From: Candidatus Pelagibacter sp.
GTDB lineage: Bacteria; Pseudomonadota; Alphaproteobacteria; Pelagibacterales; Pelagibacteraceae
Assembly: GCA_028225715.1 (NCBI GenBank)
Contig: JAOIXS010000009.1
Location: 1 to 37,928, forward strand
Direction: 5' to 3'
Length of the DNA stretch: 37,928 nt
The translations under genes were made by a program, and so were the position numbers. Below, piece after piece: positions 1-37,928 of the stretch. Under the pieces are notes generated by a model, which was given only the letters and a program-made list of their open reading frames with translations, was not told the DNA's origin and did not search any database. The first letter of the stretch is position 1, and every line of letters begins with the position of its first letter.

Positions 1-1490
1 CTAATGAAAATGAGGTAATTAGTGAGTTTATACCACAAGAAGAAATTACAAATTTAATTCAAGAGGATTTACCTTTTATAAAAAGTGAAAATAAATCACC
101 TAGTAAAAAAATTCGCTTCAAGCTACCTACAATTAATTTACTTAAAATCCCCACTCAAAAAGATAAAGAAAAATTAAAAGATGAAGATTATATTGATAGT
201 GAGTTTTTAGAAAAAATCTTATTAGATTTTGGTGTTAGTGGAGATATCAAAAAAGTTAGTCATGGCCCAGTAGTAACGCTAAATGAATTTGAACCAGCAG
301 CTGGTGTTAAGGTATCCAAAATTATTAATCTCTCAGATGACATTGCTCGAAACACTAGTTCTGAATCTGCCAGAATAGCGACCATACCAGGACGTAGCAC
401 TATTGGTATAGAGCTTCCAAATTCTAGTCGTGAGAATGTTTATTTAAGTGAAATACTCTCTAACTCTGATTTTAATAAAAAAGATACCAGGTTACCAATT
501 GCTCTTGGCAAGAACATTTCTGGTGTTCCTATTGTTGGAGATTTAGCTTCAATGCCTCATTTATTAATTGCTGGAACCACAGGATCAGGTAAGTCTGTTT
601 GCATAAATACTATTATCTTATCTCTACTTTACAGACACACACCTGATAAATGTAAGTTCATACTAATTGATCCTAAAATGCTTGAACTATCAACTTATGA
701 AGGCATACCTCACTTATTATGTCCTGTGATTACTGAGGCAAAAAAAGCTGCTTCTGTCTTAGGTTGGGTTGTTAAAGAGATGGAAAATAGGTACCGACTT
801 ATGACCAAAGAAGGAGTGCGTAATATTGATGGCTATAATGCTAAGCACATTTTGGCTATGCCCTATATTGTTGTTGTGGTAGATGAAATGTCTGATCTAA
901 TGCTTGTTGCTGGAAAAGAAATAGAAAATTATATTCAAAAACTATCCCAAATGGCAAGAGCTGCTGGAATTCACATTATAATGGCCACACAAAGACCAAG
1001 TGTTGATGTTATTACAGGAACTATTAAAGCAAATTTTCCAACAAGAATATCCTTTCAGGTAACCTCAAAAATAGATAGTAGAACAATTTTAGGCGAACAA
1101 GGTGCAGAGCAACTACTTGGTAAGGGAGATATGCTTTATATGTCTTCAGCAAATAAGATCGTTAGAATTCATGCTCCATTTGTATCTGAAACTGAAATTG
1201 AAAAAGTTAATAATTATTTAAGAAGTCAAGCAGAGCCAGATTATATAGATGAAATCTTAAATTTTGCTGATGAAAAAGAATTGAATGGAGAAACTTCTGG
1301 CTCAGGAGATAAAGATGAATTGTACCAGGCAGCACTTGATATAATTAGATCAGAGGGTAAGGCATCTACTTCTTTTTTACAAAGAAAATTACAAATAGGA
1401 TATAACAGAGCCGCAAGAATTATTGATATGATGGAAGCTGATGGAATTGTAAGTAAAGCTAATCATGTTGGTAAAAGAGATGTTCTTTAA
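1..1490 (+). CDS. ftsK: DNA translocase FtsK, C-terminal part (5' truncated by window)
   Basis: Membrane-anchored, ATP-driven double-stranded DNA translocase that moves terminus DNA through the closing septum and supports chromosome dimer resolution. The reading frame is open from base 3, so the true start and the membrane domain lie upstream. Visible parts are the alpha/beta motor region from about base 200, Walker A GTTGSGKS at about 573-596, Walker B (hydrophobic run then DE) near 870-890, the [17 protein letters not shown] segment near 980-1030, and a C-terminal winged-helix gamma domain from about 1315 that in this family reads oriented DNA motifs. The protein ends KRDVL. Its TAA shares its last base with the ATG of lolA, so the two are probably cotranscribed, an order known in other Alphaproteobacteria. 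The identification is secure; only the N-terminus is missing. Confidence 0.96.
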
Positions 1491-2044
1491 TGCTTAGAAT
1501 AATAATTGTTTTAATATTTTTCAGTTTTTATATTCCAGCAAACTCATCACCAAAAGATAAAATAATTTCTCAAATGAAACTTACGAATAATTTAAGTTTC
1601 AATTTTATACAAACAATTAATGATAAAAGTGAAGATGGAAAATGTATCATTGAATATCCTAAAAAAATTTTTTGCGAGTATAGTAAGCCTATTAAAAAAA
1701 ATTTGGTATCTAATGGAAAATCTTTAGTTATCAAAACCAGTAACAAAGGAAGTTATTATCGTTATCCACTTAACAAAACTCCTTTAGAGTTTTTACTAAA
1801 TAAAGAATATCTAATTTCTAAAATAGAGGAACTTGAGCCAAGAGATATAGACAACAAATACTTAAATTTTAAAATTTTTGAGAACAATAATGAAATTAAT
1901 ATTTTTTTTGATAAGAAAAATTTAAATTTAATTGGATGGCAAACTGTAGATATTTATCAAAATTTATCAATAACGTTTATTTCTTCTGTTAAAAAAAACC
2001 AAGAGATAGATAGCAAGATTTTTAAATTACCTGAAAATAATTAA
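1490..2044 (+). CDS. lolA: Outer-membrane lipoprotein carrier protein LolA
   Basis: Periplasmic chaperone that takes lipoproteins released by LolCDE and delivers them to the outer membrane. The 184-residue product begins with a short hydrophobic signal peptide (about residues 1-19, ending IPANSS) followed by the LolA-type pattern: an FxQT segment (FNFIQTI), then glycine-poor beta strands with a YPKKIFCEYSKP segment corresponding to the family's P/G-x-hydrophobic-x-W/Y-x-Y motif, and a VSNGKSLVI segment. Length is near the family norm (about 180-210). The ATG overlaps the ftsK stop by one base (TAATG). The stop directly abuts the stop of the convergent GNAT gene with no spacer. Sequence is divergent, but order after ftsK plus the fold pattern make LolA the best call. 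Confidence 0.85.
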   Translation: MLRIIIVLIFFSFYIPANSSPKDKIISQMKLTNNLSFNFIQTINDKSEDGKCIIEYPKKIFCEYSKPIKKNLVSNGKSLVIKTSNKGSYYRYPLNKTPLEFLLNKEYLISKIEELEPRDIDNKYLNFKIFENNNEINIFFDKKNLNLIGWQTVDIYQNLSITFISSVKKNQEIDSKIFKLPENN

Positions 2045-2548
2045 TCATCTGGTTAAGGTTTCAGACTTGAAATTTTTCATACCTCTAGCTAAATAATTTT
2101 TTAAAGCATTTTTATGATCTAGGGAACAAGTGTGAACCCAAACTCTTCCACCCCCCATATTAAATGAGTACTTAATTGCTTCACTTAACAAATATCCTCC
2201 TAATTTTTTTCCAAAATATTCTTCCAAAATTCCAAAATAAGCAATTTCGGCTTCTTTGCTTTGTTCGTTAAATAACAGTTCAAAATAGCCAGCTATTTCA
2301 CTTTTATCTTTAAGAATGTATGTAAATAACTGATCATTGGAGATATAATCTGTCCAATTTAAGTCTGTCCAAATAAGCCTATCAATCCATTGACAATTCT
2401 TACCAATAGCTTTGTAAAAAAATTTATTCAATTGAAAGTCTTTTGGATCTACAAGCTCTACAGAGTAATTTTCTGTAGGCTTCTTAACTTCTTTTAATTC
2501 ACTTAGAGATCTTATCTCTAAATAACTTCGATAAATTTTTTCTATCAC
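2045..2548 (-). CDS. GNAT family N-acetyltransferase
   Basis: Predicted acetyl-CoA-dependent N-acetyltransferase of unknown substrate. In the 167-residue product the acetyl-CoA-binding motif A region reads IAYFGILEEYFGKKLGGYLLSEAI in order (about residues 100-125, with the R/Q-x-x-G-x-G/A type pyrophosphate loop as GKKLGG), followed by a VHTCSLDHKNALKNYLARGM segment typical of motif B, where an Asn/Tyr pair lies near the acetyl group. The start is GTG, and GTGA overlaps the stop of the upstream HIT gene by four bases, so translation is probably coupled. It is the last gene of the his cluster. Nothing in the sequence points to a role in histidine synthesis, so this is likely an operon passenger. 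No signal peptide is visible. Confidence 0.85.
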   Translation of the reverse strand: MIEKIYRSYLEIRSLSELKEVKKPTENYSVELVDPKDFQLNKFFYKAIGKNCQWIDRLIWTDLNWTDYISNDQLFTYILKDKSEIAGYFELLFNEQSKEAEIAYFGILEEYFGKKLGGYLLSEAIKYSFNMGGGRVWVHTCSLDHKNALKNYLARGMKNFKSETLTR

Positions 2549-2910
2549 TCAACCATTTTTCCAATTTTTTCTCCTCCAAATAAATGGAAGTGTAAATGTG
2601 GAACCTCTTGACCGCCATCTTCACTCAAATTTGTTAACGCTCTATAGCCTTTACCTGTATCTGTTGATATATTTAGCATTTTCGAAACTTCTGTAATAGC
2701 CTTGCTTAATGCAACTATCTCTTGATCTGAGGCTCTATTATTAAAATCATCTAAATCAATGTACTCACCTTTTGGAATAACTAATGCATGTATTTTTTTT
2801 TGAGGATTAATATCATGAAATGAAAAAACATGTTCATTTTCAAATATTTTTTTACAAGGAATTTCTTTTCTCAAAATTTTTGCAAAAATATTATTTTTGT
2901 CATAGCCCAT
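2545..2910 (-). CDS. HIT family (HINT-like) nucleotide-binding protein
   Basis: Histidine-triad protein, probably a purine nucleoside phosphoramidase or AMP-lysine hydrolase like bacterial HinT; the natural substrate is uncertain. The product has 121 residues. The diagnostic H-x-H-x-H motif is HLHFH at residues 105-109, with His107 expected to be the nucleophile, followed by LFGG. Upstream hallmarks are the IFAKILRKEIPCKKIFE strand and the HALVIPK segment. Length matches HinT proteins (110-130). The start codon overlaps the hisE stop by one base, and the 3' end overlaps the GNAT start. A HIT gene directly after hisE is a recurrent alphaproteobacterial arrangement, and cotranscription with his genes is likely. 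Confidence 0.93.
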   Translation of the reverse strand: MGYDKNNIFAKILRKEIPCKKIFENEHVFSFHDINPQKKIHALVIPKGEYIDLDDFNNRASDQEIVALSKAITEVSKMLNISTDTGKGYRALTNLSEDGGQEVPHLHFHLFGGEKIGKMVE

Positions 2911-3215
2911 TATCTATTATTCTTTTCTTCAATACCTGATTGTTTTTTTCTGTCTTCCAACTCTTTTAAGACATCTTCAAACTTAATATCAGCTGCCTCA
3001 AGTGTTACTAATATGTGATAAATTGTATCTGCTGCTTCATGAACTATGTTGGATTTATCATTTAGGGCCTCTTTTAGTTCATCAAATTCTTCCTCCATTT
3101 TATCTATACACTTAGACAGGCCACCTGATAATAATGATGAGGTATAAGATTTACCTTTATCCTTATTTTTTCTGTCTCTAATTGTATTTACTAAATTTAA
3201 TAAATTTCCTGACAT
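2910..3215 (-). CDS. hisE: Phosphoribosyl-ATP diphosphatase HisE
   Basis: Second step of histidine synthesis: hydrolyses phosphoribosyl-ATP to phosphoribosyl-AMP and pyrophosphate. The 101-residue product is an all-alpha MazG-type nucleotide pyrophosphohydrolase. Metal-binding acidic residues occur in the EEEFDELKEA helix and the HEAADTIYHILV helix, the expected E-x-x-E/E-x-x-D pattern. It is separate from HisI, as in Alphaproteobacteria, whereas enterobacteria carry a fused HisIE. It lies two bases after hisF, and its stop overlaps the start of the HIT gene by one base. hisI is not in this window. Confidence 0.95.
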   Translation of the reverse strand: MSGNLLNLVNTIRDRKNKDKGKSYTSSLLSGGLSKCIDKMEEEFDELKEALNDKSNIVHEAADTIYHILVTLEAADIKFEDVLKELEDRKKQSGIEEKNNR

Positions 3216-3217
3216 GT

Positions 3218-3973
3218 TTAAATCCTAACGGGAATCCCTTTTGAATTCAAATATTGTTTGGCTTCATTAATGGAGTGTGTTCCGTAATGAAAAATTGAAG
3301 CAGCTAGAACTGCACTAACATTACCTAATTTTATACCATCTACTAGGTGATCCAAGTTACCTACTCCACCTGAAGCAATCACAGGTATATTAACTGTTGA
3401 AGATATTTTAAACATTAAGTTATTATCATAACCAATTTGAGTGCCATCTCTATCCATAGAGGTAACCAGTAATTCTCCTGCTCCATTATCTTCCATTTTT
3501 TTCGCAAATTCTATTGCATCTAGATTTGTGTTGTTTCTCCCACCATGGGTAAAAACCTCCCATTTATTGCCATTTTTTTTAGCATCTATTGCAACAACAA
3601 GGCATTGTGATCCAAATTTTTTTGAACTTTCAATTATCATTTCAGGGTTTTGAACTGCAGCAGTATTGATAGAAACTTTATCTGCTCCACAATTTAATAA
3701 TTTATTAATATCTTCAACACCCCTAACCCCACCACCAACCGTTAAGGGCACAAAGCATTTTTTAGATGTTCTTTCAACCACGTCATAAATTGTGTCTCTA
3801 TTTTCATTGGAAGCTGTTATATCTAAAAAACAAATTTCATCAGCACCACCATCACTATAAATTTTAGCTTGTTCAACTGGATCACCAGCATCCTTTAAAT
3901 CTACAAAGTTAATTCCTTTAACAACTCTCCCATTTTTAACATCTAAACAGGGTATAATTCTATTTTTAAGCAT
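3218..3973 (-). CDS. hisF: Imidazole glycerol phosphate synthase, cyclase subunit HisF
   Basis: Cyclase half of the HisHF glutamine amidotransferase. It uses ammonia channelled from HisH to convert PRFAR into imidazole-glycerol phosphate and AICAR. The product has 251 residues and forms a (beta-alpha)8 barrel. The catalytic aspartates are in place: Asp11 in [11 protein letters not shown] and Asp130 in [10 protein letters not shown]. Phosphate-binding loops VGGGVRG (near 79-85) and IASGGVGN (near 200) are visible. The start overlaps the end of hisA by eight bases. Length and motifs are fully typical, and the fold is related to the adjacent hisA by ancient duplication. Confidence 0.98.
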
Positions 3974-4685
3974 CTAGTTCTTTCATTAATTCGTCCAATT
4001 TAATATCACCATCATATATAGCTTTACCAACTATTATTCCTTCAATATTTTTTAAACCTTTTGCTTTTTTAATGTCATCAATTGAAGATACCCCTCCTGA
4101 AATAATTACTGGGCAATTAGATACATTTGCAACATTCGTTGTTTCTTCAAAATTAGGACTTTGTTTGGTACCATCTCTATTTATATCTGTATAAATTAGT
4201 CTGCTTGCACCATAATCATTTACTTCTTTTAAGAAATCTAAAGTCAATTGATTGGAGTTTTCCTTCCATCCTGAAACTGACAAGTATCCATTTTTAGCAT
4301 CTAGACCTAAGGCAATTCTATTTGTAAATTTTTGACATGCTTCTTTTAAAAAATTTTTATCTTTTATTGCTGCACTTCCTAAAATAACTTTTTCAACTCC
4401 TGCATCAATATATTTTTGAATACTATCAATTGTTCTAATACCTCCACCCACTTCAATTTTTAAGTCAAATTTATGAACTATATCTTTAATAGTATCCAGG
4501 TTAACTGTTTCTCCAGTTAAAGCACCATCTAGATCAACAATATGTAAATTTTTAAAACCGTGATCTTTGTATTTACCAGCTTGATCAACTGGTGATGTTT
4601 CATATTCAGTTTTATTATTAAAGTTCCCTTTAATTAATCTTACACATTTCTTATCTTTAATATCTATAGCTGGAAATATTTTCAT
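3966..4685 (-). CDS. hisA: ProFAR isomerase HisA
   Basis: Isomerises the aminoaldose ProFAR to the aminoketose PRFAR, the HisHF substrate. The product has 239 residues in a (beta-alpha)8 barrel. Catalytic Asp8 ([10 protein letters not shown]) and Asp129 (LGLDAKNG) are present, as are the phosphate loops VGGGIRT and IISGGVSS. Length is normal for HisA (about 240). It starts at an ATG two bases after the hisH stop and overlaps hisF at its 3' end, so translational coupling is likely. The identification is unambiguous and HisA/HisF are distinguished by the catalytic loop sequences. Confidence 0.98.
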
Positions 4686-4687
4686 AT

Positions 4688-5314
4688 TTATAAATTCAAA
4701 AAATTTTCTATAATTTTTAGACCTAATTTATCACTTTTTTCAGGGTGAAATTGTGTTCCAAAAATATTTTCTTTTTCAACTGAACAAACAATATTTGATG
4801 AATAGTCTGTTGTTGCTGAAATTACACTTTTATCATCTGGAACAAATTCGTAACTGTGCACAAAATACATGTGTGATTTATTTTCTATATCCTTAAAAAT
4901 CTTGCTCTCTTTAATAATGCTAATTTCATTCCAGCCAATATGTGGAAGTTTGAATTTATTATTTTGATTATCGATCTTTGAAACTTTTCCTGAAATCCAA
5001 CCAAGTCCTTTTGTTTCAGTTTCTTCATAACCAAGATCTGCGAACATCTGTAAACCAACACAAATTCCAAGAAGAGGTTTTTTGTAAGTTATTGCAAACT
5101 CATTTAGTGTCTCTACCAAGCCATTTATAGTATTTAATGCATCAACACAGCTCTTAAACGATCCCTGTCCTGGCAAAACTACTTTATCACTTGATTTAAT
5201 CTTATTCAAATTCGAAGTCACTTCGATATTAACTTTATCTTTAGCAACTTCTTTAAAAGAATTTATTACAGAGCTGATATTTCCTGAATTATAATCAACA
5301 ATTGTGACATTCAT
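4688..5314 (-). CDS. hisH: Imidazole glycerol phosphate synthase, glutaminase subunit HisH
   Basis: Class I glutamine amidotransferase that releases ammonia for HisF. The product has 208 residues. The catalytic triad is visible: Cys85 in the nucleophile elbow GICVGLQMF, and His190 with Glu192 in FGTQFHPEKS. The oxyanion region LPGQGSF is near residues 47-53. Two in-frame Met codons do not complicate the start because the first gives the conserved N-terminal MNVTIVDYNSGN strand. It lies five bases after hisB. The partner HisF is two genes downstream in the same transcript. Confidence 0.97.
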   Translation of the reverse strand: MNVTIVDYNSGNISSVINSFKEVAKDKVNIEVTSNLNKIKSSDKVVLPGQGSFKSCVDALNTINGLVETLNEFAITYKKPLLGICVGLQMFADLGYEETETKGLGWISGKVSKIDNQNNKFKLPHIGWNEISIIKESKIFKDIENKSHMYFVHSYEFVPDDKSVISATTDYSSNIVCSVEKENIFGTQFHPEKSDKLGLKIIENFLNL

Positions 5315-5319
5315 TAAAC

Positions 5320-5910
5320 TTATAATGAGCCTTTAGTTGATGGAATGCTCTTCTTATTTCTAGGGTCTATTTCTAAAGCTGTTCTTAATGACCTTGCTAG
5401 AGCCTTATAACAAGATTCAATTATATGATGACTATTATCCCCATAAATATTTTCCATGTGCAAAGTTATTCCTGCTGATTGAGAGAATGCTTGAAACCAC
5501 TCTTTAAAAAGTTCTGTGTCCATCTCTCCAAGTCTTTCTACTTTTAATTTAACTTTCCATATTAAATAAGGTCTATTTGAAACATCAATTGCAACTCTTG
5601 TTAATGTTTCATCCATTGGTATCATTGCATGCGCATATCTTTTAATTCCTTTAAAATCTTTCAGAGCTTTTTTTAAAGCCTCACCTATTGCTATTCCAGT
5701 ATCTTCTGTTGTGTGGTGAAGATCTATATGAGTATCTCCTTTTGCTTTGACTTTTAAATCAATCAGTGAATGCTTGGATAATTGTTCAAGCATGTGATCT
5801 AAAAAACCTATTCCAGTATCAATTTTATATTGACCTTTACCGTCAATATTAACTTCAACACTAATGCTGGTTTCTTTTGTTTTTCTAGAAACTTTTCCAA
5901 TTCTGCTCAT
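5320..5910 (-). CDS. hisB: Imidazoleglycerol-phosphate dehydratase HisB
   Basis: Manganese-dependent dehydratase converting imidazole-glycerol phosphate to imidazole-acetol phosphate. The 196-residue product is the stand-alone dehydratase form without the histidinol-phosphatase domain found in enterobacterial HisB. The two metal-binding repeats are HHTTED (residues 65-70) and HHIIES (161-166). It begins with the conserved [14 protein letters not shown] segment. It is the first gene of hisB-hisH-hisA-hisF-hisE-HIT-GNAT and is divergent from hslV across a 91-base spacer. hisG, hisD, hisC and hisI must lie elsewhere in the genome. Confidence 0.98.
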
Positions 5911-5921
5911 AATATATAATA

Positions 5922-5950
5922 TGTATATAGGGATTAATTAACTATATCAA
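5922..5950 (-). promoter_or_regulatory. Candidate sigma-70-type promoter of the his cluster
   Basis: On the minus strand TTGATA (5945-5950) is five of six to the -35 consensus and is followed after 17 bases by TATACA (5922-5927), four of six to the -10 consensus. Transcription would begin near 5915, leaving a leader of only a few bases before the hisB ATG at 5910. In such AT-rich DNA this match is weak evidence. Confidence 0.3.
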
Positions 5951-5966
5951 TAATTGCAATCTACTA

Positions 5967-5994
5967 CTTGAAGAATAAAAATTAATATCCATTT
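5967..5994 (+). promoter_or_regulatory. Sigma-32-like (heat-shock) promoter of hslVU
   Basis: CTTGAAG (5967-5973), 13 bases, then ATCCATTT (5987-5994). This resembles the RpoH consensus CTTGAA-N13-CCCCATnT, with six of eight matches in the -10 element. hslVU is a classical RpoH target in Gram-negative bacteria, which supports the call. The predicted start of transcription falls within one or two bases of the hslV ATG at 6002, so the mRNA would be leaderless or nearly so. No Shine-Dalgarno sequence is seen. Confidence 0.55.
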
Positions 5995-6001
5995 ATAATC
6001 T

Positions 6002-6517
6002 ATGACTACAATAGTGCTTATTAGAAAAAACAATGAAGTGGTGGTTGCAGGAGATGGCCAAGTTAGTATGGGCAATACTGTTATAAAAAGCACTGCTGCA
6101 AAAGTTAGAAAAATTGAAAAAAGAAATGTAATAGCTGGATTTGCTGGATCAACAGCAGATGCTTTAACTTTGTTTGAAAGACTAGAGGCAAAGCTTGAAA
6201 AGCATGCTGGTAATCTTCCAAGAGCAGCTGTCGAGTTAGCAAAAGATTGGAGAACTGACAAATATTTAAGAAGACTAGAAGCTTTAATGGCTATTGGTGA
6301 TAAAGAAAATAGTTTTATAATTTCTGGAACTGGTGATGTTTTAGAGCCAGAAGGTGATGCTATTGGTATAGGATCAGGTGGAAATTATGCTTTGGCAGCT
6401 GCTAAAGTTTTATTAGACACAGATTTAAGTGCTGAAGAGGTTGCAAGAAAAGCAATTCAAGTTGCATCTGAAATCTGTGTATTCACTAATAATAATATTA
6501 AAACTGAAAAAATTTGA
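6002..6517 (+). CDS. hslV: ATP-dependent protease proteolytic subunit HslV (ClpQ)
   Basis: Threonine protease of the HslVU complex, a double hexameric chamber that degrades unfolded or tagged proteins unfolded by HslU. The product has 171 residues. Its start [10 protein letters not shown] places the catalytic Thr at position 2 after Met removal, followed by the conserved [16 protein letters not shown] segment and the [17 protein letters not shown] segment. Length is close to other HslV proteins (about 175). No Shine-Dalgarno is evident and a sigma-32-like promoter lies directly upstream. The TGA overlaps the hslU ATG (TGATG), indicating coupled translation. Confidence 0.98.
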
Positions 6518-7884
6518 TGAAAGATACAAACGTTACACCTTTTCCAAAAGAAAAAACTGAAAAAAAAGATAACTCTTTAGTTAGTTCTTTGTCACCAAGA
6601 GAAATAGTTTCTGAATTAGATAGATATGTTGTTGGACAAAATAAAGCTAAAAAAGCAGTTGCTATTGCTCTAAGAAATAGATGGAGAAGACAGGCTTTAA
6701 AAGGTGAAATGAAGGATGAAGTTTTACCTAAAAATATTTTAATGATCGGGCCAACAGGGGTTGGTAAAACAGAAATTTCTAGAAGACTATCTAAGTTGGC
6801 TGAAGCTCCTTTTGTAAAGGTGGAAGCTACAAGATTTACTGAGGTTGGATATGTTGGAAGAGATGTTGAGCAAATTATAAGAGATCTGCTTGAAATTGCA
6901 ATTGCAATGGAGAAAGTAAAGAAAAGAAGAGAAGTTCATGCAAAGGCACAAAAGTTAGCAGAAGAAAAAGTTTTAGATGCTCTAGTCGGAAATAAAGCAA
7001 GTCTTGCTACTAGAGAAAGTTTTAGAAAAAGATTAAGAGATGGTGATTTAGATGATAATGAAATTGAAATTGCAGTAAATGATAGTGGCTCTCAAGCTGC
7101 ATTTGAAATTCCTGGAATGCCTGGAGCAAACATTGGAATGATAAATATTGGTGAGATGATTGGAAAATCTGTTGGCAATAAACAAAAAAAGAAAAAAATG
7201 ACTGTTAAAGAATCTCATGAAATTTTAATTAATGATGAAGCTGACAAATTAATAGAAGAAGATAAAATTATAAAATCAGCAAAAGATTCAACAGAAAATA
7301 ATGGAATAGTTTTTTTAGATGAAATAGATAAAATTTCAGGGAGAACAGATAGGTCTGGTGGAGATGTTTCTAGAGAAGGAGTACAAAGAGATTTGCTTCC
7401 TCTAATTGAAGGAACAACAGTTAGCACAAAATACGGTACAATTAAAACTGATCACATTTTATTTATTGCTTCTGGTGCATTCCAGCTTGCCAAACCTTCA
7501 GATCTACTGCCAGAATTACAAGGCAGACTACCAATAAGAGTTGAGCTTGAAGCTTTAACTAGTGATGATTTTAAAAGAATTCTTAAAGAACCAGATTATA
7601 GTTTAATCAAACAATATGTGGCTCTTTTAAAAACAGAGAATGTTGAACTAGAATTTTCTGATGATGGTATTGACGCGATTGCCAATATGGCTTCAGAAGT
7701 TAACAACACTGTAGAAAATATTGGTGCAAGAAGACTGCATACTATTATTGAAAGAATTTTAGATGATATTAGTTTTACAGCAACAGATAGAGCTGGTGAA
7801 AAAATTATAATAGATTCTGCGTATGTAAAACAAAATCTAGATGAACTTGTTAAGGATACAGATTTATCTAAATTTATTCTTTAA
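6517..7884 (+). CDS. hslU: ATP-dependent protease ATPase subunit HslU (ClpY)
   Basis: AAA+ unfoldase that caps HslV. The product has 455 residues from the ATG at 6517; a TTG directly before it (6514) could also be used, but the TGATG overlap with hslV favours 6517. Visible features are an N-terminal extension of about 25 residues before [17 protein letters not shown], Walker A GPTGVGKT (78-85), a charged I-domain (roughly 110-240), Walker B IVFLDEID (near 263), the arginine-finger region [11 protein letters not shown], and the C-terminal DLSKFIL tail that inserts into HslV to activate it. The 3' end overlaps the convergent Smr gene by 11 bases. Confidence 0.98.
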
Positions 7885-8395
7885 ATTTATTCTTATTTTT
7901 AAGATAGATATAAAAGGCTCCACTACCACCATCTTCTATCTTGGCGTCTGTGGTTTCAATAATAAATTGTGTTAAACTTTTATTGTTTTCAATAAATTCT
8001 GGAACTGAATATTTTAATATACTCAAATCTCTTGAGAGGTAAGGATTTTCAACATTTTTAGACCTTAGTCCTTTACCTGTAATCACTATTATTTTTGTAA
8101 CATCTTCATCAAAACATTCTTGAATAAATTGTTCTACAGCTTTATTTGCTTCCTCAATCGTATAACCATGAAGATCTATTTTTTTTATCTTCTCATATCT
8201 TGTATTTTTTTTATGAACAAAATCTTTATTAGGAATTTTCTCCTTAGTCTTTAAAAAGTTTTCCCAGTCCTGTTTGTTTTTATCTGTGTTATTTATATCT
8301 TTTTTTTTTACAGGATTTTTATTAAGATTTTTTTTTTTGTTATTTAGGAAATTTTCCCAATCTTCTTTATCTTTGTCTGTTATCTTCTTAATCAA
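7874..8395 (-). CDS. Smr-domain protein with duplicated N-terminal segment
   Basis: Small MutS-related (Smr) domain protein. Smr domains bind or nick nucleic acids, and the role of stand-alone alphaproteobacterial versions is unclear. The C-terminal domain (about residues 70-173) carries the hallmarks [12 protein letters not shown] (D-L-H-G), the TGKGLRS loop (cf. H/T-G-x-G) and a glycine-rich [10 protein letters not shown] end. The N-terminal 67 residues contain two copies of a segment ([12 protein letters not shown] at residues 6-17 and [12 protein letters not shown] at 37-48; period 31 residues). The first codon is TTG, abutting the stop of the upstream Tim44-like gene, and no ATG is available nearby, so the start is not certain. 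Two A tracts of 10-11 bases lie within the repeats. The 3' end overlaps hslU by 11 bases. Confidence 0.88.
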
Positions 8396-8989
8396 TTAGG
8401 TAATAGTATTAATTAATAGCCAGTTTGGATTTGATGATTTAATGTCTTTTGAGAAAACCCAAGTATCATAAACAGTTTTTATTTTCTCACTGTCTCCTGA
8501 CACGATCTTTTTATCTTTATCTTTTATGCATGTTATAATTTCACTAACAAAATCCACTGTAACTTCTAAGCTGTCTTCAATTTTTTTATGCGTTTTAATT
8601 ACAGCTGACTTAATTCCTATAAAAGTTATTTCAGCAAAATGACCTTTATTAGCTCTATCTTCAAGCGCCTCTTTAAACTGATTATAAATTTTTTTACCTA
8701 AAAGTGGTTTGCTTGCTATCAGCTTGTTGTCACTATCACTAAAATCTGTAATAATTGTTTCGTAAGCAATTTTTGCACCTTTTAAAAATTCTTTTTGTGA
8801 CACTTCATCAAAATTTTCACTAACTGGTTTTGGAGCTATATTTGTTTTTTGAAATTCCTTTTCAAATTGTGGTGGAATTTTCCCTTCGAAACCAGTTTTT
8901 TTACCAAGTATTCCTCTTAGACGAAGAAAAATAAAACCAGCAATCATTGCTAAAAGAATAATATCTATATATTCAAAACTATAACTCAT
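8396..8989 (-). CDS. Tim44-like (TimA) domain protein, single membrane anchor
   Basis: Predicted inner-membrane-anchored protein with a C-terminal Tim44-like domain. The mitochondrial relative tethers Hsp70 to the import channel, and bacterial homologues are thought to be membrane adaptors; the exact role is unknown. The product has 197 residues. There is one N-terminal transmembrane helix (about residues 8-24, IDIILLAMIAGFIFLRL), then a linker and a conserved domain from about residue 70 (FLKGAKIAYETIITDFSDSD) ending in a WVFSKDIKSSNPNWLLINT strand, the typical end of this family. It is divergent from fxsA (58-base spacer) and abuts the Smr gene. In many Alphaproteobacteria a lytic transglycosylase gene (mltA) sits between these two, and it is absent here. 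Confidence 0.85.
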   Translation of the reverse strand: MSYSFEYIDIILLAMIAGFIFLRLRGILGKKTGFEGKIPPQFEKEFQKTNIAPKPVSENFDEVSQKEFLKGAKIAYETIITDFSDSDNKLIASKPLLGKKIYNQFKEALEDRANKGHFAEITFIGIKSAVIKTHKKIEDSLEVTVDFVSEIITCIKDKDKKIVSGDSEKIKTVYDTWVFSKDIKSSNPNWLLINTIT

Positions 8990-9047
8990 AATTTAATATT
9001 ATTTACTATGTTGATTAATTACAACTAGCAATTTAGACTAAGGACAA

Positions 9048-9470
9048 ATGAACACATTTTTATTATTATTAGTTGGCATTCCTATTATTGAGATTTATTT
9101 GTTTATCAAGCTAGGTTCTCAAATTGGAGCCATTAACACGATTTTACTCATCTTTATTACAGCTTTTTTTGGTGTCATCTATGCCAGATATGAAGGTTTT
9201 AACACTCTAAAATCAGGAATGTCTCAAATGTTAAAAAATGAACTTCCAGTTTATGAGATCATTTCAGGTGCAGCTTTAGCATTTGCAGCATTACTTTTGA
9301 TTTTACCTGGTTTTGCTACAGACTTCTTGGGTTTATTAATAATATTTCCACTAACAAGAAAATTGATATTTAAAAAAGTATCAATTAAACAAAAGCCTAT
9401 AAATAAAAAACAAGATTTTATTAATGGTGAATTTGAAGATATAGAGGATGAAAATGACAGAAAATTTTAA
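9048..9470 (+). CDS. fxsA: FxsA family membrane protein
   Basis: Small cytoplasmic-membrane protein. E. coli FxsA, when overproduced, relieves F-plasmid exclusion of phage T7; its cellular function is not established. The product has 140 residues with three to four hydrophobic helices (about 2-22, 27-47, 73-88 and 92-105) and the family signature GxxxARYEGF (IYARYEGFNTLKSG), then LLILPGFATDFLGLLIIFP. The charged tail is KKQDFINGEFEDIEDEN. An AAGGA lies only three bases before the ATG, a rather short spacing. The last 23 bases overlap secB. Pairing with secB, dnaQ and the Tim44-like gene is alphaproteobacterial synteny. Confidence 0.92.
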   Translation: MNTFLLLLVGIPIIEIYLFIKLGSQIGAINTILLIFITAFFGVIYARYEGFNTLKSGMSQMLKNELPVYEIISGAALAFAALLLILPGFATDFLGLLIIFPLTRKLIFKKVSIKQKPINKKQDFINGEFEDIEDENDRKF

Positions 9471-9876
9471 AATTATAGGCAGCTTTATTAAAGATATGTC
9501 AAGTGAAACACCAGATGCTCCAACATACATATTTGTAAGAGATAAAATTTCTAAATACAGATTAAATATTGATATTAACTCTAGGGCAGTAAAAAATGGA
9601 ATTATTGAAGTTAATACAATATTAAAATTTTCAGATCAGCCAGAAATTTTAAAAAAAGCACATTTTGAAATAATCTACACCTCTATAGTCAAGGTGGATG
9701 AAAAAGTTTCTGATAAAAAAGAAATGGAAAAAATTATTCTATGTGATGTGCCTAATAAAATTTATCCTAACTTAGAGAGAATATTTTTAAGTTTATTAAC
9801 CGACTCTGGTTATCCTGGAATAAAATTTGAAAAAAAAATTGATTTTGCTGAATTGTACAAACAAAGAGCTAATTAA
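9448..9876 (+). CDS. secB: Protein-export chaperone SecB
   Basis: Tetrameric cytosolic chaperone that holds preproteins unfolded and hands them to SecA. The product has 142 residues from the ATG at 9448; a second ATG two codons on (9454) is an equally good start. Conserved strands are YIFVRDKISKYRLNIDINSR, then an HFEIIYTSIVKV strand, then the NLERIFLSLLTDSGYPGIKFEKKIDFAELYKQR end, which matches the family's I-x-x-L-T-x-D-G-GFP-P-L-x-L-x-x-I-D-F-x-x-L-Y motif, though several usual residues are changed. It is a little shorter than typical alphaproteobacterial SecB (about 155-170). It overlaps fxsA at the start and converges with dnaQ, overlapping it by eight bases. Confidence 0.9.
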   Translation: MKMTENFKIIGSFIKDMSSETPDAPTYIFVRDKISKYRLNIDINSRAVKNGIIEVNTILKFSDQPEILKKAHFEIIYTSIVKVDEKVSDKKEMEKIILCDVPNKIYPNLERIFLSLLTDSGYPGIKFEKKIDFAELYKQRAN

Positions 9877-10540
9877 AAAAATTTTTCTTTAAATTATTTT
9901 TTAAATATTCTTTATGAAGTTTAAGTTCTTCCTCTGATGGCTTGACTACTTTTTTATAATAATGATTCGTATCATTTGAGTTTATTATTATTTTTTCATT
10001 ATCTTCATTTTTAAAGTTTAAAGTTGGTTCTTTTTGATCAAGAAGATTAATATAAACTTTAGCTAATAGATCACAGTCAATAAGAGCAGTATGTTGTGTT
10101 CTTTTTGAGTTATCTACTCTGTACCTTTTGCACAATGCATCAAGACTTATTGGAGAACCTGGAAATTTATCCCTAGCTAAAGCAAGTGTGTCTACAACAT
10201 TTTTACTGTTTAGTTTTTCTTTACCCAATAATGCTAGTTCGTTATTTAAATGGGATAAATCAAATTCGGCGTTATGTATTACAAGTCTCTTATTTTCTAT
10301 AAAACCCAAAAACTCATCCACTATTTCTGCAAACTTTTTCTGGGTAGATAGAAATTCATCTGTATAACCATGAACTTCTAGAGCTTTTTCAGAAACTTTT
10401 CTTTCAGGATTAAGATAACAGTGAAATCTATTTTTGGTTGGTATCAAGTTTTCTAACTCAATACATCCAATTTCTACGATTCTATGTCCATCTCTAACGG
10501 ATAGTCCTGTTGTTTCAGTATCTAATATTACTTCCTTCAT
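9869..10540 (-). CDS. dnaQ: DNA polymerase III epsilon subunit (3'-5' exonuclease) DnaQ
   Basis: Proofreading exonuclease of the replicative polymerase. The product has 223 residues. A complete DEDDh active site is seen: Asp7 and Glu9 (ILDTETTG), Asp94 (HNAEFDLSHL), His150 and Asp155 (RTQHTALIDCD). The C-terminal 40 residues form the usual flexible tail that would contact the alpha subunit, with a lysine-rich end. It is the last gene of ppsR-maf-aroE-coaE-dnaQ, one base after coaE, and reads away from the putative origin. Its stop overlaps the secB 3' end. Confidence 0.96.
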   Translation of the reverse strand: MKEVILDTETTGLSVRDGHRIVEIGCIELENLIPTKNRFHCYLNPERKVSEKALEVHGYTDEFLSTQKKFAEIVDEFLGFIENKRLVIHNAEFDLSHLNNELALLGKEKLNSKNVVDTLALARDKFPGSPISLDALCKRYRVDNSKRTQHTALIDCDLLAKVYINLLDQKEPTLNFKNEDNEKIIINSNDTNHYYKKVVKPSEEELKLHKEYLKNNLKKNFFN

Positions 10541-10541
10541 T

Positions 10542-11111
10542 TTATAGAATTTTTTTTAGAATTTTTTTTACACTTATCTTAACAAATTTATTGGTAAAAT
10601 TATTTTTAATAATATGATTAGATTTTTTCTTTTTATAACTAAGTGGTAACTGTTTTTTTTTAAATTGATTATATAATTTTAAATTAAAATTATCTCTTTT
10701 TTTTAATCTTTTTATAATCTCACTTTTTTTTGATTCAATAAAAACTATTATATCACTTTTCTGATTTAGTTTATTTTCTAATAAAAGAGGAATATCTAAA
10801 ATTATAGCTTTTCTTTTTTTATTTTTTTTTAAAAAAGTAGATAATTTTTTTCTAACTTCTGGATGAATAATTTTAGTAATTTTTTTTAAATTTTTTTCAC
10901 TATCCTCTATTGCTTTTATAATTTGTATTTTATTTGCTGGAAATACTGAAAAATATTTAGGTAAAAATTTTTTTAATTTTTTAAAACAATTTTTGTTTTT
11001 TTTATATATGCTTGCTACTTCTTGATCAGCATTAAAAACTGGGTAACCAAAAAGTTTAGCGATATGACTTTTTCCAGAACCAATATCTCCTACCACTGCA
11101 ATTTTAATCAT
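10542..11111 (-). CDS. coaE: Dephospho-CoA kinase CoaE
   Basis: Final step of coenzyme A synthesis: phosphorylates the 3' hydroxyl of dephospho-CoA. The product has 189 residues with P-loop GDIGSGKS (8-15), the NADQEVASIY segment holding the catalytic Asp, IIHPEVRKKL, and the LDIPLLLENKLN segment. The gene is extremely AT-rich with many lysine AAA runs, more so than its neighbours, and the C-terminal third is poorly conserved, but all catalytic segments are present. The start overlaps the aroE stop by four bases, and dnaQ follows after one base. Confidence 0.95.
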   Translation of the reverse strand: MIKIAVVGDIGSGKSHIAKLFGYPVFNADQEVASIYKKNKNCFKKLKKFLPKYFSVFPANKIQIIKAIEDSEKNLKKITKIIHPEVRKKLSTFLKKNKKRKAIILDIPLLLENKLNQKSDIIVFIESKKSEIIKRLKKRDNFNLKLYNQFKKKQLPLSYKKKKSNHIIKNNFTNKFVKISVKKILKKIL

Positions 11112-11905
11112 ACATCTAAAAGATTAATTGTTTCATTGTCTACTTCTGGAACAATTTTATGCCAGATAAAAAAGGCTTTTTGAGCCTGATAAATAAACAT
11201 CATTTTACCATTTTTTGTTATTCCACCATACTTTTTTGCATTTTTTAAAAAATTTGTTTCTGCTGGATTATAAATTACATCATAAAAAAATTTGTCTTTG
11301 CTTATTTGTTGATAATTAATATTAATTTCATCTTCCTCTTTTAATCCAATGCTTGTTGCATTTATAATTATATCAAAATCTAAAGTTTCTCCCCATTTAA
11401 TTGTTTCAATTTCTGGAAAGTTTTTTTTTAGCTCTATTGCTTTTAATTCTGTTCGATTGCTTAAATAAATTTTTTCAATTTGCATTTTCTTAAGTGCTAC
11501 AATAATCGAAGGAACAACCCCACCTGCCCCAAGTATTAGAGCTTTTTTATTTTTAGTTTCTTGTTCTGTCTTTTCTAAACTAAGTTTAAAACCTTCTATA
11601 TCAGTATTATCACCTATAATTTTATTATCTTTTTTATAAATTGTATTCACTGATTGAGAAATTTTTGCTTCTTCACTTAATTCATCTAAAAATGGTATGA
11701 CCATTTTTTTAAACGGTACTGTTACATTTACTCCTTGAAGTTTTTCTCCTCTGATATTAAAAATCAAATTTTCTATCTCATTATTATTTAAAAGCTTTTT
11801 TTCATAAATTGCATCGATTTTGTATTTTTTTATCCAGTGGTTATGTAGTTTTGGTGACAAACTATGATCAATTGGGTTTCCTATAACTAAAAAATTTTTT
11901 TTCAT
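11108..11905 (-). CDS. aroE: Shikimate dehydrogenase AroE
   Basis: NADPH-dependent reduction of 3-dehydroshikimate to shikimate in aromatic amino acid synthesis. The product has 265 residues. Substrate-binding Ser15 and Ser17 (HSLSPKLHN), catalytic Lys66 (VTVPFKK) and Asp102 (GDNTDIEGF) are all present. The nucleotide-binding loop is ALILGAGGVVPS near 124-135, followed by LSNRTELKA, where the Asn-Arg pair of the NADP-specific NRT motif is kept. The C-terminal IYNPAETNFLKNAKKYGG and MMFIYQAQKAFFIW segments are typical. It overlaps maf and coaE by four bases each, so all are likely on one transcript. Confidence 0.97.
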   Translation of the reverse strand: MKKNFLVIGNPIDHSLSPKLHNHWIKKYKIDAIYEKKLLNNNEIENLIFNIRGEKLQGVNVTVPFKKMVIPFLDELSEEAKISQSVNTIYKKDNKIIGDNTDIEGFKLSLEKTEQETKNKKALILGAGGVVPSIIVALKKMQIEKIYLSNRTELKAIELKKNFPEIETIKWGETLDFDIIINATSIGLKEEDEININYQQISKDKFFYDVIYNPAETNFLKNAKKYGGITKNGKMMFIYQAQKAFFIWHKIVPEVDNETINLLDV

Positions 11906-12489
11906 TCTGTAATATTCAGATATTCTTTAATTTTTTTAACAGGGAGGCCCATAATCGTATCTTCATCACCTTCTATTTTTGAAAATAAATTTCTTCCCTC
12001 TCCTTCGATTTGATAAACATTATAAGCATAGAGGTTTTTATCAGAAATTTTTTTTAAGTAATTTTCTAGCTCCAAAAAAGTCATATTTTTCATAGTTAAT
12101 GAGGCTTTATCTGTATAATTCCATATCATGGAACCACCTCTTGATATGCAAACCGAACTTATTAGTTGATGGGTTTTTCCATTCATCCTTTTTAATATTT
12201 CTAGTGCTTCTACTCTATCGTTTGGTTTCGATATTACTTCACCTTCTAAGTCTATTACGCTGTCTGCTCCAAGTACCATTTCCTCTATAAATTTTTGACT
12301 TATTTTGTTGGCTTTTAATTCTGCTAAATTTTTTGAAATAATTTCTGGAGAAGCCCTTTCTTTTAAAAGGCTTTCTTTAACATTATCCTCATCCACGTTA
12401 GATGGCTCTATTTTACACTGAATATTGTTTTCTTCTAAAATTTTTTTTCTTACACCACTTTTCGACGCAAGTATAATTTTTTTAACCAT
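11902..12489 (-). CDS. maf: Maf family nucleotide pyrophosphatase
   Basis: Hydrolyses non-canonical or excess nucleoside triphosphates (house-cleaning); older annotations call it a septum-formation inhibitor. The product has 195 residues. The family motifs are ASKSGVRKKIL (S/R-x-x-x-L at residues 8-18), the VDEDN segment, the catalytic LGADSVIDLEGEVISKPND region, and YQIEGEGRNLFSKIEGDEDTIMGLP near the C-terminus. Which Maf subfamily (dTTP/UTP- or 7-methyl-GTP-specific) cannot be assigned confidently by eye. The start overlaps the end of ppsR by eight bases and the stop overlaps aroE. Confidence 0.94.
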   Translation of the reverse strand: MVKKIILASKSGVRKKILEENNIQCKIEPSNVDEDNVKESLLKERASPEIISKNLAELKANKISQKFIEEMVLGADSVIDLEGEVISKPNDRVEALEILKRMNGKTHQLISSVCISRGGSMIWNYTDKASLTMKNMTFLELENYLKKISDKNLYAYNVYQIEGEGRNLFSKIEGDEDTIMGLPVKKIKEYLNITE

Positions 12490-13306
12490 TGTTTTTTTTT
12501 ATTTCATATATTTTAATTATTGATGCTGCGGTTTCTTCTACTGATTTTCTGGTAACATCAATTGTTGGCCATTTATATTTGGTAAATGTTTTTTTAGCCT
12601 CCCTAATCTCTTTTTCTATTTTTCTAATATCTGTGTAATTAGTATTTTCTTTTTCTTTAAGAGCATTCATTCTATTTTTTCTAATATCGACTAATCTCTG
12701 AGGTTCAGTTGTTAAGCCAACCACACAAGAAAGTTTGGGATTTGTCTTTAAAATTTCTGGTATTGATTGCTCATTTACCAAAGGAATATTTAAAGTTTTA
12801 TAACCTCTGTTAGCAAGATAGATTGATGTTGGTGTTTTGCTTGTCCTGCTAACACCCAACAATATCAGGTCTGCTTTTTCTATGTCTTCAACAAGGTTTC
12901 CATCGTCATGGGCCATAGTAAATTGGATTGCTTCAATTCTTTCATAATATTCTTCATTCAGGGCATGTTGTCCACTTGGAACGTGGGATGCCTTTTGATT
13001 TAAAAGTTTTGAGAAATTCATTATTAAGTTTCCCAAAACGCTGAAGCATGGAATTTTTTTTTCGTCACCTTTATTTGCTAAGTGTTTGGCTAGAGAAGTA
13101 TCAACAATTGTATATAAAATTATTGCATTATCATTTTTTTTTGCTTCTTCCATTATTTTAGAAACTTGGTTTTCCGTTCTTGTAAAAAAGTAAGATTTTA
13201 CATCATATTCTATGTTTTTAAATTGAGCTTTAATTGCTAGAAAAACTCTATCCAATGTTTCTCCAGTAGAGTCAGAAATAAGGTATATTTGATATGTATT
13301 ACTCAT
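12482..13306 (-). CDS. ppsR: Pyruvate,phosphate dikinase / PEP synthase regulatory protein (DUF299)
   Basis: Bifunctional serine/threonine kinase and pyrophosphorylase that switches pyruvate phosphate dikinase or PEP synthase off with ADP and back on with phosphate. The product has 274 residues. The kinase P-loop-like signature of the family is GVSRTSKTPTSIYLANRG (start residue 151), and the N-terminus YLISDSTGETLDRV is characteristic. Whether the target is PpdK or PpsA cannot be told here; PpdK is common in this lineage. It is the first gene left of the putative origin, reading away from it. A DUF299 gene opposite hemE at the origin is also the arrangement in Caulobacter. Confidence 0.94.
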   Translation of the reverse strand: MSNTYQIYLISDSTGETLDRVFLAIKAQFKNIEYDVKSYFFTRTENQVSKIMEEAKKNDNAIILYTIVDTSLAKHLANKGDEKKIPCFSVLGNLIMNFSKLLNQKASHVPSGQHALNEEYYERIEAIQFTMAHDDGNLVEDIEKADLILLGVSRTSKTPTSIYLANRGYKTLNIPLVNEQSIPEILKTNPKLSCVVGLTTEPQRLVDIRKNRMNALKEKENTNYTDIRKIEKEIREAKKTFTKYKWPTIDVTRKSVEETAASIIKIYEIKKNNG

Positions 13307-13590
13307 GAATAAAATGTTGGTAATTAAGTATTATTTTTATCATTTTTTAAAATAATCATATTTATTATTTTTCTTTGTAAAACCCTATTTTTATAAACAT
13401 TAATAAACATGTTAAATATTAATATACATTTTATCTAACAATATTAAATAAAGCCTTAGATTTGAGACTATATAACAATTCTATAACTCATTAATTGTTG
13501 ATAAGTTATGTATAAAAACTGAAAAACAAATAATTACCGTTATTCACATACTATATAACTAATACTATAATTAAATATTTACTTATTATT
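13307..13590. other. oriC: Putative chromosomal replication origin (oriC)
   Basis: This 284-base gene-free spacer between divergent ppsR and hemE is the largest in the window. It is extremely AT-rich and contains TTATTCACA at 13540-13548, a full match to the DnaA box TTATnCACA, plus two one-mismatch boxes: TTATAAACA (13391-13399) and TGTTGATAA (13496-13504, reverse orientation). AT-only tracts (for example 13411-13430 and 13441-13450) could serve as an unwinding element. Genes on both sides read outward over 3.4 kb to the left and 9.5 kb to the right. The hemE/DUF299 spacer is the known origin in Caulobacter, and hemE flanks the predicted origin in Rickettsia. No GANTC methylation site and no TTAA-N7-TTAA CtrA site is present. 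Confidence 0.65.
13543..13571 (+). promoter_or_regulatory. hemE promoter overlapping a DnaA box
   Basis: TTCACA (13543-13548; five of six to TTGACA), 17 bases, then TATAAT (13566-13571; six of six). Transcription would start near 13578, giving a leader of about 13 bases without a Shine-Dalgarno. The -35 box lies wholly inside the DnaA box at 13540-13548, so DnaA binding would be expected to compete with RNA polymerase. Confidence 0.65.
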
Positions 13591-14592
13591 ATGACACCCA
13601 TTCAAGAAACCATAATAAACAAAAAAACAAATAATTCTCCAATATGGTTAATGAGACAAGCCGGCAGATATTTACCAGAATTTAGAGAAATTAGAAAATT
13701 AAATCCAGACTTTATAAACTTATGCTTAAATGAAAATTTATCTTCAGAGATAACTTTGCAACCTCTTAAAAGATTTAATTTAGATGCTGCTATAATTTTT
13801 TCAGATATTTTAATGATCCCATATGGATTAAACCAAGTAGTAAAATTTGAAAAAAATTTTGGACCGAAATTAGGTTCTTTAAATTTAGAAAATATATCTA
13901 AAGTTGATGAAATTGATTTTATAGAAAAATTATATCCAATTTATAAATCAATTAAAAAAGTTAGTGAAGATAATTTAATAAAAAATAAAAATTTAATAGG
14001 ATTTGTTGGCGCTCCATGGACATTACTAGTTTATATGATTAATAAACATTCCCCAAAAAAAGAACTGGTAAAAGATTTCTTTAAAGATGAATTTTTAATA
14101 AATAGAATTTTAATAATTCTAGAGAAGTTTTTAAAATTACACATTGATCACCAAATAAAAAATGGTGCAACAGTAATTCAAATTTTTGATAGTTGGGCCG
14201 GTCTCCTAGAAGAAAAAGATCTACCAAGCTACGTATATGTTCCAACATTAAATTTGGTTAATTATGTTAAATCACTAAATATTCCTGTAATTTGTTTTCC
14301 AAGAGGAATAAAAAATTATAAAAATTATTGTGATATCGTAAAACCTGATGCAGTTAATATTGACTATGATGTCGATCCTGTTTCAATATGTAGAGAAATA
14401 AAAATACCAGTTCAAGGCGGCCTTGATCCTAAAGTTTTATTAACGGATAAAGAAAATTTGAAAAAAGAGACTTTAAAATATTTAAACACCTTTAAAGATC
14501 ATCCCTATATATTTAATTTAGGTCATGGGGTGTTACCCGAAACCAATCCCGACATGGTCGATTACTTAGTCAAAACAGTGAAAGATTATTAA
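13591..14592 (+). CDS. hemE: Uroporphyrinogen decarboxylase HemE
   Basis: Cofactor-free decarboxylation of uroporphyrinogen III to coproporphyrinogen III in heme synthesis. The product has 333 residues. The N-terminal WLMRQAGRYLPEF motif (residues 19-31, with substrate-binding Arg22 and Arg26) and Asp72 in FSDILMIPYG, the pyrrole-binding aspartate, are present, as are the GFVGAPWTLLVYM and FDSWAGLL segments and the C-terminal FNLGHGVLPETNPD motif with its conserved His. It is preceded by a consensus promoter inside the putative origin. The stop codon directly abuts the hemH ATG. Confidence 0.98.
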   Translation: MTPIQETIINKKTNNSPIWLMRQAGRYLPEFREIRKLNPDFINLCLNENLSSEITLQPLKRFNLDAAIIFSDILMIPYGLNQVVKFEKNFGPKLGSLNLENISKVDEIDFIEKLYPIYKSIKKVSEDNLIKNKNLIGFVGAPWTLLVYMINKHSPKKELVKDFFKDEFLINRILIILEKFLKLHIDHQIKNGATVIQIFDSWAGLLEEKDLPSYVYVPTLNLVNYVKSLNIPVICFPRGIKNYKNYCDIVKPDAVNIDYDVDPVSICREIKIPVQGGLDPKVLLTDKENLKKETLKYLNTFKDHPYIFNLGHGVLPETNPDMVDYLVKTVKDY

Positions 14593-15627
14593 ATGAAAAA
14601 AGCAGTAATTCTATTTAACCTCGGCGGTCCTGATAAAATTGAAAATGTAGAGCCGTTTTTATTTAACTTATTTAACGATCCTGCAATTCTAAATTTACCA
14701 ACTATATTAAGATACCCTTTAGCAAAATTAATATCCAATAGAAGAGCACCTGTTGCTAAAAAAATCTATGAAGAGCTTGGCGGCTCCTCACCAATATTAA
14801 AATTAACCAAAGAACAATCGGAGGCACTTGAAACAAAGTTAAACCAAACTGAAACTAACAATGAATATAAATGTTTTATTGTAATGAGGTGTTGGAACCC
14901 TAGAGCAAATGATGTGATCAAAGATGTTCAATTATTTAATCCTGAAGAAGTTATTTTAATGCCCCTTTATCCACAATATTCTGCCGCAACCTCCGGGTCT
15001 TCAATTAAAGAATGGAAAGATGTTTGTAAAAAAAATAACTACAAAGTTAAAACAAGCACAATTTGTTGCTATCCTTCAGATCAAAATTTTATCAACGCAC
15101 ACACAAAAGAAATAGTAAAAAAAATTAAGGATCTTAAAAATTTTAAACTAATATTTTCTGCTCATGGCCTGCCAGAAAAAAATATTAAAAAGGGAGATCC
15201 ATATCAATGGCAAGTAGAACAATCTGTTAAAAAAATAGTTGAGAATTTGAACATTGAAAACTTGGATTGGATATTAAGTTATCAAAGTAGAGTTGGTCCA
15301 CTGAAGTGGATAGGGCCATCCACAGAAGATATAATTGTTGAAAATTCTAAACTTGGCAAGCACATTGTTTTGGTCCCTATCGCATTTGTTTCTGAACACT
15401 CAGAAACATTGGTTGAACTAGATATAGAATATAAGGAGATAGCAGATGCTAATGGATGTAAAAATTATACACGTGTCCCAGCTCTTGGCATTAATGAGGA
15501 TTTTATTAAAGCAATGTCGGAATTAATAATAAAAAAAAATGAATATAAATTTAGTGAAAACCTTTATCCTCCAAAAATTCAGTGCCCTTCAAATTTCAAA
15601 AAGTGTCCTTGTTTAAATTATGAATAG
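14593..15627 (+). CDS. hemH: Ferrochelatase HemH with probable [2Fe-2S] ligands
   Basis: Inserts ferrous iron into protoporphyrin IX to make protoheme. The product has 344 residues. Active-site His191 is in IFSAHGLPEKN and the second conserved acidic patch is VSEHSETLVELD. The YQSRVGPLKWIGPST segment is typical. The C-terminus carries Cys331-x6-Cys338-x-Cys340 (QCPSNFKKCPC), and a Cys pair at 158-159 lies in the middle of the protein. This spacing fits the cluster-binding set described for Caulobacter and mycobacterial ferrochelatases, so a [2Fe-2S] cluster is inferred; E. coli and Bacillus enzymes lack it. The gene starts directly after hemE and overlaps hemJ by eight bases, forming a heme operon. 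Confidence 0.97.
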   Translation: MKKAVILFNLGGPDKIENVEPFLFNLFNDPAILNLPTILRYPLAKLISNRRAPVAKKIYEELGGSSPILKLTKEQSEALETKLNQTETNNEYKCFIVMRCWNPRANDVIKDVQLFNPEEVILMPLYPQYSAATSGSSIKEWKDVCKKNNYKVKTSTICCYPSDQNFINAHTKEIVKKIKDLKNFKLIFSAHGLPEKNIKKGDPYQWQVEQSVKKIVENLNIENLDWILSYQSRVGPLKWIGPSTEDIIVENSKLGKHIVLVPIAFVSEHSETLVELDIEYKEIADANGCKNYTRVPALGINEDFIKAMSELIIKKNEYKFSENLYPPKIQCPSNFKKCPCLNYE

Positions 15628-16054
15628 TTATCTTTTGTTTAAAAGCCTGCATCTGATAGCCGTAATTTCTTGGATGGCTGGACTTTTATATCTTCCAAGA
15701 ATTTTTGTTTATCATGTTGAAAATATTGATCATAAAATTTCATCTTCAATATTTAAAACAATGGAAAGAAAATTATTTTATTTTATCATGCTGCCAGCAA
15801 TGATTTTATCTTGGATCTTTGGATTAATATTAATCTCTGTTATTGGATTTGAGTCTATCTTAACGCTTTGGTTAAAACTAAAATTAATATTAATAACTTT
15901 ATTAACAATTTATCATTTCTATTTAGGTAAATTGCTCAATGATTTTAAACTAGATCAAAATACTAAATCCTCTAAATTTTTTAGAATAATTAATGAAGTG
16001 CCAACAATACTGCTTATTTTAGTTGTTTTTATTGTTATATTTAAACCGATCTAG
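15620..16054 (+). CDS. hemJ: Protoporphyrinogen IX oxidase HemJ
   Basis: Integral membrane enzyme that oxidises protoporphyrinogen IX to protoporphyrin IX, used in most Alphaproteobacteria instead of HemG or HemY. The product has 144 residues and four predicted membrane helices (about 8-26, 52-74, 84-104 and 120-140). The N-terminal LHLIAVISWMAGLLYLPRIFVYH signature contains His11, the probable heme ligand, and a conserved Lys lies in the WLKLKLILI segment. Placement directly after hemH completes the hemE-hemH-hemJ set, which makes the last steps of heme synthesis locally co-regulated. The identification as HemJ rather than a CopD relative rests on this signature and context. Confidence 0.93.
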   Translation: MNSYLLFKSLHLIAVISWMAGLLYLPRIFVYHVENIDHKISSSIFKTMERKLFYFIMLPAMILSWIFGLILISVIGFESILTLWLKLKLILITLLTIYHFYLGKLLNDFKLDQNTKSSKFFRIINEVPTILLILVVFIVIFKPI

Positions 16055-16061
16055 ACTTGAA

Positions 16062-16077
16062 ATACTCGTTAGAGTAT
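16062..16077 (+). other. Small hairpin in the rho leader
   Basis: ATACTC (16062-16067), loop GTTA, GAGTAT (16072-16077): a perfect six-base stem in the 66-base spacer before rho. TTGAA and TTCAA flank it and could extend the stem with a bulge. No T run follows, so it is not an intrinsic terminator. rho leaders mediate autoregulation in other bacteria; any such role here is speculation. Confidence 0.3.
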
Positions 16078-16120
16078 ATATATTCAAATTATCCAACAAC
16101 CTTAATCACAATCCCTCAAC

Positions 16121-17389
16121 ATGAATATTCAAGAACTAAAACTAAAATCGTCTGAACAATTAATAGCTCAAGCAGAAAAACTTGGGATTGAAAATGCTAG
16201 CACACTTAGAAAACAAGAAATTTTATTTGCGATACTAAAAAAAGTTGCAGAAAAAGAGGAAATAACTGGAGCTGGAGTTTTGCAATTATTACAAGATGGA
16301 TTTGGTTTTTTAAGGGCAATGGAATCAAACTATTTGGCTGGACCAGACGACATCTATGTTAGTCCCAGTCAAATTAGGAAATTTGGCTTAAGAACAGGAG
16401 ACACAGTCGAGGGTCCTGTCAGAGCACCGAAAGAAGGAGAAAGATATTTTGCATTATTACAAGTAGAAAAAATAAATTTTGAAGAACCAGAAAAAGCTCG
16501 TCACAAAATTGCGTTTGATAATTTAACTCCACTCTATCCAAACAAACAAATGGTGATGGAAGTTGAGACAACGAAGATTGAAAAAAAACCAGATTTAACT
16601 CCAAGATTAATTGATCTTGTAAGTCCAATTGGAAAAGGTCAAAGATCAATTATTATATCCCCTCCTAAAGCGGGTAAGACAATGATTTTACAAAGTATTG
16701 CAAATTCAATTGCTAAAAATTATCCAGAAAGTTACTTGATGGTTTTATTAATTGATGAAAGACCAGAAGAAGTAACTGACATGAAAAGAACTGTTAAAGG
16801 TGAGGTTATCAGTTCTACTTTTGATGAACCTGCTTCAAGACACGTTGCTGTAGCTGAAATGGTAATTGAAAAAGCAAAACGATTAACTGAGCATAAAAAA
16901 GACGTAGTAATTTTATTAGACTCAATCACAAGATTGGGTAGAGCTTATAATGCAGTAATCCCAAGTTCTGGAAAAGTACTAACAGGTGGAGTTGACGCAA
17001 ACGCACTTCAAAGACCCAAAAGATTTTTTGGTGCTGCAAGAAATATTGAAGAAGGTGGATCTTTAACAATCATCTCAACAGCCTTGATTGATACTGGATC
17101 AAGAATGGATGAAGTAATTTTTGAAGAATTCAAAGGTACTGGAAATAGTGAAACAGTTCTAGATAGAAAAATTGCTGAAAGAAGAATTTATCCAGCAATT
17201 GATATAACCAAATCTGGAACAAGAAGAGAAGAATTATTGTTTGATAAAGACGACCTTTCAAAAATGAACGTGCTAAGAAGAATTATTAGTCCAATGGGAA
17301 CAATGGATGCTATTGAATTTATTAATTCAAAACTTAAAGAAACAAAAAGTAATGCAGATTTCTTTAGCTCAATGAATAAACCAGCTTAA
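16121..17389 (+). CDS. rho: Transcription termination factor Rho
   Basis: Hexameric RNA-dependent ATPase/helicase that ends untranslated transcripts. The product has 422 residues. Domains in order: N-terminal helical bundle (to about residue 45), RNA-binding cold-shock-like domain with GFGFLR (near 62-67), then the RecA-like motor with Walker A PPKAGKT (181-187), the [12 protein letters not shown] segment (catalytic Glu), [15 protein letters not shown] (Walker B), the Q-loop region [23 protein letters not shown], and the R-loop near [12 protein letters not shown]. All are canonical. Intrinsic terminators are scarce in this compact window, so Rho is probably important here. No Shine-Dalgarno precedes the ATG. 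Confidence 0.99.
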
Positions 17390-17421
17390 CACAGTTGTAC
17401 CCTCACCAATTAATTTAAAGT

Positions 17422-17451
17422 TTTACAGAACTACAAAATTGAAGCTATAAT
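17422..17451 (+). promoter_or_regulatory. mnmE promoter predicting a leaderless mRNA
   Basis: TTTACA (17422-17427; five of six), 18 bases, then TATAAT (17446-17451; six of six). The ATG of mnmE begins at 17458, seven bases after the end of the -10 box, where transcription itself would be expected to start. No Shine-Dalgarno is possible in such a transcript. Confidence 0.6.
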
Positions 17452-17457
17452 ATTAGC

Positions 17458-18789
17458 ATGACAATTTATGCTCTCTCTACTGGCCCAGGAATTTCTGGAA
17501 TAGCAATTGTTAGAGTTTCTGGAGAAGACACCAAGAAAGTAATAAAGCTAATAACAAATGCAGAGCTTCCTAAGCCAAGAGTTGCCACATTAAGAAAAAT
17601 CAACAAAATCAACACTTCTGAGCTTATTGATGAGGGTATAATATTGTGGTTTCCTGGCCCTGAGAGCTACACAGGCGAGGATATGGCTGAATTTCATATA
17701 CATGGTAGCAAGGCAGTAATTGATGCCCTACACCACTCTATTTCAAAAATTGAAAACTGTCGTCTAGCCGAAGCAGGTGAATTCACAAAACTCGCATTTC
17801 AAAACGGAAAAATAAATTTGTTGAAAGCAGAAAGTATTGCAGATTTAATTTCAGCAGAAACTGAAATCCAAAGACAACAAGCAATAAAAATTATGAATGG
17901 AAATTCTGCAGATAAGTTTAATGAGTTAAGAGAAAAACTTTTAAAAATTTTATCACACGTTGAAGCAAAAATAGATTTTCCAGATGAAGACCTGCCTGAA
18001 GATATTTTGAAAAATATAAAAAAAATTTCTAATGAAGTAATTTTAAATATAAAAAAAATTTTAGACGATCAGAAAGTTGGTGAAAGAATTAGAGAAGGTT
18101 TTAAGATCGCAATCATAGGACCAACCAATGCTGGAAAATCTAGTTTACTAAATCATCTTTCAAACCGAGATGTAGCAATCGTTTCAGAAATAGCTGGAAC
18201 CACAAGAGATGTTATCGAGACGCATTTAAATATTGATGGTTATCCAGTGGTTGTTTCTGATACCGCAGGAATTAGAGATTCTAAAAATGAAATAGAAAAA
18301 AAAGGAATAAAATTAGCACTTGATAAAGCAGAAAATGCAGACTTAAAGTTAATTGTTATAGATGCTAAAAGCATGGATTTTAAAGGAGTTTTGAAGGAAT
18401 TGATGGATGAAAATGCAATACTTGTAGTCAATAAATCTGATCTTCTAAAAGAAGATTTAAATTCTGAAATAAAAAATTATGAACATGTTTTAATTTCAGT
18501 AAAAAATAATCTCAACTTAGAAGATTTAATTTTAAAGATTAAAAACAAATTAAAAAATAAATTTATCACAAGTGAAGATATTTTAATTACACGTGCAAGA
18601 CATAGACAACATCTTGAACAAAGCTTAAATTATTTGAAAAACTTTGAAGAAAAAAATGAAGCTGAAGATTTTGATAAAGCTGCAGAAGATCTTCGTTTAG
18701 CAACCCGACATTTAGGAATGATAGTTGGAAAAGTAGATGTTGAAGAGATATTAGGTAGTATTTTCAATGATTTTTGCATCGGCAAATAA
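17458..18789 (+). CDS. mnmE: tRNA modification GTPase MnmE (TrmE)
   Basis: With MnmG, forms the carboxymethylaminomethyl group on U34 of wobble-position tRNAs. The product has 443 residues. The N-terminal folate-binding domain begins TIYALSTGPGISGIAIVRVSG, which fixes the start codon. The inserted G domain has G1 GPTNAGKSS (221-229), the GTTRD segment (G2), DTAGIRD (G3), NKSD (G4), and the essential C-terminal C-x-G-K motif as CIGK (440-443). Length is typical (about 440-455). The partner mnmG follows after 166 bases. Confidence 0.98.
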   Translation: MTIYALSTGPGISGIAIVRVSGEDTKKVIKLITNAELPKPRVATLRKINKINTSELIDEGIILWFPGPESYTGEDMAEFHIHGSKAVIDALHHSISKIENCRLAEAGEFTKLAFQNGKINLLKAESIADLISAETEIQRQQAIKIMNGNSADKFNELREKLLKILSHVEAKIDFPDEDLPEDILKNIKKISNEVILNIKKILDDQKVGERIREGFKIAIIGPTNAGKSSLLNHLSNRDVAIVSEIAGTTRDVIETHLNIDGYPVVVSDTAGIRDSKNEIEKKGIKLALDKAENADLKLIVIDAKSMDFKGVLKELMDENAILVVNKSDLLKEDLNSEIKNYEHVLISVKNNLNLEDLILKIKNKLKNKFITSEDILITRARHRQHLEQSLNYLKNFEEKNEAEDFDKAAEDLRLATRHLGMIVGKVDVEEILGSIFNDFCIGK

Positions 18790-18955
18790 TCAATATTTAA
18801 AGGGTTTTTTTAGCTAATTTTCTCCATTTTAGTTGAAATCTATCACTAATTCTTCAATTTTAATCATAAACACGTAGCCTTAATTAACTTAAGAAATATT
18901 TATTAAAAAAATACTGTCTACTTGTAAATATTCATATCAGTTATAAATTTAAGTT

Positions 18956-20827
18956 ATGAAAAATGATTTATCATTTGAGGTAGTTGTTATAGGAGGAGGA
19001 CATGCTGGTTGTGAAGCTGCTGCAGCGTCTGCACGTCTTGGAGTTAACACTGCTCTATTCACTCACAAAATTGAAACCATTGGTGAGATGTCTTGTAACC
19101 CTGCAATAGGAGGTCTTGGTAAAGGTCACCTAGTTAGAGAGATAGATGCCTTAGACGGTGTGATGGGAGAGATCGCAGATAAATCAGGTATACAATTTAG
19201 ATTATTAAATAGAAGTAGAGGGCCTGCAGTTCAAGGACCCAGAACTCAATCAGATAGATCATTATATCGTAAATATATGCAAGAAAAATTACTAAACTAC
19301 TGTAATTTAAGTATTTTTTCAGATCCTGTAATAAGATTTATTTTTAATAAAAACACTATAAGTGGTTTTGAAACGAAGTCAGGCAAAAAAATTCTATGTG
19401 GTAAGCTAATCTTAACAACAGGCACATTTTTGAATGGTTTGATTCATATTGGTGATGAGAGAACACCAGCAGGAAGATTTGATGAGAAGCCCTCAACAGG
19501 GTTAAGTGAACAACTTGAAAAATATGATTTTAAAATAGGAAGACTTAAGACAGGGACACCGCCAAGGCTTGATGCTAGAACAATTAAGTATGATAATTTA
19601 GAAGAACAGTTTGCAGACGATGATCCTTATTTTTTTTCTTTCTTAACTAAAAAAAATTTAAACAAACAAGTTTCATGTCGGATGACTTATACGAATGAAA
19701 AGGTTCATAAAATAATCCAAAAAAATCTAAAAAGAAGCGCGATGTATTCAGGAAGCATTCAAGGGGTTGGCCCAAGATACTGTCCTTCAATAGAGGATAA
19801 GATAGTAAAGTTTGCAGATAAGGACCGTCACCAGATATATTTAGAGCCTGAGGGCCTAAATGATCATACAATATACCCAAATGGAATATCTACATCGTTA
19901 CCTGAGGATGTTCAACAAGAAATATGTAACAATATCAACGGTTTAGAAAATGTTAAGATAATTAGACCAGGTTATGCTATAGAATATGACTATATTGACC
20001 CAAGAGAACTTTTTTTAACCCTTGAAACTAAAAAAATTCAAAACTTATTCCTTGCTGGACAAATAAATGGGACAACTGGATATGAGGAAGCTGCTGCTCA
20101 AGGTTTAATAGCTGGAATTAATGCTGCGTTATCTTTTAAGAAAGAAGAGCCATTTATTTTGGATAGATCAGATGCCTATATTGGAGTTATGATAGATGAT
20201 TTAGTAACAAAGGGTGTCGCCGAACCTTACAGAATGTTTACCTCAAGAGCAGAATATAGACTAAGCTTGAGAGCAGATAATGCAGACCAAAGATTAACAA
20301 ATAAAGGAATTGAAATTGGATTAATATCAAAAGAAAGAGAAGATATCTTTAAAGATAAGGAGGATAAATTAGGAATAATATCTAAAATAATGTCCAAATC
20401 ATCTATATCTCCAACAAAAATAGAGAACTTTGACATTAAAATTGCAAAAGATGGTGTTTTAAGAAAATCTAATGAAATATTAACGCAAAAAGGTGTTGAT
20501 ATGAAAAAAATAAGAGAAATTTGGCCTGAGATACCTTTTTTTGATAAGAAAATAGATGAACAAATTGAAATAAATGCCCATTACAGAGGATACCTTAAGA
20601 AGCAAAAAGCAGATATATTAGCATTTAAAAGAGACGAAAATTTAGTTATACCTGAGAAAGTTAATTATGATGATCTATCAGGACTATCAAATGAGGTAAA
20701 AGCTAAATTTAAACAGATAAAACCAAAAACTATGGGACAAGCACTGCGAATTGATGGAATAACCCCAGCTGCTGTATATATTTTGTTGTCACATGTAAAA
20801 AGAAAGTCTATTAAGCTAATAGCTTAA
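18956..20827 (+). CDS. mnmG: tRNA modification FAD enzyme MnmG (GidA)
   Basis: FAD-dependent partner of MnmE in U34 tRNA modification. The product has 623 residues, the long form. The dinucleotide-binding motif is [21 protein letters not shown] (GGGHAG at 13-18). Other family segments are [36 protein letters not shown], the catalytic-region [38 protein letters not shown] and [14 protein letters not shown]. The C-terminal helical domain ends in the [13 protein letters not shown] motif that contacts MnmE. The 166-base spacer upstream holds no other gene or clear promoter that I can see. The stop overlaps rsmG (TAATG). Confidence 0.99.
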
Positions 20828-21468
20828 TGGAAGAAATTTTTAAAAAGTATCCACTACTAAAAAACCAAAATGTTCCACGTGAAACATTAATGGAGTTTGA
20901 GCTATTTATATCCATGCTACAGCGGGGAAATGACGAAATTAATATAATAAGTAAAGAAACAGCCAAAAATGAGGTTATTAGAGAACGTCATATAATTGAT
21001 TCAGCACAAACTATTGAATTTGTTGATTTAAATAGTAATATTATAACAGATATAGGTTCTGGTGGAGGTATGCCAGGTATAATTATATCAATTATGATTA
21101 AAAATCAGAAAAATTCGATCAAAGTTCACTTATATGAAAAAAGTCACCATAAAAGCTCTTTTTTAAGAAAAGTATCTAGAGATTTAAAATTAAATACCGA
21201 AGTCATGCAAGAAAATATTTTTGAGGCACAAAATTTAGACTCGGGTACAATAATGGCAAGAGCTTTTAAACCTTTGCCTATAATTTTAGATTTAGTCTAT
21301 AAAAATTTTAATAGTTACAAAAATTTAATTGTCTTCATGGGAAAAAATGGTGAAAAAGTTTTAGAAGAAACTTTAGTAAATTGGGATTTTGATTTTGAAA
21401 AGAAAAAAAGTATTACAAGTGAAGATTCATTTTTATTAAACATAAAAAACATTAAAAAAAAATATTAA
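20827..21468 (+). CDS. rsmG: 16S rRNA (guanine527-N7)-methyltransferase RsmG (GidB)
   Basis: S-adenosylmethionine-dependent methylation of G527 in 16S rRNA. The product has 213 residues. The SAM-binding loop is TDIGSGGGMPGI (near residues 76-87), preceded by the ERHIIDSAQ segment and followed by HLYEKSHHKSSFLRKV and the IMARAFKPLP segment (A-R-A motif). Residues Asn15 to Thr20 (NVPRET) are encoded by a near-perfect parS site, so this part of the protein is shaped by DNA-level selection. It is translationally coupled to mnmG and lies eight bases before parA. Confidence 0.97.
   Translation: MEEIFKKYPLLKNQNVPRETLMEFELFISMLQRGNDEINIISKETAKNEVIRERHIIDSAQTIEFVDLNSNIITDIGSGGGMPGIIISIMIKNQKNSIKVHLYEKSHHKSSFLRKVSRDLKLNTEVMQENIFEAQNLDSGTIMARAFKPLPIILDLVYKNFNSYKNLIVFMGKNGEKVLEETLVNWDFDFEKKKSITSEDSFLLNIKNIKKKY
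20871..20886. other. parS: parS centromere site (ParB-binding) inside rsmG
   Basis: TGTTCCACGTGAAACA. It differs from the canonical parS TGTTTCACGTGAAACA at one base, and fits the degenerate form TGTTnCACGTGAAACA exactly. It lies 606 bases before parA and 7.3 kb from the putative origin. In the rsmG frame it supplies the end of Asn15 through Thr20. I found no second copy in the window. Confidence 0.9.
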
Positions 21469-21476
21469 AAAACTAG

Positions 21477-22271
21477 ATGCAAATTATTTCTGTAATAAAT
21501 CAAAAGGGTGGGGTCGGAAAAACAACAACAGTAATTAATCTTGCAGCAGGTTTAGCTCAACAAGAAAAAAAAGTTTTAGTAATCGATCTTGATCCACAAG
21601 GAAATGCTACTACAGGACTAGGACTATCCAATTTAGAAAATTCGACTGATACTATTTATGGAGTGTTGAATGGAACAAAGACAATTTCTGATGTGATAAG
21701 AAAAACCGAGTTCAAAAATTTAGATATAGTTACTTCTAATGTAGACTTATCTGGCCTCGAGGTCGAAACAGCTGATGATAATATGAGAGCCTTCATTTTA
21801 AAACGCGAATTAACCCTATATTTAAATGATTCTAGATCAACCTATGATTATATACTTATAGATTGTCCACCATCATTAAGTTTGCTCACAGTCATGGCTC
21901 TGGTGTCTTCTCACTCGCTATTGGTGCCGCTACAAACTGAATTTTTTGCTTTAGAAGGTTTAACCCAGCTAATGAAAACCATAGAACGAATAAAAGTTAA
22001 TTTAAATCCTGAATTAAAAATAAGAGGCATACTTTTAACAATGTATGACAAGAGGAACAAACTTTCAACGCAAGTTGAAAAAGAAGCAAGAGATTATTTT
22101 AATGAAAAAGTTTATCTAACCGTGATCCCAAGAAATGTTAGACTGTCAGAGGCCCCATCACATGGTATGCCTGTTTTAATTTATGACAAATCATGTCCAG
22201 GCAGTAAATCATATTTTAAATTTACAGATGAATTTATTAATCAAGAACAAAAAATAGGGAGTGCTGCATAA
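21477..22271 (+). CDS. parA: Chromosome partitioning ATPase ParA
   Basis: Walker-type ATPase that forms a nucleoid-bound gradient and draws ParB-parS complexes apart. The product has 264 residues. The deviant Walker A is KGGVGKTT (10-17, with the signature Lys10), then the LVIDLDPQGNATTGLG segment (A' motif) and YILIDCPPSLSLLT (Walker B region). Length is that of chromosomal ParA rather than plasmid ParA, which carries a longer N-terminal DNA-binding domain. It is followed by parB with a TAATG overlap and preceded by rsmG with its parS site, so both proteins and their site are in one 2.3-kb stretch. Confidence 0.98.
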   Translation: MQIISVINQKGGVGKTTTVINLAAGLAQQEKKVLVIDLDPQGNATTGLGLSNLENSTDTIYGVLNGTKTISDVIRKTEFKNLDIVTSNVDLSGLEVETADDNMRAFILKRELTLYLNDSRSTYDYILIDCPPSLSLLTVMALVSSHSLLVPLQTEFFALEGLTQLMKTIERIKVNLNPELKIRGILLTMYDKRNKLSTQVEKEARDYFNEKVYLTVIPRNVRLSEAPSHGMPVLIYDKSCPGSKSYFKFTDEFINQEQKIGSAA

Positions 22272-23119
22272 TGGATGCAAATAAAATAAAGAAAGGATTA
22301 GGTAGAGGCCTATCATCTTTGATAGGTGAAACAAAAGCAGAAATAAATGTTAATAAAATTTCGATATCTGATCTCGTAAGCAATAAATTTCAACCAAGGA
22401 AAACATTTGATGAGGAAAGTTTACAAGATTTAACAAACTCAATAAAAGAGAGAGGCGTTATTCAGCCAATTATTGTTAGAAAATCTAATAATGATAATTC
22501 AAAGTATGAGATAATTGCTGGAGAAAGAAGGTGGTTATCAGCCCAAAAGGCAGGGTTACACGAGGTTCCAGTAGTTATTACGGATGTAGATGATTTAAAG
22601 TCTTTAGAATTTGCAATTATTGAGAATGTTCAAAGAAATGACTTAAATGCAGTAGAAGAAGCACGTGGTTATCAACGTCTTATCGAAGAGTTTTCATATG
22701 ACCAAGAAAAAGTAGCACAATTTATTGGAAAAAGTAGAAGCCATATTGCTAATTTTTTAAGATTACTAAATCTTCCAGAAGTAGTTTTAAAATTAATTGA
22801 AACTCAAAAATTAACAGCAGGACATGCAAAAATTTTAGTAGGTTTGGATAATGCAGAATTTGTAGCAAATAAATTGGTTGAAAAAAATCTTTCAGTTAGG
22901 CAGTCAGAAAATTTTGTTAAAATTTTTAAGACTAAGAAGAGCTCCCTTAAATCCTCCAAGGATGCAAACCTACAGGCCTTAGAGAATTCAATTAGAGAAA
23001 AAATTGGTCTTAATATTTTAATTAAAAATAAAAAAAATAATTCAGGATCTTTATTATTAGAATATAAAGATTTGGACCAACTAAATAAAATAATTGAAAT
23101 AATAAAATCTAATTATTAG
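22271..23119 (+). CDS. parB: Chromosome partitioning protein ParB
   Basis: CTP-dependent DNA clamp that loads at parS and spreads, then interacts with ParA. The product has 282 residues. In order: a ParA-contacting N-terminal tail GRGLSSLIGE (11-20); the CTPase domain with box GVIQP (62-66) and GERRWLS (84-90); the ENVQRNDLNAVEEARGYQRL segment; a helix-turn-helix (near 152-172, VAQFIGKSRSHIANFLRLL) for parS recognition; and a C-terminal dimerisation domain with a leucine/isoleucine-rich end. In the usual GERRxR box the last Arg is Leu89 here. The 3' end overlaps the convergent holA by 11 bases. Confidence 0.97.
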   Translation: MDANKIKKGLGRGLSSLIGETKAEINVNKISISDLVSNKFQPRKTFDEESLQDLTNSIKERGVIQPIIVRKSNNDNSKYEIIAGERRWLSAQKAGLHEVPVVITDVDDLKSLEFAIIENVQRNDLNAVEEARGYQRLIEEFSYDQEKVAQFIGKSRSHIANFLRLLNLPEVVLKLIETQKLTAGHAKILVGLDNAEFVANKLVEKNLSVRQSENFVKIFKTKKSSLKSSKDANLQALENSIREKIGLNILIKNKKNNSGSLLLEYKDLDQLNKIIEIIKSNY

Positions 23120-24104
23120 TTTTTTTTGAATTGTCGATTATGAAATCTGATAATATGTTTTTTGCTAGGCTGGAGTTTTTTTTAATTAAAAGTTCAATCT
23201 CATTAGTTTTATAAATTAAATTTTCTAAGTGATCTTTACTCCAAGAGATCATTTGTTGAGTAACAAGCGCCTTATCTTTCCAAAAAATTGGTGGCCTACA
23301 TGCAGAAATTGCTAATTCAATGTTATTTTTTTCATCAACTAATTCATAAATTTTAACCAATCTTTTCAGTTTTGCTAATAATGTTCTAATAATTATAATA
23401 CTATCTTCATCTGAATAGTTATTTTCGTTTAAAATAGTGATGGTTTTCCTTGTATTTTTAGCAAGTGAGTGATCTACCAGTTCTGAGGCGCTGTAGTTAT
23501 CAGCTAGGTTGGTCAGATTTATTATTTCTTCAAGATTTAAGTTTTTTTTATTCAATGAATAGCTAGCAATTTTTGCCAATTCATTATTTAAATTTTTTCT
23601 ATCCCCTCTACTTCTATCTATCAGGACATTTATTAGTTGCTGAGATATTGGAATCTTTTTATTTCTAAAAAAAAGACTAATTATTGAATTTAATGTTTGA
23701 TTATTATCCTCATAAAATGGAACACATATAATTGTTTTTTCTTTTTCAAAAAATTTTCTTAGATTAGATTTCTTTTCAAGATTCTTCGAATTTAAAATTA
23801 TTAGAATGTCTTCAGGGTTTTTTTCTATTAACTCCTCTACAACTTCTCTAATTTTATCAGTAGCTCTATTAATGATTATGAGCTTTTCATTATCGAAAAA
23901 AGATTTAGTAAAAACACTATTAAAAAAACTATTAATATTATCTAATATTTCTTTTTCTTCATATCTTTGAATTTTATCTAGATAATTTTTTTCAAATAAA
24001 TTTTTAATTATTTCTTCTTTTAGGCCTTCATTGTCACCATAAAATAGATAAAATTTATATTTATTTATTTTTATTTTGTTTAACTCAAATGATTTTAGTA
24101 TCAT
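23109..24104 (-). CDS. holA: DNA polymerase III delta subunit HolA
   Basis: Clamp-loader subunit that opens the beta sliding clamp. The product has 331 residues. Sequence is weakly conserved, as usual for HolA, but the N-terminal YKFYLFYGDNEGLKEEIIKNL (degenerate P-loop region without a functional Walker A) and the KLIIINRATDK and SLFFRNKKIPISQQLINVLIDRSRGDRKNLNNELAKIASY segments match the family. The last one is the conserved sensor/helical region. It follows lptE with a four-base overlap and leuS upstream; leuS-lptE-holA is a standard alphaproteobacterial and gammaproteobacterial order, which supports the call strongly. Confidence 0.93.
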   Translation of the reverse strand: MILKSFELNKIKINKYKFYLFYGDNEGLKEEIIKNLFEKNYLDKIQRYEEKEILDNINSFFNSVFTKSFFDNEKLIIINRATDKIREVVEELIEKNPEDILIILNSKNLEKKSNLRKFFEKEKTIICVPFYEDNNQTLNSIISLFFRNKKIPISQQLINVLIDRSRGDRKNLNNELAKIASYSLNKKNLNLEEIINLTNLADNYSASELVDHSLAKNTRKTITILNENNYSDEDSIIIIRTLLAKLKRLVKIYELVDEKNNIELAISACRPPIFWKDKALVTQQMISWSKDHLENLIYKTNEIELLIKKNSSLAKNILSDFIIDNSKKTNN

Positions 24105-24565
24105 TGTATGTTTGATAATTTAAAAATTAACTTATCTACGGCTGTTTCTGTTAAGTTATTTTTAATTTCTTTTTCATACTTTCTCAAATCAAACTTATTA
24201 GGGTTATTGTTATAATCAAAATTTTCCATAATTATAAAACTATTTTTGAATTTATCATTCATTAATACTTCCACACTCATCACAATTATTTTTTGAAAGT
24301 TTGTGGCATTACCCTGGATATCTTTTGACAAGGTTATTTTTTTTGAGTTACTAGAAATTTTCAATATAAAATTTTTATCTTTTTTATCTAGAGTATAATT
24401 ATTTAGTTTTGCTTTAATTTTTTGGTTAATTTCTCTGTCACCATTAAAGTTTATTTCACTTATGGAAAAGTTATAATTTATAGTATTTTTTTTTGAATGC
24501 ATTGCCTCATAGCCACAAGATGTCAGAAATAATAATAAAAGTAATTTGAATATTTTTTTTTGCAT
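24101..24565 (-). CDS. lptE: LPS-assembly lipoprotein LptE
   Basis: Outer-membrane lipoprotein that plugs the LptD barrel and helps insert lipopolysaccharide. The product has 154 residues. It has a lipoprotein signal peptide with lipobox LTSC, so Cys17 is the lipidated residue, followed directly by GYEAMHSKK, where the CGY/F start is typical of LptE. The remainder shows a beta-rich pattern with low conservation. The family is identified mainly by the lipobox start and its place between leuS and holA. It lies three bases after leuS and overlaps holA by four. Confidence 0.85.
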   Translation of the reverse strand: MQKKIFKLLLLLFLTSCGYEAMHSKKNTINYNFSISEINFNGDREINQKIKAKLNNYTLDKKDKNFILKISSNSKKITLSKDIQGNATNFQKIIVMSVEVLMNDKFKNSFIIMENFDYNNNPNKFDLRKYEKEIKNNLTETAVDKLIFKLSNIQ

Positions 24566-24568
24566 TTT

Positions 24569-27109
24569 TTATATTATAATATTTATTAGTCGGTTGTGTA
24601 CAAAAATTGATTTTTTAATTTTTTGACCTTTAATAAATTTTTGAATTTCTTGATTTGGTTTAACAATTTCTAAAACATCATTCTCAATCATGTCTCGTTT
24701 TATGTTTAAAATAGCTCTTTTTTTACCATTTATCTGCACAACAAAACTAATTTTTTCTTCGATCAAGTCTTTTTTGGAAACTGTAGGCCAGTTTATTAGG
24801 CTTTCATTGATAGTGCTTAAACATTCATTTGAAAAATGAGGAATAAAAGGATTCATTAAAATTAAAATCTTTTTATAATTATCAATTAAAACACTCTTTT
24901 TTATTGGTTTATCAATTTCTTTAATTAGAAAATTATACATTTCATAAAGATTGGCAACTATAACATTATAATGAAACTTTTCTAAGTTTTGGGTTACTTT
25001 ATGAATTAATTGGTTGGTGAATTTAATTAAATCTTCACCTTCACCTTCATAGTCTAGGTTATTGTTTTTAATTCTATCTAAAATTTTAGAGTTTAATGTC
25101 CATAATTTCTGTACAAATTTAAATGACGCTATCATACCTTGATCTGACCATTGAACATCTTTCTCCGGAGGGCTATCTGACAAAATAAACAACCTAACTG
25201 AGTCTGCTCCATAATTTTTGATTATACTTTCTGGATCAACAGTGTTCTTTTTTGATTTTGACATAGATTCTGTTGGTCCAACAATTACTTTTTCAGACAG
25301 GTTATCTTTTTTATAAAATTTTTTACCATCATCAGAGGTTACTTCTTCTGGACTTAACCAATTCTCTTGTTGATCTTTATAAGTTTCATGACAAACCATG
25401 CCTTGTGTAAACAAACCATCGAAGGGCTCTTTTATTTTAAACTCATCATCTCGATATGAAATAGCTTGCATAAAAAACCTTGAATATAACAAGTGTAAAA
25501 TAGCATGCTCTACCCCTCCAATATACTGATCAACTGGCATCCAATAATTAGCTTCTTCTTGAGTAAATCCGTGATCTGAATTATGAGGTGAACAAAATCT
25601 TAAAAAATACCAGGAAGAATCAACAAATGTATCTAATGTGTCTGTTTCTCTTCTATATTTCTTTCCATCTAAAGTAAAATATTTCCAATTATTCTCTGTG
25701 TCCAAAGGGTTTCCAGAACTACTTAATTTTTTAATTTCTGGAAGTTTAACGGGCAACATATCCTTAGGTATTTTTATAGGCTTATCGTCCTCATCATAAG
25801 CTATAGGAATAGGACAACCCCAGTACCTTTGCCTTGATATACCCCAATCTTTTAATCGATAGTTAATTTTTTTTTTTCCTAAATTATTTTTTTCAAGGAA
25901 TTCAATAGTTTTAATAATAGATTCTGTTGGAGCTTTTAAACCATCTAAAAATTGAGAATTATAAAGATATCCTTCACCTGTATAAGCTTCGTTATTTATT
26001 TGAAAGTCTTTATCTTTTTCAGGTTTAACAACGGGTGTAATTTTTAAATTATATTTTTTTGCAAAATCTAAATCTCTTTGATCGTGTGCTGGACAACCAA
26101 AAACTGCACCCAATCCATAATCCATTAATACAAAATTTGCAAAATACACAGGAACTTTAATATTGTTGTCCAATGGATTGATTGCAATTAAATCGGTTTT
26201 AAATCCTAGCTTTTCTGCAGATGCAATAGATTCTTCAGTGGTTCCAGTTTTAGAACATTCTTTTTTAAATTCTTGAAATTTTTCATCATCTTCGTAATAT
26301 TTTGCTAAAGGGTGATCAACTGAAAGAGCCAAAAAAGAAAAACCAAATAAAGTGTCAGGTCTAGTTGTGTAACAATTAATATTCTCTATAGGTTTGCTGC
26401 TTTCAATTTTAAATTCAACCTCACAACCAAATGATTTACCTATCCAGTTTTTTTGCATCACCTTTACTTTGTTGGGCCAATTATCTAAGCCAGTCAATCC
26501 TTGTAAAAGCTCTTCCGAAAATTTTGAGATATTAAAAAACCATTGATTTAACTTCTTTCTTTCAACTATAGCTCCTGATCTCCAACCTTTACCATCTACC
26601 ACCTGTTCATTTGCAAGAACAGTTTCATCAACCGGATCCCAATTAACATAATTTTCTTTTCTGTAAACTAACCCCTTATCATACAGATTTAAAAAAAACT
26701 CTTGCTGGTGTTTATAATAGTCTGGCGAACAAGTTGAAATTTCTTTATCCCAGTCAATTGATAGCCCAAGCTTTTTGAGTTGAGATCTCATGATTTTAAT
26801 ATTTGATTCTGTCCAAGTTTTTGGATCTAAATTATTTTGTCTTGCAGCATTTTCTGCAGGCATTCCAAAAGAGTCCCAGCCCATTGGGTGAAGGACATTA
26901 TATCCTTGTAAAGTTTTAAATCTTGCTAGCACATCACCAATTGTGTAATTTCTAACATGGCCCATGTGGATTTTCCCCGATGGGTAAGGAAACATCTCCA
27001 AGCAATAAAATTTTTTCTTACTTTTATCGACTACAGTTGAAAATATTTTTTTTTCTTCCCATAATTTTTGCCATTTTTCTTCTACTGTTTTAAAATTATA
27101 TCTATCCAC
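24569..27109 (-). CDS. leuS: Leucyl-tRNA synthetase LeuS
   Basis: Class I aminoacyl-tRNA synthetase charging tRNA-Leu. The product has 846 residues. The HIGH motif appears as HMGH (48-51) in [16 protein letters not shown], and KMSKS as MSKSKKN near residue 615. A CP1 editing domain is present (about 220-420) with the [16 protein letters not shown] segment and the [18 protein letters not shown] segment holding the conserved editing Asp. The anticodon-binding and C-terminal domains follow. The start codon is GTG, supported by the conserved [13 protein letters not shown] start. It is the first gene of leuS-lptE-holA, after a 60-base spacer from the DUF3576-like gene. Confidence 0.98.
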
Positions 27110-27169
27110 AAAAATTAATTTAATTTATTTTAAACCATATCAAGTTGACTAATTATGAAACTTAAAATA

Positions 27170-27697
27170 CTATTTTTTTTTATTCTTATTTTCTTTGTAA
27201 GCCGCTGCAGTTTTTAAAATTTTTTCTTTTAACTCAGGAATTAAATCTCCGGTCTTTTCAGAAATGACACAATTTAATTGAGACTTACATTTTTTTTTAA
27301 AAACTTTTATATCTAAAGAATCTGATCTTATTTCGTTAGTTAAAAATCTTATTGAAATTTTAATACTTTCGTTTGAATTTTCATTTGCTGAATACCAATC
27401 GGTAATAATAATACCACCTCCATAATTTACAGAAGCTAAGGGCATAAAATCAATTGTATCTAAAGAGGCTCTCCACAATTCATTAGAGCTTGCAAATTCA
27501 AAGTTTCCTGAACCACCCAATTTTTTTGTATTAAATCGTATCCCTCTTCCCTCATCTAAATTTTTTTGTACTCTTAATTTGGGGTCTGGAGGGTATTTTT
27601 TAGCATCACCACCTGGTAAAGTAACCCCGCAAGAATTAAGAGCAAAGACGATAAATGTTAAAAATGGTAATATTTTAAGCTTTTTTAAACTAATCAT
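27170..27697 (-). CDS. DUF3576-like lipoprotein
   Basis: Predicted outer-membrane or periplasmic lipoprotein of unknown function. The product has 175 residues with a lipoprotein signal peptide (hydrophobic 9-19) and lipobox LNSC, lipidated at Cys23. The mature part contains ELWRASLDTIDFMPLASVNYGGGIIITDWY, a segment I recognise from the alphaproteobacterial DUF3576 family, then ESIKISIRFLTNEIRSDSLDIKVFKK. It lies directly upstream of leuS, as in related genomes, which suggests an envelope-assembly role alongside lptE, but that is inference. The C-terminus is lysine-rich. Confidence 0.82.
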   Translation of the reverse strand: MISLKKLKILPFLTFIVFALNSCGVTLPGGDAKKYPPDPKLRVQKNLDEGRGIRFNTKKLGGSGNFEFASSNELWRASLDTIDFMPLASVNYGGGIIITDWYSANENSNESIKISIRFLTNEIRSDSLDIKVFKKKCKSQLNCVISEKTGDLIPELKEKILKTAAAYKENKNKKK

Positions 27698-27859
27698 TAT
27701 AATAATTTTAAAATTGAATGAATAAGTAGTGTTTTAAGGCAAAATGTCAAAAAAAAACAGGTAAATCAACAAAATACAAGTGATGTAAAAATACAACATA
27801 TTTGATTATTTTTAAAAGATATTGAGGAAAGTTAAAAAATTTTGTCATTAAATGCTATT

Positions 27860-27900
27860 TATACTCAGTTTAATATTAAACAATAATTAACAAATAAGGA
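27860..27900 (+). promoter_or_regulatory. Porin -10 element and ribosome-binding site
   Basis: TATACT (27860-27865) is five of six to the -10 consensus and would give a leader of about 35 bases. No good -35 stands at the normal distance. AAGGA (27896-27900), six bases before the ATG, is one of the few clear Shine-Dalgarno sequences in the window and suits a highly expressed protein. The rest of the 209-base spacer (27698-27906) shows nothing else that I can name. Confidence 0.4.
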
Positions 27901-27906
27901 AAAACA

Positions 27907-28845
27907 ATGAACAAACTAAAAACATTAGGTTTGACTGCATTAGGAACAGCACTTATTTCAACTTCAGCTTTTGCTGCTGATATGAGTGTTACTGGTGGAG
28001 CTTCAATATCTTTCGACGATACGAACAGAGGTAAAGCTAATAGAGGTAATGGTATGTACATGGGTGATAGCATTAACTTTAACGCTTCTGGCGAAATGGA
28101 TAATGGTTGGGGCGTTGCAGTTCACTATGAAATAGATGGTGGAGCATTAGATGACCACAGCATAACTTTAACTCTTGGCGAAATGGGATCAGTGAATTTC
28201 AATGGTTCAGGTGGAACTCTTGCAGTAGGTGCAATGGATGACGTTATGCCTAACGCTTACGAAGAATCATGGGACATAGTTGCAGGAGCTGATGCTAATG
28301 TAATTAATGGTGTTTCTGGAGCTAGTAGCATTAAATATACTTCACCAACAGTTTCAGGTGCAAGTTTCTCAATAGGTTACATAAACGCATCTGATGCAGT
28401 AACTGATAAATCGTACAGCGATTATTCAATTACTATAGCACCAGAAGCAGTTGAAGGTTTATCTATGGGTTACGCAGCTGGTGACAGTGAAGAAGTATCT
28501 GGTACTACACAAGATGATTCTACTATGTACGTTAAGTATGTATATGGACCAGTAACTGTAGGTTACCAAGTATCTGAAAGAGACGTAAACGCTGCAGCTT
28601 CTGATTTAGAAACTGATGCTTATGGTATCACTTACGCTATATCAGATAATATCTCTGTAGGTTATCACGTAAGTGAAACTACTTTAGATACTGATAGTGA
28701 TGCGCAAGAATCAACAGGTTTGTCTGCTTCTTACACAATGGGATCAATGACTTTAGCTGGAGCTATGAACAAAGTTGATAACGTTGCTTTTGCAGCATCT
28801 GATGACCTTGAAGGTTATGAGTTCACATTATCATTTGCGTTTTAA
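27907..28845 (+). CDS. Outer-membrane porin
   Basis: Predicted trimeric beta-barrel channel for small solutes. The product has 312 residues. The signal peptide ends AFA before Ala24 (LGLTALGTALISTSAFA-ADMS). The mature protein consists of alternating short amphipathic strands with Gly/Ser turns, is acidic, has few lysines compared with neighbours, and ends in SFAF with a terminal Phe, the signal for BAM-mediated insertion. It resembles the Rhodobacter-type porins (Gram-negative porin families) but the exact family is not certain. Codon choice and composition are less AT-biased than in neighbouring genes, as expected for an abundant protein. It has its own Shine-Dalgarno and a strong terminator, so it is a one-gene transcript. 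Confidence 0.9.
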   Translation: MNKLKTLGLTALGTALISTSAFAADMSVTGGASISFDDTNRGKANRGNGMYMGDSINFNASGEMDNGWGVAVHYEIDGGALDDHSITLTLGEMGSVNFNGSGGTLAVGAMDDVMPNAYEESWDIVAGADANVINGVSGASSIKYTSPTVSGASFSIGYINASDAVTDKSYSDYSITIAPEAVEGLSMGYAAGDSEEVSGTTQDDSTMYVKYVYGPVTVGYQVSERDVNAAASDLETDAYGITYAISDNISVGYHVSETTLDTDSDAQESTGLSASYTMGSMTLAGAMNKVDNVAFAASDDLEGYEFTLSFAF

Positions 28846-28867
28846 TTAACTCAAGTAATATAGATTT

Positions 28868-28898
28868 AAAAGGCCTCTTTTATAGGGGCCTTTTTTTT
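28868..28898 (+). terminator. Intrinsic terminator of the porin gene
   Basis: AAAAGGCCTC (28868-28877), loop TTTTATA, GGGGCCTTTT (28885-28894): a ten-base stem with one G-U pair, followed by an uninterrupted T run to 28898. The T run reaches into the stop codon of the convergent TenI-like gene. On the opposite strand the stem is followed by only TTTT, so it may act weakly in that direction. Confidence 0.93.
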
Positions 28899-29424
28899 AT
28901 TCAAAAAATGATATACCCGCTAAACCAAAGTAATTAATTAGATTTAACATTTTCAAGTTTTTTTTAGAAATTCCCCCCAAGCCCACAATCTTTTTTTTTG
29001 TTAATAAAGACAGTAATTTAAACCTATAAATACCTAAGTAGTTTTTATTTTTTTTGAATATTGATGATAAAAAAATAGCTTGAACATTTTGTAATTCTTT
29101 AGTCTTTAGTTCATAAATATTATGAGCAGAGCCTAAAATAATAAAATTTTTTTTAAAAGAATAAGAAAGATGCTTTTTACTTTTATTAAATGATGGAATA
29201 TAGATGCCATCTAAGCCAAATTTTATTGCCAATCTAACATTATTAGAAAGTAAAAATTTATTACCTTTTTTCTTACAATAATTTTTTAACTGTAAAATTA
29301 ATGTTTCATCGACTTCTTGATTATAATTTCTATAAATTATAGCCGTATCTTTGTCTTGTTTATCTATGTGACTTTGGTCAAATTTATTTATAAAGTAATA
29401 TTTATTTGAAATTTTATTATGCAT
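28897..29424 (-). CDS. TenI/ThiE-superfamily protein with degenerate active site
   Basis: A barrel-type protein related to thiamine phosphate synthase (ThiE) and TenI. The product has 175 residues, shorter than ThiE (about 200-215). Recognisable segments are LLSNNVRLAIKFGLDGIYIPS, which aligns with the ThiE substrate loop but has NNV where NDR is usual; ILGSAHNIYELKTKE, aligning with the IGxSxH strand; AIFLSSIFKKNKNYLG, aligning with GPVFxTxTK; and IVGLGGISKKNLKML, the phosphate-binding GGI loop. The diphosphate-binding and metal-binding residues of ThiE seem largely lost, so thiamine synthesis is doubtful. Its ATG shares the self-complementary ATGCAT with the divergent yggS gene. Confidence 0.72.
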   Translation of the reverse strand: MHNKISNKYYFINKFDQSHIDKQDKDTAIIYRNYNQEVDETLILQLKNYCKKKGNKFLLSNNVRLAIKFGLDGIYIPSFNKSKKHLSYSFKKNFIILGSAHNIYELKTKELQNVQAIFLSSIFKKNKNYLGIYRFKLLSLLTKKKIVGLGGISKKNLKMLNLINYFGLAGISFFE

Positions 29425-30069
29425 AACACGGTTAAAAATTTAATTTATATAGAAGACCTTATTAAATCTAAAGCAAATCTTAACAAACCACCTAAAATAA
29501 TTGCTGTATCAAAGACTTTTCCAATTGAAAATATCTTACCATTAATTGAGCATGGACATCTTCATTATGGCGAAAATAAAGTTCAGGAAGGAGTAGATAA
29601 ATGGAGTGATATAAAAAATAGAAACGATAATATTAAGCTGCATTTGATAGGAAGACTTCAAACCAATAAGGTTAAATTTGCATTAAAATTGTTTGATTAT
29701 ATTCACTCACTAGACAGTCTAAAATTAGCAAATAAAATTGCTGAAGAACAAGAAAAACAAGGAAAAAAACCTAAAATATTCATACAAGTAAATATTGGAG
29801 ATGAAGATCAAAAATCAGGAATAAATAAAGAAAAGTTGAGTGACTTTTATAATTTTTGCAAAAATTTGAATTTAGACATTATTGGTACAATGTGCATTCC
29901 CCCAAATGACAATAATACAGAAAAATATTTTTCAGAAATGAATGACATAAACAAAGAATTAAATTTAATAGAATTAAGTATGGGTATGTCAGGAGATTAC
30001 CTAGAAGCAACTAGATTTAATGCAACATATGTTAGGGTGGGTTCAAAAATATTTGGTAGCAGGGATTAA
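29419..30069 (+). CDS. YggS/PROSC family PLP-binding protein (PLP homeostasis)
   Basis: Pyridoxal-phosphate-binding alanine-racemase-fold protein that buffers PLP and affects amino acid balance. The product has 216 residues. The PLP lysine is Lys32 in IIAVSKTFP. Other signatures are HYGENKVQEGVDKW, HLIGRLQTNKVKFALKLFDYIHSLDS, IFIQVNIGDEDQKSGI and LSMGMSGDYLEATRFNATYVRVGSKIFG, which binds the phosphate. There is no N-terminal extension beyond the normal length, which supports the start at 29419 despite having no Shine-Dalgarno and a six-base overlap with the divergent gene's start. It overlaps the convergent L,D-transpeptidase gene by four bases. Confidence 0.95.
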   Translation: MHNTVKNLIYIEDLIKSKANLNKPPKIIAVSKTFPIENILPLIEHGHLHYGENKVQEGVDKWSDIKNRNDNIKLHLIGRLQTNKVKFALKLFDYIHSLDSLKLANKIAEEQEKQGKKPKIFIQVNIGDEDQKSGINKEKLSDFYNFCKNLNLDIIGTMCIPPNDNNTEKYFSEMNDINKELNLIELSMGMSGDYLEATRFNATYVRVGSKIFGSRD

Positions 30070-30554
30070 CCTATTCTAATCTTAGTTTTTTTATCTATTA
30101 ATTTTAATAATATTTCAAAATCATTCTTTTTTAAAGCAACACATCCAGCGGTTGGTTTATAATCATCAGTTAAGTGAATAAATATAGCACTTCCCTTGTT
30201 TGGAATTTTTTTTTCATTATGGGAAATAGAAATTACATAGTCATATTTGTGGTCTTTTCTATATAAATTTTCTTTGAGATCTTTATTACGTGTTCTAATT
30301 TCTTCATTATATTTTTGATCTTTGGGATCATCACACCAAGCCATATTTTTTTTGATAGGTTTCTTGTTCAAATTACACCTTGGAATGCCAACCCGATCCT
30401 CTCTGAAGTATAATTTTTTTAAATTAAATAGTCCTTTGGGAGTGTTATAATCACCTTCTATTTTATTTGATTTTAAGCCATTTTTACCAACACAGCACTT
30501 TAATTTAAAATTATCAATTATAAGGGTGTTTTTATTTTTCACATGAATTATCAT
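30066..30554 (-). CDS. L,D-transpeptidase (YkuD-domain) family protein
   Basis: Predicted YkuD-fold protein; family members cross-link peptidoglycan or attach proteins to it. The product has 162 residues from the ATG at 30554 (a TTG two codons upstream at 30560 is less likely). The catalytic region reads AIFIHLTDDYKPTAGCVAL, with His127 and the nucleophile Cys138 in the T-x-GC-hydrophobic motif of the compact COG3786-like subgroup. Upstream, GDYNTPKGLFNLKKLYFRED is the conserved GxxxTPxGxF segment. No signal peptide or membrane helix is seen, which is odd for a periplasmic enzyme; export would need another route. It is divergent from the winged-helix gene across only 14 bases. Confidence 0.88.
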   Translation of the reverse strand: MIIHVKNKNTLIIDNFKLKCCVGKNGLKSNKIEGDYNTPKGLFNLKKLYFREDRVGIPRCNLNKKPIKKNMAWCDDPKDQKYNEEIRTRNKDLKENLYRKDHKYDYVISISHNEKKIPNKGSAIFIHLTDDYKPTAGCVALKKNDFEILLKLIDKKTKIRIG

Positions 30555-30568
30555 AAACAAAACTAAAT

Positions 30569-31156
30569 ATGATTAAGCAAAATCTTTTTATTATAAATTT
30601 TAATTCATTATATGAAATTCTAAATGAGATTAAAGATAAATTATCTTTTAATATTGAAAATTATGTAAGTGAGGATATTTTTTTAAAAAAATCTGATATA
30701 GATTTGAAAAATTCCTTAATTATCTCTAAATCAAATAATAAATTAATTTTAGAAAAAAAATTAGATCCTAAAATTTTTTTTGACTTAAGCTTATTTCCAA
30801 TCCCAATTGATAGATTGATAGAATTAATTAACATTCAATTAATAAAATTAAGATTCAACCAGCAGTCTAAAATTAATATTAAGGATTATGAATTAGACAT
30901 AAATTCAAAATTTATTGCTAAAAATGATTTACATTTAAAATTAACTGAAAAAGAAATTGAAATTATTTTATACTTAAGTGCAACAAAAACAAAATATGAT
31001 GTGGCAGATTTACAGAAAAATATATGGGGCTATTCAACAAATATGGAAACCCACACGGTTGAAACGCATATTTATAGATTAAGAAAAAAAATAGATGATA
31101 AATTTAATGATCAGAGTTTTATATTAAGTGATAAAAGTGGCTATTTTATTGACTAA
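30569..31156 (+). CDS. OmpR/PhoB-type winged-helix protein lacking a normal receiver domain
   Basis: Predicted DNA-binding regulator. The product has 195 residues. The C-terminal half (about 105-195) is a Trans_reg_C winged helix: LKLTEKEIEIILYLSATKTKYDVADLQKNIWGYSTNMETHTVETHIYRLRKKIDDKF, with the recognition helix TVETHIYRLRKKI, ending SGYFID. The N-terminal half has roughly the length of a shortened receiver domain, but I cannot find the acidic pocket or the phospho-accepting Asp, so it is unlikely to be phosphorylated in the usual way. A similar protein near an L,D-transpeptidase gene occurs in other Alphaproteobacteria, as far as I recall. No partner kinase is present here. Confidence 0.82.
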   Translation: MIKQNLFIINFNSLYEILNEIKDKLSFNIENYVSEDIFLKKSDIDLKNSLIISKSNNKLILEKKLDPKIFFDLSLFPIPIDRLIELINIQLIKLRFNQQSKINIKDYELDINSKFIAKNDLHLKLTEKEIEIILYLSATKTKYDVADLQKNIWGYSTNMETHTVETHIYRLRKKIDDKFNDQSFILSDKSGYFID

Positions 31157-31162
31157 AATGAT

Positions 31163-32092
31163 TTAATTTAACCTTGCGCCAATTTTTTCAATTATTTTTG
31201 AAGACATCTCAGTGCCCTTTTCAAGACTGTCTTTAATAGAAAAATTATTGATATAACCGTGGAGAAAACCAGCTGCAAATAGATCACCGGCACCTGTTAA
31301 GTCTACTATTTTTAAATTTGACTTACTTTGGCATTCAATAACTTCATTATTTTTAATAGCAATACTTCCTTTTTCACCTCGAGTAATAACCAACAGTTTT
31401 CCTAGTTGTTTTCCAAATGCAATAACTTCATCAAAGTTTTGAGCATTGATTAATGATTTAATTTCTTGTTCATTTGCAAAAATAATATCAAGTTTATTTT
31501 TAACTAAATCTAAAAAGTCCTTTTTGTGTCTCTCCACACAAAATTGATCTGATAAAGACATTGCTTTAGTATTAGAGAGTGACATTGCTTTATCAAAAGC
31601 TGATTTTGGTTCTCCCTCATCCCACAAATATCCTTCTAAAAATATCATGTCACTTTTTTGTATAGCTTTATCATTAATATCGCTTTGGCTAATTTTTCCA
31701 GCAATTCCTAAAAATGTAACCATCGTTCTTTCTGCATCAGGTGTGATCAATATCAAACAAGTTCCAGTTGGTGAAACTTCCTCTTTTTTATTATAAAAAT
31801 ACTGAACTTTTTCTATAGTCAGACCTTCTTCATATTTTTTTCCTAATTCATCAGCATTAATCTTGCCTATAAATCCAACATCATTTCCTAATTGAGACAG
31901 TCCAACAATAGAATTTGCAACAGATCCACCAGAAACTGTTTCTTCAATTTCTAGAGTTGATAAAAGTTTTTTAAACTCATTTTCATCAACCAATTTCATT
32001 GTACTTTTTGTTAATTGATTATTTATCAAATATTGATCATCAACTTTACAAATGACATCAACAATTGCATTACCAATTCCTAGTATTTTCAT
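31163..32092 (-). CDS. Adenosine-kinase-like PfkB family carbohydrate kinase
   Basis: PfkB/ribokinase-fold kinase, probably adenosine kinase (adenosine to AMP), although sugar substrates cannot be excluded. The product has 309 residues. The N-terminal GIGNAIVDVICKVDD and the GGSVANSIVGLSQLG segment are family signatures. The C-terminal catalytic motif VDLTGAGDLFAAGFLHG has the anion hole GAGD at 267-270 with catalytic Asp270. The FANEQEIKSL and VITRGEKGSIAI segments are typical of the ATP site. It is separated by one base from nth and ends six bases from the convergent winged-helix gene. Confidence 0.9.
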   Translation of the reverse strand: MKILGIGNAIVDVICKVDDQYLINNQLTKSTMKLVDENEFKKLLSTLEIEETVSGGSVANSIVGLSQLGNDVGFIGKINADELGKKYEEGLTIEKVQYFYNKKEEVSPTGTCLILITPDAERTMVTFLGIAGKISQSDINDKAIQKSDMIFLEGYLWDEGEPKSAFDKAMSLSNTKAMSLSDQFCVERHKKDFLDLVKNKLDIIFANEQEIKSLINAQNFDEVIAFGKQLGKLLVITRGEKGSIAIKNNEVIECQSKSNLKIVDLTGAGDLFAAGFLHGYINNFSIKDSLEKGTEMSSKIIEKIGARLN

Positions 32093-32093
32093 A

Positions 32094-32747
32094 TTAAGCT
32101 TTTTTTATTTTAACTGGATTTATTCGATTAGGATAACAAGTCGTGCAAATTTTACAAGTCAAACCATAACATTCCCTAGCCTTGCAAAATTCTCTTCCAT
32201 AATAAATTATTTGTAAATGTAATTTACTCCATGTTTTTTCTGGAAAAATTCTTTTTAGATCTTTTTCGGTTTGGATAACATTTTTTCCATTTGTTAGGCC
32301 CCATCTTTGAGCTAATCTGTGTATATGAGTATCAATTGCAAAAGCTGGAACTCCAAAACCCTGAGACATGACTACACTTGCTGTTTTATGGCCTACACCA
32401 GGCAGTTTTTCAAGTTCTTCAAAGCTTTTAGGAACTTTACCCCCATGCTTTTCTAGAAGCAGCTTAGACATCAAATAAATACTTTTTGCTTTTACCCGAA
32501 AGAGACCAATACTTTTAATCAATTTTTCAATTTTTTTTCTGCCTAATTTTACAAAATGTTCAGGTCTATTATATTTTGGATAAATATTTTTAGTTACATT
32601 GTTAACATTTAGATCAGTGCATTGTGCTGATAGAAGAACCGACATTAAGAGAGTATAATTATTAGTATGATCTAGTGGGATAGGGGTTGTTGGATAAATT
32701 TTATTTAAAATTTTTAGTATTTTTTTAGCTTTTTCTTTTTCATCCAT
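32094..32747 (-). CDS. nth: Endonuclease III (DNA glycosylase/AP lyase) Nth
   Basis: Base-excision repair enzyme for oxidised pyrimidines. The product has 217 residues. The helix-hairpin-helix LEKLPGVGHKTASVVMSQGFG carries the catalytic Lys, and FAIDTHIHRLAQRWGL the catalytic Asp (IDTH). The C-terminal [4Fe-4S] loop contains five cysteines at 188, 193, 198, 201 and 204 (CKARECYGLTCKICTTC), not the usual C-x6-C-x2-C-x5-C spacing. The start overlaps the dapB stop by one base. The rest of the protein is canonical, so the activity call is firm while the cluster geometry is unusual. Confidence 0.96.
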   Translation of the reverse strand: MDEKEKAKKILKILNKIYPTTPIPLDHTNNYTLLMSVLLSAQCTDLNVNNVTKNIYPKYNRPEHFVKLGRKKIEKLIKSIGLFRVKAKSIYLMSKLLLEKHGGKVPKSFEELEKLPGVGHKTASVVMSQGFGVPAFAIDTHIHRLAQRWGLTNGKNVIQTEKDLKRIFPEKTWSKLHLQIIYYGREFCKARECYGLTCKICTTCYPNRINPVKIKKA

Positions 32748-33523
32748 TATCTAAAATTCAATAAATCTCTCATTGAATAAAGACCTGGTTTTTTATTAAT
32801 AAGCCATTTTGCTGCTGTTAATGCTCCATCTGAATAAAGAGCTCTATCAAAAGCCTCATGATTTAATTTTATTATCTCTTTACCACTAGAAAATGTAACT
32901 TCATGCTCACCAACAATTTCACCTTTTCTAATTGAATTGAAATTAATTTTTTTTCCATAAGGAAAAGATTTTTTATTTAAAAATTTTTTACCCATTAAGC
33001 TATCAAGGTTTTTATTTTTCCCATCTGCAATTCCTTTTCCAAGCATTAAAGCTGTTCCTGATGGATAATCCTTTTTATGTTTATGATGAACCTCAAATAC
33101 TTTGCTTAAATATTCATCATTTAGTGATTTTGAGGCAATTTCAGTTAAATACATTAATAAATTAACACCAAGGCTCATATTGCCTGCTTTTAAAATAGGG
33201 ATTTTTTTAGAAAATTTTTTAATTAGAATCTCTTCTTTCCTGTTAAATCCAGTTGTTCCAATTACTACTCTTTTTTTTAATTTAGATGCAATTTTTAGAA
33301 TATCTAAAGTACAGCTTGGGACTGTAAAATCTATTATTACATCAGTTTTTTTAAAAGCTTGTTCAGTATTCATATCAAGCTTGATACCAGCAATTTTTTT
33401 ATTGATAACTTTATTTTCTGTAAGAGCAGCTAGTTTAAAATTCTTATTATTCTTTGAAGATTTAATAAGTTGTTGACCCATTCTCCCTAGACAACCAGAA
33501 ATAGCTAAATTGATTTTTTTCAT
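32747..33523 (-). CDS. dapB: 4-hydroxy-tetrahydrodipicolinate reductase DapB
   Basis: NAD(P)H-dependent reduction step in the diaminopimelate/lysine pathway, supplying peptidoglycan precursor. The product has 258 residues. The nucleotide-binding motif is ISGCLGRMGQQLI (near 8-20). The catalytic and substrate segment EVHHKHKKDYPSGTAL holds the conserved HH-x-HK and PSGTA motif. The VIGTTGFN loop and the C-terminal HEAFDRALYSDGALTAAKWLINKKPGLYSMRDLL segment are also typical. It lies 36 bases after dnaJ and overlaps nth by one base. Confidence 0.97.
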   Translation of the reverse strand: MKKINLAISGCLGRMGQQLIKSSKNNKNFKLAALTENKVINKKIAGIKLDMNTEQAFKKTDVIIDFTVPSCTLDILKIASKLKKRVVIGTTGFNRKEEILIKKFSKKIPILKAGNMSLGVNLLMYLTEIASKSLNDEYLSKVFEVHHKHKKDYPSGTALMLGKGIADGKNKNLDSLMGKKFLNKKSFPYGKKINFNSIRKGEIVGEHEVTFSSGKEIIKLNHEAFDRALYSDGALTAAKWLINKKPGLYSMRDLLNFR

Positions 33524-33559
33524 CTAAGAAAATATTAACCTTTTTTATCTAATTAGTCT

Positions 33560-34678
33560 TTAGTTTTTCCAAAAACTCTTAGCTTTTTGAAAGAATTGTT
33601 TAATACTTGGATTAGATTTTTCGTTTTCAATTTCTCTAAATTTTTCAAGTAATTCTTTTTGTTCTTTATTTAAAGAAATAGGAACTTCGGTATTTACTTG
33701 GACATAAAAGTCTCCATTTCCACTTCCTCTCATATAAGGCATACCTTTACCCTTTAGTCTAAACTGTTTTCCATTTTGAGTTCCACCAGGTATTTTAATT
33801 TTAGCTTTTCCACCATCAATTGTTGGTATTTCTATTGTGGTTCCTAATGCTGCATCTGCAATGGATATAGGGAATTCAAAGAATAGATTTTCATCAGATC
33901 TTTTAAATAAGTCATGAGAATGAACATTTATAAAAAGATAAAGATCACCATTTGCTCCGCCCCTAGATCCTGCTTCACCTTTGCCAGCCAATCTAATCCT
34001 AGTACCATCATCAACACCTTTAGGGATTGTAACTGATATTTTTTTTGAAGCTTGCTTGTTACCTTGACCATTACAATCTGTGCATGGATTTGTTATTTCT
34101 TCACCAGAACCAGCGCACTGAGGACAAGTTTGTTGAACAGTAAAAAAACCTTGGTTAGATCTTACTTTACCATTTCCACCACAAACTGTGCATCTATCTG
34201 GAGAATGACCGGGTTTAGAGCCATTACCTTTGCAAGTATTGCATTTTTCTGTAGTTGAAAATTTTATATCTTGTTTTTTGCCTTCATAGGCTTCTTCAAG
34301 AGTAATAGATAAATCATATCGTAGGTCAGAGCCTCTATTATTAGTTTTTTGTCTGCCTCTTGATTGTCTACTACCGAAATCACCAAAAAAATCCTCAAAA
34401 ATATCTGAGAAATCTGCTCCACCAAAGCCTCCACCTTGTCTTCCACCACCACCTTCAAAAGCAGCATGGCCAAAGTTATCGTAGTTTTGTTTTTTTTCTT
34501 TATCTGAGAGGATTCCATAAGCTTCACCAGCTTCTTTAAACTTATCTTCAGAAGTTTTATCTCCAGGATTTTTATCAGGGTGATGTTTAACTGCTAGTTT
34601 TCTATATGCAGATTTTAATTCTTCAGGGCTCGCATTCTTACCAACACCCAAGACGTCATAAAAATCTCTTTTAGCCAT
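33560..34678 (-). CDS. dnaJ: Chaperone protein DnaJ
   Basis: Hsp40 co-chaperone that loads substrates on DnaK and stimulates its ATPase. The product has 372 residues. The J domain (1-70) has HPD at 33-35. A Gly/Phe-rich linker follows ([27 protein letters not shown]), then four CxxCxGxG zinc-binding repeats ([32 protein letters not shown]) in the 130-210 region and a C-terminal substrate-binding domain. It lies 32 bases after dnaK, in grpE-dnaK-dnaJ order, and is probably expressed with dnaK. Confidence 0.99.
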
Positions 34679-34710
34679 AAGTTACTTTAAGATGATAGTT
34701 GTTTTAAGTC

Positions 34711-36660
34711 TTAAGCGCTTTTTTCTTTATCTTCTTCTTTTTTATCCTCTTTTGTTTCTTCTTCTTTTACTTCTTCAAAATCCGCATCAACTACATTATC
34801 GTCTTTCTTTGTTTCATCATTCTTATCACCGTCCTTAGGTGAACCTTCTTTTTTTTCTTGAGATTTGTAAATAGCTTCACCCAGTTTCATAGAAGCTTGA
34901 ACTAAAGTTTCTGTTTTCTTTTTAATTTCTTCAGTATCAGTTCCTTTAATAGTTTCTTTTAAGTCAGTTGAAGCATCCTCTATTGCTTTTTTATCTGCAT
35001 CTGAAACTTTAGCACCATGCTCTTTTAGATTTTTTTCAGTTGAATGGATTAAAGTATCCGCTTGATTTCTCGCATCCACAGATTCTCTTTTCTTTTTGTC
35101 CTCTTCTTTATTTGCTTCAGCATCTTTCACCATTTTTTCAATCTCTTCATCACTTAAACCACCTGAAGCCTGGATTTGAATTTTTTGCTCTTTACCAGTT
35201 CCTTTATCTTTAGCAGAAACACTTACAATTCCATTTGCATCAATATCAAAAGTTACTTCTATTTGAGGAACTCCTCTTGGAGCAGGCGCAATTCCAACTA
35301 GTTCAAAATTACCTAACATTTTATTGTCAGATGCCATTTCTCTTTCACCTTGAAGTACTCTTATTGATACAGCAGGCTGATTGTCATCAGCTGTAGAAAA
35401 TACTTGGCTTTTTTTTGTTGGTATTGTTGTGTTTTTTTCAATTAATTTTGTTGATACCCCACCCAATGTTTCAATTCCAAGTGACAGAGGTGTTACATCT
35501 AAAAGAAGCACATCTTTAACGTCTCCTTGAAGTACTCCAGCTTGGATTGCAGCACCCATTGCAACAACTTCATCAGGATTTACACTTTTATTTGGATCTT
35601 TACCAAAAAAGTTTTTAACTTCAGCAAGAACTTTGGGCATTCTTGTCATCCCACCAACCATTACAATTTCATCAATTTCATTTGCGGTAAGACCAGCATC
35701 TTTAAGAGCAGTTTTACATGGTGGTAATGTTTTTGAGATTAAATCTTCAACCAAAGCTTCTAATTTAGCTCTAGTCATTTTTAGATTGATATGTTTTGGG
35801 CCAGTTTTATCAGCTGTTATAAAGGGTAAATTAACATCTGTTTGTTCTGCAGAAGATAATTCAATTTTTGCTTTTTCAGCAGCTTCCTTTAATCTTTGAA
35901 GAGCTAATTTATCTGATCTTAAATCAATTCCAGAATCTTTTTTGAACTCACCAATTAAATAATCAACGATTGTATTATCAAAATCTTCACCACCTAAAAA
36001 TGTATCACCATTTGTAGATTTAACTTCAAATACACCATCACCTAACTCAAGAATAGAGACATCAAAAGTCCCACCACCTAAGTCATAAACGGCTATTTTT
36101 TTATTTTGTTTTTTATCTAAACCGTAAGCAAGAGATGCTGCAGTTGGTTCATTAATAATTCTTAAAACTTCAAGACCAGCAATTTTACCAGCATCTTTTG
36201 TTGCTTGTCTTTGAGCGTCATTAAAATATGCAGGGACTGTAATTACAGCTTTTGTTACTTCTTGGCCTAAATATTTTTCAGCTGTTTCCTTCATTTTTTG
36301 AAGAATAAAAGCAGAGATTTGAGAGGGTGAATATTTTTCTCCGCTAGCTTCAATCCAAGCATCTCCTTTTTCTGAATTTACAATTTTAAAAGGGGCAGCT
36401 GCAATATCTTTTTTTACAGTAGGGTCTTCAAAATTTCTTCCAATTAATCTCTTTACAGCAAAAATAGTGTTTTCAGGATTAGTAACAGCCTGTCTTTTTG
36501 CAGGTTGTCCTACAAGTTTTTCTCCATCTTCAGTAAAAGCCACAACCGAAGGGGTTGTTCTTGCACCCTCAGCATTTTCTAAAACTTTTGGCTGACTACC
36601 TTCCATGATAGACACACATGAGTTTGTTGTTCCTAAATCTATTCCTATAATTTTGCTCAT
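34711..36660 (-). CDS. dnaK: Chaperone protein DnaK (Hsp70)
   Basis: ATP-dependent chaperone. The product has 649 residues. The nucleotide-binding domain starts [19 protein letters not shown], with phosphate loop [16 protein letters not shown] (near 195) and the [11 protein letters not shown] motif. The interdomain linker [19 protein letters not shown] is near 387. The substrate-binding domain and helical lid follow, and the tail is strongly acidic/lysine-rich with EEVKEE near the end, like the EEV-type tail of other DnaK proteins. A Shine-Dalgarno AAGGATAGG precedes the ATG, with a sigma-32-like promoter immediately upstream. Confidence 0.99.
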
Positions 36661-36679
36661 AATTTAAATCCTATCCTTC

Positions 36680-36707
36680 ATATAAGTGTTAATTTTTAAT
36701 CTACAAG
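36680..36707 (-). promoter_or_regulatory. Sigma-32-like (heat-shock) promoter of dnaK
   Basis: On the minus strand CTTG (36704-36707) is followed after exactly 17 bases by CTTATAT (36680-36686). This fits the alphaproteobacterial RpoH consensus CTTG-N17/18-CYTATnT at every position. Transcription would begin near 36673, leaving about 12 bases of leader that contain the Shine-Dalgarno of dnaK. It lies in the 62-base spacer after grpE. Confidence 0.75.
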
Positions 36708-36722
36708 TTCTGGCAATTATAA

Positions 36723-37337
36723 TTAATTGTCTGAATTCTCTATATTTTCCTCACTTTTTTGATCATTTTGAGTTGTAGTTTTTTTTGAAACCCCAACTAA
36801 TGCTGGTCTCAAAAGCCTATCTTTCATCATGAAACCTTTTTGAATTTCTTGAACTATTGTTCCAGGTTCTTTTTGATCATCATCAATTTCCATCATAGCT
36901 TGGTGTTGATTAGGATCTAATTTCTTACCAATAGAAACCACAGGAGTAATTCCATTTTTTGAGAAAATTGAAACCATATCTTTACTTATAATTTCAAAAT
37001 GTTCTAAAGTTTTTTTTAAAGCTTCAGTATCTTTTAACACTTCATCATTTTCTAAAATTTGTTTTGACCTCTCCAGATTATCAATTAGATTCAAAGCCTC
37101 TTTTGCAAAAGAAAATCCACCATAATCAAAAGCATCATCTTTTTCTTTTTCAAATCTTCTTCTTTGATTTTCCATTTCAGCAAAGGTTCTAGTAAGCTTA
37201 TCTTCTAACTCCTTAATTTTTTCTTCAGGCGTCAACTCTTTTATCTCTTCTTTTTTTTCAGTTGAATCTTCTTGGCCTTCTTGAATTTGCTCTGCCGTTT
37301 CAGGCTCTTTTATTTCTTCGTTTTGATCTTTTTCCAT
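36723..37337 (-). CDS. grpE: Nucleotide exchange factor GrpE
   Basis: Releases ADP from DnaK. The product has 204 residues. It has a long acidic N-terminal tail, then a long coiled-coil helix (about 35-90; LEDKLTRTFAEMENQRRRFEKEKDDAFDYG) and the C-terminal beta domain with LDPNQHQAMMEIDDDQKEPGTIVQEIQKGFMMKDRLLRPALVGVSK, the family signature. Neither hrcA nor a CIRCE inverted repeat is seen beside it; many Alphaproteobacteria carry hrcA next to grpE. I find no convincing heat-shock promoter in the 36-base spacer to rdgB. Confidence 0.98.
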   Translation of the reverse strand: MEKDQNEEIKEPETAEQIQEGQEDSTEKKEEIKELTPEEKIKELEDKLTRTFAEMENQRRRFEKEKDDAFDYGGFSFAKEALNLIDNLERSKQILENDEVLKDTEALKKTLEHFEIISKDMVSIFSKNGITPVVSIGKKLDPNQHQAMMEIDDDQKEPGTIVQEIQKGFMMKDRLLRPALVGVSKKTTTQNDQKSEENIENSDN

Positions 37338-37373
37338 GTCAACTTATATGGTATGAAATTTAATAATTGCTAG

Positions 37374-37928
37374 ATGCTAAAGAATAAAATTATAAAATTG
37401 TTGGTAGGTACTAATAATAAGGGAAAATTGAAAGAAATTAGAGATTTATTACCTAAAAACCTAAAAATATTCTCCCCACAGGACTTTAGAATCAAAAGTC
37501 CTCCTGAAAATGGTAAAACATTTAAAGAAAATTCACTAATTAAAGCTAAATTTTTCTCTAAAAAATCAAAAATGATATGCCTGTCCGATGATTCAGGTTT
37601 AGAAATAGATGCTCTCAATGGAGATCCTGGAATTTATTCTGCTAGATGGGGAGGTAACAAAGGTGATTTTAAAAAGGCAATGAATAGAGTTTTCAAAGAA
37701 CTCTCTAAAAAAGACAAAGATTGGAGACAAAAAAAAATTAAAGCTAGATTTATTTGTGCTTTAACTATTTATGATAAGAACAAAGAAATAATAAATTCTC
37801 TTGGTAAAGTTGAGGGTTTTATTTCACCAATTATAAAAGGTAAAAATGGGTTTGGTTATGATCCTATTTTCATACCAATTGGAAAAAAAATTACATTTGG
37901 CGAAATGCTTGCATCACAGAAATATAAA
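37374..37928 (+). CDS. rdgB: XTP/dITP diphosphatase RdgB (3' end beyond window)
   Basis: Removes ITP, dITP and XTP from the nucleotide pool. The frame is open for 185 codons from the ATG at 37374 to the window end, so the C-terminus (family length about 195-205) is cut. Signatures are LLVGTNNKGKLKEI (T-x-N-x-x-K substrate motif), the metal-binding ICLSDDSGLEIDALNGDPGIYSARWGG segment, ARFICAL, and GKNGFGYDPIF followed by FGEM. It is divergent from grpE across 36 bases. rdgB near grpE is seen in other Alphaproteobacteria, usually with hrcA and rph between; both are absent from the visible side. Confidence 0.97.
   Translation, partial: MLKNKIIKLLVGTNNKGKLKEIRDLLPKNLKIFSPQDFRIKSPPENGKTFKENSLIKAKFFSKKSKMICLSDDSGLEIDALNGDPGIYSARWGGNKGDFKKAMNRVFKELSKKDKDWRQKKIKARFICALTIYDKNKEIINSLGKVEGFISPIIKGKNGFGYDPIFIPIGKKITFGEMLASQKYK

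Follow-up and report, generated by a model that had tools for sequence, protein, structure and literature searches.

We propose that the intergenic spacer between the divergent genes ppsR and hemE is the chromosome replication origin of SAR11, a member of the hemE/COG1806 type found in Caulobacter that would open by the mechanism laid out below; we put the probability of this reading at roughly 0.88. Among relatives the spacer, its DnaA boxes, a triplet period and a strand bias are conserved, a parS site lies nearby, and the strand-corrected skew switches in the same neighbourhood. The initial annotation of this DNA had already named the spacer as the likely origin, and the conserved boxes, the corrected skew and the nearby parS support it in this. 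In the window, by which we mean the whole stretch of 37,928 nucleotides that was analysed, the central features are the following.

13307..13590, no strand: putative chromosome origin, the whole ppsR/hemE spacer of 284 bp, marked by length conservation, a box array and a parS nearby
12482..13306, minus strand: ppsR (DUF299), matching NF003742 at E 2.2e-93, over the cut-off
13591..14592, plus strand: hemE, matching TIGR01464 at E 1.6e-92, over the cut-off

The setting is as first described: the spacer is the widest gap between open reading frames in the window (284 bp; the runners-up are 209 and 166 bp), it is flanked by gene sets that read outward, five on the left (ppsR, maf, aroE, coaE, dnaQ) and nine on the right (hemE, hemH, hemJ, rho, mnmE, mnmG, rsmG, parA, parB), and it is AT-rich, with a GC fraction of 0.158 against 0.293 for the window. 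It is not the GC low of the window: among 37644 sliding windows of 284 bp, 161 have a lower GC, and just two of these start less than 200 bp from the spacer start. In its place between hemE and COG1806, and in an AT content above that of the window, the spacer agrees with hemE-type origins.

A HemE search of the genome collection yielded 75 loci, all from Pelagibacter, Pelagibacteraceae or Pelagibacterales. Both ppsR and hemE are present at 73 of these (L071 and L075 are incomplete loci), and these 73 relatives together with the window make up our aligned set of 74 spacers. The spacer measures 260–289 bp at all 73 loci with both genes, and the same range holds for the 69 with strict ends. Comparison gaps at the same loci span 36–3515 bp for rho-mnmE (n = 57), 39–258 bp for mnmE-mnmG (n = 55) and 61–72 bp for hemJ-rho (n = 49); since some other gaps are equally constant, the length constancy of the spacer is not unique on its own. 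In a second group of genomes (G091–G093 and G095–G102) the PpsR search gave no match and the divergent neighbour of hemE is maf; here the maf-hemE gap is 265–280 bp in 11 of 11. The closest complete chromosome that we reached, G088 (1,308,759 bp), has PpsR and HemE at 96% and 95% identity, and the window DNA matches it at 92% identity along 17.4 kb and at 88% along most of the remainder. Two further stretches drew our attention. The rho-mnmE gap (17390–17457) is an insertion spot, 68 bp long here and ~2 kb longer in G088, and the stretch from a Tim44/TimA-like gene to dnaQ (8990–9868), with two open reading frames inside, is 879–883 bp at the 10th–90th percentile of 62 loci.

The spacer holds an array of DnaA boxes at six conserved positions. 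The last of these, b7, has its ACA end towards hemE; in B. subtilis and E. coli it is the ACA end of the box that faces the trios.

13315..13323, minus strand: box b1, TTACCAACA, one mismatch to TTATNMACA; at most one mismatch in 61 of 74 spacers, searched within 4 bp
13391..13399, plus strand: box b2, TTATAAACA; at most one mismatch in 72 of 74
13496..13504, minus strand: box b4, TTATCAACA; at most one mismatch in 70 of 74
13507..13515, minus strand: box b5, TTATACATA, one mismatch; at most one mismatch in 55 of 74
13518..13526, minus strand: position of box b6, degenerate in the window (3 mismatches); at most one mismatch in 49 of 74
13540..13548, plus strand: box b7, TTATTCACA, ACA end towards hemE; at most one mismatch in 62 of 74
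13375..13383, plus strand: conserved TTGTAAAAC element; of 74 spacers, 71 have G at 13377 and 72 have A at 13379

The exact box TTATTCACA reported at 13540–13548 is indeed present. It is one of two TTATNCACA sites in the 37.9-kb window (13540 and 14967) and strictly the only one in the spacer; the boxes with one mismatch to TTATNCACA had been counted as two and are three (13391 on the plus strand, 13496 and 13507 on the minus strand). The conservation among relatives on which the origin proposal had been staked is found at six sites in register, each with at most one mismatch in 49–72 of the 74 spacers. The consensus of the array is TTATN(A/C)ACA, with five of the six boxes recognisable in the window. 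This motif occurs 3.19 times per spacer as against 0.19 in dinucleotide shuffles (17-fold; 74 spacers), and scrambled control motifs occur 0.09, 0.22 and 0.51 times as against 0.23, 0.25 and 0.21. Taken separately, TTATNCACA is found 0.74 times per spacer (0.04 shuffled) and is absent from 33 of 74, and TTATNAACA is found 2.45 times (0.17 shuffled). The six sites nearly always keep an identical offset in the alignment; at 60 random control positions the mean fraction of spacers matching was 0.03 and the maximum 0.41. Within b7, the C at 13545 and the A at 13546 are invariant in all 74 spacers. A seventh position, b3, was dropped, having at most one mismatch in just 18 of 74.

At b2, relatives carry the variants TTATTAACA, TTATTCACA (three spacers) and TTGTTCACA (two spacers), and the last box of G067 is TTATTAACA. 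This interchange of TTATNAACA and TTATNCACA at one site is the best evidence in the sequences that the A-type boxes are DnaA boxes. As expected of hemE-type origins, the spacer has several boxes and more than are found elsewhere: it is the densest 300-bp box cluster within ~200 kb in seven of eight genomes, the exception being G089, whose spacer is without a cluster of at least two exact boxes, and none of 2640 bins of 300 bp contained three boxes (800 kb from two genomes, spacers left out). The TTGTAAAAC element at 13375–13383 is conserved to roughly the same degree as the boxes and matches none of the motifs tried. An Rfam scan of 13200–13700 returned nothing at the gathering score.

Partition functions are encoded on the hemE side. 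The Caulobacter origin likewise has parABS nearby.

20871..20886, no strand: parS TGTTCCACGTGAAACA, one mismatch to the palindrome, inside rsmG
21477..22271, plus strand: parA, with matches to partition proteins of the ParA family; each of the 25 families shown stays below its NCBIfam cut-off
22271..23119, plus strand: parB, matching TIGR00180 at E 1.8e-59, over the cut-off

Among the 59 nearest genomes (G088 to G060, some perhaps incomplete), 52 have a single match to the parS pattern TGTTTCACGTGAAACA when at most one mismatch is allowed, three have two matches and four have none; the reversed control pattern matched in 3 of 59. The distance from parS to the spacer is 7.2–9.4 kb in the nine genomes for which both positions were compared.

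Between box b7 and hemE the spacer takes on a regular form.

13549..13552, no strand: linker, four bases from box to triplets, not GC-rich here; in the BUS survey this box-trio gap, formerly called GC-rich, is 4 bp on average (PMC8287927)
13553..13570, minus strand: DnaA-trio-like run of six triplets; third-base A in 67–74 of 74
13571..13590, no strand: AT-rich stretch to the hemE start, by its sequence a putative unwinding region

The run reads mostly (C/T/A)(T/A)A on the top strand, that is, 3'-(G/A/T)(A/T)T-5' on the lower. Top-strand A stands at 13555, 13558, 13561, 13564, 13567 and 13570 in 73, 74, 74, 74, 72 and 67 of the 74 spacers, and the columns between these adenines mostly have lower identity. 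The phase means are 0.98 versus 0.74 and 0.73 (permutation p 0.005), and no part of the spacer has stronger 3-bp phase contrasts than 13550–13557. A strand bias goes with the period: summed over the 74 spacers, the top strand of 13552–13590 has 8 G versus 249 C, and that of 13307–13535 is balanced (1463 G versus 1251 C). Past the 4-base linker the commonest top-strand triplets are ATA, CTA, CTA, ATA, CTA and TTA. The lower-strand middle base is A in 325 of 444 cells (73% in SAR11), or in 71, 54, 44, 71, 48 and 37 of 74 for triplets one to six. The strict trio 3'-(G/A)A(T/A)-5' accounts for 34% of triplets in phase versus 1% and 8% in the other phases, and C(T/A)A in one register after CACA occurs 2.19 times per SAR11 spacer versus 1.09 when shuffled, with 3 of 74 lacking any. 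At least three triplets lie within 16 bp of a DnaA box, the limit used for BUS elements in PMC8287927. These triplet statistics describe the SAR11 run as a degenerate trio in which the third base is the strongest. Box b7 and the 18-base run together resemble a DnaA-trio unwinding element (BUS), and we regard them as a candidate for one.

The spacer might instead be nothing but the divergent promoter and regulatory region of ppsR and hemE, with its conservation transcriptional, a reading that we consider improbable. Both genes, being divergent, need a promoter, and one promoter-like site for hemE lies directly over the box and the triplets.

13543..13571, plus strand: promoter-like TTCACA-17-TATAAT for hemE, over box and triplets; 11 of 12 matches

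This site ends 19 bases before the hemE ATG. Promoter-like sites overall are not above shuffles (4 versus 5.2), which leaves TTCACA-17-TATAAT as the only one that speaks for a purely transcriptional role. Its conservation is the weaker of the two patterns at this place: 29 of 74 spacers have a −10 element with A2 and T6 at this spacing, whereas the third-base A is present in 67–74. Moreover, the spacer length persists where maf replaces ppsR, and a promoter region as such predicts no box array on two strands, no nearby parS and no skew switch. A hemE promoter may well overlap the origin, yet it would explain neither the 3-base period nor the array.

A still less probable placement, to which we give little credence, puts the origin near dnaA, ~63 kb off, or midway at the turn of the raw skew. 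The constancy of the interval speaks for dnaA: dnaA is 60.4–67.0 kb from hemE in all 16 SAR11 genomes that have the pair on one contig (18 searched). The raw skew speaks for the midpoint. In eight genomes (~200 kb each) it forms a broad basin with spacer and dnaA both inside. In five of them the G-C minimum is displaced from the spacer by +29.4 to +31.8 kb and in three by −27.7 to −28.8 kb; the displacement of the T-A extreme is +31.2 to +33.3 kb in all eight. Raw skew is a weak guide, which leaves the matter undecided and on its own counts against the exact site. Its turns coincide with switches between one-strand gene blocks, and we infer that the changes of gene block cause them.

We therefore set beside it a corrected skew, the third-position G-C skew per gene with gene strand removed (1421 genes, eight genomes). 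The pooled switch then falls at −10 kb from the spacer, with penalties (n ln(RSS) scale) of 23 at the spacer and 35 at both +30 and +60 kb; the dnaA position is merely 12 worse than the spacer. Single-genome switches scatter from −40 to +65 kb, with the sign reversed in G067, and the bootstrap range of −15 to −10 kb is too narrow because genes are common to several genomes. TA3 skew gave no usable change point and was uninformative. As to the suggested check by the position of the skew minimum, the raw extremes lie off the spacer, and the corrected switch is 10 kb away and disfavours dnaA. The corrected skew supports the neighbourhood of the spacer, not an exact base.

Skew sampled in two genomes bears on the same choice. 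In G088 (600 of 1309 kb sampled) the skew has a flat minimum at 300–360 kb, with the spacer at 335.6 kb, and a maximum somewhere from 955 to 990 kb, between two sampled stretches; the antipodes of spacer and dnaA are at 990 and 1054 kb, and within this sampling the maximum is antipodal to the spacer. The sampled maximum of G007 (680–715 kb) is ~90–125 kb off the antipode of the spacer and farther from that of dnaA. As a terminus marker we also tried dif, but rejected it: the pattern CATAAN6TTATGTTAA with one mismatch gave 1–5 scattered matches in each of five genomes, and these were not above a reversed control. Against an origin at or towards dnaA we further count that the 400 bp before dnaA in G088 contain no TTATN(A/C)ACA, and that parS sits at the spacer end of the interval. 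A dnaA-hemE distance of about 61–67 kb is common to SAR11 and G091–G102 (61.5–65.7 kb in six of six G091-group genomes with a measured distance, of 11), despite PpsR being without a match in the latter.

With the ppsR/hemE spacer as the preferred site, its relation to known origins can be considered. The Caulobacter and Rickettsia origins lie between hemE and COG1806 (DUF299), are AT-rich and have DnaA boxes (PMC1914354). The SAR11 spacer shares with Caulobacter crescentus Cori and the predicted Rickettsia origin this position (COG1806 is here ppsR), the AT-richness and the boxes; at 284 bp it is shorter than the 383–404 bp given for Rickettsia and Caulobacter (PMC1914354). It differs from hemE-type origins in that most of its boxes are TTATNAACA. 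A second difference concerns control: unlike the hemE type of Caulobacter, Rickettsia and Wolbachia, the SAR11 spacers have the CtrA motif at chance level and GANTC in 3 of 74, and the window is without an IHF consensus.

GANTC and TTAA-N7-TTAA are both absent from the spacer of the window, as had been noted. Across the set, TTAA-N7-TTAA occurs in 17 of 74 spacers, at 0.28 per spacer versus 0.29 simulated, so CtrA sites show no enrichment, and GANTC occurs at 0.04 versus 0.12 simulated; these counts give no support to CtrA or GANTC control inside the spacer. IHF-like sites are found in 19 of 74 spacers, with a mean of 0.27 versus 0.08 simulated. The earlier expectation that control by CtrA and CcrM would differ from Caulobacter fares well for CtrA, no ctrA ortholog having been found in Pelagibacter according to PMC2877005, and less well for CcrM, a homolog of which is present in SAR11 (PMC3973325). 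The missing ortholog and the simulated level of CtrA motifs together make CtrA control unlikely. The origins of E. ruminantium and of a pseudoscorpion Wolbachia are also described as without CtrA sites (PMC1914354). The SAR11 site is very probably a variant of the known hemE-type origin, one without CtrA-site enrichment.

The 3-base period invites one further reading, as a coding N-terminal extension of HemE, which we dismiss: in 27 of 74 spacers no stop interrupts the frame along the run, but an upstream in-frame start (ATG, GTG or TTG) occurs in 0 of 74, and the run stands in two registers to the ATG (47 and 27 spacers).

Taken as a candidate unwinding element, the run can be compared with two of the closest known systems. 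The H. pylori origin has other flanking genes than the SAR11 spacer. In B. subtilis, DnaA-trios are 3'-GAT-5' triplets that adjoin DnaA boxes (PMC8287927, PMC10721633), and SAR11 shows the same succession of box, short linker, repeated triplets and then AT-rich DNA. The SAR11 type departs from the B. subtilis BUS in that the middle base varies (on the lower strand 73% A in SAR11, and A, T or G in other genomes) and the third-base T is the most fixed. The H. pylori trio is a lower-strand one, written 5'-CTA-3' on the complementary strand (PMC8235120), and in SAR11 too the trio is read on the lower strand; the third H. pylori trio is 3'-GAC-5' (PMC8235120), unlike SAR11.

We extended the comparison in a class-wide search of 57 genomes, 50 of which had a match; the best 30 loci plus three more gave 33, of which 29 have a divergent ppsR or maf at most 1 kb before hemE. 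The genomes beyond SAR11 among these are presumably alphaproteobacterial relatives, judging by their relatedness to G001 and G088 and by the ppsR or maf that adjoins hemE. On the hemE strand, C-N-A triplets form runs of four or more in 8 of 29 spacers versus 1.0% of simulations, and runs of three or longer in 16 of 29; on the opposite strand, runs of four were found in 0 of 29. Among control triplets, A-N-C runs occur in 2 of 29 and G-N-T runs in 0 of 29. No run above two is seen in 13 of 29, some of which (L249, L254 and L256 among them) have interrupted triplets after a box. Next to hemE, G093 and G099 read CACAGG(T/C)ACAACTACTACTACTA, and the order of box, linker, triplets and AT-rich DNA recurs in G119, G135 and others. 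In runs of at least three the top-strand middle base is T 24, A 21, C 20 and G 1 times, which gives 3'-G(A/T/G)T-5' on the lower strand.

The DnaA protein offers a possible counterpart. Asn187 of B. subtilis DnaA holds the middle adenine and Asn196 touches the third base (PMC10721633). We placed the corresponding residues by eye, from the 8btg alignment and a conserved motif; in SAR11 DnaA those at 187, 190, 193, 196, 202 and 228 are Tyr, Val, Ile, Asn, Lys and Glu, respectively. A Tyr or Phe occupies position 187 in eight of eight SAR11 and 12 of 12 other chosen DnaAs (20 of 20), in place of the Asn187 of B. subtilis. All 20 keep the domain IV motif RDHTT (RDHST in G112). The residues before it are SN in seven of eight SAR11 DnaAs and AN in the other (G067), and GG in 10 of the 12 others; as a speculation, this SN/AN change in the box-reading domain might accompany the A-type boxes. 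A broader proposal, to which we give slightly less than even odds, is that in alphaproteobacteria including SAR11 the hemE-side origin is opened through a deviant trio code, 3'-GNT-5' with the middle base free, whose outer bases would be read by a DnaA without an equivalent of Asn187. If true, this code would correspond to the deviant trio whose existence was suspected by the BUS survey's authors (PMC8287927).

For the ppsR/hemE spacer as origin we envisage the following course, which the sequences suggest. DnaA would bind strong and weak TTATN(A/C)ACA boxes on both strands over ~230 bp. A filament would start at the box at 13540–13548, follow the lower strand over the six triplets at 13553–13570 and open the AT-rich 40 bp before the hemE start. 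Helicase would load in the opened region and two forks depart, ParB on the parS 7.3 kb away would move the new origin, and the whole would probably proceed under control free of CtrA.

DoriC, a database of origins, may list the site; among the literature matches listed we found neither a SAR11 origin at ppsR/hemE nor a description of trios in alphaproteobacteria. Apparently new are the anatomy at base level and the trio code proposed for alphaproteobacteria. SAR11 are among the commonest bacteria of the ocean, and their growth at sea is estimated from origin-to-terminus read ratios, for which a base-exact origin would supply a fixed point. A single V-shaped coverage pattern, anchored by the coverage minimum, has been described for SAR11 in PMC9589681, the excerpts of which name no origin locus. 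A base-exact origin would also be a candidate for building autonomously replicating plasmids. The triplet finding makes the guess of trios without a middle A testable on named sequences and a named DnaA residue, and a SAR11 origin at this site would reveal what a hemE-type origin retains without CtrA.
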